A DNA stretch of 57,072 nucleotides, taken from positions 1 through 57,072 of the forward strand of contig JAIDZC010000029.1 in the NCBI GenBank assembly GCA_029057785.1. Direction: 5' to 3'. Position numbers and translations under genes: made by a program. Under the pieces are notes generated by a model, which made no database searches, was not told the origin of the DNA, and saw nothing but the letters and a program-made list of their open reading frames with translations. This document shows positions 1 to 57,072 of this stretch, piece after piece. Position 1 is the first letter of the stretch; each line of letters opens with the position of its first letter. Source of the stretch: Anaeroplasmataceae bacterium. GTDB taxonomy: Bacteria; Bacillota_I; Bacilli_A; Acholeplasmatales; Anaeroplasmataceae.

Positions 1-372
1 GGAGATAACATCGGTGTATTACTTCGTGGTATTAACCGTGATCAAGTTCAACGTGGTCAAGTATTAGCTAAACCAAAGTCAGTTACTCCTCATAAGAAGT
101 TTACTGCTCAAGTTTACGTATTATCAAAGGACGAGGGTGGTCGTCATACACCATTCTTCTCTAACTATCGTCCTCAATTCTATTTCCGTACTACAGACGT
201 TACTGGTATCATTACTTTAGCAGCTGGTACTGAAATGGTTATGCCTGGCGATAACACAACTATGACTGTTGAATTAATTCACCCAATTGCTATGGAACAA
301 GGTACTAAGTTCTCTATCCGTGAAGGTGGACATACTGTTGGTGCTGGTTCAGTAGTTGACATTATTGAATAA
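1..372 (+). CDS. tuf: Elongation factor Tu, C-terminal part (5' end outside window)
   Basis: The first 123 codons read as the end of EF-Tu: the end of domain 2 ([17 protein letters not shown]) and all of domain 3, including [22 protein letters not shown] and the closing [15 protein letters not shown]-Tu carries aminoacyl-tRNA to the ribosome in a GTP-dependent way. The GTPase domain lies upstream of the window. The gene is intact to its TAA and is followed 18 bases later by an intrinsic terminator, so it ends its transcription unit. Identification is secure; only the missing 5' part limits the entry. Confidence 0.98.
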
Positions 373-390
373 TCAATAGACAAATAAGTA

Positions 391-424
391 GGGTAATGTT
401 AAAAGCATTGCCCTTTTTGTTTTT
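391..424 (+). terminator. Intrinsic terminator of tuf
   Basis: An 8-bp stem, GGGTAATG with CATTGCCC (one G-U pair), has a 7-base loop and is followed directly by TTTTTGTTTTT. It lies 18 bases after the tuf stop. Confidence 0.9.
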
Positions 425-586
425 ATAATGTATAATACTAATGAATGTATAGTGGATAAAGATTAAAATAAATAAAAGTAATCATTACTCACTTTACATA
501 ATTTCTTTTATTTAGATCTTTGATGAATTAGGTTAAAATAAAAATGAAAGGAATATAATCTTTAACAAATAAATTTTTCGATTTTG

Positions 587-595
587 TGGTATAAT
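587..595 (+). promoter_or_regulatory. Extended -10 promoter of the VanZ-like/tatD/htrA operon
   Basis: The sequence TGGTATAAT is an extended -10 element 52 bases before the first gene of the operon. No good -35 hexamer lies at 17 bases, as expected for an extended -10 promoter. Apart from this and the tuf terminator, the 373-646 gap shows only AT-rich sequence with another possible -10 (TATAAT) at 431-436. Confidence 0.6.
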
Positions 596-646
596 TTAAT
601 AGGAGTATGAAGTTATTACTAGGTTTTATTTTTTGAGGAGGAAAAA

Positions 647-1135
647 ATGAAAAAGATCATTGTTAAAGGATTACCAATTGTCATTGTACTGGCGTGGATG
701 GGAGTGATTTTTTATTTCTCACATCAAAATGGTGTATCCTCTTCAAGAATGAGCAATAAAGTTACTAGCTGGGTTGTAAATACATTTGTTTCAAATTATT
801 CAAATTTGCCTAAGGATGAACAAACTAATATTTTAAAAAATACGAGTTATGTTATACGAAAACTTGCTCACTACTCAGAATATGTTGTGTTAGGGTTATT
901 TTTATTTGTTGCAGTATATACATTTACTAGTAATGAAAAAATAATATTTCCTGTTGTTAGTGTGTTAGGAATTCTTTATGCTATAAGTGATGAGTTTCAT
1001 CAATACTTTATTGGAGGAAGGGCTCCTGCCGTAAAGGATGTATTGATAGATTCTATTGGTGTTTTAACCATTCTGCTTTTAATCGGAAGCATTTTAAATT
1101 TAAAGAGAATTAGAAAGAAAAAGGTAGAAGTATGA
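647..1135 (+). CDS. VanZ-like family membrane protein
   Basis: This 162-residue protein has four predicted membrane segments. The family signatures visible are the N-terminal WMGVIFYFSHQ, the central RKLAHYSEY and the C-terminal SDEFHQYFIGGRAPAVKDV followed by a D-x-x-G-hydrophobic helix. VanZ-like proteins are found across Firmicutes. VanZ itself gives low teicoplanin resistance, but most chromosomal relatives have no known function, so no substrate is assigned. A strong GAGGAGG site precedes the ATG. The stop overlaps the next start (ATGA), so it is translationally coupled to the TatD gene. Confidence 0.85.
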   Translation: MKKIIVKGLPIVIVLAWMGVIFYFSHQNGVSSSRMSNKVTSWVVNTFVSNYSNLPKDEQTNILKNTSYVIRKLAHYSEYVVLGLFLFVAVYTFTSNEKIIFPVVSVLGILYAISDEFHQYFIGGRAPAVKDVLIDSIGVLTILLLIGSILNLKRIRKKKVEV

Positions 1136-1902
1136 TAGATACACATTCTCATTTGTTTGATGAGAGTTTTAAAAATGATATTGAGGAATGTATCACCCGA
1201 TGTGAACTTGCTCATATAAATAAAATCCTACTCGTTGGGTTTTCTCATCGCACAAATATGTTGGTCCAAGAATATGCAAAAAAATATAAACTGTTTTATC
1301 CGACTGCAGGATTGCATCCGAGTGAAGCAAGCGAAGCATATAAATATGACTTAAACAAACTAGAACAGTTTATTAAGGAACATAGGATTTATGCAATAGG
1401 AGAATGTGGCTTAGATTATCATTATGGTAAAGATAATGTAGAAGTTCAAAAGGGACTTTTCCGTGGTCAAATTGAATTATCAATTCAGTATCATTTGCCT
1501 TTGATTATTCATATGCGTGATGCAACACAAGATACTTATAATATTTTGAAAGAATATGCTGGCAAAGTGTTCGGAGTTATGCATTGTTACAGTGGTTCCT
1601 TTGAGATGGCAAAAGAATTCATTAAACTTGGATTTTATATTTCTTTAGGAGGACCAGTAACATTTAAAAATGCTAAAGAAAGTAAGAGAGTTGCAGAACA
1701 AATAGATTTAGATTATTTATTGGTAGAAACAGATTGTCCGTATTTAGCACCAACGCCTTATCGTGGACAAAGAAACGAATCTAGTTATGTGAAAAATGTT
1801 GTGTCTGAAATCGCGAGAATTCGAAATATGGAGTTTTGGGAAATTGAGGAGATTACAGAAAAGAATGCTATAAAGCTTTTTAAAATGGAGGATAGATTAT
1901 GA
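1132..1902 (+). CDS. tatD: TatD family metal-dependent hydrolase/DNase
   Basis: This 256-residue TIM-barrel hydrolase has the full set of TatD metal ligands: H5-x-H7 in DTHSHLF, E91 in GECGLDYH, H127 in HMRDA, H151 in MHCYSGS and D201 in ETDCPYL. The family signature PYLAPTPYRGQRNES follows. TatD proteins are cytoplasmic 3'-5' exonuclease-type enzymes linked to DNA or RNA quality control. The length is normal for the family. It overlaps the genes on both sides by ATGA, so it is the middle member of a tightly coupled three-gene operon. Confidence 0.95.
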   Translation: MIDTHSHLFDESFKNDIEECITRCELAHINKILLVGFSHRTNMLVQEYAKKYKLFYPTAGLHPSEASEAYKYDLNKLEQFIKEHRIYAIGECGLDYHYGKDNVEVQKGLFRGQIELSIQYHLPLIIHMRDATQDTYNILKEYAGKVFGVMHCYSGSFEMAKEFIKLGFYISLGGPVTFKNAKESKRVAEQIDLDYLLVETDCPYLAPTPYRGQRNESSYVKNVVSEIARIRNMEFWEIEEITEKNAIKLFKMEDRL

Positions 1903-2984
1903 AAAACTTAAAAAAATGGATAGGGTTTTGTTTATGTGTTCTATGTATATGCTTTGTCGTAGGATGTAGTTTTGGTACAACAGGAAAAGAGCCTACAGAT
2001 ATAGAAAAAGAACCTACAATTATTGAAATTCAAAATGAAATTACAGAAACTTATAAGAAAATTTCTTCAGGCTGTGTTGGAGTATACGCTACTTCAGGAT
2101 CTAGTGGTTCAGTTGGGTCTGGTGTTGTTTATAAGGAAGAAAATGGATTATATTATGTTGTCACTAATCACCACGTAATTGAGGATATGACCACCGTACG
2201 AATTTATCGTGGTGGTTCTAGATATATTAAAGCTAAGGTGGTAGGCAGTGATGCAAAAAATGATATTGCTGTTTTAACATTTTCATTAGACTTATTTGGT
2301 GGTGCAGAGGTTTATGTAAATGATATATTTAGCTATGAAGAAGAAATTGTTTCTGTAGGGCAAACTGTATTAGCTATAGGGTGTCCTTTAGGATTAGAGA
2401 ATTTTAATACTTTAACAACAGGAGTAGTTTCAAGAATAACTAAGACTCAAATTCAAACGAATGCTGAAATTAACCCGGGAAATTCTGGAGGTGGATTATT
2501 TAATGCATCTGGTAGATTAATCGGAATTAATACTCAAAAGGAAGTATACACTACAAGTGAAGAAAATGGGGTTGTTATAGATATTCCAGTAGAGGGCTTA
2601 GGATATGCCATACATTTAGATGTTGTGAAAAAATGTATTAAAGATATAGAAAGTAAAAAGGGAGAAATTACACGTCCTCTTTTAGGAATAACAGTAATGG
2701 CTGTAAATAGATATATCCCTTCAAGAGATAATGAAGGATATATTGAATTATTACCGAACACAATAGACCAAGCTTTAATTATTACTGACGTAAACGATGG
2801 TGTTGCAAAAAAAGCAGGTGTTTTAGTTGGTGATATTATTTTAAAAGCTAATGATATGGAGATTGTCTTCACAAATGATTTATCTAATATTTTAAATCTT
2901 TTACTTGCTGGAGATATCTTTAAACTAGAAGTTTATCGACCTTCTATTAAACAAACCAAGACATTTACCATAACTTTAGAATAA
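1899..2984 (+). CDS. HtrA/DegP-like serine protease lipoprotein with PDZ domain
   Basis: This 361-residue protein begins with a lipoprotein signal peptide ending in FVVGC, which predicts lipidation at Cys23 and anchoring outside the membrane. The trypsin-like domain (about 55-255) carries a recognisable triad: His92 in TNHHVIED, Asp122 in KNDIAVL and Ser196 in NPGNSGGGLF. A PDZ domain follows (about 280-361). HtrA proteases degrade or chaperone misfolded envelope proteins. Most Firmicute HtrA proteins are anchored by a transmembrane helix, so the lipid anchor is a variation. It ends the operon and is followed by a terminator. Confidence 0.92.
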   Translation: MKNLKKWIGFCLCVLCICFVVGCSFGTTGKEPTDIEKEPTIIEIQNEITETYKKISSGCVGVYATSGSSGSVGSGVVYKEENGLYYVVTNHHVIEDMTTVRIYRGGSRYIKAKVVGSDAKNDIAVLTFSLDLFGGAEVYVNDIFSYEEEIVSVGQTVLAIGCPLGLENFNTLTTGVVSRITKTQIQTNAEINPGNSGGGLFNASGRLIGINTQKEVYTTSEENGVVIDIPVEGLGYAIHLDVVKKCIKDIESKKGEITRPLLGITVMAVNRYIPSRDNEGYIELLPNTIDQALIITDVNDGVAKKAGVLVGDIILKANDMEIVFTNDLSNILNLLLAGDIFKLEVYRPSIKQTKTFTITLE

Positions 2985-2992
2985 ATTTAGGG

Positions 2993-3024
2993 ATAGCAGA
3001 TAAGAAAATCTGCTATTTTCTTTT
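2993..3024 (+). terminator. Intrinsic terminator after htrA-like gene
   Basis: A perfect 8-bp stem, ATAGCAGA with TCTGCTAT, has an 8-base loop and is followed by TTTCTTTT. Confidence 0.9.
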
Positions 3025-3078
3025 AGTGTCTAATCAACCCCATATCATTTTTTCATATATTATATTAGGGGTGATATC

Positions 3079-3213
3079 ATGGCAAACACTTGTTGTAATA
3101 ATACAAACACGACAACAACAAATAATTGTAATACACCTTGTGGTGGCGGATTTGCATTTATTTTAGTACTATTCATTTTAGTTATACTTGTTGGTGCTGC
3201 TTGGGCATATTAA
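3079..3213 (+). CDS. YjcZ-type tiny transmembrane protein (44 residues)
   Basis: This short gene encodes 44 residues: a Cys/Asn/Thr-rich head and a single membrane helix, GGGFAFILVLFILVILVGA. That glycine-led helix is the signature of the YjcZ/tiny-TM sporulation-associated protein family known from Bacillus. The ribosome site GGGGTGAT lies 3 bases before the ATG, a spacing seen at several genes here. A possible promoter (TATATTA at 3058-3064) and a terminator at 3239-3270 make it a single-gene unit. Membership is judged by eye from the helix. A function in spores or the envelope is only inferred from the family. Confidence 0.8.
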   Translation: MANTCCNNTNTTTTNNCNTPCGGGFAFILVLFILVILVGAAWAY

Positions 3214-3238
3214 TTTATAAATATATTAATAGTTTTAA

Positions 3239-3270
3239 GCCTAAAGATTTTTCTTTGGGTTTTTGTTTTT
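3239..3270 (+). terminator. Intrinsic terminator of the YjcZ-like gene
   Basis: The stem GCCTAAAG with CTTTGGGT contains one G-U pair and has loop ATTTTT, followed by TTTTGTTTTT. Confidence 0.85.
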
Positions 3271-3351
3271 GCTAATTTAAAAAAGGATATCCTGTCTCTA
3301 TTAAAATGACATATAAAATCAATGGTTTATTCTTTCTTTTGTCTTTAATTT

Positions 3352-3361
3352 GTGGTATGAT
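3352..3361 (+). promoter_or_regulatory. Probable promoter of fhs
   Basis: TGTGGTATGAT resembles an extended -10 element (TGG then TATGAT) 36 bases before the chosen fhs start. No clear -35 is seen. Confidence 0.45.
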
Positions 3362-3396
3362 TATACTAGATTGTTTTTTGAAAGGATATGATGTAT

Positions 3397-5055
3397 ATGC
3401 TAACAGATTTAGAGATTGCTCAACAAGCTAAAATGCTATCTATTAAAGAAGTTGCAGAGAAGCTTAATCTTACAGAAGAAGATATAGAGTTATATGGCAA
3501 ATATAAAGCTAAAATACATTTGGATGCAGTTAAGAACAATCCAAAGGGGAAGGTTATTTTAGTGACAGCTATTAATCCAACTCCTGCTGGAGAGGGTAAA
3601 TCTACAACTACAATAGGTTTAGCAGATGCCTTACAAAAATTAAATAAAAAGGTTGTTGTTGCATTAAGAGAACCAAGCTTTGGACCAGTTATGGGAATAA
3701 AGGGTGGAGCTGCAGGCGGTGGTTATGCACAAGTTGTTCCTATGGAGGATATTAACCTACATTTCACAGGAGATTTTCATGCCATAACAACAGCTAATAA
3801 TGCTATAGCTGCAATCCTAGACAATCATCTTCATCAAGGAAATGCATTAGGAATCGATCCTACAAGAATTGTACTCCATAGATGCCTAGATTTAAATGAT
3901 CGTGCATTAAGAAATGTAACTATTGGATTAGGCGGAAAAACAAATGGAGTACCTAGAGAAGATCATTTTGATATTACAGTTGCTTCTGAAGTAATGGCTG
4001 TATTCTGTCTTGCTACCTCTTTAGAGGATTTTAAACAAAGAATAAGTAGAATGGTTGTCGCATATACTTATGATAAAAAACCTGTTACTGTAGAGGATAT
4101 TAAAGCAACGGGAGCAGTGACTTTAATTATGAAGGATGCTTTAATGCCTAATTTAGTACAAACCTTAGAACATACACCAGCATTAGTTCATGGTGGTCCT
4201 TTCGCAAATATAGCACACGGATGTAATTCTGTTCTTGCAACACAAATGGCGATGAAACTGGGAGATTTTGTTGTAACAGAAGCAGGATTTGGAGCTGATT
4301 TAGGAGCCGAGAAATTTTTAGATATTAAATGTCGCATGGCTGATATAAAACCAGCTTGTGTAGTTATTGTAGCCACTATTCGAGCTCTTAAAATGCATGG
4401 TGGTGTTGCAAAAGAGGATTTATCTAAAGAGAATGTTGAAGCATTACAATTGGGGATTCATAATTTAGAGAAGCATATAGAGAATATTAAGAAATATAAT
4501 TTAGGCTATGTTATAGCTATCAATCGTTTTGGTAGTGATACAAAAGAGGAATTAGAAGCACTTGAAGCATGGGGAAAGAAGAATCATCATCCAATAGCTT
4601 TGTCTGATGTTTTTGCTAAGGGGAGTCTAGGTGGAATTGAACTTGCAGAGAAGGTTTTAGAGGTTGTTTCTAAGGATGAAGGTAAGTTTAAATGCTTATA
4701 TGATGTAAATTTAAGTATTAAAGAAAAAATCACAAAAATCTGTAAAGAAATATATGGCGCTAGTCATATTGAATTCACACAGACTGCAAAAAATCAAATG
4801 GCAACAATGAAGAAAAATGGTTGGGACCATATGCCTATTTGTATGGCAAAAACTCAGTATTCTTTATCTGATAATCCCAAATTATTAGGTAGACCTGAAG
4901 ATTTTACGGTTACGATTCGTGAGCTTAAGCCTTCTATAGGAGCTGGCTTTATTGTTGCATTAAGCGGAGATATTTTGACAATGCCAGGTCTACCTAAAGA
5001 GCCAGCAAGTGAAAAAATGGATGTTGTTGATGGTAAGGCAGTAGGATTATTTTAA
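3397..5055 (+). CDS. fhs: Formate--tetrahydrofolate ligase
   Basis: This enzyme makes 10-formyl-THF from formate, THF and ATP, feeding purine and formyl-Met-tRNA synthesis. The ATP-binding loop TPAGEGKST is at residues 62-70, and family blocks [35 protein letters not shown] and the C-terminal MPGLPKEPA are all present. Three in-frame ATGs occur at 3388, 3391 and 3397. I chose 3397 because MLTDLEIAQ matches the usual beginning of the family and gives AAAGGA a 10-base spacing; the first two ATGs crowd the ribosome site. FolD and PurB lie nearby. Full-length, 552 residues. Confidence 0.97.
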
Positions 5056-5071
5056 AAAGGGAAGAGATTAA

Positions 5072-6784
5072 ATGGATTTTATAACAAATCAAAGACAAGT
5101 TATTTTAAACTTTTCAGAGAAGTATTGCAAAAATGAAATAGAGGTTTTAAATTCACAATGTTTTAAGGATGTTTGGGGAAAATTTTTAGAGCATATTTAT
5201 AAAGTGGAAAAGCAGGATGTTTTACGTATTATCGAGATTTTGCCTAATCCTAAAAAGGATTACGTGATTCTATTTAAACTTTTATTAGAATTTGAATTGT
5301 CAGAAATAAAGAAGTTAAGTGTACATTTTAAACAGATATTAGAGCACACAGATATTCTATATGAATTGATTGAAAATTTTTATGATTATTGGCGCCGTTT
5401 AGAACGCTATGGGTTAGTCTATTCTAAAAGTAGATTAAGCGGTGTTGAAACAGCATCTTTTACTTCTGTAATGAATCAATTTACAAATGTAATTTTAAGT
5501 ACATATCGTACAATATGTCATAAAGTATTAGGTGAAGAATTCTCCATTTATCGTTCTTTACCAGCAGGTGTTAATGCTGGACTTATGATTTCTAAGCATA
5601 ATTGGATGGGAAAAGATAGTAAGTATGCTTTTCTTTCTAAGGCTGCAGTTTTAGAACGTGTATTGATTCGACCACCTTTCATTACTTATTCTGCCAAAAA
5701 CAAAAGAACAGGGACTTATCCTGAGGTTTTTGAAAATCCATTACCAAAGTTTTCTAATGGATTTAAGGCAGAGGAATACTATTGCTATTCTGCAAAAGTT
5801 GGTAGTGCTTTAGCGTATGTTTACTTCCATAGAGATTTTTTAGCTTTAGGTATTACTCTTTGTAATTTATTTGAATTTGTTCCTCTTTATCAATGTGCTG
5901 GACAAAAGCCAGATTTACTTTATATTTTTGGTGCAGATATCGAAGGTGAATCTTACTTTTATCATGACAAAGAAGAAGACATTTATTTAGGTGTTGCTCC
6001 ACATGATTCAAGTGTAGATTACTTTGGATATATGAAAAAAATGCTTTTAACACTTTATAATGTGAAGATGATTGATAATGGCAATCTTCCGCTTCATGGA
6101 GCTTGTGTAAGTATAACAATGAAGAATGGGTCAACGAAAAATGTTGTCATTATCGGAGATAGCGGTGCAGGAAAGAGCGAATCCTTAGAAGCATTAAGCG
6201 AATACGCAGGTGATCAAATTTCATCATTACTTACTGTGTTTGATGATATGGGTACATTCAAGTTGATTGATGGTGAAGTATACGCCTATGGTACTGAAAT
6301 TGGGGCATTTGTGCGATTGGATGATATGTCCTCTGGATATGCATATCGTGAAATGGATAGAGCAATATTTATGAATCCAGATAAGGTGAATTCTCGTTTG
6401 GTAATACCAGTGGCTACTTATGCTCAGATTATGAAGGGGTATAAGGTAGATATGGTTTTATATGCAAATAATTATGAGGATGTGGATGTACAACTAAAAG
6501 AATTTACTGATGAGAAGGATGCATTGAAAACTTTTATTCGTGGAGCAAGATATGCTAAAGGTACAACGCAAGAGGTTGGATTAGTTGAATCCTTCTTTGC
6601 GAATCCTTTTGGTCCTGTTCAACGAGAAGAACAAACTCGTCAATTATTAGATTTATATTTTACAAGATTATTTGAAAATCAAATTATTGTAGGAGAACTT
6701 TATACTAAACTAGGTATCTTAGGAAAACAACAGGATGGTCCTAAGGGTGCTGCAGAAAAATTGTTTGAAATTTTAGAAAAATAG
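5072..6784 (+). CDS. P-loop protein of the PEP carboxykinase / HPr kinase type
   Basis: This 570-residue cytoplasmic protein follows fhs by 16 bases. Its C-terminal half holds the loop GDSGAGKSES (362-371) and the acidic pair D391-D392 in VFDDMG. This arrangement is shared by HPr kinase/phosphorylase and PEP carboxykinase (compare the HPrK loop G-x-S-G-x-G-K-S-E followed by a DD pair). The N-terminal half (1-300) is helical and I cannot place it. It is longer than HPrK and lacks clear PEPCK substrate motifs, so it is called only to the superfamily. It may phosphorylate a protein or metabolite. The co-transcription with fhs is inferred from spacing. Confidence 0.7.
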   Translation: MDFITNQRQVILNFSEKYCKNEIEVLNSQCFKDVWGKFLEHIYKVEKQDVLRIIEILPNPKKDYVILFKLLLEFELSEIKKLSVHFKQILEHTDILYELIENFYDYWRRLERYGLVYSKSRLSGVETASFTSVMNQFTNVILSTYRTICHKVLGEEFSIYRSLPAGVNAGLMISKHNWMGKDSKYAFLSKAAVLERVLIRPPFITYSAKNKRTGTYPEVFENPLPKFSNGFKAEEYYCYSAKVGSALAYVYFHRDFLALGITLCNLFEFVPLYQCAGQKPDLLYIFGADIEGESYFYHDKEEDIYLGVAPHDSSVDYFGYMKKMLLTLYNVKMIDNGNLPLHGACVSITMKNGSTKNVVIIGDSGAGKSESLEALSEYAGDQISSLLTVFDDMGTFKLIDGEVYAYGTEIGAFVRLDDMSSGYAYREMDRAIFMNPDKVNSRLVIPVATYAQIMKGYKVDMVLYANNYEDVDVQLKEFTDEKDALKTFIRGARYAKGTTQEVGLVESFFANPFGPVQREEQTRQLLDLYFTRLFENQIIVGELYTKLGILGKQQDGPKGAAEKLFEILEK

Positions 6785-6787
6785 TTC

Positions 6788-6854
6788 TTCAACCTATAGT
6801 TGAATATAGTTCAAATACGAGTTTCTAGACTTTTTAAATGCATTATTTTATAAT
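6788..6854 (+). promoter_or_regulatory. Promoter of the XRE gene with an upstream palindrome
   Basis: TAGACT (6826-6831), a 17-base spacer and TATAAT (6849-6854) form a good promoter 23 bases before the chosen start. A perfect inverted repeat, TTCAAC-CTATA-GTTGAA, lies upstream at 6788-6804, just after the previous stop. It has no T-run, so an operator is more likely than a terminator; that is an inference. Confidence 0.6.
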
Positions 6855-6876
6855 GAAGGAAAAGGAGGAAAGAAAT

Positions 6877-7617
6877 ATGGATAGATTAAAAATGGGAAAT
6901 TTCCTAACTGAATTAAGAAAAGAGAAAGATCTTTCCCAAACAGCTTTAGCAGAAATAATAGGTGTTACTTTTCAAGCCGTATCAAAATGGGAGCGTGGAG
7001 AAGCAATACCAGATATTTCAATTTTAGAAAAACTTGCAAGCTTTTATAGTGTTTCAATAGATGAAATCATTAAAGGAGAAGCAATAGAAAAAAAGATAGA
7101 GGTAATACACAAACCAGAGGTTACAGTAGAAGACAAAACAAGCAAGCAAGAAAATTGGTTCTTAAATCAAAAAAGAATTTTTGGATTTTGGTTTTCTATA
7201 GCGTATTTCTTATTGTTCTTTTTGATGGCCTTCTGTCCATTTGTAACAGAATATGTTTCAGGTTCATTTATATCTTTTGCTTATATGTCAGCTAATTATT
7301 ATCAAATTGTATTTAGTTCAAGTTATGGAGTTGCTAATTTTATCTTCCTTATTCAGTTTTTAACTGCTTTAGGAATAGTAGTAATTACATTATTGTTTTA
7401 TACTTGTACAAGTAAAAAGGCCTTTTGTATAATGCATCGTACACGTTTTGTTTTAATTATTATAAATTTATTAACACTATTGATGAATTGTATAGTATTT
7501 ATTTCTTCGCCTACTGTTGGCGTATGCTTAATGTTTATCTTGATATTGATTTTTGATATTTTATTCTTAAACTTAAGGCCAAATAGAAAATCTTATATTT
7601 TACAGGATTATCAATAA
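6877..7617 (+). CDS. XRE-family HTH regulator with four membrane segments
   Basis: This 246-residue protein starts with a Cro/CI-type helix-turn-helix (about residues 1-58; SQTALAEIIGVTFQAVSKWE) and continues, after a charged linker, into about four hydrophobic helices. Such membrane-tethered XRE proteins are common in Firmicutes and are usually transcription factors that respond to the envelope; the target is unknown. I chose the ATG at 6877 rather than an in-frame ATG at 6838, because AAAGGAGG lies 8 bases before it and the earlier one has no ribosome site. It has its own promoter and terminator. Autoregulation through the palindrome at 6788-6804 is possible. Confidence 0.85.
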   Translation: MDRLKMGNFLTELRKEKDLSQTALAEIIGVTFQAVSKWERGEAIPDISILEKLASFYSVSIDEIIKGEAIEKKIEVIHKPEVTVEDKTSKQENWFLNQKRIFGFWFSIAYFLLFFLMAFCPFVTEYVSGSFISFAYMSANYYQIVFSSSYGVANFIFLIQFLTALGIVVITLLFYTCTSKKAFCIMHRTRFVLIIINLLTLLMNCIVFISSPTVGVCLMFILILIFDILFLNLRPNRKSYILQDYQ

Positions 7618-7622
7618 AATAG

Positions 7623-7655
7623 ATTCCAATACATAATTGTATTGGAATTTTTTTT
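7623..7655 (+). terminator. Strong intrinsic terminator
   Basis: A perfect 11-bp stem, ATTCCAATACA with TGTATTGGAAT, has loop TAAT and an 8-base T run. Confidence 0.95.
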
Positions 7656-7670
7656 CGTAAATGATATAAT
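7642..7670 (+). promoter_or_regulatory. Promoter of folD-purB
   Basis: TTGGAA (7642-7647), a 17-base spacer and the extended -10 TGATATAAT (hexamer 7665-7670). The -35 lies inside the 3' arm of the preceding terminator. Confidence 0.7.
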
Positions 7671-7696
7671 ACTTTTATAAAGGTTATGGTGATATA

Positions 7697-8554
7697 ATGG
7701 CTGTTGTAATTTCAGGAAAAGAATTGGCTAAAAGCAAAAAAATAAAGATGGCAGAGGAAGTAAAAGCCTTTGAGACTATTTATGGCAGATTACCTCATTT
7801 GGCAGTTATTTTGGTCGGAGAAGATCCAGGAAGTATGTCCTATGTTAAAGGAAAAGAAAAGGCTTGCCAAGAAGTGGGTTTTATGAATACCACTATTCGT
7901 AAACCAAATACGATTTCTGAAGATGAACTTTTAGCAATAATTGATCATTTGAATAACGATAATCTTGTTGATGGTATTCTTGTTCAATTGCCTTTACCTA
8001 AGCATATTCATTCTGAAAAAGTGATACAGGCAATAAGAAGGGATAAGGATGTAGATGGATTCCATTTTGAAAATGTTGCAAGTCTTTATTTAAAACAACC
8101 GGGTATTGTATCCTGTACACCTAAAGGAATTATTGAAATATTAGATTCTATTTCCTATCCAATTGAGGGGAAGAATGCAGTGGTGATTGGTAGAAGTAAT
8201 ATTGTAGGTATGCCAGTATCTAAGCTTTTACTAGATCGAAATGCAACCGTAACTATTTGCCATAGTCGTACAAAGGATTTAGCTAGCATTACAAGACAAG
8301 CAGATATTTTGGTTGCCGCAGTAGGAAAAGCAAATTTTGTAACTGCCGATATGGTTAAAGAAGGAGCAGTTGTCATTGATGTTGGTGTAAATAGAAACCT
8401 TGAAACAAATAAACTTTGTGGTGATGTAAAGTTTGATGAGGTAGAGCCAAAGGCTTCTTATATTACAAAGGTTCCTGGTGGTGTTGGTCCTATGACGATA
8501 TGCTGCTTGATGGAGAATACAATTGAGTGCTATTTAAAGCATGTAAAGGAGTAA
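7697..8554 (+). CDS. folD: Bifunctional methylene-THF dehydrogenase / methenyl-THF cyclohydrolase
   Basis: FolD interconverts 5,10-methylene-THF and 10-formyl-THF with NADP. Diagnostic blocks are YVKGKEKACQEVG with the catalytic lysine, DGILVQLPLPKH, the cofactor-binding GRSNIVGMPVSKLLL and the closing PGGVGPMT. Length (285 residues) is standard. The ribosome site GGTGAT sits 3 bases before the ATG. Three bases separate it from purB, forming a folate-purine operon, and fhs upstream supplies the same 10-formyl-THF pool. Confidence 0.97.
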   Translation: MAVVISGKELAKSKKIKMAEEVKAFETIYGRLPHLAVILVGEDPGSMSYVKGKEKACQEVGFMNTTIRKPNTISEDELLAIIDHLNNDNLVDGILVQLPLPKHIHSEKVIQAIRRDKDVDGFHFENVASLYLKQPGIVSCTPKGIIEILDSISYPIEGKNAVVIGRSNIVGMPVSKLLLDRNATVTICHSRTKDLASITRQADILVAAVGKANFVTADMVKEGAVVIDVGVNRNLETNKLCGDVKFDEVEPKASYITKVPGGVGPMTICCLMENTIECYLKHVKE

Positions 8555-8557
8555 ACT

Positions 8558-9850
8558 ATGATAGAACGTTACAGTAGAGAAGCCATGCGTAAAATATGGA
8601 CTGATGAAAATAAATTTAATGCATTTTTGAAAGTAGAAATATTAGCTTGTCGTGCTTGGAGTGAAATTGGTCATATTCCAAATGCTGATGTAGATAAAAT
8701 AGAAGCAAATGCTAGCTTTGATTTAAATAGAATATATGAGATAGAAGCACAAACAAAGCATGATGTGGTAGCTTTTACAAGAGCCGTATCTGAGACCTTA
8801 GGAGAAGAAAAAAAATGGGTACATTATGGACTTACCTCTACAGATGTCGTAGATACTGCAAATGGATATTTATTGAAACAGGCAGACGATATTATCTATC
8901 AAGATATTATAAGTTTTATGGAAGTTTTAAAATCTCAGGCTTTACGCTTTAAAAACACGTCTTGTATTGGCAGAACCCATGGAATTCATGCAGACATTAC
9001 TTCTTTTGGTTTAAAGTTTGTTTTATGGCATGAAGAGATGAAACGTAATTTAGAAAGATTTCAAAATGCCAGATTAGAGGTAGAAGCAGGTAAGATGAGT
9101 GGAGCAGTAGGAAACTTTGCAAATATCCCACCTTTTATTCAAAATTATGTTTGTGAAAAATTAGGGATTCAGTCTGCAAATATTTCTACACAAGTACTTC
9201 AAAGAGATCGACATGCGTATTATGTTGCAACACTTGCCACAATCGCAAGCTCTTTAGAACAAATGGCTTTAGAGATTCGTCATCTTCAAAGAACAGAGGT
9301 TCATGAAGCTGAAGAGGCTTTTAGTAAAGGTCAAAAGGGTTCTTCAGCTATGCCACACAAAAGAAATCCAATATCTTCTGAAAATATATGTGGCTGTTCA
9401 AGAGTGATAAGAGGATACATGCATACGGCTTACGAAAATATTGCCTTATGGCATGAGCGTGATATTTCTCATTCCTCTGCAGAGCGTATCATCATACCAG
9501 ATGCAACAATGCTTTTAGATTATATGCTTACACGCTTTAAAGGCATTGTCGAAAACCTTGTAGTATATCCAGAGGTTATGCTAGAAAATATTTATAAAAC
9601 TAATGGTGTTATTTTTGCTCAAAGAGTAATGAATGCTTTAATTGAAAAAGGCTTGTCTAGAGAAGAAGCCTACGATTTAGTTCAGCCGATTGCAATGGAA
9701 GCATATAATGAAAAAAAGGATTACCAAACTCTTTTGGAATCTAATGAGAAAGTTATGAAGCATTTAACAGGAGCAGAATTAAAAGAATGCTTTACATTAG
9801 AATATTATTTTAATAATATTGAATATATTTATAATCGCTGTTTAAAATAA
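8558..9850 (+). CDS. purB: Adenylosuccinate lyase
   Basis: PurB cleaves fumarate from SAICAR and from adenylosuccinate in purine synthesis. The fumarase-superfamily signature [11 protein letters not shown] is at 261-271, with the flexible catalytic serine loop. TSTDVVDTA and [13 protein letters not shown] are further family blocks. At 430 residues it has the length of the Gram-positive form. It is co-transcribed with folD (GTAAACTATG junction, site AAAGGAG). A new promoter begins one base after its stop. Confidence 0.97.
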
Positions 9851-9851
9851 G

Positions 9852-9880
9852 TTGACAAGAAATAATTTAACAATTATAAT
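9852..9880 (+). promoter_or_regulatory. Consensus promoter of the fluoride riboswitch
   Basis: TTGACA, exactly 17 bases, TATAAT. Transcription should start near 9887, at the first base of the aptamer. Confidence 0.9.
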
Positions 9881-9886
9881 ATTTTA

Positions 9887-9980
9887 CAGGGAATGATGTT
9901 CTCCCTTGTGTAATACACAAAACCGCTTTTTAAGCTGATGACGTCTATAAGTTTTTTCTTATGGACTCATCGGCTTTTTT
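9887..9980 (+). ncRNA. Fluoride riboswitch (crcB motif) with terminator
   Basis: The RNA begins with GGGAATGATGTTCTCCC, matching the conserved GG-GATGnnGTTC-CC stem-loop of the fluoride aptamer. It continues with AACCGCTTTTTAAGC and TGATGACGTCTA, matching the AACnGCT...AGCTgATGACnnCTA half. A small extra hairpin (TTGTGT-AAT-ACACAA, 9906-9920) is inserted between. The 3' aptamer half is also the 5' arm of a terminator of about 17 bp: GCTGATGA and GTCTATAAG pair with CTTATGGAC and TCATCGGC, followed by TTTTTT at 9975-9980. The two folds exclude each other. Fluoride binding should therefore allow readthrough into the downstream antiporter. Confidence 0.9.
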
Positions 9981-10004
9981 AATTTGTTTAAGGGGTTGAG
10001 AAAT

Positions 10005-11207
10005 ATGTTTTTTAGTTTATTTTTAATATTTAGTTTAGGAGTGATTGGAGGATACCTTTTTGAAAAGATTCGTTTGCCTCGTTTGGTTTGGTATTTAATC
10101 TTAGGTATTTTATTTGGCTCCTCCTTATTCAATATCATAGATTCAGAGTTACTTCAAATTTCATCCTATTTAAGGCAGATTGCATTAGTAATCATATTAA
10201 CACGATCCGGTTTATCTCTAGATATAAAAACTTTAAAACAAATTGGAAGACCAGCAATATTAATGTGTTTCGTTCCTGCATGTTTTGAAATCATAGGTGT
10301 TGTGATTTTTGCACCATTATTTTTAGGAATATCTTATGCTGAAGCATTACTACTAGGAAGTGTTTTAGCGGCAGTATCTCCTGCAGTTGTTATCCCAAGA
10401 ATGATTCAAATTAAAGAAAGAGTTTATGGAGATGAGCATCATATACCAGAATTAATTATGGCAGGAGCTTCATGTGATGATATTTTTGTTATCATTTTAT
10501 TTTATGGATTTAAGAATTTAGTAGCTAGTTCTAGCTTTGATGCTTTCCTTTTGCTTCAAATTCCATTAAGTATACTTCTAGGAATACTTTTAGGAATATT
10601 GGTTGGCATACTCCTATACTTTATTTTTAAGTATTTTAAATTACATACAATTGGAAAAACGATTTTGATGTTAGGTTGCTCATTTGGTATGCTTGCGATA
10701 GAACAATGTGTAAAAGAATATGTATCTATATCATCCCTCTTAGGTATCATTGTATTAGGAATAATTATCCTAATGAAAAATAAAGAAACGGCCAAAGAAA
10801 TTCAAAAGAACTACAATGCATTATGGAATGTTTTTGAAATCTTATTGTTTGTCCTTGTTGGTTGTGCCGTAGATATACATTATGCTTTTTCTAGAGATGG
10901 AGGAATTTTTCTTGGAAATATTGTACTATGCTTATGCTTTAGAAGTATAGGAGTATTAGTTTGTCTTATTGCCACAAAGTACACTTTAAAAGAAAAAATA
11001 TTCATCCTGCTATCTTATCTTCCTAAAGCAACAGTTCAAGCATCTATTGGAGGAATTGCGTTAAGTGAGGGATTGGCATGCGGGACGATTGTGATTACAG
11101 CAGCTGTAATTTCTATTTTAGTCACAGCACCATTAGGTGCTATTTTGATGGACTATACATATCCTAAGCTATTAGAAAAGAGTCTTTCTGAAAAGACGAC
11201 TAGTTAA
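10005..11207 (+). CDS. CPA2-type cation/proton antiporter under fluoride control
   Basis: This 400-residue integral membrane protein has about 11-12 hydrophobic helices and the layout of Na+/H+ or K+/H+ exchangers of the CPA2/Kef class: LARLVWYLILGILFG-like start, LTRSGLSLD, VLAAVSPAVVIPRM and the paired acidic residues in GASCDDIFV. I used the ATG at 10005, which AGGGGTTGAG precedes; a TTG-initiated extension at 9984 has no ribosome site. The gene lies 24 bases after the riboswitch terminator. Fluoride riboswitches are known to control CrcB, ClC-type fluoride exporters and sometimes Na+/H+ antiporters. A role in surviving fluoride or linked acid/ion stress is inferred. Confidence 0.88.
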   Translation: MFFSLFLIFSLGVIGGYLFEKIRLPRLVWYLILGILFGSSLFNIIDSELLQISSYLRQIALVIILTRSGLSLDIKTLKQIGRPAILMCFVPACFEIIGVVIFAPLFLGISYAEALLLGSVLAAVSPAVVIPRMIQIKERVYGDEHHIPELIMAGASCDDIFVIILFYGFKNLVASSSFDAFLLLQIPLSILLGILLGILVGILLYFIFKYFKLHTIGKTILMLGCSFGMLAIEQCVKEYVSISSLLGIIVLGIIILMKNKETAKEIQKNYNALWNVFEILLFVLVGCAVDIHYAFSRDGGIFLGNIVLCLCFRSIGVLVCLIATKYTLKEKIFILLSYLPKATVQASIGGIALSEGLACGTIVITAAVISILVTAPLGAILMDYTYPKLLEKSLSEKTTS

Positions 11208-11220
11208 ATAGAATAAAAAA

Positions 11221-11229
11221 TGTTATAAT
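11221..11229 (+). promoter_or_regulatory. Extended -10 promoter
   Basis: TGTTATAAT lies 37 bases before the fucose-isomerase-like gene. No clear -35. Confidence 0.6.
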
Positions 11230-11265
11230 ATAAGAACAAACAAAACGAAAAAGGAAGTAGAAATT

Positions 11266-12456
11266 ATGCTAAATATTAAACTAGCAACATTTAAATCTCG
11301 TCTTCAGCATTCTTTAGAATTTGACAATGAGATTAAAAGCTTTATTGAAAATATAGCAAAGGAAATAGAAGCCCCTCTTGAAATGTCAGAACTATCTGAT
11401 TATGATTGTGATTTGAAATTGATTTTTATACAAACAGGTGGTTCAGAAGGTTTATTTTTAGAAAATATTGATATTCTTCAAGAGCCTTATTATTTATTAA
11501 CGAATGGAGGAAATAATAGCTTAGCTGCCTCTTTAGAAATACTTACCTATTTGAATCAAAATGGAAAAAAGGGAGAAATCCTTCATGGTAATATTTCTTA
11601 TATTGGAAAAAGAATTAAAGAATTAGCTATTATGGAAAAAGCAGCTAAGCTTTTAAAAACCTCTAAGTTAGGTGTTATTGGTACTCCTTCAGATTGGTTA
11701 ATTTCTTCTATCCCAAGCTATCAAAAAATCAAAGAAACTTTAGGATTAGAGTTGTTAGATATCAATCTAAAGGATATAGAAGATAAAGCTAAGGCTCCTC
11801 ATTTTACATCAGTACATCCAGATAATTTTAATGAATATAACAAAAAGGATATGGTGGCCTCTATAGACATCTATGATGCTTTAAAGGAAGTTATTAAAGA
11901 GAATCATCTTTCAGGTGCTACTATTCGTTGTTTTGATTTATTAACCTCTTTAAAAGCTACAGGTTGTCTAGCTTTAGCTAAATTAAATGAGGATGGATTT
12001 ATTGGTACCTGTGAAGGAGATATTATGGCAATGATTAGTATGTTTATTGCAAAGCTATTGACAGGACAATCTAATTTCCAAGCCAATCCTTCCCGTATTG
12101 ATGTAGACCATAATAGTATTGTCTTTGCACATTGTACAATTCCATTTGATATGGTTCAAAGCTATAGTTTTAATACACACTTTGAAAGTGGTATTGGCGT
12201 AGCTATAAAGGGTGAGATGAAGACAGGAAACATTACCATTTTTAGAATGTCATCTGATCTAAAGCATTATTTTGTTTCTAAGGGAATTCTAATGAACAAT
12301 TTAAAAGAAGAAAATTTATGTCGTACACAAATTAATGTTCGTTTAAATAAAGATGTAAAGGAATTATTAAAACATCCTTGTGGAAATCATCATGTCATTC
12401 TTTATGGCGATTATGAGGAATTAATTGATCAATTTATGAAATCTATATTAAAATAA
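11266..12456 (+). CDS. L-fucose/L-arabinose isomerase-like protein
   Basis: This 396-residue protein resembles the FucI/AraA fold. A Rossmann-like middle part starts with GVIGTPSDWL, and the C-terminal part has CEGDIMAMISMFIAK and the IVFAHCTIP block, which correspond to metal and substrate regions of sugar isomerases. It is shorter than true FucI (about 590), so it belongs with the shorter FucI-related proteins of uncertain substrate. No sugar genes are next to it, and both flanks are unrelated. The ribosome site AAAGGAAG precedes the ATG. The substrate is not assigned. Confidence 0.72.
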   Translation: MLNIKLATFKSRLQHSLEFDNEIKSFIENIAKEIEAPLEMSELSDYDCDLKLIFIQTGGSEGLFLENIDILQEPYYLLTNGGNNSLAASLEILTYLNQNGKKGEILHGNISYIGKRIKELAIMEKAAKLLKTSKLGVIGTPSDWLISSIPSYQKIKETLGLELLDINLKDIEDKAKAPHFTSVHPDNFNEYNKKDMVASIDIYDALKEVIKENHLSGATIRCFDLLTSLKATGCLALAKLNEDGFIGTCEGDIMAMISMFIAKLLTGQSNFQANPSRIDVDHNSIVFAHCTIPFDMVQSYSFNTHFESGIGVAIKGEMKTGNITIFRMSSDLKHYFVSKGILMNNLKEENLCRTQINVRLNKDVKELLKHPCGNHHVILYGDYEELIDQFMKSILK

Positions 12457-12464
12457 AAAAAGGC

Positions 12465-12493
12465 TTGTAAAAGTCTTAATAATAGCTTATAAT
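12465..12493 (+). promoter_or_regulatory. Promoter of antitoxin-like RNA, copy 1
   Basis: TTGTAA, 17 bases, TATAAT. The same hexamers and spacing occur in copy 2 (18066-18094) although the spacer sequence differs. Confidence 0.8.
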
Positions 12494-12499
12494 CTAGAT

Positions 12500-12603
12500 G
12501 AAGATAGAAACCTTACAAAGTGGGGCTTCCATCTCTCTTATATGGTTATATAAAGAAATAGAAGCCTTTAACTCGGTAAAGTTGTGAAGGCTCTTTTTCT
12601 TTA
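12500..12603 (+). ncRNA. Candidate type I antitoxin RNA, copy 1
   Basis: An RNA of about 100 bases is predicted from the promoter to an intrinsic terminator (AGCCTT at 12563-12568 with AAGGCT at 12587-12592, inner AACT/AGTT, then CTTTTTCTTT). Bases 12500-12540 are identical to 18101-18141 in copy 2. On the other strand the terminator stem is also followed by a T-rich tract (ctatttcttt), so it can stop the convergent peptide mRNA and the two RNAs would overlap at their 3' ends. Convergent, 3'-overlapping transcripts are the layout of TxpA/RatA, BsrG/SR4 and par-type loci. The pairing is predicted, not shown. Confidence 0.72.
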
Positions 12604-12763
12604 TATGGTAACATTTTTATAATTATCCACTTATGCCCTATAGATTTTATTTATCTTTTGAGTTTAAGATGGCATAGATTATCATAAGAATGATGATCAC
12701 AAATAGAATTGCTTCCATATAGAAGACCCCTTTCTTAAGAATTTAAGAGAGAGGAAGTCCCAC
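12520..12763. repeat. Inverted repeat of the toxin-antitoxin-like module, copy 1
   Basis: The arm at 12520-12540 (GTGGGGCTTCC then ATCTCTCTTA) recurs inverted at 12744-12763, with one substitution and one missing base. Each arm lies near the 5' end of one of the two facing transcripts, so both RNAs begin with nearly the same sequence. Confidence 0.85.
12647..12718 (-). CDS. Hydrophobic 23-residue peptide, candidate type I toxin, copy 1
   Basis: The peptide begins MEAILFVIIILMIIYAI and ends with the charged tail NSKDK: one membrane helix and a basic/acidic end, typical of type I toxins. The ribosome site AAAGGGG lies 9 bases before the ATG. Immediately upstream the mRNA has a hairpin TCTTAA-ATTC-TTAAGA abutting the ribosome site. 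The codons differ from copy 2 at 13 of 23 positions, of which 8 are synonymous and 5 are conservative changes (A/T, F/I, I/V, I/L, L/I). That pattern indicates selection on the peptide. I know of no exact family match. Confidence 0.78.
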   Translation of the reverse strand: MEAILFVIIILMIIYAILNSKDK

Positions 12764-12769
12764 AATTTC

Positions 12770-12797
12770 ATTATACATACTATAGTCAAGTTATCAA
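12770..12797 (-). promoter_or_regulatory. Promoter of the small toxin-like gene, copy 1
   Basis: On the minus strand: TTGATA, 16 bases, TATAAT. The leader of the mRNA would be about 45 bases. Confidence 0.75.
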
Positions 12798-12837
12798 TAC
12801 TAATTTGATGTTCTTTAGTGAAATTCGATTTGGATTG

Positions 12838-12846
12838 TGATATAAT
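12838..12846 (+). promoter_or_regulatory. Extended -10 promoter of asnA
   Basis: TGATATAAT ends 20 bases before the asnA ATG. No -35 matches well. Confidence 0.65.
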
Positions 12847-12866
12847 ACAATAATTGAGGATGAGAT

Positions 12867-13874
12867 ATGAAAAGATTATTTTTGATAGACAATTATAAGA
12901 CTAAATTAGATTTATTAAAAACAGAAGAAGCTATTAAATTTGTTAAAGATACCTTTGAAAAAGAATTAGCTAAAAGCTTATCTTTAATTCGAGTATCTGC
13001 ACCGCTTTTTGTCTTGCCTTCATCTGGGTTAAATGATGAATTAAATGGAACAGAAAGAAGAATTAAATTTCAATTAAGGAATATAGAAGAGTCAGCTGAA
13101 ATCGTTCAAAGCTTGGCGAAGTGGAAAAGAAATGCATTAGCTAAGTATCAATTTCCATTAGGTACAGGTCTATATACTGATATGAACGCGATAAGAAGAG
13201 ATGAGGAACTGGATAGTCTTCATTCTGCTTATGTGGATCAGTGGGATTGGGAAAAAATAATTTTAAAAGAGGATAGAACTACAGAATTTCTAAAAAATAC
13301 TGTTCGAAAAATCTATTCTGTATTAAAGGAAACTGAGCAAAAGGTTTTTAAAGCATATCCAGAATTAAGACCAGTTTTACCAGAAGATATTTATTTTATT
13401 ACACCAACTGAGTTAGAAGAGTTATACCCTAATTTATCTCCTATGGATAGAGAAAAAATGATTTGTAGAGAGAAAAAAGCTGTATTTCTAATTGGTATTG
13501 GTGGACCATTAAAAAATGGACTACCTCATGATGGTCGTGCTGCCGATTATGATGATTGGTCATTAAATGGAGATTTATTAGTATATTATGAAGAACTTGA
13601 TATTGCCTTAGAGTTATCCTCTATGGGCATTCGTGTTGATGAAAATTCATTAAGAAAACAACTAGAGATTAAGAAAGAAGAATACAAACTCAATAATCCT
13701 TATAGTTTAGACATATTAGAGAAAAGATTGCCTTATACTATAGGTGGAGGAATAGGACAATCCAGATTGTGTATGTTCTTTTTAAAGAAGGTACATATTG
13801 GAGAAGTCCAAGCATCCCTTTGGCCTAAAGAGGATATTGAGATTTTAACAAAGAAAAATATTCATTTATTATAA
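12867..13874 (+). CDS. asnA: Aspartate--ammonia ligase
   Basis: AsnA makes asparagine from aspartate, ammonia and ATP. It is related to class II aspartyl-tRNA synthetases. Family blocks are LIRVSAPLFVLPSSGLNDELNG near the N-terminus, LGTGLYTDMNAIRRDE, SAYVDQWDWEK, GRAADYDDWSLNGDLL and the C-terminal IGGGIGQSRLCMF. The length (335) is normal. The start follows TGAGGATGAG. It sits 15 bases before tsaD; otherwise there is no obvious functional neighbour. Confidence 0.97.
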   Translation: MKRLFLIDNYKTKLDLLKTEEAIKFVKDTFEKELAKSLSLIRVSAPLFVLPSSGLNDELNGTERRIKFQLRNIEESAEIVQSLAKWKRNALAKYQFPLGTGLYTDMNAIRRDEELDSLHSAYVDQWDWEKIILKEDRTTEFLKNTVRKIYSVLKETEQKVFKAYPELRPVLPEDIYFITPTELEELYPNLSPMDREKMICREKKAVFLIGIGGPLKNGLPHDGRAADYDDWSLNGDLLVYYEELDIALELSSMGIRVDENSLRKQLEIKKEEYKLNNPYSLDILEKRLPYTIGGGIGQSRLCMFFLKKVHIGEVQASLWPKEDIEILTKKNIHLL

Positions 13875-13889
13875 AAGAAGGTGATGCAG

Positions 13890-14900
13890 TTGTTAGTACT
13901 AGGTGTAGAAAGTAGTTGTGATGAAACCTCTGTTTCTATTGTAAGAGATGGAAAAGAAGTGTTATCTAACGCAATTAACTCACAAATTGATATTCATAAG
14001 AAATTTGGTGGAGTAGTTCCTGAGGTGGCATCTCGTAATCATGTGTATCAGGTTTCCATGATTTTTGAAGAGGCTTTAGAACAAGCAGGAGTAAAGCCTG
14101 AAGAAATTGATTTAGTTGCTGTAACGATGGGACCAGGATTAATAGGATCTTTGTTGGTAGGCGTGAATGCTGCCAAGACATTTGCTTTACTATATAAAAA
14201 GCCTATTATAGGAGTTCATCATTTAGCGGGGCATATCTATGCTAATGCTATTGAACATGATATGAAGTTTCCAGCAGTAGCGTTACTTGTTTCAGGCGGC
14301 AATACGGAACTGATTTATATGAAGGATCATTTCAGTTTTGAGATTGTTGGAGAAACTCTAGATGATGCAGTAGGAGAGGCTTATGACAAGGTAGCAAGAG
14401 TGATTGGACTTCCTTATCCAGGAGGACCTGCCGTAGATAAGCTTGCTCATGAGGGAGAAGATACCTATCATCTTCCTAGAGTTTATTTAGAGGATGGTTC
14501 CTACAATTTCTCTTTCTCAGGATTAAAAAGTGCTGTGATCAATCTTGCACATAATGCCAGTCAAAGAGGAGAAAGCATTAATCCTAAGAACCTTTGTGCT
14601 TCCTTTCAGGCTTCTGTCAGTGAAGTTTTAGTGAATAAGACCTTCCGTTTGGCTAAGGAAAAAAATGTGAAGCAAATTATTGTTGCTGGTGGTGTATCAG
14701 CAAATAAAGGATTAAAGGAAAGATTTACAAAAGAAAATCCAGGATTTGAAATTTGTATACCATCAATAAAATATTGTACAGATAATGCTGCAATGATTGC
14801 AGTTGCAGGATATTATCAATATCAAAAATTTAAAAAAGTGGATGGTTTGAGCTTAAATGCTTATGCATCTCTAGATTTGGAGGAACTATATGAAATTTAA
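13890..14900 (+). CDS. tsaD: tRNA N6-threonylcarbamoyladenosine synthase subunit TsaD
   Basis: TsaD transfers the threonylcarbamoyl group to A37 of ANN-decoding tRNAs together with TsaB and TsaE. The ASKHA fold begins with [12 protein letters not shown]; the metal ligands are H111 and H115 in HHLAGH, and [20 protein letters not shown] follows. I chose TTG at 13890: AAGAAGGTGAT then stands 4 bases before the start, as at other genes here. The in-frame GTG (13881) and ATG (13884) lie inside that ribosome site. The gene overlaps the M3 peptidase gene by 11 bases. Confidence 0.95.
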
Positions 14901-16578
14901 TGAATTTAAATATGAAAGACCTGATTTAGAAAAAATCACAAAAGATTTAAAAGATTTGACCTCAAGCTTAAAGGAGGCAAAAACTTTTAAAGAAGCAAAA
15001 CCAATTATCGATAAGGTAAATGAGATTGGGAGCCATTACTCTACAATGGCAACTCTTTGTTCAATACGAAATAGTATTGATACAACGGATTCTTTTTACG
15101 AAGAAGAAACAGCCTTTTTTGATGAAAATGGTCCTAAATATTCAAGTGCTATCAATGAATACTTTAAGGTATTAGTAGCTTTGCCTTATCGTGAAGATTT
15201 AGAAAAAGCTTATACAAAACAATTCTTTACACTAACTGTAATCCAGTTAAAGAGTTTTGATCCAGCTATTATGGAGGAACTCACAGAGGAAGCTAAACTT
15301 TGTACAGAGTATTCTAAATTAATGGCTTCTGCAAAAATTGAATTTGATGGAAAGATTAATAACCTAAGTCAAATGACAGTGTATGCGAATCATCCTGATA
15401 GAGAGGTAAGAAAGGCTGCAGAGCTCAAGAAGGTTGAGTTTATGGAATCTATTGAGGAGAAGCTAGATACCATCTATGATAAGCTTGTAAAGGTTCGTAC
15501 CCAAATGGCTAAGAAAATGGGTTATGAGAATTACGTTGATTTTGGATACTATCGTTTAGGTAGAAGTGATTATAATAGTAAGGATGTTGCAGGGTATCGT
15601 AAACAGGTTTTAGAATCTGTAGTTCCTGTTGCAAAAAAGATTATAGAGAATCAGGCAAAGCGTATTGGAATCAAAGATTTCAAATCCTATGATATTCCAA
15701 TCTTTTATCCGGATGGAAATCCAGACCATAGAAAAAATAAAGATGAGCTTGTTTCAAGTGCCAAAGCCTTCTATTCTAATTTATCTAAAGAAACTGAAGC
15801 ATTCTTTAACTTCATGATAGAACATGATTTGATGGATTTAGAAACCAAACCTGGTAAAGCGGGTGGTGGCTACTGTACGATGATTGATGAGTATAAGGCT
15901 CCATTTATCTTTTCAAATTTTAATGGAACAATGGGGGATGTAGACGTATTAACCCATGAAGCTGGTCATGCCTTTGAGGTGTATACAGCATCTAAGCTAT
16001 TACCCGTTTCAGATATTTACTGGCCAACATTAGAGGCTTGTGAAATTCATTCTATGAGTATGGAATTCTTTGCATATCCTTATATGGATTTATTCTTTGA
16101 ATATGATGCCAAGAAGTATCGCTATAAGCATTTAAGTGAAGCAATTACCTTCATTCCTTATGGTGTATGTGTTGATGAATTCCAGCATTATGTATATGAA
16201 AATCCAAATGCTACACCAAAAATGCGTAAAGATAAGTGGCATGAATTAGAGCAAAAATATACTCCTTGGAAAAACTATGATGGTATTTCTTATTACGAAA
16301 GAGGAAATTACTGGCATCGTCAAGGCCATATTTATTCCAGCGCCTTTTATTATATTGACTATACACTCGCTCAGGTATGTGCATTCCAGTTTTTATTAAA
16401 GGATAGAGAAAATCATGATGAAGCATGGAAAACATATTATGATTTATGTAAGCTTGGTGGATCTAAATCCTTTGTTGCATTATTAGATAGTGTAGGCTTG
16501 GAAAATCCTTTTGAACAAGGTTCATTAAACAAAATCATGCCTAAATTAGAAAAAATATTAAAAGAATTAGAGGTATAA
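14890..16578 (+). CDS. M3 family oligoendopeptidase
   Basis: This 562-residue zinc peptidase has H356-E-A-G-H360 in [14 protein letters not shown], the M3 HExxH signature, with the downstream ligand region [14 protein letters not shown]. Cytoplasmic enzymes of the PepF type degrade short peptides. No signal peptide is seen. GGAGG at 14879-14883 fixes the start. It overlaps tsaD by 11 bases and lies 2 bases before uppP, so these three genes and the acetyltransferase appear co-transcribed. Confidence 0.93.
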
Positions 16579-16580
16579 AT

Positions 16581-17462
16581 GTGAATCAACTACTCAATAT
16601 CTTTAAAATAGTTTTATTTGGTATTGTGGAAGGCATTACAGAATGGCTTCCAATTAGTAGTACAGGTCATATGATTATTTTAGAAGAAGTCCTAGATGTG
16701 CAAAAAATCTTTGTAGGTGGTAAAGCATTCTGGGATTTTTTCTTAGTTGCAATCCAGTTAGGAGCTATCCTAGCGGTTATCGTATGCTTTTTTAACAAAT
16801 TAAATCCTCTATGGGGAAAGTCCTTAGAGGATAGTTCAAGACCTAAATCTAAAGAAGAAAAGAGAAAAATATGGATTTTATGGGCAAAGGTTTTAATTGC
16901 CTGTCTTCCTGCAGCTATTATTGGTTTGCTTTTAGATGACTGGTTAGATGAAATGTTTTATAATTCAATTACAGTTTCTATTACTCTAATTCTCTATGGA
17001 ATATTATTTATTGTAATGGAATTATGGAATAGGAAGCGGAACTTTCAAACTCTAGATGTGCAAGAATTATCCTTTAAAACAGCATTTCTTATTGGTTGTA
17101 TTCAATTACTTGCCTTAATTCCTGGTACCTCTAGAAGTGGAGTTACCATATTAGGAGCTATGCTACTTTTATGTAGTAGAGATGTTGCCTGTGAATTTTC
17201 ATTTTTCCTATCCATACCAGTAATGTTTGGTGCCTCCTTACTGAAAGGAATAAAGTATATTTTATCTGCTGGGACGATTGCTTCTAGTGATATATTTCTA
17301 TTATTGATTGGCTCAGTAGTGGCGTTTGTGGTTTCTATGATTATTATTAAATTCCTAATGAGTTTTATAAAGAAGCATGATTTTAAAGCCTTTGGAGTGT
17401 ATCGTATTATTTTAGGTATTTTATTATTGATCTTATTTTTAACTAAAGTGATGTCATTCTAA
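16581..17462 (+). CDS. uppP: Undecaprenyl-diphosphate phosphatase
   Basis: UppP (BacA) recycles undecaprenyl diphosphate for cell wall synthesis and gives bacitracin tolerance. The two signature loops are present: EGITEWLPISSTGH near residue 13-26 and PGTSRSG at 181-187. Eight hydrophobic helices are predicted. The start is GTG; the ATG that begins two bases earlier is out of frame and hits TGA at once. AGAGGT supplies the ribosome site. Length 293 is slightly longer than the family average because of a charged cytoplasmic loop (about 75-95). Confidence 0.95.
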   Translation: MNQLLNIFKIVLFGIVEGITEWLPISSTGHMIILEEVLDVQKIFVGGKAFWDFFLVAIQLGAILAVIVCFFNKLNPLWGKSLEDSSRPKSKEEKRKIWILWAKVLIACLPAAIIGLLLDDWLDEMFYNSITVSITLILYGILFIVMELWNRKRNFQTLDVQELSFKTAFLIGCIQLLALIPGTSRSGVTILGAMLLLCSRDVACEFSFFLSIPVMFGASLLKGIKYILSAGTIASSDIFLLLIGSVVAFVVSMIIIKFLMSFIKKHDFKAFGVYRIILGILLLILFLTKVMSF

Positions 17463-18019
17463 TGATGGAAATCAGAAAATATCAAGCAAAAGATTATCAA
17501 GCAGTCAGGAAAATTTGTATGGAAACTGCAAAGAAAGGATTTCAGAATAAAGAAGTAGTCTGCTGGATGTTTTTAGATTATTATTTGGAATCAGAAGGCG
17601 AGCATACCTATGTGCTTGTAGATAATGATGTAGTTGTTGGTTATATTGTTGCATCTACAAATGCTAAACTATATGAGAAACAAATGAAAGAAAAATGGCT
17701 TCCAAAAATAAGAAAGCATTCTATATTATTAGGTATATTCTCTAAAATATGTTTACTAGTCTCTAAACCTTTAGATAAAAAATATAGTGGAGGGTTCCAT
17801 ATGAATATAACTCCGAAATATCAAAAATTAGGTTTAGGGAAAAGATTATTAGATGTGATGGCAAAGCACTTATCACTTTATGGAAATTCTTATTTATATT
17901 TGATAACAGAAAATAAAAGAACAAGAGGGTATGGATTTTATAAGCATTATGGCTTTAAAGAAGTGAAGAAGTATTTCACAGGCTCTTTAGCTTTAACGTA
18001 TAATATTAAAAGAAATTGA
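17462..18019 (+). CDS. GNAT family N-acetyltransferase
   Basis: This 185-residue protein has the GNAT fold: acceptor-side strands in YVLVDNDVVVGYIV and the acetyl-CoA loop YQKLGLGKRLLDVM (Q/R-x-x-G-x-G/A type). GYGFYKHYGFKEVKKY closes the fold. The start overlaps the uppP stop by one base (TAATG), so it depends on coupled translation. The substrate cannot be told. Confidence 0.85.
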   Translation: MMEIRKYQAKDYQAVRKICMETAKKGFQNKEVVCWMFLDYYLESEGEHTYVLVDNDVVVGYIVASTNAKLYEKQMKEKWLPKIRKHSILLGIFSKICLLVSKPLDKKYSGGFHMNITPKYQKLGLGKRLLDVMAKHLSLYGNSYLYLITENKRTRGYGFYKHYGFKEVKKYFTGSLALTYNIKRN

Positions 18020-18065
18020 AATATTATATGTCATAATGCTTACTCTGGAAAAAATAAAAAAGGAC

Positions 18066-18094
18066 TTGTAAAAGTCATTTAAATCGTTTATAAT
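18066..18094 (+). promoter_or_regulatory. Promoter of antitoxin-like RNA, copy 2
   Basis: TTGTAA, 17 bases, TATAAT, as in copy 1. Confidence 0.8.
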
Positions 18095-18100
18095 CAAGAA

Positions 18101-18204
18101 GAAGATAGAAACCTTACAAAGTGGGGCTTCCATCTCTCTTATATTTGTGTATAAAGAAATAGAAGCCTTTAACTCGGTAAAGTTGTCAAGGCTCTTTTTC
18201 TTTA
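18101..18204 (+). ncRNA. Candidate type I antitoxin RNA, copy 2
   Basis: About 100 bases, from promoter to the terminator formed by AGCCTT (18164-18169) and AAGGCT (18188-18193) followed by CTTTTTCTTT. The first 41 bases equal copy 1 exactly and the terminator differs at only one base (GTTGTC against GTTGTG). The RNA part is better conserved than the peptide codons opposite, which fits an RNA that acts by pairing. Confidence 0.72.
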
Positions 18205-18365
18205 TACGGGTACATTTTTATAAATTAAACACTTTTGCCCTATAGATATTATTTATCTTTAGAGTTTATAAGTGCGTAGACAATCATCAATATGATAATC
18301 ACAATTAAAATGGTTTCCATATATGAAAGCCCCTTTCTTAATATTTAAGAGAGAGGAAGCCCCAC
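18121..18365. repeat. Inverted repeat of the toxin-antitoxin-like module, copy 2
   Basis: Arms at 18121-18141 and 18346-18365 match perfectly apart from one extra base. With copy 1 this makes a duplicated module of about 335 bp, 5.6 kb apart and in the same orientation. Confidence 0.85.
18249..18320 (-). CDS. Hydrophobic 23-residue peptide, candidate type I toxin, copy 2
   Basis: It begins METILIVIIILMIVYAL and ends with NSKDK like copy 1. The ribosome site GAAAGGGGCTTTC can itself fold (GAAAG-GGG-CTTTC) and is preceded by the hairpin TCTTAA-ATA-TTAAGA, so the start region is probably occluded in the full-length RNA. The mRNA would end at the terminator shared with the facing RNA. Toxicity is predicted from size, hydrophobicity and layout only. 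Confidence 0.78.
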   Translation of the reverse strand: METILIVIIILMIVYALINSKDK

Positions 18366-18371
18366 AATTTC

Positions 18372-18399
18372 ATTATACATATAGCTAAATACTTTTCAA
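18372..18399 (-). promoter_or_regulatory. Promoter of the small toxin-like gene, copy 2
   Basis: On the minus strand: TTGAAA, 16 bases, TATAAT; same spacing as copy 1. Confidence 0.75.
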
Positions 18400-18452
18400 T
18401 ACTAATTTAAATAAATTAAATCTATTTAGAAGTGGTAATAGAGAATGAAAAA

Positions 18453-18461
18453 TGCTATAAT
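18453..18461 (+). promoter_or_regulatory. Extended -10 promoter
   Basis: TGCTATAAT lies 26 bases before the DUF1576 gene. Confidence 0.6.
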
Positions 18462-18487
18462 ACTAGATAAGAAAGAGGAGTGATACG

Positions 18488-19816
18488 ATGCGTAAAGTTT
18501 TAGATTATCTGCATAATCATTATTATTTAGAAATATTCGTATTTATATTTTTCCTCTTGGCTTTTTTTATAGAACCTATTATGGAGGCAGTATCAGGAAG
18601 TGGATTTGTTTTCAATCCTGCAAGACAGGTATTTGCTGGATATTTTGAAATTATGAAGTCACCTTCTATTCTTTTAACGGATTATGTATATGTTGCAGGA
18701 TTAGGAGCTACCTTCTTCAATGTGGCTACGATTATGCTTGCAAATATTTTATTGGTACAAACTTTAAGGTTTAAGATGAATGGACCTATATTTGCAGGTA
18801 TTATAATGATTGGGGGATTCTCATTTTTTGGGAAGAATATATTTAATACAATACCAATTTATTTAGGAATTTATTTTTATTCTTTATTTAAAAAAATTCC
18901 TTTTAAACAATTAATCATTACAATCCTATTTTCTACAGGACTTTCGCCTTTAGTAAGCTATACTATGTTTGGGTTTGGCTTGCATTTGGGGATATCTATA
19001 CCTCTTGGTATTCTTTGTGGATGTGTGGCAGGTTTTATTATACCTGTATTTGCATCACATACCATTGTATTTCATGAGGGATATAACCTTTATAATACAG
19101 GGTTTGCGTTAGGTATACTATCAGCCTTCTTTTATGCAATATTTACGTTTTGTGGATTAAAGGTAGAATCTGTGAGTCTTTATAACTATGATACAAGTGT
19201 TGTGTTTTATTACATATTACCTATTATTTCAGTGCTGTGTATTATTCTTGCTTATTTAAATGATCATCATGTACATAAGAAATATTATCACTTATTAAAG
19301 ACTAATGGTCGTTTAATTAGTGATTATGGTGGTCAATTTGGTGAAGATGCAGTATTATTGAACTTTGGTATTTTAGGGCTTGTATTATTTTTTATTTGTT
19401 TAATCTTCCAAGCTCCAATGAATGGTGCTGTGTTTGGGACGATATTTGCAGCAATAGGGTTTGCAGGATATGGTTTACATATAAGAAATGTCCTTCCAAT
19501 ATGGATTGGCTGTGGACTTACAATTTTTGTGGGTATGGCAATAAAGAAAGATTATACGTTAACGATAAGTAGTATAATGATGTTTGTGTTTGCCTCAGGA
19601 CTAGCTCCAATTTGTGGGCGTTATGGCATTGGATATGGATTGTTGATTGGTGCCTTGCATATTATTTTAACACCTATAATGATATCCTTCCAAGGAGGAT
19701 TTGATTTATATAATAATGGACTAGCTGCAGGATTTGAGGCGGCATTAGTCACTGTACTTGCAGAAAAGATATTTGTAAGGAGGAAGCGTCATGGTCGAAA
19801 ATCAAAAGATTTGTAG
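18488..19816 (+). CDS. DUF1576 family multipass membrane protein
   Basis: This 442-residue protein has about 12 hydrophobic helices in two similar halves; NLYNTGFALG in the first half and DLYNNGLAAGFEAAL in the second are the matching elements. The start FFIEPIMEAVSGSGFVFNPARQVFAGYFEIMKSP fits the DUF1576 family, whose function is unknown. The internal duplication suggests a transporter or channel fold. The ribosome site GAGGAGTGAT lies 3 bases before the ATG. Its 3' end overlaps the next gene by 26 bases. Confidence 0.8.
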   Translation: MRKVLDYLHNHYYLEIFVFIFFLLAFFIEPIMEAVSGSGFVFNPARQVFAGYFEIMKSPSILLTDYVYVAGLGATFFNVATIMLANILLVQTLRFKMNGPIFAGIIMIGGFSFFGKNIFNTIPIYLGIYFYSLFKKIPFKQLIITILFSTGLSPLVSYTMFGFGLHLGISIPLGILCGCVAGFIIPVFASHTIVFHEGYNLYNTGFALGILSAFFYAIFTFCGLKVESVSLYNYDTSVVFYYILPIISVLCIILAYLNDHHVHKKYYHLLKTNGRLISDYGGQFGEDAVLLNFGILGLVLFFICLIFQAPMNGAVFGTIFAAIGFAGYGLHIRNVLPIWIGCGLTIFVGMAIKKDYTLTISSIMMFVFASGLAPICGRYGIGYGLLIGALHIILTPIMISFQGGFDLYNNGLAAGFEAALVTVLAEKIFVRRKRHGRKSKDL

Positions 19817-20126
19817 AATCATTGAAGAATTCAGTTTATATTTATTAGAGGCAGAAATTCCAGCATTAAATATTTCTGTTTCAAAATCTGGGAAGAGAGT
19901 TTCTATTTTATTTGTTTGTGATAAAATAGAAGAAGAGTTATTAAATGAATTAGAGGAAATCTTTAAGGCAAAACGACAGCATGAATTTGAAGTATATGGC
20001 TGGGAGCTTATAGGTCAAGGAGATGCAGAGGGGCATGAGCTTATGCTAGTAAATAATCTTGTGGATTATTTTACATATTACATTAGGGATGGAAAGGTAT
20101 ATTTTAATTTGGTGAGATATGAGTAA
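19791..20126 (+). CDS. Small protein of unknown function
   Basis: This 111-residue soluble protein is acidic, with alternating strand and helix (LNISVSKSGKRVSILFVCDKI, VYGWELIGQGDAEGHELMLVNNLVDYF). I recognise no family. AAGGAGGAAGCGTC precedes the ATG, and the gene overlaps both neighbours (26 and 8 bases), so it is tied to the DUF1576 protein and the phosphatase. A partner role for the membrane protein is a guess from that linkage. Confidence 0.8.
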   Translation: MVENQKICRIIEEFSLYLLEAEIPALNISVSKSGKRVSILFVCDKIEEELLNELEEIFKAKRQHEFEVYGWELIGQGDAEGHELMLVNNLVDYFTYYIRDGKVYFNLVRYE

Positions 20127-20823
20127 AATTAATTGGAAATATGCAATTAAATACACGGGTATCGTAATTTGTCTTGTAACCTTTGTAACATTAGCTGTGG
20201 TCATTTATTTAAATCGATTGGAGCCTCTAGCCCTAGATTGTGTAATGCGTGATTTTGCATATAAAATAAGAGGAGAAAAGTTTGGTTTTGGATTTTGGTT
20301 TTTTAGAATCATAACAGAGTTTGGAAATCTCTATATTATAGCTGTAATTATTATAGCTGTAGTTCTTTTAACGAAATGTGATTATCGAGCTATGGCAATT
20401 TCTTTAGGAATACTCCTTGCGGTATTATTGAATGTTGGCTTAAAGGAAATCTATATGAGAGAAAGACCTTTTGCAGATATGAGATGGATGAATGAAGATT
20501 CTACTAGCTTTCCATCTGGCCATTCTACAGCAGTGGGATTTCTTTATCCATTTATAATGTATCTTACTTATCATTCTAAATCTATTTCAATCAAATGGAA
20601 AAATACAATTTATGTGGCTTGTTCCGTTATTATTCCATTAGTTATGTTTTCTAGATTAATTTTGGGTGTACATTATTTTACGGATGTTCTTGCAGGAGTA
20701 AGTGTTGGAATAATGGTTTCTTGTGCGGCAATGTTGTTTTATAAGATATGTGAAAAATATGATTTTATGCAAGAAGGACTTCTTGATAAAATTCTTAATA
20801 GCAAAAAGAATGATAAAAAATAA
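20119..20823 (+). CDS. PAP2 family membrane phosphatase
   Basis: This 234-residue membrane protein has the three acid-phosphatase motifs of the PAP2 superfamily: K-x6-RP in KEIYMRERP, PSGH in SFPSGHSTAVGF and SR-x5-H-x3-D in SRLILGVHYFTDV. Such enzymes dephosphorylate lipid phosphates such as undecaprenyl diphosphate or phosphatidate. uppP nearby has a related activity. It ends the operon. Confidence 0.92.
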   Translation: MSKINWKYAIKYTGIVICLVTFVTLAVVIYLNRLEPLALDCVMRDFAYKIRGEKFGFGFWFFRIITEFGNLYIIAVIIIAVVLLTKCDYRAMAISLGILLAVLLNVGLKEIYMRERPFADMRWMNEDSTSFPSGHSTAVGFLYPFIMYLTYHSKSISIKWKNTIYVACSVIIPLVMFSRLILGVHYFTDVLAGVSVGIMVSCAAMLFYKICEKYDFMQEGLLDKILNSKKNDKK

Positions 20824-20828
20824 AATAT

Positions 20829-20857
20829 ACTTGTAGGCTAAAGCTTACAAGTTTTTG
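20829..20857 (+). terminator. Intrinsic terminator after PAP2 gene
   Basis: ACTTGTA pairs with TACAAGT (plus GCT/AGC inside), followed by TTTTTGTTTT. Confidence 0.88.
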
Positions 20858-20933
20858 TTTTAGAAAACTTCCGGCTTCAGCTTAATACTATAAGAGTTGA
20901 ACTAGAGAAATTTAGAAAAACACAGGAGTCATT

Positions 20934-21035
20934 ATGAAGTTAATGAAAGAGGATAAATTAAAAATAACTAAAGAATCTTATTGGTTTCAACTTAGGTTTT
21001 TTAAAAATTGCAAAAATTGTAATATTATGATATAA
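20934..21035 (+). CDS. Possible 33-residue small protein
   Basis: An ATG with AGGAG 5 bases upstream opens a 33-codon frame, starting MKLMKEDKLKI and ending with the cysteine pair CKNC. It is basic, matches no family I know, and its last third overlaps the promoter of the next gene. It may be a leader peptide, a remnant or chance. The rest of the 20858-21065 gap shows nothing else clear. Confidence 0.3.
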   Translation: MKLMKEDKLKITKESYWFQLRFFKNCKNCNIMI

Positions 21036-21036
21036 T
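21008..21036 (+). promoter_or_regulatory. Promoter of the GHKL-PRTase/phosphoesterase operon
   Basis: TTGCAA (21008-21013), 17 bases, TATAAT (21031-21036) with an extended TGA. A direct repeat AAAAATTG lies over the -35 region, at 21003-21010 and 21012-21019, which could be a regulator site. Confidence 0.75.
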
Positions 21037-21065
21037 CAATAAAATCTAATCAATGGGAGGTACAT

Positions 21066-24000
21066 ATGGAAAAGATTATATGCTCTAATAAAGAAGATTG
21101 GGCAAGAATAATGGATTCATTTAGAGATAATAATGCTTCATATGAATTTGAAGTGATTATAGATGATCGGCATCAATTATCTAATTTAATTTATTTTTAT
21201 CCCTTATTTTTGAGAAATAACAATATAAGAATGCACATTTCTGTTGCTGATAATTTAGATTCAGAGGAAAATGATATCTTTTATGAAGTAAGTGCTTTAA
21301 TGTTTTTAAGTAGTCATTTGAAAAAAGAAATGAGTAATCTAGTTGCAAATGTTTATTCGTTAAAAACTAAACAAAAATATTCGGAGCGTTCTAAAGTTGT
21401 TTTTAAAACTACATTGCCATTTTTATTTTTTGACTTAGAAAATTTGCAAAAATTGAACGATATTGATGAAGAGTTTATTTTGGATTTAGATAAATTAATA
21501 TTAACATGTAACTATCAAGATTTAAATGAATTTTCTCCATCATTTGTTGTTTCTTATGAATTTGTCAAGATGTATATAAAGAAAAGTATACAAGATTTGC
21601 AAACGAGAAAAAAAGAAAATATTATTAATTCAATAATAGAATCTGGACATGATTTGAATATGCTTGCACTCTTTTTATATGTTTTTTTTATAATGTCAGA
21701 AGAAGAATCTCTTGATGATAATGATATTGTGAATTTAACCGATTTAAAATATACGATACGTAATTTGGCTATAGGTATTCATCAAATATTAGAAAATTCG
21801 TGTAAGCATTCCTGCGGTAAAATAGCCTATTTTTCTTTATCGTATTTAAATTTCGAAAGAAAAAAAAGATTTTTACCTTCTACTAATTATGAGGAAAGTG
21901 TTAGTAATCTTCAAAAGGAAATTTCTTTTTTAAATAATTATGACTTTAACACATATGAAAAGAAGTATCTTTTTATTAGAATGATTGATGATGCAAGACT
22001 AAATGAACCAGGAAAAAACACAAGTGAAGGAATAAGAGAGAAGGAAGGACGTAAAGATTCATTAAGGGAATATTTTGAATTGATATGGGACCCTACAATT
22101 CAAAATCAAGAACAAGAAGATATGTTTTTGGATAGTTCTGATTACATTCCAAGTCCTGTTTCTACAAAATATGGATTGCAAGTTTTTCTTAGGGCTTCTA
22201 AAAAATTAAACATGCAGTGTAGAGTAAACTCGCTTGAATCAAATTTTATAACAGGTTACTATAAAAAATCATTATTTTATGATTCAAATAAAAGTGTAAA
22301 TCAGCATGTTACAGAATATAGTTGTGTTATGCCATTATATTCTTCTTCTATAGGACGAACAAATATAGAAAATGGGTTATGCTATGCCAACAAGATAGAG
22401 TTGATAAATGATTTAGAAGATAGAAAAATAAGAAATATTTCATTTGATACATTATATTACGAAGCAGGGGGGTCAAAAGAAGACAAAGAAGGTATTGTTA
22501 AATATATTACTGAAAAACTATTCAACACTAAACTAAATAATAACCTGCGGGAAGAACTATGTTCTTTTGATATTTTGGAAATTGATATAAGTAATAATAT
22601 TAAAGATAGTGAGATCTTAGTAAAATGTTTAGCGAATTATATGTATGTTTTTGCTAAAATGCAATTACAATGTCTTGTATCTTTGAATTTTATTGATGAT
22701 ACAAAAGATTTTTCTTTATATAGAATATCTGATTTTTTTCAATTCTTGCTAATACTTTCTACTAGAGTACAAGGGCTTTTAAAGGAAAGAAATATAAAGA
22801 TTAAAAACAATGATTTTCAAATTGCTATATACCATAGTATTGAAGGAAATAAAAGACTTATTTCCACTATAGTAGGTATAGATTGGAATATTATCATATC
22901 TTCTTTTATTAATAATTTGCTTTATAGTAATGAATTCTCAAATAAAGATTATTTTAAGCTATATATTGATTATTTAAACCTTGAAAATTCAGTTGCAAAA
23001 AATAATGACATAATGGTTTTCCCTTATGAACTTTATGATAATGGAAAAATAACAAGAAACAGCGCATTTGTAACTAAATTAGATTCTGCTTTAAAGCAAA
23101 ATTATGTTATGCACAAAAATGTGAATGTATTGCTTAAATCGGGGTTATATTTAAATACTTTTTATGAGGCAGAACATATATTTTTAAATCACTATATAGT
23201 TTCAAGATTAGCATTGCTTATTTTTAAAGATTTAATAAAAAGCGATGATTATAAAAAGAATCAAAAAATTTTGATTGCTGGTTATGCAGATTACTCGCAT
23301 CAGTTATGTGAAGCAATTAAAACAATAATAGAGCAACAGGGAAAAGAATGTGAAATCATTTATCTATCAGGTTCAAAAAATCTAACATATAATGAAAAAG
23401 AGGAATATGATAAGAAGAAATGTTATGTAAGTATTCTGCCTATTGGCAGTACACTAAACACATTTCTTAAAATGAATGCTGTACTTAAAAATCGATATAA
23501 AAATACTAGCGCCCTTTCTAAATATATTTTTAATGTTAATTATGCGATAGTTTCTGTTGCTCCTAGAGATGAAAATAATGAGTTTTGGGAGACTATAAGA
23601 AATAATGGAATTTTTTATGAGATAAGATTTAAGACCAACCATGCTGAGTTGGGGGGAATCACCATTAAGAATTTGATTAAATTAGATACAGAATGGTCAA
23701 AAGACAACTATGGAAATGCGGCCTTAACCCATGTGAATGAGAGTTCAACGCTTCCAGACACTATTCATACTATAAAACCAAAAAAACAAAAAGATTTAAC
23801 AGAAAATTTTACAAAGTTTAGATATCTAAAAAATTCTGTTAAATATGGTCATTTTTCATTGGATAATTCGCATTATTCATTTTATATTGATCACCATAAT
23901 ATTTTAGAAAGTAATAAAGATTGCTTAAAAGATGTAGAAACTCAATTAGGTCTAGTGAAAATAGACCCTTTGGCCTATAACATAATAGTATCGCCATTAA

Positions 24001-25061
24001 ATCAAACAAATAATCTTTTTTTAGATGCTGTGGTTCAGGAAGTTTTTAAAAACAATGTTTCTATAATTCAGTTTGATCCTTTTAATACATTTCGCGATAA
24101 TTTTATACAAAAGTACAACTATATTTTGAAGACAATTGATAGAATAGCTAACTCTTCATCAAACACACAAATTAATATTTATTTTGTAGATAATACAATT
24201 ATAACTGGTAAAACTTTTTCACGAGCAAAGGAATTAGTTTATGCTCTTTTAAAAAATACAAAGTATATTCATAATAAGGATTTTTCTCCAAGAATTTTTG
24301 AAAAAGCATTTATTTTTATAAATCGATGCAGTACCAATACACTAGAAGTATTAATGCAAAGTAAAAAGAACTTGTTTATGTATTTAGATATATGTTGTCC
24401 TCATTTTGATACTAATGCAAATGTGTGTCCTGATTGTAAAATCTCTAAAAATTATCAATCTTTAATAAATTTATCTTCTAGTGGCGATTTGATTTTTGCC
24501 TGGACATCTAAAATGAACAAGCATAAGTTAATTTCAATTGATAGAAATCAGAAACTGATTTATACATTGGATGATTTTATAAGACTCTGTTTCACTCATC
24601 TAGTACTTAAAGATATTGAGGGTTTGAGTTCTTTTGATATGACAAAAAGTGATGAACTTTGTTATGAATTTGTAGATGGAAAATTTCAAGATTATGCATC
24701 TAAAGTAAAGGAACTTTATACCTTAGAAAATGATAATCAAGATGAGAAGTTTTTACGGCAATGCTTTATAAAAGTATTTTCAAGACCACTTGTCACAAAG
24801 TATGAACAAATAAAGCAAATCTCTTGGAGATTTATTAGAGCAGAATTACTAAAAGAATTAAATGATAAAACTTCTAAAGAAAAAAATTGTGATTATATAA
24901 TTTTTTTGATTGAAAGACTTTCATACTATGGATCAGATAGTTTAAAAAAAGAATGTAATAAAATAAAAGAATTTAAGAAAGATCTTTCTAAGCAACAACA
25001 AATAAAGATAGATGCGGCTTTTGAGTGGGAGTGGGCATATTCAAAGGGGATAATACGATGA
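21066..25061 (+). CDS. GHKL-ATPase-like / double phosphoribosyltransferase-like protein
   Basis: This 1331-residue soluble protein matches no family I can name. Residues 239-251 (HQILENSCKHSCG) resemble the N-box of GHKL ATPases with N244; IRMIDDAR (about 305-311) and TKYGLQVF (367-374) sit where the G1 and G2 boxes would, but are glycine-poor. Residues 690-693 LKSG with a following YEAE resemble the orotate-phosphoribosyltransferase entry strand, followed by ILIAGYADYSHQL (735-747) and LPIGSTLNTF (791-800). A second, better PRPP-binding loop, FVDNTIITGKTFSRAKEL, is at 1040-1057. A CC-P-H...CPDC cluster (1110-1124) may bind zinc. The ribosome site is GGGAGG. AT content and codon use look higher in A/T than neighbours. 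Function unknown. Confidence 0.85.
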   Translation: MEKIICSNKEDWARIMDSFRDNNASYEFEVIIDDRHQLSNLIYFYPLFLRNNNIRMHISVADNLDSEENDIFYEVSALMFLSSHLKKEMSNLVANVYSLKTKQKYSERSKVVFKTTLPFLFFDLENLQKLNDIDEEFILDLDKLILTCNYQDLNEFSPSFVVSYEFVKMYIKKSIQDLQTRKKENIINSIIESGHDLNMLALFLYVFFIMSEEESLDDNDIVNLTDLKYTIRNLAIGIHQILENSCKHSCGKIAYFSLSYLNFERKKRFLPSTNYEESVSNLQKEISFLNNYDFNTYEKKYLFIRMIDDARLNEPGKNTSEGIREKEGRKDSLREYFELIWDPTIQNQEQEDMFLDSSDYIPSPVSTKYGLQVFLRASKKLNMQCRVNSLESNFITGYYKKSLFYDSNKSVNQHVTEYSCVMPLYSSSIGRTNIENGLCYANKIELINDLEDRKIRNISFDTLYYEAGGSKEDKEGIVKYITEKLFNTKLNNNLREELCSFDILEIDISNNIKDSEILVKCLANYMYVFAKMQLQCLVSLNFIDDTKDFSLYRISDFFQFLLILSTRVQGLLKERNIKIKNNDFQIAIYHSIEGNKRLISTIVGIDWNIIISSFINNLLYSNEFSNKDYFKLYIDYLNLENSVAKNNDIMVFPYELYDNGKITRNSAFVTKLDSALKQNYVMHKNVNVLLKSGLYLNTFYEAEHIFLNHYIVSRLALLIFKDLIKSDDYKKNQKILIAGYADYSHQLCEAIKTIIEQQGKECEIIYLSGSKNLTYNEKEEYDKKKCYVSILPIGSTLNTFLKMNAVLKNRYKNTSALSKYIFNVNYAIVSVAPRDENNEFWETIRNNGIFYEIRFKTNHAELGGITIKNLIKLDTEWSKDNYGNAALTHVNESSTLPDTIHTIKPKKQKDLTENFTKFRYLKNSVKYGHFSLDNSHYSFYIDHHNILESNKDCLKDVETQLGLVKIDPLAYNIIVSPLNQTNNLFLDAVVQEVFKNNVSIIQFDPFNTFRDNFIQKYNYILKTIDRIANSSSNTQINIYFVDNTIITGKTFSRAKELVYALLKNTKYIHNKDFSPRIFEKAFIFINRCSTNTLEVLMQSKKNLFMYLDICCPHFDTNANVCPDCKISKNYQSLINLSSSGDLIFAWTSKMNKHKLISIDRNQKLIYTLDDFIRLCFTHLVLKDIEGLSSFDMTKSDELCYEFVDGKFQDYASKVKELYTLENDNQDEKFLRQCFIKVFSRPLVTKYEQIKQISWRFIRAELLKELNDKTSKEKNCDYIIFLIERLSYYGSDSLKKECNKIKEFKKDLSKQQQIKIDAAFEWEWAYSKGIIR

Positions 25062-27397
25062 ATGAAATTTTATATTTATTAGAAAAAATATTGCCGTTTT
25101 ATGAAAAAGAAGTTAATAATATTATCTGTGAAGAAATTGATGATAATATTAAAAATTTAGAGTGTTTATTAGATAGAAAAACTATGCAGCAAAGAAAGAT
25201 TACTGCTGAATTGTTGAAAAATAATGAAATTAAGGAATCATTATGCTCTATAAAATTAGATTTTCTAAATCTTATTGATAAATCTATTAATCGACTTAAA
25301 TCAAACTCGGAAATATATTTAGGAAATGCTTTTGATCTTGAAGAAATGAAAGAAGAAAAAAAATATATATATTTGAAAATGTTATTTTTAAGCAAGCATA
25401 TGGAGTTTTTAGATGGATGTGAAAATGATAATGTTGAATATTTTTTTATGTGCTTGAATAGGTTTTTAAAAGAGATTTTAGATTACAATAGTTGTATTTT
25501 TCTGCATAATCATAACAAAAAAGTTCTCATTAGTTGGAATATAAGTAATGAGGATTTGAAAGCATTGGATTATGAATCTTTTGAGAATATGAATCGCTCT
25601 GATATTGATAATAGAGATTCTTCAATAGTTTCAATAAAGCATAGTATAAGCGAAACAAAAAAAATTGAGTTTTTCGTTTTTAATTGTAATCAAAATGATA
25701 GAGAAACTATTGAAGAAAAAATAAAAATGTATTTTCAATTAACTAGAGAATTTTATTTGAGATATTATAAAAGACTTTTAAATATAGATAGTAATAGATA
25801 TTCACAAATAGGTAATCATAAGTTTTTTTTGGATGCTACACAATTTATTTTAAAGAATAACTTTAGTTATAATAGAAAATTGAATGATGAAATTCCTAAA
25901 GAAAAGTTAAATATTTTGCATATTAGCGATTGTCATATTAAATCTCAAAATGATTGTGCTTTTGCTCAAAAATTTTTGAATTATATGACTTACAATTTCA
26001 ATAAGGTATATAAATATAATAATGGAATGTTTCAAAGTTGTGATGATTACCCCAAAAAAGATAGTGAGGAAAATAAAGTAATTTTTTTAGAAGATAAAAT
26101 AGATTTTATAGTTGTTACAGGAGACATAATCCAAGCAGGAAAAAGTTCAAAAGATATTTTAGAGAATTACCAAGAGGCTTACAAGCAAATTAGAATAATT
26201 GCACAAAAATTTCTTGGTAATATATGGAGAAATCGTCTTTTAATTATACCTGGGAATCATGATTATGGTATGATAAATGAGTTAGAAATTAAATTGAAAG
26301 ATAGATCTTATGAGTCTTCATCATTAGTGCAAAGTGGAATGACAGAATTTAATAAATTTGCTTTTTTCCATTTGATATTTGATAAGACTATGTTTGATGC
26401 TGATTTAAGCGAGCAGAAAAAGAAAATATACCCTCACAAATTAACTTACAAGATAAAATCTAACTTACAATTATCTTTTTATCTTTTTAATACCTCAGCA
26501 AATGCAAATTTTATTAGAAGTAATAAAGTTACTCTTGCTGATTTTGATGAACATTTGATATCAACCCAGATAGATTTAGATGAAAAAAATATTTTACTAA
26601 TGCATCATACCGAACTTAATCAGATTAATTACTATAGAGATATATTCGTTTCAGATAAATATAAAGAATACATACAAGATGAAGTTATTTTAGGATGTTC
26701 AAGGGATCATTTTGAAGTGATTTCAAAGATTATTAGTCCTGAATCAACGAATTCCCTAAGGGAGAACATGAAAAAACTAAAAGATATACACACTTCTTGT
26801 AATAAAAAATTAGATGAAAGATATTTTAGAAGAAAACAAAGTATTGAAAGTTTAAAGATAGACAATAACTATAAAATAATATTAATTAGTTCACTTGATA
26901 ATATTGTCAGCGAAATAAGAAGATATAATAATAAGCTTTATAATGCTTTCGCTTCTAATTATAATGTAGGACAGAATGTCGATGAAAATGACGTTTTAAG
27001 AGAGGATTATTATAAATTAGAATCATATTTTAAAACTAGTGTTGATGATGACAAAAGATTTAAAGAAAAATTCCAAAGTTGGATTGCAGCCTTTGATTCT
27101 TGTATTGTTCTAGGAGGGCATCAACATTGTCAATCGTTCAAAGAGAAAATAGAGTTTAAAGACAGAAAATCTATTCCTAAATATACCATTTTAGAGGCCG
27201 GTAAAACAATTGATGAATCACAGGGAAATCGTTTCAAATTCAATATTATATCTTATATGGCAGATATAGACAAGTTTGAATACTATAGTTCTGTCCCATT
27301 ATCAGTGAAAGATAAACAGATGTGTATTTTCACTGAAGTTGCAGAAGAAACAAAAGAGGCATTAGATGATTCCTATGATGATGAAGCTAAAGAATGA
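25058..27397 (+). CDS. Calcineurin-like metallophosphoesterase with N-terminal sensor-like region
   Basis: This 779-residue protein overlaps the upstream gene by ATGA; AAAGGGGA supports the start at 25058. The phosphoesterase motifs are complete: D291-x-H293, G355-D356 in VVTGDIIQ, G399-N-H-D402, H516-H517 in LLMHHTE and G687-H-Q-H690. A stretch of about 150 mostly helical residues is inserted between the last two motifs. Residues 1-105 are helical and 115-260 look like a GAF-type fold (an eye judgement). Family members hydrolyse phosphodiesters in nucleic acids or cyclic nucleotides. The tight coupling to the GHKL/PRTase-like protein suggests one two-component system, possibly conflict- or signalling-related. 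Confidence 0.85.
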   Translation: MNEILYLLEKILPFYEKEVNNIICEEIDDNIKNLECLLDRKTMQQRKITAELLKNNEIKESLCSIKLDFLNLIDKSINRLKSNSEIYLGNAFDLEEMKEEKKYIYLKMLFLSKHMEFLDGCENDNVEYFFMCLNRFLKEILDYNSCIFLHNHNKKVLISWNISNEDLKALDYESFENMNRSDIDNRDSSIVSIKHSISETKKIEFFVFNCNQNDRETIEEKIKMYFQLTREFYLRYYKRLLNIDSNRYSQIGNHKFFLDATQFILKNNFSYNRKLNDEIPKEKLNILHISDCHIKSQNDCAFAQKFLNYMTYNFNKVYKYNNGMFQSCDDYPKKDSEENKVIFLEDKIDFIVVTGDIIQAGKSSKDILENYQEAYKQIRIIAQKFLGNIWRNRLLIIPGNHDYGMINELEIKLKDRSYESSSLVQSGMTEFNKFAFFHLIFDKTMFDADLSEQKKKIYPHKLTYKIKSNLQLSFYLFNTSANANFIRSNKVTLADFDEHLISTQIDLDEKNILLMHHTELNQINYYRDIFVSDKYKEYIQDEVILGCSRDHFEVISKIISPESTNSLRENMKKLKDIHTSCNKKLDERYFRRKQSIESLKIDNNYKIILISSLDNIVSEIRRYNNKLYNAFASNYNVGQNVDENDVLREDYYKLESYFKTSVDDDKRFKEKFQSWIAAFDSCIVLGGHQHCQSFKEKIEFKDRKSIPKYTILEAGKTIDESQGNRFKFNIISYMADIDKFEYYSSVPLSVKDKQMCIFTEVAEETKEALDDSYDDEAKE

Positions 27398-27556
27398 TAA
27401 TGGGAATGATGGTTTAGCTTATGCTCATTAGTATTTTAGGCACTTTCAATATGATAAAGATTATCAAAAAATTTACTTTTTTATATAAGAATATAGTGTG
27501 CAAGTTACCTAAAGAATAAAAAGTAATAGACTTTAGGTGAAATGTTAAAAAACGTA
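27398..27556. other. Intergenic stretch with an inverted repeat
   Basis: After the phosphoesterase stop no gene or clear terminator is seen. ACCTAAAG (27508-27515) and CTTTAGGT (27531-27538) form an 8-bp perfect inverted repeat with a 15-base gap, not followed by Ts on the plus strand. The rest is AT-rich. Confidence 0.5.
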
Positions 27557-27585
27557 TTGACAATATATTATATATGTAATATAGT
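27557..27585 (+). promoter_or_regulatory. Promoter of the pemK-like leader RNA
   Basis: TTGACA, 17 bases, TATAGT. Transcription should begin near 27592. Confidence 0.85.
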
Positions 27586-27591
27586 AAAGGT

Positions 27592-27735
27592 GAGCTAGTA
27601 AAAGTCTATAAGTAAGAACTCTACTTCTTATAGATGGCTAAGACAATTGAATGTAGTAGAGTGGTTTTCCGAATGGATAGCGTGATTGAAAATGATGAGT
27701 ACAAATGTACTCTCAAATTTGATCACGCTTTTTTG
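27592..27735 (+). ncRNA. Structured leader RNA with terminator upstream of pemK-like gene
   Basis: The leader can form TCTATAAG...CTTATAGA (27605-27612 with 27626-27633). Its loop sequence ACTCTACT (27619-27626) is exactly complementary to AGTAGAGT (27655-27662), giving an alternative stem or pseudoknot. It ends with a long terminator: AGCGTGAT with ATCACGCT, inner GAGTAC/GTACTC, then TTTTTT, only 18 bases before the ATG. This is an attenuator layout. A pemK RNA motif in front of pemK genes in Firmicutes has been reported from comparative genomics; I recall it but cannot align to it here. Confidence 0.75.
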
Positions 27736-27752
27736 TTTGAAAGGGAGATAAG

Positions 27753-28241
27753 ATGAAAAAGAGATATTCTGACTATGTGAATCCAAAATCTGAAAGGTTA
27801 AATAGAATACCAGTAACTATAGGTTCTGTTATTGTAGCTTATTTATTTGATTATGAAAGATTACCTAAATATGTAGAGGATCATAAGAGAGAATCTGTGG
27901 TGGTACTTAAGGATATCAACGATGAACTAGGAGTAGTGTATATACATGGAATAAATAGTATTGATGGGAAATCAAGACATAAGAAGAAGGAAGCAGGACT
28001 ATGGGAAGAGATTGAGAAGAATGGGCAAAGGGTATTTGTAGATATCAATATACGAACTATAGATGTAGAAGGTAAACCAATTAAACAGGGAGCCAAGTTT
28101 AAGAATACGGGTATATTGTTAGAGCCAAAACAGCTTGCAAAGGTAGAGGATCATATATATAAGACTAAAGGTCGTAGCCATAGCGTTAGAAACCAAATTA
28201 CGCGAAATAAAGAAATTAAAGCAAAAAAAAATAAGGCTTAA
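27753..28241 (+). CDS. PemK/MazF-like toxin-type protein
   Basis: This 162-residue basic protein shows the PemK/MazF strand pattern: IGSVIVAYLF, then RESVVVLKDINDELGVVYIHG, and the later FVDINIRTID followed by an ILLEPKQLAKVEDHI helix. PemK/MazF proteins are RNases acting on mRNA. No protein antitoxin gene is adjacent on either side, so the usual type II partner is missing. Control by the leader RNA is the likely alternative. The C-terminus (about 135-162) is very lysine/arginine-rich. AAGGGAG precedes the ATG. The family call is by eye from strand motifs. Confidence 0.7.
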   Translation: MKKRYSDYVNPKSERLNRIPVTIGSVIVAYLFDYERLPKYVEDHKRESVVVLKDINDELGVVYIHGINSIDGKSRHKKKEAGLWEEIEKNGQRVFVDINIRTIDVEGKPIKQGAKFKNTGILLEPKQLAKVEDHIYKTKGRSHSVRNQITRNKEIKAKKNKA

Positions 28242-28255
28242 ACCTTATTTTGACT
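28229..28255 (+). terminator. Intrinsic terminator of the pemK-like gene
   Basis: AATAAGG pairs with CCTTATT (loop CTTAAA region), followed by TTGACTTTT. The stem overlaps the stop codon. Bases 28256-28360 show nothing else. Confidence 0.7.
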
Positions 28256-28360
28256 TTTCAACCATATGTCGTTTCCACCCAAGCCTAGGCAATTTATATT
28301 GTAGCATAGTGAATTTTTAATGTCAATTCTAATCTTCGAAATTTAAAATATTTGAATTTT

Positions 28361-28903
28361 TCATTTTTTATATTCTGTTTGATATGCTAGCATCTCTAAT
28401 TTCTTAATATTTAATATATTAAAGAGTTTATTATGCTTTGATATGATTTCTTTAGACTCAAGATATTTCAATGTTTCAGATAAAGTACTTTTATTTAGAT
28501 TAAGATATATGGATAAATCACTGATAGATAGTGTAATATAAAAGCTTTCAGTTTTATTATTTAAATATTCAAAATATAGATATCTTGAAATTTTTGTAAT
28601 AGGATCATTCAATAAAAGTAGTTCAGTTTGATTTTTCTTTTCTTGAATCATTTTAGACAGTATTGGAAAATAACTTGTATCAATATCACACTTATCAATC
28701 CACTCTCCAGCAACCAAATCTAACGCATAATATTCATCTAGAGTGTAAGGATTATAAAAGATTTGATCTAAAAATAAATAGTCTTTAGGACCATAACTTT
28801 CAGTTTTTCTTGTGTTAGTAATATGACCTTTAGTAATTTTAAATATTTGATTGATATATGCATTTTTTGTTATGATGATTTCGTTTCTTAAGTATGTTTT
28901 CAT
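28361..28903 (-). CDS. Crp/Fnr-like transcriptional regulator
   Basis: This 180-residue protein has a shortened N-terminal effector domain (INQIFKITKG matches the Crp beta-roll) and a C-terminal winged helix, LSISDLSIYLNLNKSTLSETLKYLESKEII, with the closing wing. No cAMP-binding or Fe-S cysteine motif is seen, so the signal is unknown. The ATG lies directly after the T-run of the terminator of the upstream dehydratase gene and has no visible ribosome site, so it would be translated from a nearly leaderless RNA or readthrough. The gene probably regulates the adjacent operon; this is inferred from position. Confidence 0.72.
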   Translation of the reverse strand: MKTYLRNEIIITKNAYINQIFKITKGHITNTRKTESYGPKDYLFLDQIFYNPYTLDEYYALDLVAGEWIDKCDIDTSYFPILSKMIQEKKNQTELLLLNDPITKISRYLYFEYLNNKTESFYITLSISDLSIYLNLNKSTLSETLKYLESKEIISKHNKLFNILNIKKLEMLAYQTEYKK

Positions 28904-28905
28904 AT

Positions 28906-28937
28906 AAAAAAACTAAGCTGTTTATTTTACAGCTTAG
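28906..28937 (-). terminator. Terminator between dehydratase-like gene and crp-like gene
   Basis: On the minus strand CTAAGCTG pairs with CAGCTTAG (loop TAAAATAAA), followed by TTTTTTT. The stop codon of the dehydratase-like gene lies in the loop. Confidence 0.88.
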
Positions 28938-30201
28938 CACCCTCGTTTTCTTCAATTTTTTCTCTAGCAATTGCTAGCATAAGTTTAATTCTGTTTTCTT
29001 GATTTACTTTAGTAGCTGAAGGGTCATAGTCAATCGCTACGATATTTGCATCTGGGTGAAGAGATTTAATCTTTTTCATAACACCTTTACCACAAATGTG
29101 ATTTGGCAGACATCCAAATGGTTGTGTACAAATGATGTTATCATAGCCTATTTCAACAAGCTCCATCATTTCCGCAGTTAGAAGCCAACCCTCACCCATC
29201 TTTGTTCCATGAGATAGAATACCTTCAGATAAATCTTTAGTATGAGAGAAGTATTTCATTGGCGTGAATTTTGTCTTTTTCATACTTTGAATCATTAGCT
29301 TTTCTCTACGCCTTAAATACCAAATAATAAATTTAGATCCTAGTTTCTTTACTTTTCCGTGGCCATAGAATTCACTATCATAAATAGAGTTATATAGACA
29401 GTAGAGGATAAATCCATAAAGACCTGGAACCATAACCTCAGCATGTTCACTTACTAAGAAATCTTCTAAGTGATTATTTCCTAAGGCAGCGTATTTCACA
29501 TAGATTTCTCCGACAACTCCAACCTTTGGTATGGCATGTGTTAAATCTAAAGATAATGCATTAAAGCTTTTGGCAATAGCATTTAGGTTCTTTCTTAAGG
29601 CTCTATAGGAAACACCTTTTTTCTTGCCGAATTGTTCTCCTATTTTTTCAACCCATTCTAATGCAAGTTTTTTTGCAGAGCCAGCTTCAGTTTCATAAGA
29701 ACGTGTCTTATTAAATAAGTACATGATTTCATCGCCATAGGTCATTGCTGCTGCAATCTTTTTGATTAGAGAATAAGTAAGCTTTAAGCCACTATCCTTT
29801 TCTAGATTAGAAGCATTTAAAGAAACAACAGGAATAAAACCATAGCCTGCTTTATCTAACGCCTTTCTTAAAAGATGAATATAGTTAGAAGCCCTACAGC
29901 CACCACCTGTTTGAGTAATAAGAAGAACTAGTTTATCGTGATCTGTTCTATGGTTTAAGTTATCGATAAATTGCCCGATGACAAGTAATGCAGGATAACA
30001 GGTATCATTATGTACATACTTTAAGCCTTCTGTAACAACGTCAGGTCCTTCATTTCTCATAATCTCTACATTGTATCCTGAAACAAGAAGCGCCTTTTCG
30101 AATAAAGCCATATGAAAAGGAAGCATAGAAGGAATTAAAATGGTATGAGTTTTACGCATAGAAGCGACAAATCTTGGATATTCTTTAACTTCAGATTCCA
30201 T
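28927..30201 (-). CDS. 2-hydroxyacyl-CoA dehydratase-like (HgdB-type) protein
   Basis: This 424-residue protein follows the activator gene with a TAATG overlap and its own AAAGGAGG site. Cysteine-bearing motifs include NDTCYPALLVIGQF, GGGCRASNYIHLLRKAL and CTQPFGCLPNHICGKG, consistent with a Fe-S protein of the HgdB/BcrB-related group. In many Firmicutes this domain is fused to the activator in one polypeptide of about 1400 residues; here the two are separate coupled genes. The real substrate of this family is not established. Confidence 0.8.
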   Translation of the reverse strand: MESEVKEYPRFVASMRKTHTILIPSMLPFHMALFEKALLVSGYNVEIMRNEGPDVVTEGLKYVHNDTCYPALLVIGQFIDNLNHRTDHDKLVLLITQTGGGCRASNYIHLLRKALDKAGYGFIPVVSLNASNLEKDSGLKLTYSLIKKIAAAMTYGDEIMYLFNKTRSYETEAGSAKKLALEWVEKIGEQFGKKKGVSYRALRKNLNAIAKSFNALSLDLTHAIPKVGVVGEIYVKYAALGNNHLEDFLVSEHAEVMVPGLYGFILYCLYNSIYDSEFYGHGKVKKLGSKFIIWYLRRREKLMIQSMKKTKFTPMKYFSHTKDLSEGILSHGTKMGEGWLLTAEMMELVEIGYDNIICTQPFGCLPNHICGKGVMKKIKSLHPDANIVAIDYDPSATKVNQENRIKLMLAIAREKIEENEGAKL

Positions 30202-33107
30202 TAGTTTTCCTCCTTTTGTTTTAAGGCTGCAAATAAGCTTCTAAGACGAATCTTAACTGCACCTAAATTAGTAATTTCATCAATCTTAATTTGTGTATAA
30301 ATTTTATTATGGTTTTCTAATATGGTTTTACACTCATCAGTAGTTACTGCATCAAGACCACAACCGAAGCTAACAAGTTGTACTAAATTCATATCCTTTT
30401 GTGTTGTACAGTATTTAGCGGCTGCATAAAGTCTAGCATGATATGTCCATTGGTTTAATACACCAACCTTAAATTTTGGAACTAAATGAGAAATAGATTC
30501 TTCTGTGACAACAGCTACATCAAAGCCGTTGATTAGCTTATCAATACCATGGTTAACCTGAGGGTCAACATGGTAAGGACGACCTGCAAGAACAATAATC
30601 TGCTGATGATTTGCTCTTGCATTTGAAATGATTAAATCTGCTTGTTTTCTTAAATCGGCTAAATAAGCATCATACTCTTCATAGGCAAGAGAAGAAGCTT
30701 TATGAATTTCTTTTTTAGAAATGTCGTAGTCCTTTAGATGTTCTCTCATCTTTTGTTCAAAAATATCTTTATCATGAATACCAATAAATGGATGAATGAA
30801 TTTTATATCTTGTACATCCTTCACATTATTTTCGATAGTTTGTGGATAATATGCAACAATTGGACAATTGAAATGATTGTCACCTTTTTTCTCATCAATG
30901 TTATAACTCATACAAGGATAGAAGATAGTATCAAATTCATCTTGTTGTAATTTTGCAATATGACCATGAACGAGCTTAGCTGGATAACATACTGTATCTG
31001 ATGGAATTGTATGTTGACCTAATGTATATAGTTTCTCATTAGAAAAGCCACTATTATAAACTTCAAAACCTAAATTGGTAAAGAAGGTATACCAGAATGG
31101 CCAAAGCTCATACATATTTAAAATGAGTGGAATTCCAAGCTTTCCTCTTTTACCAGGTACAGGTTTATAGGTCATAAGTTTATTACGAATGTATTCATAT
31201 AAATTTGAATTATTGTTGGTTATCTTTTTAGCTAGTGGCTTTTCACAACGGTTTCCACTGATGAATTTATTTTGGTTACTTCCAAAGGTGTTTAAAGAAA
31301 GAAGACAGTTATTATTGCAGCCCTTACAAGTAAAGTTTTGAACCTTATGCTCAAAGCCTTTTAATTCTTCCTTTGTGATAGTAGTAGAATGTTCTAGCTT
31401 TAAAGACTTCGCATAAAGAGCAGCACCATAAGCTCCCATAAGTCCAGAAATATTAGGGCAAACCACATTTAAATTTAATTCCTTTTCAAAGGCTCTTAAT
31501 ACCGCTTCATTATGGAAGGTTCCGCCTTGTACAACAATATTTTTTCCTAATTGTGCGCTGGTTGTAGCACGAATAACCTTATATAATGCATTCTTAACAA
31601 CAGAAATAGATAAGCCTGCTGAAATGTTTTCTATGGTGGCTCCATCCTTTTGTGCTTGTTTTACGGAAGAGTTCATAAACACAGTACATCTGGAACCTAA
31701 ATCTACTGGCTTATCTGCCATAAGTCCCAGTTTTGCAAAATCTTCAATTTTATAGCCTAACGCATTTGCAAAGGTTTGTAAGAAGGAACCGCATCCAGAA
31801 GAACAAGCTTCATTTAAAAAGATGTTTGCGATGGCATTGTTTTCAATTTTAAAGCATTTGATATCCTGCCCACCAATGTCAATAATAAAATCCACATCAG
31901 GTTTAAATTTAGCAGCAGCTCTAAAATGTGCCATTGTTTCGACTAATCCAGCATCTAAATTAAAAGCATTTTTGGCAAGCTCCTCACCATAACCAGTAGA
32001 AGCACTACCTGCAATATTAAGATTAGGATATTTATTGTAAAGTTCTGTAAAAATTGTTTGGATGACTTCAACTGGATTTCCTTTATTTGGCTGATACTTT
32101 TCAAAACGAATTTGTTCGTTCTCATCAATTAAAACAAACTTAAGTGTAGTAGAACCACTATCAATACCTAAATAAAGCTTTCCAGTATAACCTTCTAATG
32201 GAAGACTTTCAATATGTGCTTTTGCATGACGTTCTCTAAATTCCTTTAAAGCAGCATCATTAGCAAATAAAGGCTGGTTATATGCGTAGGTAGCAAGGTT
32301 AATATAGTTTTGTAAATCCTTTAGTTTTTCTTTGATTTGAATTTTTTCCCTAGCACATAGAGCCGCTCCTATTGCGACATAGTATAATGAATTTTCAGGG
32401 CAAATGCCTTGTACATTTAATGCTGAATCAAAGCTTGCCTTTAATTCAGATAAGAAGGTTAGTGGTCCTCCTAAATATGCTACCTTACCTTTAATTTCTC
32501 TACCCTGAGCAAGTCCACCGATTGTTTGATTTACTACAGCATTAAAGATTGAAGCAGCTATATCAGATTTTGATGCTCCTTGATTTAATAAAGGTTGGAT
32601 ATCAGATTTAGCAAATACACCACAACGAGAAGCAATGGCATAAAGCTTTTGATGATTTAAGGCTAAACCATTGATTTCTGTAATATCAACATTTAGCAGG
32701 GTTGCCATTTGGTCGATGAATGCACCAGTACCACCAGCGCAAGAACCGTTCATACGAACCTCCATTCCATCAGTAAGGAATAGGATTTTTGCATCCTCTC
32801 CACCAAGCTCAATGATACAGTCTGTTCCTGGGATTAGAGTGTTTGCAGCAATACGAGTTGCATACACCTCCTGAATGAAAGGAATGCCTACACCTTCAGC
32901 AAGTCCCATACCTGCAGATCCAGAGATGGCTAGATAACAGTCCTCATCAATCCACTTCAAATCAATGAGCTCTTGAAGCTTTGCAATAATATTGTCTTTT
33001 ATATGAGAATAATGACGTTTATAGTCAGAATATAAGATTTGGTTATTTTCGTCTAATACAACGCATTTAATTGTTGTTGAGCCGACATCAAGTCCAATTT
33101 TTTTCAT
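30201..33107 (-). CDS. Tandem 2-hydroxyacyl-CoA dehydratase activator (BadF/BcrA-type ATPase) with DUF2229 region
   Basis: This 968-residue protein contains two ASKHA ATPase domains (about 1-270 and 308-570). Each has an entry motif (GLDVGSTTIK, GIDSGSTTLK) and the cluster cysteines (GSCAGGTGAF with SRCGVFAKSD; SGCGSFLQTF with SRCTVFMNSS) that hold a [4Fe-4S] cluster at the dimer interface in HgdC. A DUF2229-like part follows, beginning with CKGCNNNC. The start at 33107 has CTGGAGG 8 bases upstream; a longer frame to 33170 lacks a ribosome site and would overlap the promoter. The partner dehydratase-like gene is directly downstream. Confidence 0.88.
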   Translation of the reverse strand: MKKIGLDVGSTTIKCVVLDENNQILYSDYKRHYSHIKDNIIAKLQELIDLKWIDEDCYLAISGSAGMGLAEGVGIPFIQEVYATRIAANTLIPGTDCIIELGGEDAKILFLTDGMEVRMNGSCAGGTGAFIDQMATLLNVDITEINGLALNHQKLYAIASRCGVFAKSDIQPLLNQGASKSDIAASIFNAVVNQTIGGLAQGREIKGKVAYLGGPLTFLSELKASFDSALNVQGICPENSLYYVAIGAALCAREKIQIKEKLKDLQNYINLATYAYNQPLFANDAALKEFRERHAKAHIESLPLEGYTGKLYLGIDSGSTTLKFVLIDENEQIRFEKYQPNKGNPVEVIQTIFTELYNKYPNLNIAGSASTGYGEELAKNAFNLDAGLVETMAHFRAAAKFKPDVDFIIDIGGQDIKCFKIENNAIANIFLNEACSSGCGSFLQTFANALGYKIEDFAKLGLMADKPVDLGSRCTVFMNSSVKQAQKDGATIENISAGLSISVVKNALYKVIRATTSAQLGKNIVVQGGTFHNEAVLRAFEKELNLNVVCPNISGLMGAYGAALYAKSLKLEHSTTITKEELKGFEHKVQNFTCKGCNNNCLLSLNTFGSNQNKFISGNRCEKPLAKKITNNNSNLYEYIRNKLMTYKPVPGKRGKLGIPLILNMYELWPFWYTFFTNLGFEVYNSGFSNEKLYTLGQHTIPSDTVCYPAKLVHGHIAKLQQDEFDTIFYPCMSYNIDEKKGDNHFNCPIVAYYPQTIENNVKDVQDIKFIHPFIGIHDKDIFEQKMREHLKDYDISKKEIHKASSLAYEEYDAYLADLRKQADLIISNARANHQQIIVLAGRPYHVDPQVNHGIDKLINGFDVAVVTEESISHLVPKFKVGVLNQWTYHARLYAAAKYCTTQKDMNLVQLVSFGCGLDAVTTDECKTILENHNKIYTQIKIDEITNLGAVKIRLRSLFAALKQKEEN

Positions 33108-33141
33108 AGGGAACCTCCAGACTTTTCTTCGTACAAATTTT

Positions 33142-33170
33142 ATTATATTATAAATAATATAACAAGTCAA
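33142..33170 (-). promoter_or_regulatory. Promoter of the activator-dehydratase operon
   Basis: Minus strand TTGACT, 17 bases, TATAAT (hexamer at 33142-33147); a second overlapping TATAAT lies 5 bases upstream. Confidence 0.8.
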
Positions 33171-33314
33171 TTAAAGAAGAATAGAAAAAGATTTCACTTC
33201 ACAAACATATGCTGAAAAAGATGTAAAAACTTTTCTTATTTATCATTTTTTTGGCATTTCTATTTTGAAAATGAATTTTTTATTAAAATTACGCTTTCAT
33301 TATGTGATTTGTTC

Positions 33315-33343
33315 TTGATACAATTGAAAATTTACGATATAAT
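33315..33343 (+). promoter_or_regulatory. Promoter of the GLUG lipoprotein gene
   Basis: TTGATA, 17 bases, TATAAT. Bases 33171-33314, between the two divergent promoters, hold only AT-rich sequence. Confidence 0.8.
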
Positions 33344-33388
33344 ATTTAAGAAGTGCAAAATTTTTTAGTATGTAAAGGATTTGATGAT

Positions 33389-34972
33389 ATGAAACGATTA
33401 ATTGCATTATGTTCAACCCTATGCTTAGGACTCTTGATAGTCTTGACAAGCTGTGGCGAGAAAAATAATTTACCTAATATAGCAGGGACTTTAGATATTA
33501 AAATCTTTAAAACAGATTTAAGTGTTACTGCTTATTTTACAGATAGTGAGGAGCATGATTTATATAATGATAATGTGAAATCATATATTACTGTAAGTAG
33601 CACAGGAGAAGAGGCAAAAGAGATTTCTAGAAAAGATGTCACAATAACAAAGCCTACAACCGCAGAAACAAGTCTTAGTGGAAATAAACTTGATTTTTCA
33701 AATTTGACTGCTGACACGCTTTATTCTGTAAAACTCATTATTTCTTCTAAAGGAACTCAAAAGACTTTAGCTACTAGAGAAGTAACAACATTAAGTACTG
33801 GCGAAAGTGAAGATGATCCAATTATAGTAGATAGCTTGGATATGCTACTTGGAATGAACAAGACAAAGGATGCGTATTATAAATTAACTACTGATATTGA
33901 TTGTGGGGGTTCAATCTCTTCCATTTTTAATTCAAGTAGTACATTTGCAGGAACCTTTGATGGAAATGGACACAAAATATATAATTTGAAATTCGATAGT
34001 AATCAATATACTGGATTATTTGGATATATGGTGGGAGCAACTGTTAAGAATTTAACAATCGAGGCTCCAGAATATTCTGCAAGCCGTGGTAACACATACT
34101 TAGGCGCTTTAGCTGGTTATGCAAAGCATTGCATCATATCTAATATTACAATCATAAGTCCTAATTTCACTCATTCTGGACAAACAACAACTTATGGTTA
34201 TATCGGAGGATTAATTGGTCAAGCAGAAAATTCTACGATTGAAAATTGTGCAGTTTTAGATTTGAAATTAAATGTTAATGAAGCAAGATTAAAAATGTAT
34301 GTTGGTGGTTTTGTTGGTGAAAATAAGAACTCTAAAATAACAGATTGTTTTGTTACAGGAAATGTGGAATCAAAGATTTCTTATACATCTAATGCTGATG
34401 GATGCTTATATTTAGGTGGTTTTAGTGGAGTAAATGACTCTTCATCAGGAATTACTAATTGCTATTCTAAAGTCAGTATTAAGGTGACTGAACCAGAAAG
34501 TGTATCAAATGAAGGAAGAAAAACATTTAGACTTTGTGTAGGAGGATTTAATGGTGGAAATATCCATTATGCTTCTAGATTTGATAATTGTGCAAGTATT
34601 GGAGATTTAGATATAACAGTTATGTATGCATGGTTTGCATATATTGGTGGATTTACTGGATATACAGATAATCAAAATATTTCTCTTTATGATAATTGTG
34701 TATATGTTCCTGCTGAAAATGGAATTGTTGCTAAATTTGCTAAATTAGCAGACAATGCCGCTGAAGATGAAAAGATTGAACAAAAGGCATATATTTCCAT
34801 GACAATTGGATTTGTTGGTGCTAAAAATACAAATACACTTCATACGATTGCATATAGAGAACTATTAGAAATAACAAATGAACACGAGAATATAACACGT
34901 ACGCTTTATCGTATAAGCCAAGATTTAACAGCATTTAATCAAACGATTCGTGATGTCATTTTAAAACCATAA
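33389..34972 (+). CDS. Surface lipoprotein with GLUG-type repeats
   Basis: This 527-residue protein starts with a lipoprotein signal ending in VLTSC (Cys22). An Ig/fibronectin-like region (about 30-125) is followed by GTFDGNGHKIYNLKF and a run of GLUG-type repeats (YLGALAGYAKHC, YIGGLIGQAENSTIENC, YVGGFVGENKNSKITDC, YLGGFSGVND, CVGGFNGGN, YIGGFTGYTDN). These repeats form right-handed beta-helices in surface adhesins. The start at 33389 has AAAGGA upstream; an in-frame ATG at 33353 would push the signal peptide inside. A surface-binding role is inferred. Confidence 0.85.
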   Translation: MKRLIALCSTLCLGLLIVLTSCGEKNNLPNIAGTLDIKIFKTDLSVTAYFTDSEEHDLYNDNVKSYITVSSTGEEAKEISRKDVTITKPTTAETSLSGNKLDFSNLTADTLYSVKLIISSKGTQKTLATREVTTLSTGESEDDPIIVDSLDMLLGMNKTKDAYYKLTTDIDCGGSISSIFNSSSTFAGTFDGNGHKIYNLKFDSNQYTGLFGYMVGATVKNLTIEAPEYSASRGNTYLGALAGYAKHCIISNITIISPNFTHSGQTTTYGYIGGLIGQAENSTIENCAVLDLKLNVNEARLKMYVGGFVGENKNSKITDCFVTGNVESKISYTSNADGCLYLGGFSGVNDSSSGITNCYSKVSIKVTEPESVSNEGRKTFRLCVGGFNGGNIHYASRFDNCASIGDLDITVMYAWFAYIGGFTGYTDNQNISLYDNCVYVPAENGIVAKFAKLADNAAEDEKIEQKAYISMTIGFVGAKNTNTLHTIAYRELLEITNEHENITRTLYRISQDLTAFNQTIRDVILKP

Positions 34973-35005
34973 TTGAAATAGTTTATATTTTAGGAGATGA
35001 AGATC

Positions 35006-36334
35006 ATGGGACTTAAGATATATAATTCCTTGTCTAATCAAATAGAGGAATTTATACCAATCCATCCGGGAAAAGTAAATATGTATGTCTGTGGTCCGAC
35101 CGTGTATAACCATATACATATTGGTAATGCACGACCAGTAGTCTTCTATGATATGATGAAGAATTATTTGACATATTTAGGATATGAGGTTCACTACGCT
35201 TCAAATGTCACAGATGTAGATGATAAAATTATTAATCAGGCACTTGCAGAAAATAAAACAGAAAAAGAAGTTGCAAGCTTTTATGAACAATGCTATTTTG
35301 AAGCAGTAGATAAGTTAGGAAGCTCTAAACCTGATTTTATACCTCATGCTACAGAGTATATTGATGAGATGATAGCATTCATAGAAGAGTTAATTAAAGA
35401 AGGCTATGCATATGAGGTGGATGGAGACGTATTCTTCCGAGTTAAGAAAATAAAAAATTATGGATGTTTATCTAATCAAGTAAGTGAAGATTTAGAACAA
35501 GGCGCTAGAATTTCGATAAACGAAAAGAAAGAAAATCCTTTGGATTTCTCCTTATGGAAAAAGACAGAGGTTGGTATCAAATGGAAGTCTCCATTTGGAG
35601 AAGGACGCCCAGGTTGGCATACAGAATGTGTTGTGATGAATCATAAATTATTTGGAAATCAAATTGATATTCATGGTGGTGGTATGGATTTGAAATTTCC
35701 ACATCACGAAAATGAAATAGCTCAAAATGAAGCTTTATACCATAATTCCTTAGCGAAATACTGGATGCATGTTGGTAGATTAGAATTTGAAGGACAAAAA
35801 ATGTCTAAATCTTTGCATAACGTTATTTATGTAAAGGATTTGGAGAATAATAAAACTGGGATGATTATGCGTATGGTACTTGTTTTCACACCATATCGCA
35901 ATAATTTCTCTTATTCACAGGATATATTTGATCAATATGAAAAGGTATTTGACAAATGGCAGCGTGCGTATAAGCAGGGATTATATGAATTACAATTGGC
36001 TCATAGTAAAGAGGATTCTTTAGATGAGACAGATGTGAAAGAATTTGAAGACTATATGAATCAAGACTTCAATGTTCAAAATGTAATGATGCTGATAGAA
36101 AGAATTACAAAGGAATTAAATGTTTCTATTCGTAGTAAAAATATAGAAATAACTTCTAGAAAGTGGAATACCTTGCATAAGATTTTACATATTCTAGGAA
36201 TTAATTTATTTGTAAATCCAATGAATCAACCTCAGTTAGAGGTTTATGAGAAATGGAATGAAGCAAGACAAAATAAAGATTTTGATGCTGCAGATGTTTA
36301 TCGTAAGCAACTTGTGGATTGGGGTATCCTATAA
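35006..36334 (+). CDS. cysS: Cysteinyl-tRNA synthetase
   Basis: A class I synthetase with zinc-ligand motif CGPTVYNH, HIGH-type sequence HIGNARP, GWHTECVVMN, HGGGMDLKFPHHENEIAQ and KMSKSL. Length (442) is on the short side but complete. The ATG at 35006 was chosen because TAGGAGATG is then properly spaced; the in-frame ATG at 34997 is part of that ribosome site. It is followed by mrnC with a one-base overlap, an order common in Firmicutes (cysS-mrnC-rlmB). Confidence 0.97.
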   Translation: MGLKIYNSLSNQIEEFIPIHPGKVNMYVCGPTVYNHIHIGNARPVVFYDMMKNYLTYLGYEVHYASNVTDVDDKIINQALAENKTEKEVASFYEQCYFEAVDKLGSSKPDFIPHATEYIDEMIAFIEELIKEGYAYEVDGDVFFRVKKIKNYGCLSNQVSEDLEQGARISINEKKENPLDFSLWKKTEVGIKWKSPFGEGRPGWHTECVVMNHKLFGNQIDIHGGGMDLKFPHHENEIAQNEALYHNSLAKYWMHVGRLEFEGQKMSKSLHNVIYVKDLENNKTGMIMRMVLVFTPYRNNFSYSQDIFDQYEKVFDKWQRAYKQGLYELQLAHSKEDSLDETDVKEFEDYMNQDFNVQNVMMLIERITKELNVSIRSKNIEITSRKWNTLHKILHILGINLFVNPMNQPQLEVYEKWNEARQNKDFDAADVYRKQLVDWGIL

Positions 36335-36711
36335 TGGATGCCAATCTATATAATGGATTAGCTTTAGCCTATATGGGTGATGCAATTTATGAATTATATG
36401 TAAGAAAATATGCATTATCTTTAGGATATACAAAGGTAAATGAATTGCATAAAAAAGTAACTTGTTATACAAATGCTTTAGCTCAGGCGAACGCAATTCA
36501 TTATTATTTAGAACAAAATATTTTAACAGAGACAGAACTTAGCATATTCAAACGTGGTAGGAATTCTCATATTCATACTAAACGAAAAAATGTTGATTTG
36601 GCAAATTACCTAGATGCGACAGGGTTTGAAGCATTGCTAGGGTATCTGTATTTAAAAAATGATAAACTACGTTTAGAGGAGTTAATTGAGATTTCTCTAA
36701 AAATGAACTAG
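36334..36711 (+). CDS. mrnC: Mini-ribonuclease III
   Basis: This 125-residue protein is a RNase III catalytic domain without a dsRNA-binding domain: LALAYMGDAIYELYVRKY contains the catalytic D-A-x-x-E/Y block, and GFEALLGYLYL the second acidic motif. In Bacillus it matures 23S rRNA. The ATG overlaps the cysS stop (TAATG); a TTG-started extension at 36319 lies within cysS. The usual neighbour rlmB comes 4 kb later, so a P-type ATPase gene is inserted in the standard order. Confidence 0.93.
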   Translation: MDANLYNGLALAYMGDAIYELYVRKYALSLGYTKVNELHKKVTCYTNALAQANAIHYYLEQNILTETELSIFKRGRNSHIHTKRKNVDLANYLDATGFEALLGYLYLKNDKLRLEELIEISLKMN

Positions 36712-36721
36712 GAGGTAGACC

Positions 36722-39700
36722 ATGGCAACTTTTGATGACAAGAGTATTTTCAGTAAACGCGAGGTTAAAGAAGAACCAAAGCAAGAAAATGAAAAAACTG
36801 AAGAGCTTGAAGAAGAAATTCTTGATGATGAAGTTAAAAGCGAGAATGAGGAGCAAATAGATTCTTTAGATTCTGTTGAAACTGGGAAACCAGTAAAAGA
36901 AGCAAAAGTCATTGGTGAAGAACTTATCGAAAGTGAAACTGTTCGAAAAGCACGTGAAAAACGCGAAAAGAAAGAAAAAAGAATCGCTGAAAAAAAACAT
37001 GCTAAGATGGTTAAAAAGCACCGTAAAGCATTAAAGAAGAATCCAGAGAATATCAAAAGATATGACACTGATATTACGCAAGGTTTACCTGATGAAGTGG
37101 TGGAAAAGCGTATTTTAGATAACTTAGTTAATGCTACGAAGAAAGGTTCAACCAAGTCTAGAAAAAAGATTGTATTTTCTAATATCTTTACCTTCTTTAA
37201 TATCTTGACTCTTTCTATAGCAATTTGGCTAATGACGGTACAGGCTTGGACAGACTTAGTATTTTTAGTAATTGTTACAGCCAATACAGTCATTGGTATT
37301 TATCAAGAGTTAAAAGCCAAAAATACGATTGATAAACTATCTTTGTTATCCGCACCTAGTGCTGTTGTAATTAGAAATGGTTCGAAACAAGAAATTAGCG
37401 TGAGTGATGTTGTCTTAGATGATTTACTTGTTTTGGAATCTGGAAATCAAATTTGTGCAGATAGTATTGTAGTAAGTGGTACAGTTGAAGTTAATGAGTC
37501 TTTATTAACTGGTGAAAGTAACGCCATTATTAAAAAAGCAGGAGATTTACTATTCTCTGGTTCCTTTGTGGTTTCAGGAAATTGTCGTGCACGTGTTGAT
37601 AAGGTAGGTAAGGACAATTATATTGAAAAGCTTTCTGATCAGGCAAAGCTTTATCGCAAACCAAATTCAGATTTGTTGAAGTCTTTGAAATGGATTATTC
37701 GTGGTATGACACCAATGATTATTGTGACAGGTATAACTCTATTCCTATTACAATATTTTAATCCAAGTATAGCTTATGTCACGGCGGTTAGAAAAACAGC
37801 GGGTGCTATTATAGGTATGATTCCTTCTGGATTATGGTTGTTGACGTCTATTGCATTATTTGTAGGTGTTATTAAGTTATCTCAAAAGAATGTATTAGTC
37901 CAAGAGCTATATTGTATCGAGATGCTTGCAAGAATCAATGTATTATGTCTGGATAAGACAGGTACAATTACAGATGGTACAATGAGTGTAAAAAATGTTA
38001 TTGATTATAACAGCTTCTTTGGATTGACAACGAACAATATTGTTTCTGCAATGCTGAATGCATTAAATGAAAGCAATTTAACTGCAGTTGCTCTACAAAA
38101 GGAATTTGGATTGAATAAACGTATTAAGCATACTGAAATTATTCCTTTTAGCTCTCAAAGAAAATTTAATGCAGTTACCTTTGATAAAATGGGAACCTTT
38201 GCATTGGGTGCTCCAGAATATGTATTAAAGAACCAATTTGGTCAGGTTCAAAAGGAAGTCCAAAAAAATGCTAGCATGGGATATCGTGTATTATGTTTGG
38301 CTCATTTCAATGGTACCATTCAAGACAATAAATTACCAAACACAGCTGCAGAGGTTGTATCCTTAATCTTAATTGAGGACAACATTAGACCTGATGCAAT
38401 TAAGACAATCAATTATTTTAAAGAAAGTGGCGTATCCGTTCGTGTAATTTCCGGTGATGATCCATTAACGGTATCTAAAATTTCTGAACGTGCAGGAATA
38501 GAGAATGCCAATGACTATATTTCATTAGAAGGCTTATCAGACGCAGAGGTAGAGCGTGCAGCCTTAAAGTATACTGTATTTGGACGTGTATCGCCTTCTC
38601 AAAAGAAGCTACTTGTTACTACATTAAAGAATGAAGGTAAAAAGGTAGCTATGACAGGTGATGGTGTTAACGATATTTTAGCGTTAAGAGAAGCAGACTG
38701 CTCTATTGCGATTGCATCTGGTAGTGAAGCAGCTCGTAATGTAAGTCACTTGGTTTTACTAGATTCTAATTTCGATTCTATGCCTAAGGTTGTATCTGAG
38801 GGTAGAAGAGTTATAAACAATGTAACAAATGTTGCCTCATTATTCTTAACTAAAACAATTTTCTCTTTATTGCTTGCTATACAGGCAATGATTAATGGTG
38901 GTGCATATCCAATTTCTACGAACCAGTTAATTATGATTGACTTATTCGCAATTGGTATACCTTCCTTCTTCTTGGCTCTAGAAGCAAATAATAAAGAGGT
39001 TGACGGTAACTTCCTTGCAAATATCTTGAAAGGTGCCTTGCCAGGAGCTCTAACGATTATGATTATATCGTTATTAATCTTTGGCTTATCTGGCAATCTA
39101 GATTTAGATACTATTTCTATTCAAACAATTATAGGTATAGCAGCAACACATACCTGTTTGATGGTTTTGTTTAAGGTATGTAAACCATTTAATACATTAA
39201 GACGTACCTTGTGTACATGTTGCTATGGAGCGTTCTTAATTATTGCTTTCCTATTACCACAATTTTTAGAGTTTAGACCTTTAGTTGGTTTCTCTCAATA
39301 TTATAATTCCTCTATAAAAGAAGATGTGTATACTTCATTCCCTGGAATTAGCAGAAGTAGTGTGAATACATATGTGTTTAATGGAAAATATTTGAATGGA
39401 TTCATAAAGAATGCAAATGAACCTAATATTAGTATCGCGTGTGTACAAAAAGGTGGTAAATTCTATTATACTTTAAATGGTATCATTGCTTATAAAGAAG
39501 ATGACGAAACAAAGGAAGTCTTATATAGTGAAGAAGTAGTTATTCCTGAAATTTCTTTCTTGGCTAATGGAAATATTGTCTTAGGTGGAAAACGTATTTT
39601 CTATCAACAACAAAATCCTAATTTGAATACTATTGAAAATGTAGATATCATATATGAGCAAGGGATAGAATCAAAATTTGATTTAGATGAGAATGGATAT

Positions 39701-40603
39701 CTATTGTTTAATGGAAACTATGTAATGCGTACTTTGACTGAAACAGATAGCTATTATAACTTTTCAAATAAATATGGTGCTAATCGTAAATTAGATGTTA
39801 AAGTTTGCTTAATGCCAACTATTGAAATAGTAAATGATCAATTGACAGTTATTGCTAGAAATTCAAGTAGAAATAGTACAGATGCTGATACGAATAGGAC
39901 ATATAGAACAAGTTTAACCTCTAGAGATAAAATAGAACTTAAGATTGATACTAAAACTAAAGAACTATTAGTGAATGGAAAGAAATTGGCTCCGATATTA
40001 ACTGATGGTACTCAATCTACAAATACTTACAAAGTAGAAATGCCAACTATTTCTTTTGATAAAGAAGGATATGTAACTATTAATGGTATTGATACGACTA
40101 TTCCAGTATCTAACTTCAATGTTCAAGATATATTTGAGGATTATCAAGATGTATCTATAAATGTTGTGCCTTATGATGCTTCTTATTATATTGTAGATAA
40201 TTTAACAGCATCAATTCCAACAAATGGATATAATACTTACGTTCGTCTATCTAATCCAAGTATTTGTCCAGATATCAGTACTGCAGAAGCAGGAAATTGT
40301 GTAATTGACGGATATTATACTTCATTCAAATATAATACATCCGCATTCAAAACTGCACCTACTTTAAAAGTGGATAGTGATTACAATTTAGTTATAGGTG
40401 GAGTTACTACAGATTATCGTGTTTCTCAAGATAGTATTTCAACAACTACGGGTGGTATTGTTAAAGAATTAACAATACATGCGAAAATATTCTTATTGAT
40501 GTTGTGCTTACTATCTATCCCACTAATGCGTTTATTACAAGCGATTGTACCTTGGATTAAGCGTCAAATCGCATTTGTACAAAAGATATTATCTAAATTC
40601 TAA
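36722..40603 (+). CDS. CtpE-like P-type ATPase with a large extracellular insertion
   Basis: This 1293-residue pump has an acidic/basic charged N-terminal tail (1-120), then the P-type core: TGES at 263-266, the helix-4 block MIPSGLWLLTSIALFVG, phosphorylated D411 in DKTGT and GDGVNDILALREADCSIA. The helix-4 region and VQELYCIEMLARI are like CtpE, a Ca2+ importer of mycobacteria, so Ca2+ is a possible substrate. Between the last two membrane helices lies an ectodomain of about 400 residues (about 857-1253) with repeated short units ending in NG or GG, e.g. DENGYLLFNGNYV, KTKELLVNGKKL, DKEGYVTINGID. AGGAGG precedes the ATG. Confidence 0.9.
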   Translation: MATFDDKSIFSKREVKEEPKQENEKTEELEEEILDDEVKSENEEQIDSLDSVETGKPVKEAKVIGEELIESETVRKAREKREKKEKRIAEKKHAKMVKKHRKALKKNPENIKRYDTDITQGLPDEVVEKRILDNLVNATKKGSTKSRKKIVFSNIFTFFNILTLSIAIWLMTVQAWTDLVFLVIVTANTVIGIYQELKAKNTIDKLSLLSAPSAVVIRNGSKQEISVSDVVLDDLLVLESGNQICADSIVVSGTVEVNESLLTGESNAIIKKAGDLLFSGSFVVSGNCRARVDKVGKDNYIEKLSDQAKLYRKPNSDLLKSLKWIIRGMTPMIIVTGITLFLLQYFNPSIAYVTAVRKTAGAIIGMIPSGLWLLTSIALFVGVIKLSQKNVLVQELYCIEMLARINVLCLDKTGTITDGTMSVKNVIDYNSFFGLTTNNIVSAMLNALNESNLTAVALQKEFGLNKRIKHTEIIPFSSQRKFNAVTFDKMGTFALGAPEYVLKNQFGQVQKEVQKNASMGYRVLCLAHFNGTIQDNKLPNTAAEVVSLILIEDNIRPDAIKTINYFKESGVSVRVISGDDPLTVSKISERAGIENANDYISLEGLSDAEVERAALKYTVFGRVSPSQKKLLVTTLKNEGKKVAMTGDGVNDILALREADCSIAIASGSEAARNVSHLVLLDSNFDSMPKVVSEGRRVINNVTNVASLFLTKTIFSLLLAIQAMINGGAYPISTNQLIMIDLFAIGIPSFFLALEANNKEVDGNFLANILKGALPGALTIMIISLLIFGLSGNLDLDTISIQTIIGIAATHTCLMVLFKVCKPFNTLRRTLCTCCYGAFLIIAFLLPQFLEFRPLVGFSQYYNSSIKEDVYTSFPGISRSSVNTYVFNGKYLNGFIKNANEPNISIACVQKGGKFYYTLNGIIAYKEDDETKEVLYSEEVVIPEISFLANGNIVLGGKRIFYQQQNPNLNTIENVDIIYEQGIESKFDLDENGYLLFNGNYVMRTLTETDSYYNFSNKYGANRKLDVKVCLMPTIEIVNDQLTVIARNSSRNSTDADTNRTYRTSLTSRDKIELKIDTKTKELLVNGKKLAPILTDGTQSTNTYKVEMPTISFDKEGYVTINGIDTTIPVSNFNVQDIFEDYQDVSINVVPYDASYYIVDNLTASIPTNGYNTYVRLSNPSICPDISTAEAGNCVIDGYYTSFKYNTSAFKTAPTLKVDSDYNLVIGGVTTDYRVSQDSISTTTGGIVKELTIHAKIFLLMLCLLSIPLMRLLQAIVPWIKRQIAFVQKILSKF

Positions 40604-40648
40604 TGTATGATTTTGTCAAAACTTGTGCATATTAATAAGGGTGATATG

Positions 40649-40804
40649 ATGCAAGACGATTTTGACGAAATTAAACGCGAAAGAAGACCAAGTTATTTTC
40701 TTCAACGTTGTGTCAAGGTAGAAGAGTTCTACGACTATGAATTTGGAACTGAATTCTTCGTTAATGCTCCCGTTGATATAAATGACTTATACAATCAAAA
40801 TTAA
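40649..40804 (+). CDS. Small acidic protein of unknown function
   Basis: This 51-residue protein (IKRERRPSYFLQRCVKVEEF, ending VDINDLYNQN) matches no family I know. The start follows GGGTGAT by 3 bases, the same spacing as several genes here; an in-frame ATG lies just before it. It is 45 bases after the ATPase and ends before a terminator, so is co-transcribed with the pump. Confidence 0.65.
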   Translation: MQDDFDEIKRERRPSYFLQRCVKVEEFYDYEFGTEFFVNAPVDINDLYNQN

Positions 40805-40810
40805 AATGAA

Positions 40811-40850
40811 AGCCTCTATGCTTAAAGTTGCATAGAGGTATTTTATTTTA
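40811..40850 (+). terminator. Intrinsic terminator
   Basis: A perfect 9-bp stem CCTCTATGC with GCATAGAGG, loop TTAAAGTT, followed by TATTTTATTTT. Confidence 0.92.
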
Positions 40851-40860
40851 ATTGATTATT

Positions 40861-40869
40861 TGATATAAT
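40861..40869 (+). promoter_or_regulatory. Extended -10 promoter of rlmB-sigH
   Basis: TGATATAAT lies 28 bases before the rlmB ATG. Confidence 0.6.
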
Positions 40870-40897
40870 ATCTATTAGTGAAGCAAATGGTGATATC

Positions 40898-41605
40898 ATG
40901 ATTAAAATATATGGCAAAAACTGTATTCGAGAAGCAACACGTGTGAATGGGGTTCTTCAAGAGGTATTTATATTAGATGAGGTGTCAAAAAAGGATACAG
41001 CTTTTTTAGAATTATTAAAAGACAAAAAAATAAAATATAATATTGTATCAAAACAGAAAATGAATACTATTTTTGGAACTGGACATCAAGGATATGGCGC
41101 ATATCATAAGGATTATAGAATTTATGGAGAAGATATTTTAGACCATATTATGCATACACCAAAAAGAATTTTACTATTGGATGGCATAATGGATCCACAT
41201 AATTTAGGAGCAATTATAAGAAGTGTTGATGCTTTTGGTTATGATGCTGTTGTTTTGCCTAAAAACAGAAGTTGCTCTATTACAGAAACTGTAGCTCATG
41301 TTTCTACTGGTGCAATTGAGCATGTTAAAATAGCATACGTAAATAGTTTGTCTGTATTTGTAGAACGCCTGAAGGAAGCAGGCTATTGGATTTGTGGTAC
41401 AGATGCCAAAGGAAATACAGATGTTTCTCAAATAGATTTGAGTTTAAATCTTGCTGTTATTATTGGATCAGAAGGATTTGGAATGAGTAAAACTCTTGTA
41501 AAACAAACAGACTATTTATTGTCTATTCCTATGGTAGGACATGTCAATAGTCTCAACGCTTCAGTGAGCACGGGAATTGTTTTATATGCTTTAAAAAGAA
41601 TATAA
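40898..41605 (+). CDS. rlmB: 23S rRNA 2'-O-methyltransferase, TrmH/RlmB family
   Basis: A 235-residue SPOUT methyltransferase with the three TrmH motifs: DPHNLGAIIRSVDAFG, IIGSEGFGMS and IPMVGHVNSLNASVSTGIVLY (SAM-binding knot). An N-terminal substrate-binding domain (1-75) is present. GGTGAT stands 3 bases before the ATG. RlmB methylates G2251-type positions of 23S rRNA in E. coli; Firmicute relatives may differ in target. Three bases separate it from the sigma factor gene. Confidence 0.93.
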   Translation: MIKIYGKNCIREATRVNGVLQEVFILDEVSKKDTAFLELLKDKKIKYNIVSKQKMNTIFGTGHQGYGAYHKDYRIYGEDILDHIMHTPKRILLLDGIMDPHNLGAIIRSVDAFGYDAVVLPKNRSCSITETVAHVSTGAIEHVKIAYVNSLSVFVERLKEAGYWICGTDAKGNTDVSQIDLSLNLAVIIGSEGFGMSKTLVKQTDYLLSIPMVGHVNSLNASVSTGIVLYALKRI

Positions 41606-41608
41606 GGA

Positions 41609-42157
41609 ATGTATCAACAAGCAAATGATAATGAATTAATTTATTTAATTAAGGAAGGGAACTCTTTAGCATATCAAATCTTATATAAGAAATATGAGCA
41701 TTTGATCTATAAAATCTATAAGAAAAACATAGAAGTTAGAGGTGTTATGTTATCAGATTTTATGCAAGAGGGCTTGATGTGTTTAGAACAAGCTATTCAT
41801 ACATATCAAGAAAAATATAAGTGTTCATTTTATTCGTACTTTTATCTAATTTTACGCAGAAACAATTCAAAACTTTTTAGAACAGATGGGTTGAAATTAA
41901 AGGAAAGATATACAGACTACAAAAAGGAATCCTTTTTTAATTCAAATCATTCGAAGTCTCCAATAGTTGAACTGGTGATTCGTGAACTAAAATTTGATGG
42001 TGAATTAGAAAAAGACTTATTTTATGAATGTATCTTAAATTCTGTTAAGATTACCGAAATTGCGAAAAAGTATGGTATGAATTACACAACTGTTTATACG
42101 AAGCATAAAAAAATTAAACAGAAAATTGAAAAAATATTGACTAATGTTAAGGTTTGA
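41609..42157 (+). CDS. sigH: RNA polymerase sigma factor, SigH-like
   Basis: This 182-residue sigma-70-family protein has region 2 (LYKKYEHLIYKIYKKN and DFMQEGLMCLEQAI) and a C-terminal region-4 HTH (ITEIAKKYGMNYTTVYTKHKKI). The position rlmB-sigH-rpmG-secE-nusG is that of Bacillus sigH (spo0H), which drives early sporulation and competence genes. The sequence is more divergent than Bacillus SigH, so the regulon may differ. The start is preceded by AAGGA at close spacing. Confidence 0.85.
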   Translation: MYQQANDNELIYLIKEGNSLAYQILYKKYEHLIYKIYKKNIEVRGVMLSDFMQEGLMCLEQAIHTYQEKYKCSFYSYFYLILRRNNSKLFRTDGLKLKERYTDYKKESFFNSNHSKSPIVELVIRELKFDGELEKDLFYECILNSVKITEIAKKYGMNYTTVYTKHKKIKQKIEKILTNVKV

Positions 42158-42193
42158 TATAAAATAGTATCAAGCCTTAAAAGGTTTTTTTAT
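42149..42193 (+). terminator. Terminator after sigH, with a possible promoter inside
   Basis: AAGGTTTGATA pairs with TATCAAGCCTT (one G-U) and TTTTTTT follows at 42185-42191. TTGACT (42137) and TAAAAT 17 bases later overlap it and may start the rpmG-secE-nusG transcript. Confidence 0.75.
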
Positions 42194-42216
42194 TTTGAAG
42201 TTTGGAGGGATTAAAC

Positions 42217-42366
42217 TTGCGTACAAAGGTTATACTTGTTTGCGAGGAATGCTTATCAAGAAATTATACGACAACGAAGAACCCTCAAAAAACAACAGAA
42301 AGAATTGAAGTAAAAAAATTTTGTAAAACTTGTAATAAGCATACAATACATAAGGAAACAAAATAA
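42217..42366 (+). CDS. rpmG: 50S ribosomal protein L33
   Basis: A 49-residue zinc-type (C+) L33 with CEEC (9-12) and CKTC (36-39), and NYTTTKN between. The start is TTG, fixed by GGAGGG 9 bases upstream and by the family's usual MR-K-V start. It precedes secE. Confidence 0.95.
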
Positions 42367-42378
42367 GGAGAAAAAGAT

Positions 42379-42789
42379 ATGGCAGTTAAAGAAAAAACAC
42401 AAGATAAGCCATCACGTATTTGGCAATATCTTAAAGAAACACACAAATGGGAAAATTATGTATTTTTGGTATTTTCAGTATTAGTGTTAGTACTAGGTTG
42501 TTTAATACTAACAAACGCTTTAAGCGTTAGACAAGATTTTTGGTTAATAGGAAAATATCCTAAGGCTTTTGGTGGTGTATTAGTTGGCATCGCTGGTGTA
42601 TTTACATTATATGGTTTATACCCATTCTTCAAGCCTGCATTTCCAGAAATTAAGAAGGTTACTTGGTTAACCTTAGGCAAATGGATTGGAAATTCAATTC
42701 GTGTACTTTTGTTCTTAGTCATTTTTGCATTATTATTCTTCTTATATGATGCTTTTATCACTGAAATTCTTGCAAGAATTTTTAAATAG
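42379..42789 (+). CDS. secE: Preprotein translocase subunit SecE
   Basis: SecE stabilises SecY in the translocon. The conserved core is near the C-terminus: FFKPAFPEIKKVTWLTLGKW followed by a membrane helix. At 136 residues it is about twice the usual Firmicute size, and two extra hydrophobic helices (about 26-46 and 60-82) precede the core, giving a three-helix form like that of E. coli. The operon context with nusG is standard. The site AAGGAG precedes the ATG. Confidence 0.92.
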   Translation: MAVKEKTQDKPSRIWQYLKETHKWENYVFLVFSVLVLVLGCLILTNALSVRQDFWLIGKYPKAFGGVLVGIAGVFTLYGLYPFFKPAFPEIKKVTWLTLGKWIGNSIRVLLFLVIFALLFFLYDAFITEILARIFK

Positions 42790-42799
42790 GAGTTAGACG

Positions 42800-43345
42800 A
42801 TGAGAAGATGGTATATTGTAGGAACCTATTCTGGTTATGAAAACGCAGTTAAGCAGGACTTAGAAAAGCGTAAGGAAACCATGAATATGCAAGATAAAAT
42901 TTATCAGGTTATGGTTCCTGAGGAAACTGTAGAAGTGACAGATAAAAAGGGAAAGAAAAAGCAAAAGGTAACTAAGCTATTCCCTGGTTATGTTTTCGTT
43001 GAGATGGAAGTTGAAGGCGAAATGGACGAAAAGGCTTGGTTTATGATTCGTAACACACCAAAGGTTACTGGTTTCTTAGGTTCTAGTGGTGGTGGTACCA
43101 AACCAGTTCCAGTACCAGTTGATGAGATGAATCGTATCCTAATATCTTTAGGTATGGTTGAAAAATCAGTTATGGACTTCAAGGTTGGGGATCATATTGA
43201 AATCGTTTCTGGTCCATTTGAGGGCAGAACATTTGATATTGCTTCTGTAAATCCAGATGCAGAAGAAGTAATTGTATTAGTAGAAATGTTTGGTGGAAGA
43301 TCAACACAAATGACTTTCAGTTTTAAACAAATTCGCAAAATCTAA
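42800..43345 (+). CDS. nusG: Transcription antitermination/termination factor NusG
   Basis: NusG (181 residues) has the NGN domain, WYIVGTYSGYENAVKQDL at the start and PGYVFVEMEVEGE in the middle, with the characteristic VTGFLGSSGG loop, then a KOW domain in DHIEIVSGPFEGRTFDI. It binds RNA polymerase and affects pausing, termination and coupling to translation. It is the last gene of the rpmG-secE-nusG unit. Confidence 0.97.
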   Translation: MRRWYIVGTYSGYENAVKQDLEKRKETMNMQDKIYQVMVPEETVEVTDKKGKKKQKVTKLFPGYVFVEMEVEGEMDEKAWFMIRNTPKVTGFLGSSGGGTKPVPVPVDEMNRILISLGMVEKSVMDFKVGDHIEIVSGPFEGRTFDIASVNPDAEEVIVLVEMFGGRSTQMTFSFKQIRKI

Positions 43346-43355
43346 CAAATAAATC

Positions 43356-43384
43356 TTGAATTATAATCTTTTATATGTTAGAAT
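43356..43384 (+). promoter_or_regulatory. Promoter of rpmE
   Basis: TTGAAT, 17 bases, TAGAAT; a second possible -10 (TATAAT) is inside the spacer. Confidence 0.65.
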
Positions 43385-43436
43385 AATTTGAAAACTTTCT
43401 ATGATAGTAAATCATGGCGGAAGGAGTGTATTTAGC

Positions 43437-43646
43437 ATGAAACAAGGAATCCATCCAGAATATAAGACAGTAAAGGTAACATGTACTACTTGTGGTAGTG
43501 TATTCGAATCAGGATCTGTATTAGGTGAGATTCGTGTTGATACTTGTTCAAATTGTCATCCATTCTACACTGGTAAACAAGCATTTACTCAGGCAGATGG
43601 TCGTGTTGAAAAGTTCAACAAGCGTTATGGCGTTAAGAATAACTAA
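43437..43646 (+). CDS. rpmE: 50S ribosomal protein L31
   Basis: A 69-residue L31 with KQGIHPEYK at the start, CTTCG, and [12 protein letters not shown], the zinc-binding four-cysteine type. The ATG at 43437 has GGAAGGAG upstream; the in-frame ATG at 43401 lacks a ribosome site and does not match the family. It forms its own transcription unit. Confidence 0.96.
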
Positions 43647-43656
43647 TGAAAAATAT

Positions 43657-43678
43657 AGCCCTATAGGGCTTTTTTTCT
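43657..43678 (+). terminator. Intrinsic terminator of rpmE
   Basis: AGCCC-TATA-GGGCT followed by TTTTTTCT. Confidence 0.9.
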
Positions 43679-43701
43679 AGGGAAAAGGAGTTAAAGTTGT
43701 T

Positions 43702-44280
43702 ATGCAGTATCATTTAGATAAACCAGGCTGGATAGAGGTTGTATGTGGCCCAATGTTTGCCGGAAAAACAGAAGAATTGATTCGTCGTGTAAAACGTATG
43801 GATTTTGCCAAAAAGAAATATTTAATTTTTAAACCAACTATAGATGATCGTTATGCGATTTCTGAGGTTGTATCTCATAGTCAGCGCAAGGTAAAAGCAA
43901 TCAATATTTCCTCATCTGCTGAAATAAGAAAACATTTAACAGATGATGTAGAGGCAGTCTTAATTGATGAGGTGCAATTTTTTGATTCTGAGGTTGTCGA
44001 GGTTTGTAGGGATTTGGCAAATCAAGGCTTAAGAGTTATTTGTACAGGTCTAGACTGTGACTTTAGAGGAAATCCTTTTCCAATTGTGGCAAGTCTGCTT
44101 GCTATGGCAGAAAGTATTACTAAGCTTACAGCAATATGTGTATGTTGTGGTAGTGAGGCAACAATGACTCAGCGTATCATCAATGGAAAGCCAGCAAAAT
44201 ATAGTGATCCTACGATTTTAGTTGGAGAAAAGGAATCCTACGAACCTAGATGTCGTAAATGTCATGTGATAGTAAAATGA
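43702..44280 (+). CDS. tdk: Thymidine kinase
   Basis: Type II thymidine kinase: Walker A GPMFAGKTEELIRR, DEVQFF (Walker B), the lasso loop and zinc cysteines in CVCCGSEATMTQR and CRKCH. It phosphorylates thymidine for salvage. The stop overlaps the tadA start region by ATGA. AAAAGGAG precedes the start. Confidence 0.97.
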   Translation: MQYHLDKPGWIEVVCGPMFAGKTEELIRRVKRMDFAKKKYLIFKPTIDDRYAISEVVSHSQRKVKAINISSSAEIRKHLTDDVEAVLIDEVQFFDSEVVEVCRDLANQGLRVICTGLDCDFRGNPFPIVASLLAMAESITKLTAICVCCGSEATMTQRIINGKPAKYSDPTILVGEKESYEPRCRKCHVIVK

Positions 44281-44729
44281 TGCATGAATATTTTATGAAA
44301 GAAGCTTTAAAAGAAGCTCAAAAAGCATATCTGAAAAATGAAACTCCTATTGGTGCTGTTGCGGTGTATGAGGATAAAATTATCGCAAGAGCACACAATC
44401 AAAGAGAAATAAAACAAGATTCTACAATGCATGCAGAAATACAAATAATTCAAAAGGCATGTAAAAAACTAGGAACATGGCGTTTAGAGAATGTAAGCAT
44501 TTATGTGACTCTAGAACCTTGTGTAATGTGTGCAGGTGCTATGATTCAAGCAAGAGTGGAAAAGGTTTATTATGGTGCTAAAAATGATCGTTTTGGAGCT
44601 CATCAAGGTGCTGTTCACCTATTTGAAGTTCCTTTCAATCACTTTGTTCATGTGGAAGGAGGAATTTTAGAAGAAGAATGTTCTTCTATGATTTCTTCCT
44701 TTTTTAAAGAGCTACGATTAAAGTCTTGA
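44277..44729 (+). CDS. tadA: tRNA-specific adenosine deaminase
   Basis: TadA deaminates A34 to inosine in tRNA-Arg(ACG). The zinc site is H-A-E in MHAEIQII and PCVMC in LEPCVMCAGA. Length about 150 is standard. The frame can be extended to 44259 but the ATG pair at 44277/44280 overlapping the tdk stop is the likely start. The neighbouring SRP RNA gene is downstream, a common order. Confidence 0.94.
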   Translation: MMHEYFMKEALKEAQKAYLKNETPIGAVAVYEDKIIARAHNQREIKQDSTMHAEIQIIQKACKKLGTWRLENVSIYVTLEPCVMCAGAMIQARVEKVYYGAKNDRFGAHQGAVHLFEVPFNHFVHVEGGILEEECSSMISSFFKELRLKS

Positions 44730-44751
44730 AATTATTAATTTGTTATGGTAT

Positions 44752-44757
44752 TATAAT
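44752..44757 (+). promoter_or_regulatory. Promoter -10 of the SRP RNA
   Basis: TATAAT ends 5 bases before the first base of the RNA stem. TTGAAA at 44726 is 20 bases away, longer than usual; the -35 is therefore uncertain. Confidence 0.6.
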
Positions 44758-44762
44758 GTAGT

Positions 44763-44846
44763 CCTTAATCAATTATGTACGGTGAACCAGGTCAGGACCG
44801 GAAGGTAGCAGCCTTAAGCTAGTAGGTAATGTGGTTAAGGCGTTTT
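44763..44846 (+). ncRNA. ffs: Signal recognition particle RNA, small bacterial type
   Basis: The universal helix-8 core GGTCAGGACCGGAAGGTAGC lies at 44790-44809. The ends CCTTAA (44763) and TTAAGG (44835-44840) pair, and GTTTTTATTTT follows. Length of about 80 bases means the short 4.5S form without the Alu domain, as opposed to the long Bacillus form. It works with Ffh to target membrane proteins. Confidence 0.95.
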
Positions 44847-44879
44847 TATTTTACAATTTAGATATTTTTTGCCAAACAA

Positions 44880-44916
44880 AAACGGATAAATCAGAAAATT
44901 TATCCGTTTATTTGTT
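44880..44916. terminator. Bidirectional terminator between ffs and the aminopeptidase
   Basis: A perfect 12-bp stem AAACGGATAAAT with ATTTATCCGTTT, 6-base loop. T-rich tracts lie on both sides (ATTTGTTTT to the right; TTTTTGTTTGG on the minus strand). Confidence 0.88.
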
Positions 44917-46695
44917 TTATATCTCTCTTGTATAATTTTTTAACCATTCCACTTCATCCGCTTCAAGATGTGGACTTATTAGCTTAAATACTTTTTTATG
45001 ATACTGATTTAACCAATTCTTTTCCTCTGCATTCAAAAGATTTACATCTATTGCATCTAAGTCGATTGGAGCATATGTAATGGTTTCAAAGCCTAAGAAT
45101 TCACCGAATTCACTTTTTCCTTTTGGAACACAAACCATTTCATTTTCAATACGAATACCATATTTATTTTCTAAATAGATTCCTGGTTCATTTGTTGTAA
45201 TCATACCTGGAACAAATTCTGCTGAGTCATTTCGTTCGGGAACGATTTGCCATCTAAACCCATTAGGAGCTTCATGGACGGAAAGAAGAAATCCTACACC
45301 ATGGCCTGTTCCACACTTGTAATCTAAGAGTTGCTTCCATATAGGACCACGAGCTAAAATGTCAAGATTTAACCCTTTTATACCTTTAAGAAATACAGCT
45401 TCAGATAGTGCAATTACAGATTTTAAAACCGTTGTAAAGTGTAACTTTTGCATATCTGTAAGATTACCTAATGCTAATGTTCTAGTGATATCTGTTGTTC
45501 CATCAAGATAATGACCGCCAGAATCAATTAAAAGAAAGTCGTTAGGTTCTAGAGTGTAATTGGATTCTGTTGTTGCAGAATAATGCATCATCGCCCCATG
45601 ATCCTTATAAGCACAAATCGTATCAAAAGAGATATCAACAAAACTTTCTTGTGCTTGTCTTAGTTTTTGTAAATAAGATTGAACAGTAAGTTCACTTAAG
45701 GAAGAGTCCTCTTGGATATTTGTCTTTACATAATACATCCATTTTGTAAATGCAACCCCATCCTTTATATGTGCATGAATTGTGTTGTCAATCTCAACTT
45801 TATTTTTAATTGCTTTTAGTAACAGAGAGGGATCTGCTTTGTTGATTAAAGTATTCTCATCCTTTAATTTGGAATAAAGAGTATAGTTGGCCTTGTTTAA
45901 ATCCAACAAAATAGTCTTATTTTCTATTGTAGAAAGATAGGTATAAAAATCAGAATACTCATGAACCTCTATTTCATTTTCTTTTAAATATTTTTCTATG
46001 ATTTTATCGATTTTTTTTGTATCAATAAATAAATGACAGTTTTCTTGATCAATAACTGTAAATGCTAAAAATACTGGTGTATGAGGAATGTCATTTGCTC
46101 GCAAATTATAAAGCCATGCCTGATCCTCAAGACTGGATAGAATATGTACATCTGCTTGATATTCAATAAGCTTTTGCTTGATTTCATCTAGCTTTTCCTT
46201 ATAACTTTTTCCTGAGAAAAATTCTTCTAGCTTGTAAAGAAAAGAAAAAGGTAAGCGAGGACGGTCCTCCCAAATATCAGATATCAGATCAATGTCTGAA
46301 TTTATTTTTATATTTGGTATTTTTTCAATAAGCTTTAATACAAAAGAAGTAGGCATTACGGTCCCTTCAAAAGCGATTGTGCTATTTTCCTTTAGATTGG
46401 ATGTCAAAAATTCTTCAATGGTTGGAACTCCGTTTGTTCCTTGCTTCATTAGAGTTATATTTTTTCCTTCTAATTGTTTACTTGCTTGGATATGATATCT
46501 TCCATCTGTCCAAAGAAAAGATTTCTTTGGCGTAATAACTAGTGTTCCAGCAGAGCCTGTAAATCCTGAAAGGAAGGCTCTTGTTTTATAATACTCGCAA
46601 AGATATTCGCTATTATGATCATCAGCAGTCGGAATAATATATGCATCAATTCCATTTTGTACTAATTTTTTTTGAATTTGTCTAATTTTATCCAT
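44917..46695 (-). CDS. pepP: Xaa-Pro aminopeptidase (aminopeptidase P family)
   Basis: A 592-residue M24B peptidase of the large form: two creatinase-like N-terminal domains (about 1-300) and a pita-bread catalytic domain. Metal ligands are the two Asp of LLIDSGGHYLDGTTDITR, His in CGTGHGVGFLLSVHEAP, and Glu in TTNEPGIY and GIRIENEM. It removes N-terminal residues before proline, in the cytoplasm. The start at 46695 puts GGTGAT 4 bases before the ATG; in-frame GTG 46704 and ATG 46701 lie within the ribosome site. The only minus-strand gene in this neighbourhood. Confidence 0.94.
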   Translation of the reverse strand: MDKIRQIQKKLVQNGIDAYIIPTADDHNSEYLCEYYKTRAFLSGFTGSAGTLVITPKKSFLWTDGRYHIQASKQLEGKNITLMKQGTNGVPTIEEFLTSNLKENSTIAFEGTVMPTSFVLKLIEKIPNIKINSDIDLISDIWEDRPRLPFSFLYKLEEFFSGKSYKEKLDEIKQKLIEYQADVHILSSLEDQAWLYNLRANDIPHTPVFLAFTVIDQENCHLFIDTKKIDKIIEKYLKENEIEVHEYSDFYTYLSTIENKTILLDLNKANYTLYSKLKDENTLINKADPSLLLKAIKNKVEIDNTIHAHIKDGVAFTKWMYYVKTNIQEDSSLSELTVQSYLQKLRQAQESFVDISFDTICAYKDHGAMMHYSATTESNYTLEPNDFLLIDSGGHYLDGTTDITRTLALGNLTDMQKLHFTTVLKSVIALSEAVFLKGIKGLNLDILARGPIWKQLLDYKCGTGHGVGFLLSVHEAPNGFRWQIVPERNDSAEFVPGMITTNEPGIYLENKYGIRIENEMVCVPKGKSEFGEFLGFETITYAPIDLDAIDVNLLNAEEKNWLNQYHKKVFKLISPHLEADEVEWLKNYTREI

Positions 46696-46755
46696 ATTCA
46701 TCACCTGTTTTCTATTATAACTTTTTTTAATAAAAAAAGAAATAGATTTCTTTTA

Positions 46756-46784
46756 TTGAAAAAAATAAATTATTGTGGCATAAT
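46756..46784 (+). promoter_or_regulatory. Promoter of the CvpA-like gene
   Basis: TTGAAA, 17 bases, extended TGGCATAAT. Confidence 0.75.
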
Positions 46785-46819
46785 AAGGACATATTAAATA
46801 TGGATAGGATGTGATTTTA

Positions 46820-47542
46820 GTGGATTTAAAGATTTGTGGTATTATTGATATCATATTAATATTACTGATTATCCTAAGCTTATTTATAGGCTATAAAAAA
46901 GGTTTTTTAAAAAAAGCTATAGGACTAATTGGATTATTTGTAGCTTTAGCAGTAGCGTTTGTCTTTTGTTCACAATTGGCTGGTGCATTTGAGTCCTCTG
47001 GAATTATCTATAAGCCTATTTTTGAGAATATAAAAAATAATGTTTTAGAGTCGGAAATATTTCAAACTGCAGGTGGAAAGGATGCAACTATTGCGGATGT
47101 TTTGGTTTCAATGAAGATTCCTAGATTTCTAGCAAATATGTTTGCTGCAAATATAGCGGATGGTACAACTGTAGAAGTAGTCGCTTCCAATATATCACAT
47201 TTCTTTTCTCATATTATCACGGTTATCATTAGTTTCTTCATTTTGTTTGTGGGTGTATTTATAGCAGCAATTCTTTTGAAAATTATAACTACTATATTAA
47301 GAGGGAATGCGATTATTCGAGCGATTGACGGAATATTAGGTATGGCTTTATATTTCTGTCTGATGATGATTATGGTATATGCCGTATTTGCAATTATGCG
47401 ATTATTAGGACATTTTGAATTTTTTGCAGGATGTCAAAAATTCTTAAATGTGGATATGAAATTAAATGAAGATACATTTAGATTATCAAAATTCTTTTAT
47501 CAGCATAACGTGATTTATTCGTTTTTTGATATATTTTTTTAA
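46820..47542 (+). CDS. CvpA family membrane protein
   Basis: This 240-residue protein has four hydrophobic helices; the N-terminal block IIDIILILLIILSLFIGYKKGFL and the final region RAIDGILGMALYF match the CvpA family (colicin V production). Family members in Firmicutes have been linked to envelope and biofilm traits, but their activity is unclear. I chose GTG at 46820, which has AGGATGTGAT and 3-4 bases upstream; an in-frame GTG at 46811 is part of that ribosome site. A single-gene unit. Confidence 0.85.
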   Translation: MDLKICGIIDIILILLIILSLFIGYKKGFLKKAIGLIGLFVALAVAFVFCSQLAGAFESSGIIYKPIFENIKNNVLESEIFQTAGGKDATIADVLVSMKIPRFLANMFAANIADGTTVEVVASNISHFFSHIITVIISFFILFVGVFIAAILLKIITTILRGNAIIRAIDGILGMALYFCLMMIMVYAVFAIMRLLGHFEFFAGCQKFLNVDMKLNEDTFRLSKFFYQHNVIYSFFDIFF

Positions 47543-47591
47543 AGGAACTGTGATTTATTTCATAGTTTTTCTTTTAAAGTGAAGTTTGCTA

Positions 47592-47600
47592 TGATATAAT
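47592..47600 (+). promoter_or_regulatory. Extended -10 promoter
   Basis: TGATATAAT is 31 bases before the next gene. No good -35. Confidence 0.6.
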
Positions 47601-47631
47601 AATCTATATAACCTAGAAAGGAAAATGTGAT

Positions 47632-48327
47632 ATGAGAATTAATCCAAAATTATTTACAATTGCTAATGAAGCAGACCCTGTAGATGTACAGGAATTTGAT
47701 GGAAGAAAAGTAGAAGTGTTTATGATGGAGCCTTATCCTCAAGTGAAAGAGGAATTTATTAATAAAGGGAAATTTGCTGTTTGGTCTTCAATAGATGGTG
47801 TAAATTATCGTCTATTTATTGAAGATGGCTACTATAATGAGTTAAAGCCATTATACTCTCAAGCAATTAATAAGATATGGGTGGATTTTTGGGATACATG
47901 TGAGGCGGTTTCTAAAAAAATGTCTCGATATGTAATTCTACCCGTTACAGTAGCTGCTATTGGAGGCTGTATTGGATTTTCATTTGTTGATAAAATAGGA
48001 ATTTATTTGATGATTGCAGTTGTTGTAATTGCTTTTGTTGTAATGCTATTTTGTAATCGTTTAACAAGAAAGAAAATTTACGATGCAAATGCTGCAAGTG
48101 TAGAATTAATCAAAAAATCTTTAGGCGGAACTAAGGAGTTTGATGAAATTCTAGAACGTCAAAAAAATTATATGGATAGTTATTATGATAGTCTATATCC
48201 AGATGAGGAAGAAGATTTTGAAGATGAAAATGCTGAGGAATTACCAGCGCCTAAAGTAGAAGAAGTGGAAGTTGTTGAAGATACTTCAGAAAAAGAAGTT
48301 GTTGAAGAGGCTGAAAAGAATGAATAA
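47632..48327 (+). CDS. Membrane protein of unknown function
   Basis: This 231-residue protein has a soluble N-terminal part (1-100), two adjacent membrane helices (about 105-145) and a long C-terminal acidic tail (EEEDFEDENAEELPAPKVEE). I recognise no family. AGAAAGGA supplies the ribosome site. The stop overlaps the transketolase start by 8 bases, so translation of tkt is coupled to it. Confidence 0.85.
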   Translation: MRINPKLFTIANEADPVDVQEFDGRKVEVFMMEPYPQVKEEFINKGKFAVWSSIDGVNYRLFIEDGYYNELKPLYSQAINKIWVDFWDTCEAVSKKMSRYVILPVTVAAIGGCIGFSFVDKIGIYLMIAVVVIAFVVMLFCNRLTRKKIYDANAASVELIKKSLGGTKEFDEILERQKNYMDSYYDSLYPDEEEDFEDENAEELPAPKVEEVEVVEDTSEKEVVEEAEKNE

Positions 48328-50290
48328 TTATATTGATGATGAGTGTATAACAGCACTTCGTGTAATAGGTGCTGAGATGATTACCAAAGCTAAAAGTGGT
48401 CATCCCGGCATAGTATTAGGTGCTGCCCCAATTTTACATACATTATTTACAAGACATATTAATATAGATTCAAATGATGAAAAATGGTTTGATCGTGATC
48501 GTTTTGTATTATCAGCTGGACATGGATCTGCCTTATTATATTTGATGCTCCATTTTTCTGGTTTTGATATACCTATGAAAGAATTGGCAAATTTCAGACA
48601 AAAAGATAGTTTAACTCCAGGTCATCCTGAATATGGGCACACACCAGGTGTAGAAATGACTACTGGTCCTTTAGGACAGGGAATTTCCACTGCGGTTGGA
48701 TTAGCTATTGCTGAAGCACATTTGGCTGCCAAGTTTAATAAACAACATTGTGAAATTATTAATCATAATACCTATGTTCTTTGTGGAGATGGTGATCTTC
48801 AAGAGGGTGTTTCTATGGAAGCTATGTCTTTAGCAGGTCATCTTCGTTTGAATAAGCTCATTGTTTTATATGATTCAAATGATATTCAATTAGATGGTTC
48901 TGTTTCTCTTGCTGCTTCAGATTCAATCGGAAACAAAGTAAAGGCTATGAACTGGAATTATCTTAGAGTAGAAGATGGAAACAATGTTGAAGAAATTGAT
49001 GAGGCTATCAAGCAAGCAAAGCAATCTGATAAGCCTACTTTAATTGAAATTAAAACAGAGATTGGATATGGAGCTCCTACGAGTGGAGAGTCTTCAGTAC
49101 ACGGAAAACCATTGACTGAGGATGAATTGGCTATCCTTAAGGATAATTTAAATTCTCGTCAAATGGCATTTACAGTATCTAAGGAAGTAAGTGATTATTT
49201 TCATGCTTCTATAGTTGTACGTGGTAGTCAAGCAAATTCTAATTGGAATTATTTGATGTCTGAATATGCAAAAAAATATGCAGAAGATTATGACCTTTTA
49301 AATCAATATATGTTTAATGATTTAAAGATTGAAAATTATGAAGGACTACCTGAATTTCCTGTAGGAAGTAGCGTTTCTACTCGTGTGGTTATGGGTAAGG
49401 TACTGGATTGGTTATCTTCTAAATTACCTAACCTTATGGGTGGATCTGCAGATTTAACACCTTCTACAATGGTAAAGGGAACTGGTGGTATTTTTAGTAA
49501 GGTAAATCCTACTGGTAGAAATATTAAGTTTGGTGTTCGCGAGCATGCAATGGCAGCAATTACGAATGGTATTACACTACATGGTAGTTTGAGAGGCTTT
49601 TGTGCAGGTTTCTTTGTATTTAGTGACTATATGAAACCAGCGATTCGTTTGGCAGCAATTATGCACTTACCATCCTTATTTTTCTTTTCTCATGATTCAG
49701 TTTGTGTAGGAGAGGATGGTCCAACGCATCAGCCGGTTGAGCAATTGGCAATGTTTAGAAGTATGCCAGATACCCATGTGTTCCGCCCTGCTGATGCAAA
49801 GGAGATGGCTTCTGCATTATTGCTTTCTATGGAGATTAAAGATAATCCTACAATTATTGTGTCTTCTAGACAAAATCTTGAGGTGCTTGATTGTACAGAT
49901 TTTGATGGTGTTTCTAAAGGAGCATATATTGCATTTGAGCCTAAAGGGACACCAGGTGCTTTATTTATCACTTGTGGTTCGGAACTAGCATTATGTATAA
50001 ATGTTGCCAAACGTTTAGAGAGTGAAGATATATTTGTTAGAGTTGTTTCTATGCCATCTATGGATTTGTTTGAAGCTCAAAGCGAGGAGTATAAGAATAT
50101 GATTATGCCTCGTAGAATTACAAAACGTATGGCCGTGGAAATGGGCTCTAGTATGTGCTGGTATAAATATGCATCTAAAGTTCATGGTATTGATGAATAT
50201 GGTAAATCTATGCCATTAAAGCACATTGCTGAAGCTTATGGCTTTACAGAAGAAGTTATCTATAATGAATTTTTAGATGTTGTAAAATAA
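48320..50290 (+). CDS. tkt: Transketolase
   Basis: This thiamine-diphosphate enzyme of the non-oxidative pentose phosphate pathway (656 residues) shows SGHPGIVLGAAPI, the TPP motif GDGDLQEGVSMEAMSLAG with the metal-binding N in YDSNDIQLDG, and the transketolase signature in HDSVCVGEDGPTHQPVEQ. The start at ATG 48320 fits the family beginning; the longer frame to 48272 lies within the upstream gene. It ends at a terminator. Confidence 0.97.
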   Translation: MNNYIDDECITALRVIGAEMITKAKSGHPGIVLGAAPILHTLFTRHINIDSNDEKWFDRDRFVLSAGHGSALLYLMLHFSGFDIPMKELANFRQKDSLTPGHPEYGHTPGVEMTTGPLGQGISTAVGLAIAEAHLAAKFNKQHCEIINHNTYVLCGDGDLQEGVSMEAMSLAGHLRLNKLIVLYDSNDIQLDGSVSLAASDSIGNKVKAMNWNYLRVEDGNNVEEIDEAIKQAKQSDKPTLIEIKTEIGYGAPTSGESSVHGKPLTEDELAILKDNLNSRQMAFTVSKEVSDYFHASIVVRGSQANSNWNYLMSEYAKKYAEDYDLLNQYMFNDLKIENYEGLPEFPVGSSVSTRVVMGKVLDWLSSKLPNLMGGSADLTPSTMVKGTGGIFSKVNPTGRNIKFGVREHAMAAITNGITLHGSLRGFCAGFFVFSDYMKPAIRLAAIMHLPSLFFFSHDSVCVGEDGPTHQPVEQLAMFRSMPDTHVFRPADAKEMASALLLSMEIKDNPTIIVSSRQNLEVLDCTDFDGVSKGAYIAFEPKGTPGALFITCGSELALCINVAKRLESEDIFVRVVSMPSMDLFEAQSEEYKNMIMPRRITKRMAVEMGSSMCWYKYASKVHGIDEYGKSMPLKHIAEAYGFTEEVIYNEFLDVVK

Positions 50291-50305
50291 GATAATAGAT
50301 GAAGA

Positions 50306-50335
50306 AAATAACTGGTTTTTACTAGTTATTTTTTC
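50306..50335 (+). terminator. Intrinsic terminator of tkt
   Basis: AAATAACT pairs with AGTTATTT, followed by TTTTC. Confidence 0.85.
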
Positions 50336-50352
50336 ACCTAGAAGGAGTAAAT

Positions 50353-51135
50353 ATGAATTACTTGAAAGTTGCTAAAGCGCAATTTTTAAAAGATTATAGT
50401 TTAAAGGAATTTCCACGTGAAGAAATTTACATTCAAAAATCTGTTCCATTTACAGCTGAATCTATGAACTATTTAAATGGAACACCTTTTTTAAATTTTG
50501 TTTCTTTTGGTAAGCAAGTGTTTATTAGCGCTAATCCGAGAATTTATGATTTTGCATACAAATATGCTAGGCATTGTAGCAATGAATTGTTTCGAGTGTT
50601 TGATGCACCTAATATTTTTCATTTAAATAATGAATTGGAAAAGTATGGCTATACTGTTGCACATCTTGCTCAATATTTTTTGTTAGATGATAATGAAATT
50701 GTAAAAGCAGAGTGTCCTTATCCACTAGAACTTTTATGCAAAGAACAAATAGAATCTTTATATGGTTTAGGATTTGAGATGGCTCTTTGTGGTACTACCA
50801 AAGGAAGAAGGTATGATGTGCTGGCAGTTGTATGTAAAATAGATAATCAAATTGTTGGTGTTGCAGGTTGTTCAAATGATGGAAAGGATATGTGGCAAAT
50901 TGGTGTAAATGTTTTGCCACAATATCAAAGAAGAGGGATTGGAACAGCTCTTGTTGTTCGTTTGTCCAAAGAAATACTAAAACTAGGAAAGTGTTCCTTT
51001 TATTGTTGTGCATGGAGTAATTTAGCTTCTAAAAGACTTGCCAGAAAGGCTGGGTTTGTAGATGGTTGGGTAGAATTATCTGCTAAGCCTATAGAAGAAG
51101 ATTGGATTAAAAAAATTAGGATGTTGGAGGGATAA
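50353..51135 (+). CDS. GNAT family acetyltransferase with extended N-terminus
   Basis: This 260-residue protein has a GNAT domain in its C-terminal half: acetyl-CoA loop YQRRGIGTALVVRL after the strand MWQIGVNVLP and the final ARKAGFVDGW. The first ~140 residues are unlike the usual N-terminal arm and may be a second degenerate GNAT fold (judged by eye). AGAAGGAG precedes the ATG. The substrate is unknown. Confidence 0.82.
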   Translation: MNYLKVAKAQFLKDYSLKEFPREEIYIQKSVPFTAESMNYLNGTPFLNFVSFGKQVFISANPRIYDFAYKYARHCSNELFRVFDAPNIFHLNNELEKYGYTVAHLAQYFLLDDNEIVKAECPYPLELLCKEQIESLYGLGFEMALCGTTKGRRYDVLAVVCKIDNQIVGVAGCSNDGKDMWQIGVNVLPQYQRRGIGTALVVRLSKEILKLGKCSFYCCAWSNLASKRLARKAGFVDGWVELSAKPIEEDWIKKIRMLEG

Positions 51136-51137
51136 TT

Positions 51138-51626
51138 TTGCAGCATTTACATTTTGGTTTTTCTTATATAGGTTTGATTTTTCTCCTTATGCTTTTTATC
51201 CCTAATATCATATGGGCAAAATTTAAACCCCAAGATTATGAATCAGTTGTCTCTAAAGAAAATAAGATTCTTATATGGTTTGAAAGAATTGGAGAGGTTT
51301 TGGTTTCCTGTCTGGTTTTGATATTTGATGATTTTAATATAAAGGAAATCACCTATTGGAGTTTATTTTTGTTGTTTGCTTTCCTTATAATGATACTATA
51401 TGAAATCTATTGGATTAAGTATTTTGTTAGTGAAAGAACTCTTAAGGATTTTTATAGTAGTATATTAGGTATTCCCGTTGCAGGAGCAACCTTGCCTATT
51501 CTAGCAATGCTATTCCTCAGCATTTACGGGAAAAATATTTTTCTACTAGCAGCCACTTTGATTTTAGGAATTGGGCATATTGGAATTCATTTACAGCATA
51601 AAAAAGAATTAAAAGAATCAAGTTAA
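51138..51626 (+). CDS. Integral membrane protein of unknown function
   Basis: This 162-residue protein has about five hydrophobic helices (e.g. LIFLLMLFIPNIIWAKF, LILGIGHIGIHLQHKKELK). The start is TTG, with TTGGAGGG 7 bases upstream, immediately after the acetyltransferase stop. No family recognised. GHIGIHLQHKK at the end is the most characteristic block. A terminator overlaps its stop. Confidence 0.82.
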   Translation: MQHLHFGFSYIGLIFLLMLFIPNIIWAKFKPQDYESVVSKENKILIWFERIGEVLVSCLVLIFDDFNIKEITYWSLFLLFAFLIMILYEIYWIKYFVSERTLKDFYSSILGIPVAGATLPILAMLFLSIYGKNIFLLAATLILGIGHIGIHLQHKKELKESS

Positions 51627-51645
51627 GGCTTGATTTTTTCTTTTT
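51616..51645 (+). terminator. Intrinsic terminator
   Basis: AATCAAG pairs with CTTGATT (loop TTAAGG), followed by TTTTCTTTTT. Confidence 0.88.
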
Positions 51646-51735
51646 ATAATTCTTGAATTTCAAGAGAAAACTATAAATGAAACATAAATAATGTATGTTT
51701 TTGTTTTACAATACAGATGTTAGGAGTGTGATTGT

Positions 51736-52965
51736 ATGTTTTTATGCATTGATATGAAATGCTTTTTTGCATCAGTGGAATGTGCAGAACGTGGACTAAA
51801 TCCTATGACTACGCCTTTAGTTGTTGCTGATGAGTCAAGAGGAAAAGGAGCATTATGTCTAGCAGTAAGTCCATTTCTTAAGCAAAAAGGCATCAGCAAT
51901 CGAGGAAGACTTTATAAAATACCTGACAAGATTCCTTATATAATAGCTAAGCCTAGAATGAAAAAATATATGGATTATGCAGTGTTGATACATAGAATAT
52001 TTTTGAGATATGTTGCAGCAGAAGATATTCACACATATAGCATTGATGAAGCATTTTTAAATGTTGAGCCTTATATACATTTATATGATGGTCCTTCTGA
52101 GATTGCTTATTGTATAATGGAAGATATACATAAGGAACTTGGGATTATTGCTACATGTGGTGCAGGAGACAATCTATATTTAGCTAAACTGTCTTTAGAT
52201 CTTTTGGCAAAAAAGAAATTTCCCTATTATCATTATTTATCTTTAAATGAATTTTATAAAACTTTGTGGTATCATCAAAATTTAAAGGATATATGGCAAA
52301 TTGGTTCTGGTTTGGTAAAAAGATTGCATAAGCTAGGAGCTTATACCTTACATGATGTTGCAGTAATGGATATAGGTATTTTAAAAAAAGAATTTGGTGT
52401 AATTGGAGAAGATTTATATGAGCATGCATGGGGAAAAGACACGACATCCATTGCAGATATTAAGGCATATGAACCTCTGTCTAAGAGTTTTTCAAGAAAT
52501 CAAATTTTATTTCGGGATTATACGAAGAGTGAGGCATGGACTCCTTTGATTGAAATGTTATTCTTATTATGTATGGATTTGACATCTAAAAATATGATGG
52601 TAAGACATATTTCCTTTTATATAGGGTATAGTAAACATATAGATTCTTATCATAAGTCATTCAGCTTAGATTTTTATACAGATGATTATTTTGAAATTAA
52701 GAAGGAATTGCAGTCAGAGTATAAAAAAATCAAATCAGGAGCAATAAGAAGAATAGGAATTTCCTTATATGGAATTATAGAAAAGGAAAAAGGATATAAT
52801 ACTTTATTTTATGAACAAAATGAAAAGTATGATAGATTAACCACATCTATACAAAATGTTTGGCAAAAGTATGGTAAAAATTATTTGGTTATAGGAACTG
52901 CAGTTCGGAAGGAATCTACTTTGTATCAAAGAAATCATCAAATAGGAGGACATAATAGTGAATGA
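51736..52965 (+). CDS. Y-family DNA polymerase (UmuC/YqjW-like)
   Basis: This 409-residue translesion polymerase has D6 in LCIDMKCFFASVE and S102-I-D104-E105 in YSIDEAF, the catalytic carboxylates. The later LSKSFSRNQILF belongs to the little-finger region. It is closest in style to the Bacillus YqjW/UvrX group rather than to DinB proper. The YolD-like gene overlaps it by 8 bases, the usual partner. It is probably damage-induced, but no LexA/DinR box was looked for beyond a quick scan and none stood out. Confidence 0.9.
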   Translation: MFLCIDMKCFFASVECAERGLNPMTTPLVVADESRGKGALCLAVSPFLKQKGISNRGRLYKIPDKIPYIIAKPRMKKYMDYAVLIHRIFLRYVAAEDIHTYSIDEAFLNVEPYIHLYDGPSEIAYCIMEDIHKELGIIATCGAGDNLYLAKLSLDLLAKKKFPYYHYLSLNEFYKTLWYHQNLKDIWQIGSGLVKRLHKLGAYTLHDVAVMDIGILKKEFGVIGEDLYEHAWGKDTTSIADIKAYEPLSKSFSRNQILFRDYTKSEAWTPLIEMLFLLCMDLTSKNMMVRHISFYIGYSKHIDSYHKSFSLDFYTDDYFEIKKELQSEYKKIKSGAIRRIGISLYGIIEKEKGYNTLFYEQNEKYDRLTTSIQNVWQKYGKNYLVIGTAVRKESTLYQRNHQIGGHNSE

Positions 52966-53281
52966 TAGAGAACGTCGTGCATCTAAATATTTGCCGTTTG
53001 ATTCATTAAAAGGCCTTAAAGAACGGATAGAACTAGAGGACAAACAAAAGCTTATAGATGAGTTTCCAATTTTAAGTGAAGATGAGAAACTTGAAATGAA
53101 CTATATGTTATTTGACTGTTATAGTCGAAATCAAGCTGTCACAATTTCTTATTTGGAAAATGGTAGGACAAATAGTTATAGTGGTGTGATTCAAAAAATA
53201 GATGTTTTAAATAAACAAATAATCTTTATGCCAAAGAAGAAATTTCCAATGGAAAGCATTTATAAAATAGTGATAAAATAA
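52958..53281 (+). CDS. YolD-like protein
   Basis: This 107-residue protein starts with GTG after AGGAGG and matches the YolD-like family: RRASKYLPFDSLKGL near the N-terminus and YSGVIQKIDVLNKQIIF later (an Sm-like beta region). YolD proteins commonly sit beside Y-family polymerases of the UvrX type; the biochemical role is unknown. Confidence 0.88.
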   Translation: MNDRERRASKYLPFDSLKGLKERIELEDKQKLIDEFPILSEDEKLEMNYMLFDCYSRNQAVTISYLENGRTNSYSGVIQKIDVLNKQIIFMPKKKFPMESIYKIVIK

Positions 53282-53307
53282 TGAGCTAAATGCTCATTTT
53301 CTTTTTA
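53280..53307 (+). terminator. Intrinsic terminator of the polymerase-yolD unit
   Basis: AATGAGC-TAAAT-GCTCATT followed by TTCTTTTT. Confidence 0.88.
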
Positions 53308-53336
53308 TTGCTTGTATGAATGAAAAATGATATAAT
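53308..53336 (+). promoter_or_regulatory. Promoter of mnmG
   Basis: TTGCTT, 17 bases, extended TGATATAAT. Confidence 0.7.
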
Positions 53337-53360
53337 TAAGAAGATAGGAGCTGAATACCC

Positions 53361-55232
53361 TTGTACGATGTCATTGTTGTTGGTGGTGGACATGCTGGTT
53401 GTGAGGCATGCTTGGCTACAAGTAAAATGGGACTAAACACCCTTTTAATTACAGGCAATTTAAATATGGTTGGTTCAATGCCTTGTAATCCATCTATTGG
53501 TGGACCTGCAAAAGGTGTGGTTGTTCGAGAGATTGATGCTCTTGGTGGATACATGGGGAAAAATGCTGATTTATGCCAAATTCAAACAAAAATGCTCAAT
53601 AGTTCTAAAGGACCTGCTGTAAGAGCGTTACGTTTTCAAGAGGATAAGCTTCTTTATATGGAAATGATGAAGAAGCATTTGGAGCAAGCAGAAAACCTAG
53701 ACTTATTAGAAATGGTTGTAGAAGATCTTATTGTAGATGATGATCAGGTGAAGGGCGTTGTTTTAGAAGATGGACGTACTATAGAGGCAAAGGCGGTCAT
53801 ACTGACAACAGGCACTTATTTAGATAGTAGAATTTTACGTGGTCATTGGACCTCTAAGGAAGGACCTGATGGTCAAAAAACTTCCAAAGGGTTATCTAAT
53901 GCCTTAAAGAGACTTGGTTTTGAAATTCAAAGATTAAAGACAGGTACCCCTCCTCGTATTAAAGCTTCTACTATTGATTTTTCAAAAGCAAAGCTTGAAC
54001 CAGGTGATGATATCGTATGGAGGTACAGCTTTGATGAAGGTTATGATTCTATTTTAAACAAGAGAGTACCATGTTATTTAACTTATACAACAAAAGAAAT
54101 TCATAACTTAATTATGGCTAATTTAAAAGAATCAGCAATGTATGGTGGAGTAGTAGAGGGCATAGGACCAAGATACTGCCCTTCTATAGAGGACAAGGTG
54201 GTCAAATTTAATGATAAGGAACGTCATCAAATTTTCTTTGAGCCAGAATCCTTATCATTAGATCAAGAATATATTCAAGGTTTTTCTACATCTATGCCGG
54301 TTGAGATTCAAGATAAGATGATTCGAATGTTGCCCGGCTTAGAGAATTGTGAAGTGATTCGCTATGCTTATGCGATTGAATATGATGCAATTAATCCTTT
54401 AGATATTAAACCGAGCTTAGAGACTAAGAAAATAGAAAATTTATTTACTGCCGGACAAATCAATGGCACCTCGGGCTATGAGGAGGCAGCTGGACAGGGT
54501 TTAATTGCTGGTATAAATGCAGGAAGAAAAATAAAAAATCAAGAGCCGTTGATTCTTTCAAGAGATGAAGCATATATTGGCGTTATGATAGATGACCTAG
54601 TGACAAAGGGAACGAAGGAACCTTATCGCTTGTTGACATCTAGAGCGGAATACCGCTTGCTATTACGTCATGATAATGCAGATTTGAGATTGCGAGAATA
54701 TGGATATGAATCAGGTTTGATTGATGAAAAAACACATATAAGATTACTTAGTAAAAAAACTTGTATACAACAGCTTTTGCATGAGTTTAAAGAGATTAAA
54801 ATTAAGCCTACAGACCATTCTAATGCTATTTTAAAAGAGATTAATTCCTCACCTATATTAGAAGGAACTTCTTTATACTCCTTATTAAAAAGACCAGAAG
54901 TTTCTTATGTTACAATTTTGAAACTTTATCCTGAATTGGAAATAGCTTATCCGAATTCGGATGAAATTTTAGAACAGGTTGAGATAGATATCAAATATGA
55001 AGGTTATATCTCAAAAGCTTTATCACAAGCACAAAAAATGAGAAATTATGATTCAAAAAAAATACCTACAAATATCAATTATGATTTGGTAGACAATATC
55101 GCTATTGAAGCAAAAGAGAAATTAAAGAAAATTCGTCCTTTAACAATAGGACAGGCATCAAGAATTAGTGGTGTAAACCCGGCTGACATTTCCGTGTTGG
55201 TGGTTTATATAGAAAATTTTAAAGATAAATAA
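53361..55232 (+). CDS. mnmG: tRNA uridine-5-carboxymethylaminomethyl modification enzyme
   Basis: MnmG (GidA), with MnmE, installs cmnm5 on wobble U34 of tRNAs. FAD-binding motif GGGHAGCEAC is at the N-terminus, with GSMPCNPSIGGPAKG, the TGTPPRI block and AASRISGVNPADISVL at the end. At 623 residues it is full-length. The start is TTG; AGGAG lies 10 bases before it and YDVIVVGGG is the standard beginning. It is followed at a distance by rsmG, its classical neighbour. Confidence 0.96.
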   Translation: MYDVIVVGGGHAGCEACLATSKMGLNTLLITGNLNMVGSMPCNPSIGGPAKGVVVREIDALGGYMGKNADLCQIQTKMLNSSKGPAVRALRFQEDKLLYMEMMKKHLEQAENLDLLEMVVEDLIVDDDQVKGVVLEDGRTIEAKAVILTTGTYLDSRILRGHWTSKEGPDGQKTSKGLSNALKRLGFEIQRLKTGTPPRIKASTIDFSKAKLEPGDDIVWRYSFDEGYDSILNKRVPCYLTYTTKEIHNLIMANLKESAMYGGVVEGIGPRYCPSIEDKVVKFNDKERHQIFFEPESLSLDQEYIQGFSTSMPVEIQDKMIRMLPGLENCEVIRYAYAIEYDAINPLDIKPSLETKKIENLFTAGQINGTSGYEEAAGQGLIAGINAGRKIKNQEPLILSRDEAYIGVMIDDLVTKGTKEPYRLLTSRAEYRLLLRHDNADLRLREYGYESGLIDEKTHIRLLSKKTCIQQLLHEFKEIKIKPTDHSNAILKEINSSPILEGTSLYSLLKRPEVSYVTILKLYPELEIAYPNSDEILEQVEIDIKYEGYISKALSQAQKMRNYDSKKIPTNINYDLVDNIAIEAKEKLKKIRPLTIGQASRISGVNPADISVLVVYIENFKDK

Positions 55233-55258
55233 TGTACAAAAGAAAGGAAGAGTTATAT

Positions 55259-55825
55259 ATGAAATTGTACAAGACATCAAAGGGAGCAGGAATTGCCTGC
55301 GTTATATTTGCTATAATATTTATAGCATTAGGAGCAATATTATTAACCAATCCAGATGAAGAAGATTATTTAGTTTTATGTGTATTACTATTTATTCTTG
55401 CCGCAATTATGCTCGTTTTAGGATTAATAGTAGTTATATTGCCAACAAAAACGGTGGAATTGGTTGACAACCAATTAGTGATTAATGGTTTTAAATATGA
55501 ACCAAAATCTTCTGGCTATGCAGATTCTGTAAAAAAGCTTATTGTACCAACAAGTGATATTGTTGATTTGCAGGTTCAAGGTGCTAGTAAGTCAAGTTCA
55601 TTTTTGGGAGCTTTCTTGGGTGGAGCTATTGGTGCTGCAATCGTAGGAAGTAGAAATCCAGACAAATTAATTATTAAGACAAAAGATTCACAGGTTGTGG
55701 TGTATATTCCTCAGGTTGCTGGAAATAAAATTAAAAACAGTATTAAGCTTAAACAAGAACAATCAGATTTTGAACAAAAACTAGATAGTGTTGAACCAAT
55801 GAAATCATTGGATGAAGAGGAATAA
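55259..55825 (+). CDS. Small membrane protein of unknown function
   Basis: This 188-residue protein has two N-terminal hydrophobic helices (about 8-28 and 38-60), then a beta-rich part (VELVDNQLVINGFKYE, LIVPTSDIVDLQVQG), a Gly-rich helix GAFLGGAIGAAIVGSR and an acidic end. The layout is like PH-domain-like membrane proteins, but I cannot name the family. The ATG at 55259 follows AAAGGAAGAG; a longer frame begins at 55232 without a site. It is inserted between mnmG and rsmG. Confidence 0.82.
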   Translation: MKLYKTSKGAGIACVIFAIIFIALGAILLTNPDEEDYLVLCVLLFILAAIMLVLGLIVVILPTKTVELVDNQLVINGFKYEPKSSGYADSVKKLIVPTSDIVDLQVQGASKSSSFLGAFLGGAIGAAIVGSRNPDKLIIKTKDSQVVVYIPQVAGNKIKNSIKLKQEQSDFEQKLDSVEPMKSLDEEE

Positions 55826-55831
55826 ATCTTT

Positions 55832-56530
55832 ATGAACTTTCATAACGAACTAGAAAAATTAGGAATTGTTCTAGATGAAAGGAAAACAAAACAATTTGAA
55901 GAATATTATCAAAGGCTTATAGAAGTAAACCAAGTGATGAACTTGACAGCTATAACAGAAAAAGAAGCGGTTTATCGCAAGCATTTTTTAGATTCTCTAG
56001 AAATCGTAAGGGCGCTGGATAATAAGGATAGGTATACCTTGTGTGATGTTGGCAGCGGAGCGGGATTTCCCTCAGTTCCTCTAGCAATTGTATTTGAAAA
56101 AATAGATGTTACTATCATTGATGCTTTAAATAAAAGAATTACCTTTTTAAATGATTTAGTTCAAAAACTGGAAATTTCTAATGTAAAAGCAACTCATGCA
56201 AGAGCTGAAGATTACGCAAAAGAGAAAAGGGAGTATTTTGATGTAGTTACTGCTAGAGCTGTAGCGAGACTCAATATCTTAGCAGAGTTATGCTTACCCT
56301 TAACTAAAGTTGGTGGTTTTTTCATAGCGATGAAGGGGTCATCAGGTAAAGAAGAACTCCTTGAAGCTCAACAAGCTATAGAACAATTGGGTGGAAAAGT
56401 ACAAAATATTATTGAGTTCTCTCTCCCAGACGAAGAAGAACAAAGGCAAATTTTGGTCATTCAAAAAATAAAGAATACGCCCACTAAATTTCCGCGGAAT
56501 TACAATAGAATTAAGGAGCGTCCATTGTAA
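55832..56530 (+). CDS. rsmG: 16S rRNA m7G527 methyltransferase
   Basis: RsmG (GidB) methylates G527 of 16S rRNA; loss gives low streptomycin resistance. The SAM motif DVGSGAGFPSVPLAI and the catalytic-region block FDVVTARAVARL are present; length 232 is normal. GATGAAGAGG upstream gives the ribosome site. The DUF951 gene starts one base after its stop. Confidence 0.95.
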   Translation: MNFHNELEKLGIVLDERKTKQFEEYYQRLIEVNQVMNLTAITEKEAVYRKHFLDSLEIVRALDNKDRYTLCDVGSGAGFPSVPLAIVFEKIDVTIIDALNKRITFLNDLVQKLEISNVKATHARAEDYAKEKREYFDVVTARAVARLNILAELCLPLTKVGGFFIAMKGSSGKEELLEAQQAIEQLGGKVQNIIEFSLPDEEEQRQILVIQKIKNTPTKFPRNYNRIKERPL

Positions 56531-56695
56531 ATGTATGCATTAGATGAAATTATACAAACGAAGAAGCCTCATGTATGTGGTTCAAATCAATGGAAGATTC
56601 TTCGTGTTGGAGCAGACATCAAGCTAGAATGCTGTGAATGTAAACGGATTATTATGCTAGCTTCATATGAGTTAGATAAAAGAATAAAAAAATAA
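56531..56695 (+). CDS. DUF951 family small protein
   Basis: This 54-residue protein has KKPHVCGSNQWKILRVGADI and a C-x-x-C pair (ECCEC), the pattern of the DUF951 family, with a probable zinc site. It is common in Firmicutes, usually near ribosome-related genes; no function is known. AAGGAG lies 12 bases upstream in the end of rsmG. Confidence 0.85.
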   Translation: MYALDEIIQTKKPHVCGSNQWKILRVGADIKLECCECKRIIMLASYELDKRIKK

Positions 56696-56700
56696 AAAAA

Positions 56701-56780
56701 CAGATAAAAAGAAATCAAAAAAGCTTTTTTAAAAAAACAAAAAAATTTAAAAAAAGTTCTTGATTTCTTTTTTTGTCTGC
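56701..56780 (+). terminator. Long A/T hairpin after the DUF951 gene
   Basis: CAGATAAAAAGAAATCAA pairs with TTGATTTCTTTTTTTGTCTG, an 18-bp stem with two bulged bases. Its 3' arm contains the -35 of the tRNA promoter. The T-rich 3' arm could end transcription. Confidence 0.55.
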
Positions 56781-56788
56781 GGTATAAT
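56760..56788 (+). promoter_or_regulatory. Promoter of tRNA-Tyr
   Basis: TTGATT, 17 bases, TATAAT. The tRNA begins 40 bases downstream of the -10. Confidence 0.8.
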
Positions 56789-56827
56789 GTAAAAGCACTT
56801 ATGCGATAAGGGCTTAATCTTATACAT

Positions 56828-56911
56828 GGTTGGGTAGCGAAGAGGCTAAACGCGGCAGACTGTAAATCTGCTCCTTAGGGTTCGGCGGTTCGAAACCGTC
56901 CCCAACCACCA
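56828..56911 (+). tRNA. tRNA-Tyr (GTA)
   Basis: An acceptor stem GGTTGGG/CCCAACC, anticodon arm GCAGA-CTGTAAA-TCTGC with anticodon GTA at 56862-56864, a long variable arm (class II, as for Tyr), TTCGAAA T-loop and encoded CCA. It is 84 bases. It is not clustered with other tRNAs here. Confidence 0.97.
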
Positions 56912-56940
56912 TCTTAATTAATTTGTATATTTCAATTTGC

Positions 56941-56969
56941 TTGACAACAATACAGATTAATTATATAAT
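56941..56969 (+). promoter_or_regulatory. Promoter, probably of a 16S rRNA operon
   Basis: TTGACA, 17 bases, TATAAT: a consensus promoter. Confidence 0.85.
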
Positions 56970-56975
56970 GATTAG

Positions 56976-57072
56976 GCATGTCAAAAATGATGTGCAATTT
57001 TTAGTCTTTGAAAACTATATATGACGATAGAAACGACGAATTAAGAAAAGCCAGATTCATTTAGGTGAATTT
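56976..57072 (+). other. rRNA-operon-like leader (continues outside the window)
   Basis: Downstream of the promoter, TTTTTAGTCTTTGAAAACTAT (boxA-like, seen at 57000-57020) resembles the leaders that precede 16S rRNA in Firmicutes. No 16S sequence is reached, so the identity is inferred. Confidence 0.6.

Follow-up and report, generated by a model that had tools for sequence, protein, structure and literature searches.

The described systems closest to this locus are the DefensePredictor systems DS-8 and DS-9, in which catalytic mutants of the phosphoesterase (DS-8 itself and DS-9A) abolish phage defence, with a substrate that is unknown (PMC13092281). DS-8 is a single-protein metallophosphatase-NACHT, and DS-9 is composed of a metallophosphatase, DS-9A, and a HAD phosphatase, DS-9B (PMC13092281). 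PRTases have been proposed as effectors in type III retrons and together with DprA (PMC9122126, PMC12548924).

Here we describe a two-gene unit in which a predicted calcineurin-like phosphoesterase is coupled to a much larger protein of no known family. The unit lies in a 57,072-nucleotide stretch of DNA from an Anaeroplasmataceae bacterium, hereafter the window, with the following layout.

21066-25061, plus strand: gene 1 (P0001), encoding a 1331-aa protein of no known family
25058-27397, plus strand: gene 2 (P0002), encoding a predicted 779-aa calcineurin-like phosphoesterase
21008-21036, plus strand: candidate sigma-70 promoter TTGCAA-17-TATAAT (with TG), preceding the operon
20830-28370, no strand: variable interval (hotspot), empty in sister genomes G001, G004, G006 and G009, with other cargo in G003, G007 and G010
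20829-20862, plus strand: left junction, the terminator of the PAP2 gene, where the alignment with sister genomes ends
27405-27520, plus strand: right junction, the degraded 3′ remnant of a small phosphoesterase gene that is intact in G003 and G007

Both open reading frames run head to tail on the plus strand and overlap by the four letters ATGA, with the ATG of gene 2 at 25058 and the TGA of gene 1 at 25059-25061, and a GGGAGG ribosome site is present upstream of the gene 1 ATG. An earlier note on this DNA, made from its letters, had described two overlapping genes behind one promoter; the overlap is confirmed by the coordinates of the reading frames, whereas the promoter site, although present, carries little weight, since this AT-rich stretch has many such matches, only modestly more than its shuffles (72 promoter-like sites in the region versus a shuffle mean of 57.1, s.d. 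7.4). The two genes have GC contents of 26.1% and 25.0%, as opposed to a mean of 32.5% (s.d. 2.1%) for 30 other long open reading frames in the window. Of the two neighbours that had been named for this AT-rich island, a PAP2 unit and a PemK-like gene, the latter (at 27753) has no significant match in Pfam or PHROGs.

The interval that holds the pair is bounded by PAP2 (20119-20823) on the left and, on the right, by a gene at 28927-30201 and the Crp-like regulator next to it, and these flanks are conserved in sister species. The interval measures 7.5 kb in the window versus about 231 bp in G006 and about 29 bp in G009, and it is likewise unoccupied in G001 and G004. From 27405 on, 8 bp past the stop codon of gene 2, the window DNA matches the G003 element at 86% over 753 bp. 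This alignment starts within the small phosphoesterase gene, at its 3′ end, and the window copy of that gene is broken by a stop codon and frameshifts. A remnant of cargo thus abuts the pair, which has replaced older cargo that was removed from the hotspot, a site of active exchange. The best reading of the locus is that the pair is hotspot cargo, acquired horizontally and recently.

The cargo of the sister genomes was read at loci L041 and L042 (G003), L043 (G007) and L045 (G010). The G003 contig that leaves PAP2 encodes a protein resembling a deoxyribosyltransferase/TIR effector (by PADLOC), a 713-aa protein with no Pfam match and a TIR protein. The G003 contig that reaches the regulator encodes TIR, TIR-NACHT-LRR, ClpP, a type IV coupling protein (T4CP) and the small phosphoesterase, as well as three tandem copies of a 162-aa gene (L042:13888-15632), of which the window has one, at 27753-28241. 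We infer from their flanks, rather than from assembled sequence, that these two contigs meet in one interval. On the same right flank, G007 carries DNA-transfer genes and an HTH-IrrE protein, and G010 carries DNA-transfer genes and a NACHT-LRR-type protein. The sets of ClpP and type IV coupling protein in the sister cargo probably belong to an integrative element. In G005 (L047, L048), element-like genes lie beside the right flank, but PAP2 is on a different contig, where ABC transporter genes adjoin it, which suggests a rearrangement.

Two RNA-level features were noted in the window. The leader of the 162-aa gene (27540-27752) contains a TTGACA-17-TATAGT promoter, a stable fold (z = −4.0), a loop ACTCTAC that can pair with a downstream GTAGAGT, and, immediately ahead of the ribosome site, a terminator-like hairpin with a T-run. 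This leader is kept in the first G003 copy and in G007. It has no match in Rfam, and the order of promoter, RNA, terminator and small protein resembles that of type III toxin-antitoxin loci. A fluoride riboswitch aptamer is found at 9880-9954 (49.2 bits).

Three of the phosphoesterase motifs of gene 2 are located as follows.

25928-25936, plus strand: phosphoesterase motif I, DCH, gene 2 residues 291-293
26252-26263, plus strand: phosphoesterase motif III, GNHD, gene 2 residues 399-402
27116-27127, plus strand: phosphoesterase motif V, GHQH, gene 2 residues 687-690

All five calcineurin-type motifs claimed for gene 2 are present and in order (D291xH293, G355D356, G399NHD402, H516 and G687HQH690), an ordered set that appears in none of 5000 shuffles, and Pfam Metallophos (PF00149) matches residues 285-528 with E = 2.8e-10 and 41.4 bits, versus a cut-off of 21.5. 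The protein is thus, as judged from its sequence, a divergent calcineurin-like phosphoesterase within PF00149. Ahead of the phosphoesterase lies an N-terminal region of 280 aa whose fold is without assignment; a GAF domain considered there was not supported. The sole NCBIfam match of gene 2 is to NF053862, the model of the DS9_1 anti-phage phosphoesterase (DS-9A), with E = 3e-10 over residues 268-467; its 39.5 bits fall far short of the cut-off, which is 420. This match may mirror only the common fold, since Pfam Metallophos scores equally well.

Gene 1 has no meaningful match in Pfam, PADLOC, NCBIfam, PHROGs or PDB sequences. Three short segments of it are located as follows.

24180-24215, plus strand: PRPP-loop-like YFVDNTIITGKT, gene 1 residues 1039-1050, the only one of the motifs to exceed chance
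23433-23465, plus strand: ILPIGSTLNTF, gene 1 residues 790-800, a proposed degenerate PRPP loop, unsupported by either pattern or profile
21780-21812, plus strand: N-box-like HQILENSCKHS, gene 1 residues 239-249, for which the GHKL reading is unsupported

The earlier note had seen in this protein a GHKL-like N-box, an OPRT-like LKSG entry and two PRPP-loop-like segments, and had called it GHKL/double-PRTase-like. Of these motifs, only the one containing VDNTIITGKT stands out: YFVDNTIITGKT fits a relaxed PRPP-loop pattern, chosen after the motif was seen, that just 2 of 5000 shuffles contain, whereas ILPIGSTLNTF does not fit it. The strict PROSITE signature PS00103, in the form used here, does not match residues 1039-1050, because the loop reads D-N in place of the D-D or E-D of the family. 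With hhalign, the same residues are set on the PRPP loop of the HPRT (hypoxanthine PRTase) profile, and composition-matched shuffles score equally; the Pfam Pribosyltran and PRTase-CE profiles give no match to gene 1. With one PRPP-loop-like motif at most and a profile comparison no better than composition-matched shuffles, the double PRTase is not upheld. The LKSG entry occurs in 260 of 5000 shuffles (5%), which is not above chance. The PRPP idea for gene 1 draws on this one motif, and ribose-phosphate signalling by the pair is speculation.

The GHKL reading is not supported either. The N-box-like pattern is found in 112 of 5000 shuffles, the G1 (DxGxG) and G2 (GxGL) boxes are absent from gene 1, and the GHKL profile gives about 0.3% in hhalign, versus 17-73% for controls consisting of six distant single GHKL sequences of GyrB/HtpG size. 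AlphaFold models built without homologues reach pLDDT values of 34.9 and 37.5, too poor for statements about fold; the model with pLDDT 34.9, a single-sequence one, served as the check on a PRTase fold. In another Bacilli genome (L003), a PRTase-CE protein is encoded directly 3′ of a reverse-transcriptase fragment, likely a retron.

Searches for relatives of the two proteins covered genomes, plasmids and viruses. For gene 1, the searches gave no homologue among 100 relatives or among genomes drawn from the order (160), the phylum (392) and the class (395), these draws overlapping, and neither did scans directed at its motifs across 84,980 species genomes and across IMG/VR viral contigs. The scan probes (A1-A6) were artificial alignments for search use only, with extra rows altered or scrambled except at chosen motif variants. 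Because the scans demand exact short motif matches, absence is not proven by them, and distant relatives of the pair may exist. By tblastn, neither protein found anything in plasmids and phages, and for gene 2 even a threshold of E = 1 gave no relative in the 72,556 plasmid and 50,697 phage records searched; blastn of the locus against plasmids was equally empty. The 100 relatives and 392 phylum genomes contain no convincing homologue of gene 2: weak partial matches of 93-139 residues (E from 2.6e-5 to 9.7e-4) were judged spurious, and all fall within the first 200 residues, a part of the protein that lies outside its phosphoesterase domain. None of 600 phosphoesterase-motif stretches from IMG/VR is a relative of gene 2 at E ≤ 1e-3, and PDB sequence searches returned nothing or noise. 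The gene 2 protein is an outlier. As no homologue was found, no repeated co-occurrence with defence genes can be cited for the pair, which counts against a defence reading.

What might the pair do? We give an even chance to a conflict system, probably anti-phage, with the phosphoesterase as its catalytic arm. The large gene 1 protein would then be a sensor or partner enzyme that recognises infection or binds a nucleotide-type ligand, possibly via a C-terminal PRPP-loop domain, and the gene 2 phosphoesterase would use its metal site to cut a phosphoester in the nucleotide pool, a signal or a nucleic acid; by analogy with DS-8 and DS-9, this cutting would stop phage growth. The conflict-system flavour that had been proposed from the letters gains indirect support from the insertion hotspot and the DS-9A-like phosphoesterase. 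Against it, the DS9_1 match may stem from the common fold, PADLOC gives no match, and hotspot cargo can be non-defensive; the pair might serve nucleotide salvage or have a surface or regulatory role with no phage link. The presence of DNA-transfer, ClpP and small phosphoesterase genes in the hotspot favours such mobile-element cargo, but in the window the pair has neither an integrase nor a transfer gene beside it and clear defence-type proteins are found among the sister cargo, and we regard it as possible though doubtful. Several phosphoesterases of the calcineurin-like fold are nucleases (Mre11/SbcD), and the metal site of gene 2 is complete, both of which would suit a nuclease acting on phage or plasmid nucleic acid with gene 1 as a mere sensor or scaffold; this seems unlikely, given that gene 2 matches no SbcD/Mre11 model in NCBIfam or Pfam and that no nucleic-acid-binding domain was seen.

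Two further explanations, and one variant of the anti-phage reading, give gene 1 an enzymatic part. In a signal system, a PRPP-using gene 1 protein, with a GHKL domain and two PRTases, would make or consume a ribose-phosphate nucleotide signal to which gene 2 responds or which it degrades, a proposal helped by the one motif beyond chance and by the PRTases proposed as retron- or DprA-linked effectors (PMC9122126, PMC12548924). It is improbable in our view, as gene 1 has no PRTase profile match and its profile comparison lies at shuffle level, its loop is D-N and not D-D or E-D, and GHKL is unsupported. We consider it decidedly unlikely that the pair is an anti-phage system of a new type, whose giant PRPP-loop protein would make or consume a ribose-phosphate nucleotide and whose ATGA-coupled phosphoesterase, with an N-terminal sensor of its own, would act on this nucleotide. 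To our knowledge, ribose-phosphate signalling chemistry of that kind is not described in any known defence system. We find it very improbable that gene 1 is a toxic enzyme whose product gene 2 removes, so that the unit is silent until infection: the tight ATGA coupling would fit the fixed stoichiometry of a toxin and its off-switch, but nothing points to toxicity, and the phosphoesterases of DS-8 and DS-9 are required for defence, not for immunity to a partner (PMC13092281).

If the pair is a defence system, DS-8 and DS-9 would be joined by a third phosphoesterase-based type, one whose 1331-aa partner is recognised by no current library, and the pair would help to answer the still open question of what such phosphoesterases cut. 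The large gene 1 protein could raise the novelty if its fold and function are found. The locus also marks a hotspot of defence genes and mobile elements in a poorly known Bacilli genus, which can be mined directly.

Compared with the described systems, the pair shares most with DS-9: a two-gene unit, a calcineurin-like phosphoesterase behind a long N-terminal region, and NF053862 as the sole NCBIfam match. Unlike DS-9, the gene order is reversed and the 1331-aa partner, which has no HAD match, replaces the HAD phosphatase; membership of DS-9 was rejected on the lack of a HAD match and on the NF053862 score, far below its cut-off. With DS-8 it shares a large protein mass joined to a phosphoesterase and a defence context, but here there are two proteins, with no NACHT match in either and no P-loop match in gene 1. 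The likeness to PRTase-CE, type III retron and DprA-PRTase systems is confined to the PRPP-loop-like motif in gene 1; PF24390 matches nothing in this genome, and the unit has neither reverse transcriptase nor DprA. The small phosphoesterase of the hotspot (L042:12937-13653, PDC-S10-like in PADLOC), whose decayed end lies beside the pair, has the calcineurin-like fold and occupies the same hotspot, but it is a single-domain protein of about 232 aa with no detectable kinship to gene 2 beyond the fold. PADLOC models of catalogued defence systems give no match to the pair, and the earlier claim of a phosphoesterase-containing two-gene unit matching nothing catalogued agrees with the Pfam, PADLOC, NCBIfam and PHROGs searches. 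On sequence grounds, the pair is none of DS-9, DS-8, PRTase-CE or the PADLOC systems, and in kind it resembles the phosphoesterase-containing defence units.

Follow-up and report, generated by a model that had tools for sequence, protein, structure and literature searches.

A possible RNA-protein toxin-antitoxin module with a convergent structured RNA in an Anaeroplasmataceae bacterium

Results

The locus described here lies in a window of 57,072 nucleotides, the whole stretch of DNA analyzed, which corresponds to contig C22 in the 1.76-Mb genome of a gut bacterium of the Anaeroplasmataceae. It consists of a putative toxin gene, a leader with its own promoter and intrinsic terminator ahead of the gene, and a structured RNA that converges on the gene from the opposite strand (Table 1). 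An earlier sequence-only reading of this DNA had described a PemK-like toxin behind an attenuator-type leader, and had overlooked the minus-strand promoter that sits directly behind the toxin gene. The convergent RNA and the end of the toxin gene meet in a common terminator. Upstream, positions 21066-27397 encode a 1331-aa protein that matches no family and one of 790 aa that has a calcineurin-like phosphoesterase domain, followed at 27400-27510 by what appears by eye to be the remnant of a phosphoesterase gene; L013 and L040 have this gene intact at the corresponding position. Elsewhere in the window, Rfam models match a fluoride riboswitch (9880-9954), an L31 leader (43399-43426), and the SRP RNA (44756-44852).

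Table 1. Features of the toxin locus and of related loci.
Feature	Position	Strand	Basis or remark
Leader promoter, sigma-70 type, TTGACA-17-TATAGT	27557-27585	+	consensus match 11/12
Leader RNA core	27593-27678	+	25-locus alignment, pair counts
Leader P1	27593-27597 with 27635-27639	+	alignment
Leader P2 hairpin	27605-27634	+	alignment
Leader pseudoknot	27619-27624 with 27656-27661	+	alignment
Leader P3	27668-27670 with 27675-27677	+	alignment
Leader intrinsic terminator	27680-27735	+	MFE fold; terminator at 27/27 leader loci
Putative toxin gene, predicted MazF/PemK fold, 162 aa	27753-28241	+	ORF list, dN/dS, predicted fold
Convergent RNA terminator	28221-28246	.	overlaps toxin stop codon and last codons
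Convergent small RNA, ~70 nt, start inferred	28221-28292	-	folds, alignment
Convergent RNA P1	28285-28281 with 28256-28252	-	alignment
Convergent RNA P2	28273-28271 with 28262-28260	-	alignment
Convergent RNA conserved 8-nt loop	28270-28263	-	alignment
Convergent RNA promoter, TTGACA-17-TACAAT, TG ahead of -10	28298-28326	-	promoter scan
Toxin-less convergent RNA copies, G007 element	L039/L108 272-325 and 1227-1284
Loci of the 151-153-aa and 112-115-aa families	L082, L083, L086, L089, L153, L154		leader read before first four

Searches with the 162-aa protein against Pfam, PHROGs, and PADLOC returned noise only, and NCBIfam gave no match. The Pfam PemK_toxin family (PF02452) matches neither this ORF nor, at E 0.001, anything else in the genome of the window (G000). 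Sequence relatives were not found in viral contigs or in phage and plasmid records, and a PDB sequence-profile search found nothing. A class-wide search outside the order gave a single match (E 0.009) inside a 1523-aa frame, which we took as chance. Within the order, relatives are present in 5 of 160 genomes as nine intact copies and a broken one, the latter in G004. The intact copies are that of the window, two in tandem on C36, three in tandem in G003, and one each in G008, G004, and G023; the other eight are 49-76% identical to the toxin of the window. The dN/dS values are 0.18-0.43 (12 pairs printed, one saturated).

The fold of the protein was predicted with AlphaFold from a trimmed seven-sequence alignment covering residues 15-140. 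The best model reached a pLDDT of 82.5 and a pTM of 0.71 and was the only confident one of five, the remaining four having pLDDT values from 60.5 to 36.5; a model of the full-length protein (pLDDT 42.5) was set aside. In a comparison with VIA-align, all 50 matches listed were of the MazF type or CcdB (Z 9.5 to 8.0, rmsd 2.6-3.8 over 90-103 aligned residues). A ToxN/CptN entry was not among the matches listed, an absence that carries no evidential weight. The top rows of a Foldseek search against the PDB were MazF-mt1, with a best E value of only 0.086, and the best three rows against viral structures were PemK/MazF proteins, with a best E value of 2.5e-3. Taken together, the fold is predicted to be MazF/Kid/CcdB-like, as the PemK-like protein of the sequence-only reading would have it, although comparison at the level of sequence does not reach the PemK family. 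The protein would probably be an endoribonuclease, and its predicted fold and genetic context suggest that it is toxic.

A protein antitoxin-like ORF does not flank the toxin gene among ORFs of at least 40 aa in the window, nor in the neighborhoods of the other copies. The earlier claim that no antitoxin is adjacent thus holds for proteins but not for RNA, since a structured RNA adjoins on the other strand. An AbrB-like gene follows the toxin copies of C36 and G008; it was considered as an antitoxin and rejected, as it is part of an hsp20 locus that occurs without the toxin.

The leader starts from a promoter of the consensus type, as had been read from the sequence, and only 10 sites on both strands of the 57 kb are as good. 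Its folding beats 200 of 200 shuffles (z -4.4). The sequence-only reading had proposed two competing stems, and both exist: TCTATAAG/CTTATAGA is the P2 hairpin, and ACTCTACT/AGTAGAGT is a pseudoknot formed by the P2 loop. The two need not compete, however, and are kept together across the leader loci. A DNA search with the leader in 11 genomes of the genus gave 34 rows, partial ones included, from 7 genomes, and 25 of these loci were used to build a covariance model from which the pseudoknot was left out. This model matches 30 places in 8 of the 160 genomes of the order, all within one genus. In the 25-locus alignment, 97.1% of the pairing cells are paired versus 92.9 when shuffled, 27 cells are changed on both sides versus 7.6, and the covariation is 0.191 versus 0.110 for shuffled and at most 0.075 for slid alignments. 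The pseudoknot contributes one two-sided change only, and half of its pairs are invariant. An intrinsic terminator follows the leader at all 27 loci inspected (the 25 plus two from the covariance model search). In the window, the MFE fold of this terminator is a long stem with a run of six T behind it, and the terminator ends 18 bases before the ATG, just as first described; a simple terminator scanner did not list it and gave only a small minus-strand site inside its span. An attenuator of the uORF type was rejected, because the frame from the ATG at 27634 has a stop in the G003 copy.

The pemK RNA motif, likewise a structured RNA ahead of a PemK-like gene, resembles this arrangement, and membership in it had been suggested together with an Infernal/Rfam check. 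Our cmscan of the leader region returned a single chance snoRNA match (E 6.5) from an Rfam library that presumably contains the pemK model, and a scan of the other copies gave no match at the leader or convergent-RNA positions. The leader here differs from the pemK motif in this lack of a match and in preceding many other types of gene, and the suggested membership is not borne out. The two observations named beforehand as counting against the sequence-only reading turned out otherwise, as relatives conserve the leader and a PemK-like fold is predicted for the protein.

The first genes downstream of the 27 leader loci are diverse. They comprise the toxin (four loci), a 151-153-aa gene (two), a 112-115-aa gene (two), RhuM-Fic (four), YhcG/DUF1016 (two), a 75-aa HTH gene (six), AbrB-Hsp20 (two), a RecQ-like helicase (one), and, at one each of the other four loci, a deleted toxin, a remnant followed by a DAC-like gene, an 83-aa ORF with a DUF4143 ATPase behind it, and an ORF of at least 191 aa. 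A membrane-protein-like gene stands behind the 75-aa HTH gene at five of six loci, and the one that was scanned scores slightly below the Pfam cut-off for S_4TM. In a family scan with one representative per main type, PADLOC models of phage-defense candidates match the RhuM, YhcG, and DUF4143 types. Based on the variety of these downstream genes, the leader looks like an attenuator common to defense-type genes of the genus. If so, a single attenuator before toxins, nucleases, Fic proteins, and membrane effectors would constitute a common defense-type switch, whose trigger could be searched for directly.

The order of promoter, pseudoknotted RNA, terminator, and toxin is also that of a type III system, in which the leader itself would be the RNA antitoxin, as the sequence-only reading had offered as an alternative. 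We consider this very improbable despite the matching layout and the pseudoknot. The same leader precedes at least seven unrelated gene types. It stands before four toxin arrays and a deleted toxin copy, but G004 and G023 carry the toxin and the convergent RNA without a match to the leader model. Direct repeats of at least 14 bases were found in neither the leader nor the convergent RNA, in agreement with the earlier remark that tandem repeats are not seen. It is thus the convergent RNA, rather than the leader, that accompanies the toxin.

A strong promoter, a short structured RNA, and a terminator that overlaps the end of the gene lie on the minus strand behind all ten toxin copies, intact or broken; the promoters of the two RNAs in G023 have a 16-base spacing (TTGACT-16-TAGAAT and TTGACT-16-TAAAAT). 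From its conserved ACGUUAG-like start, the RNA continues through P1, a left part that varies, P2 with a GAYAUACG-like loop, an A-rich part, and P1'. All 13 sequences form a P1 of at least four pairs, against a mean of 4.8 and a maximum of 11 sequences in 5000 permutations, and P2 forms 32 of 39 pairs (5000 permutations: mean 23.7, max 31). In alignment A8, which was fitted to a model carrying the P1/P2 structure from a partly hand-made alignment, the covariation is 0.624 versus 0.227 ± 0.038 for shuffled and at most 0.107 for slid alignments. G-U pairs in P1 (the window and G007b) and in P2 (C36a) can form on the minus strand only, which points to the minus strand as the RNA strand. A pseudoknot was not seen in the folds or the alignment.

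The RNA (28292-28221) is complementary to the end of the toxin ORF (which ends at 28241), and in the tandem toxin arrays each convergent RNA also faces the 5' region of the gene that follows. Both features would suit a type I module, in which the RNA would act as an antisense on the 3' end of the toxin mRNA, causing decay of the message or blocking it. Type I systems of Clostridioides difficile, such as CD2517.1-RCd8, include toxin and antitoxin genes that converge and overlap (PMC6563280). The covarying stems and the conserved loop would be unneeded for perfect antisense pairing, however, RNA copies persist after loss of the gene (see below), and a 162-aa protein with a MazF-like predicted fold is unlike type I toxins, which are usually shorter than 60 aa and hydrophobic (PMC6563280). 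On balance, we regard the type I explanation as rather unlikely.

The convergent RNA occurs at 15 places, 13 in the genus and two in G023, and 10 of these follow a toxin copy. One of the RNAs in G023 lies behind a C-terminal toxin remnant. In G007:C33 (L040 5964-6320), the leader and the convergent RNA are kept around a toxin ORF that has lost its middle part, and in G008, the convergent RNA remains at the site of the window while the toxin gene is gone. In G007, which contains no intact toxin, two further convergent RNAs with good promoters are located on an integrase-bearing element beside tRNA-Lys that carries no toxin gene; one of them is convergent to a methylase-like gene, so labeled from a sequence motif. 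Strong matches (E <1e-4) are confined to 6 of 160 genomes, including all five with the toxin. The toxin is thus present in five of six genomes with the RNA, the sixth being that with the toxin ORF lacking its middle, and in 0 of the 154 others (Fisher p 7e-9, a value that ignores the relatedness of the species). Marginal matches of the R2 model occur in G027, G124, G075, and G012 (E 0.008-0.04).

The convergent RNA could instead be a partner of another kind, e.g., a regulator or cofactor of a protein that is not toxic, since MazF and CcdB share one fold with different activities and four family libraries gave no match beyond noise. We find this improbable, as the matching fold group is made up of toxins, the small genes stand behind a leader common to defense-type genes, and gene copies are broken or deleted while the RNA is retained.

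Two further small-protein families were found behind the leader (Table 1). A TTGACA-17 promoter lies behind the 112-115-aa gene on the opposite strand in four of four close members, the distant members L155 and L157-L159 having been left out of this reading. By eye and from single folds, the outer and middle stems of the corresponding RNA vary in sequence between members with pairing kept. The 151-153-aa gene likewise has an opposite-strand convergent RNA behind it in two of two sequences, read by eye. The three convergent RNAs are mutually unlike. Profile comparison among the three protein families, and of each with PemK, gave nothing significant (best E value 0.02, for the 153-aa family against the 112-aa family), and we therefore claim neither a kinship of the three families nor the fold of the other two.

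Discussion

The sequence evidence is compatible, with about an even chance in our judgment, with a toxin-antitoxin module of a type III-like, RNA-protein kind whose antitoxin is a convergent single-unit RNA. The protein of predicted MazF/Kid/CcdB fold would be the toxin, probably an endoribonuclease, and the ~70-nt RNA from the strong opposite-strand promoter would be the probable antitoxin. The RNA would fold into P1, P2, and the conserved 8-nt loop and then neutralize the protein by binding, as type III antitoxins do, and not solely by pairing with the mRNA. The conservation of the fold and of the loop and the existence of gene-less RNA copies are our reasons for placing its action on the protein. 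Transcription of the toxin would start near 27592 and be held down by the pseudoknotted leader and terminator that the defense-type genes of the genus appear to share, until some signal lets the polymerase read through.

This RNA-protein reading is favored by the constant arrangement behind 10 of 10 toxin copies, the strong covariation of P1 and P2, the co-occurrence among the 160 genomes, the toxin-less RNAs with good promoters on the integrase-bearing element, and the separate convergent RNAs of the four close 112-aa and two 151-153-aa genes. Against it stand the overlap between RNA and toxin gene at the gene's 3' end, which is a convergent type I layout, and the RNA having neither tandem repeats nor a detected pseudoknot, both of which are general in type III antitoxins. 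The single confident AlphaFold model in five, obtained after trimming to residues 15-140, the Foldseek PDB E value of 0.086, and the partly manual P1/P2 alignment, with A8 fitted to a model of the same structure, also weigh on that side.

MazF-fold toxins have protein antitoxins in type II systems and upstream repeat RNAs in type III systems, and par and TxpA/RatA are convergent type I systems. The module shares with the MazF/PemK type II systems the predicted fold but differs in lacking an adjacent protein antitoxin and, in this genome, any match to Pfam PemK_toxin. As in the type III systems ToxIN, CptIN, and TenpIN, a toxin of predicted MazF/Kid/CcdB fold is accompanied by a structured RNA in place of a protein antitoxin, and an intrinsic terminator precedes the toxin ORF here too. 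Type III toxins have the MazF/Kid/CcdB fold, which favors the RNA-protein reading, their antitoxins are RNAs, and phages carry 'pseudo-ToxI' RNAs (PMC5086642). The toxin-less RNAs on the G007 element parallel the latter and, by analogy, are possibly antidote-only RNAs. In contrast to type III, the toxin-linked RNA here lies downstream on the opposite strand with its own promoter, not upstream in the same operon; it forms one unit where type III antitoxins have tandem repeats, with no pseudoknot found; and the toxin has no sequence match to any family searched. Because an upstream same-operon antitoxin and tandem repeats are both lacking, we do not file the module under type III, though it may work alike. 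It resembles convergent type I systems, such as CD2517.1-RCd8 of C. difficile, in that the RNA overlaps the end of the toxin gene. It differs in that the RNA fold appears under selection and in that the protein has 162 aa and a MazF-like predicted fold instead of being a short hydrophobic peptide; the module is not type I by the kind of toxin.

A broader proposal, which we put forward tentatively, is that several families of MazF-fold toxins each have a convergent, single-unit, folded RNA antitoxin acting on the protein, and that one pseudoknot attenuator, common to the genus, governs them all together with much of the defense repertoire, with the toxin-less RNAs on mobile elements as antidotes. 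This would be a new architecture; the terms we searched in the literature returned no paper on it. If true, MazF-fold toxins would have a third kind of arrangement, with a folded convergent RNA next to several small-toxin families, and this would explain some MazF-like genes that seemingly have no antitoxin. Beyond the close members of these families, the 112-aa family has a distant relative of 105 aa in a different family of the order (L156 ~122-440, minus strand); our script finds no -35/-10 pair for it, but a hairpin RNA-like segment lies behind the gene.
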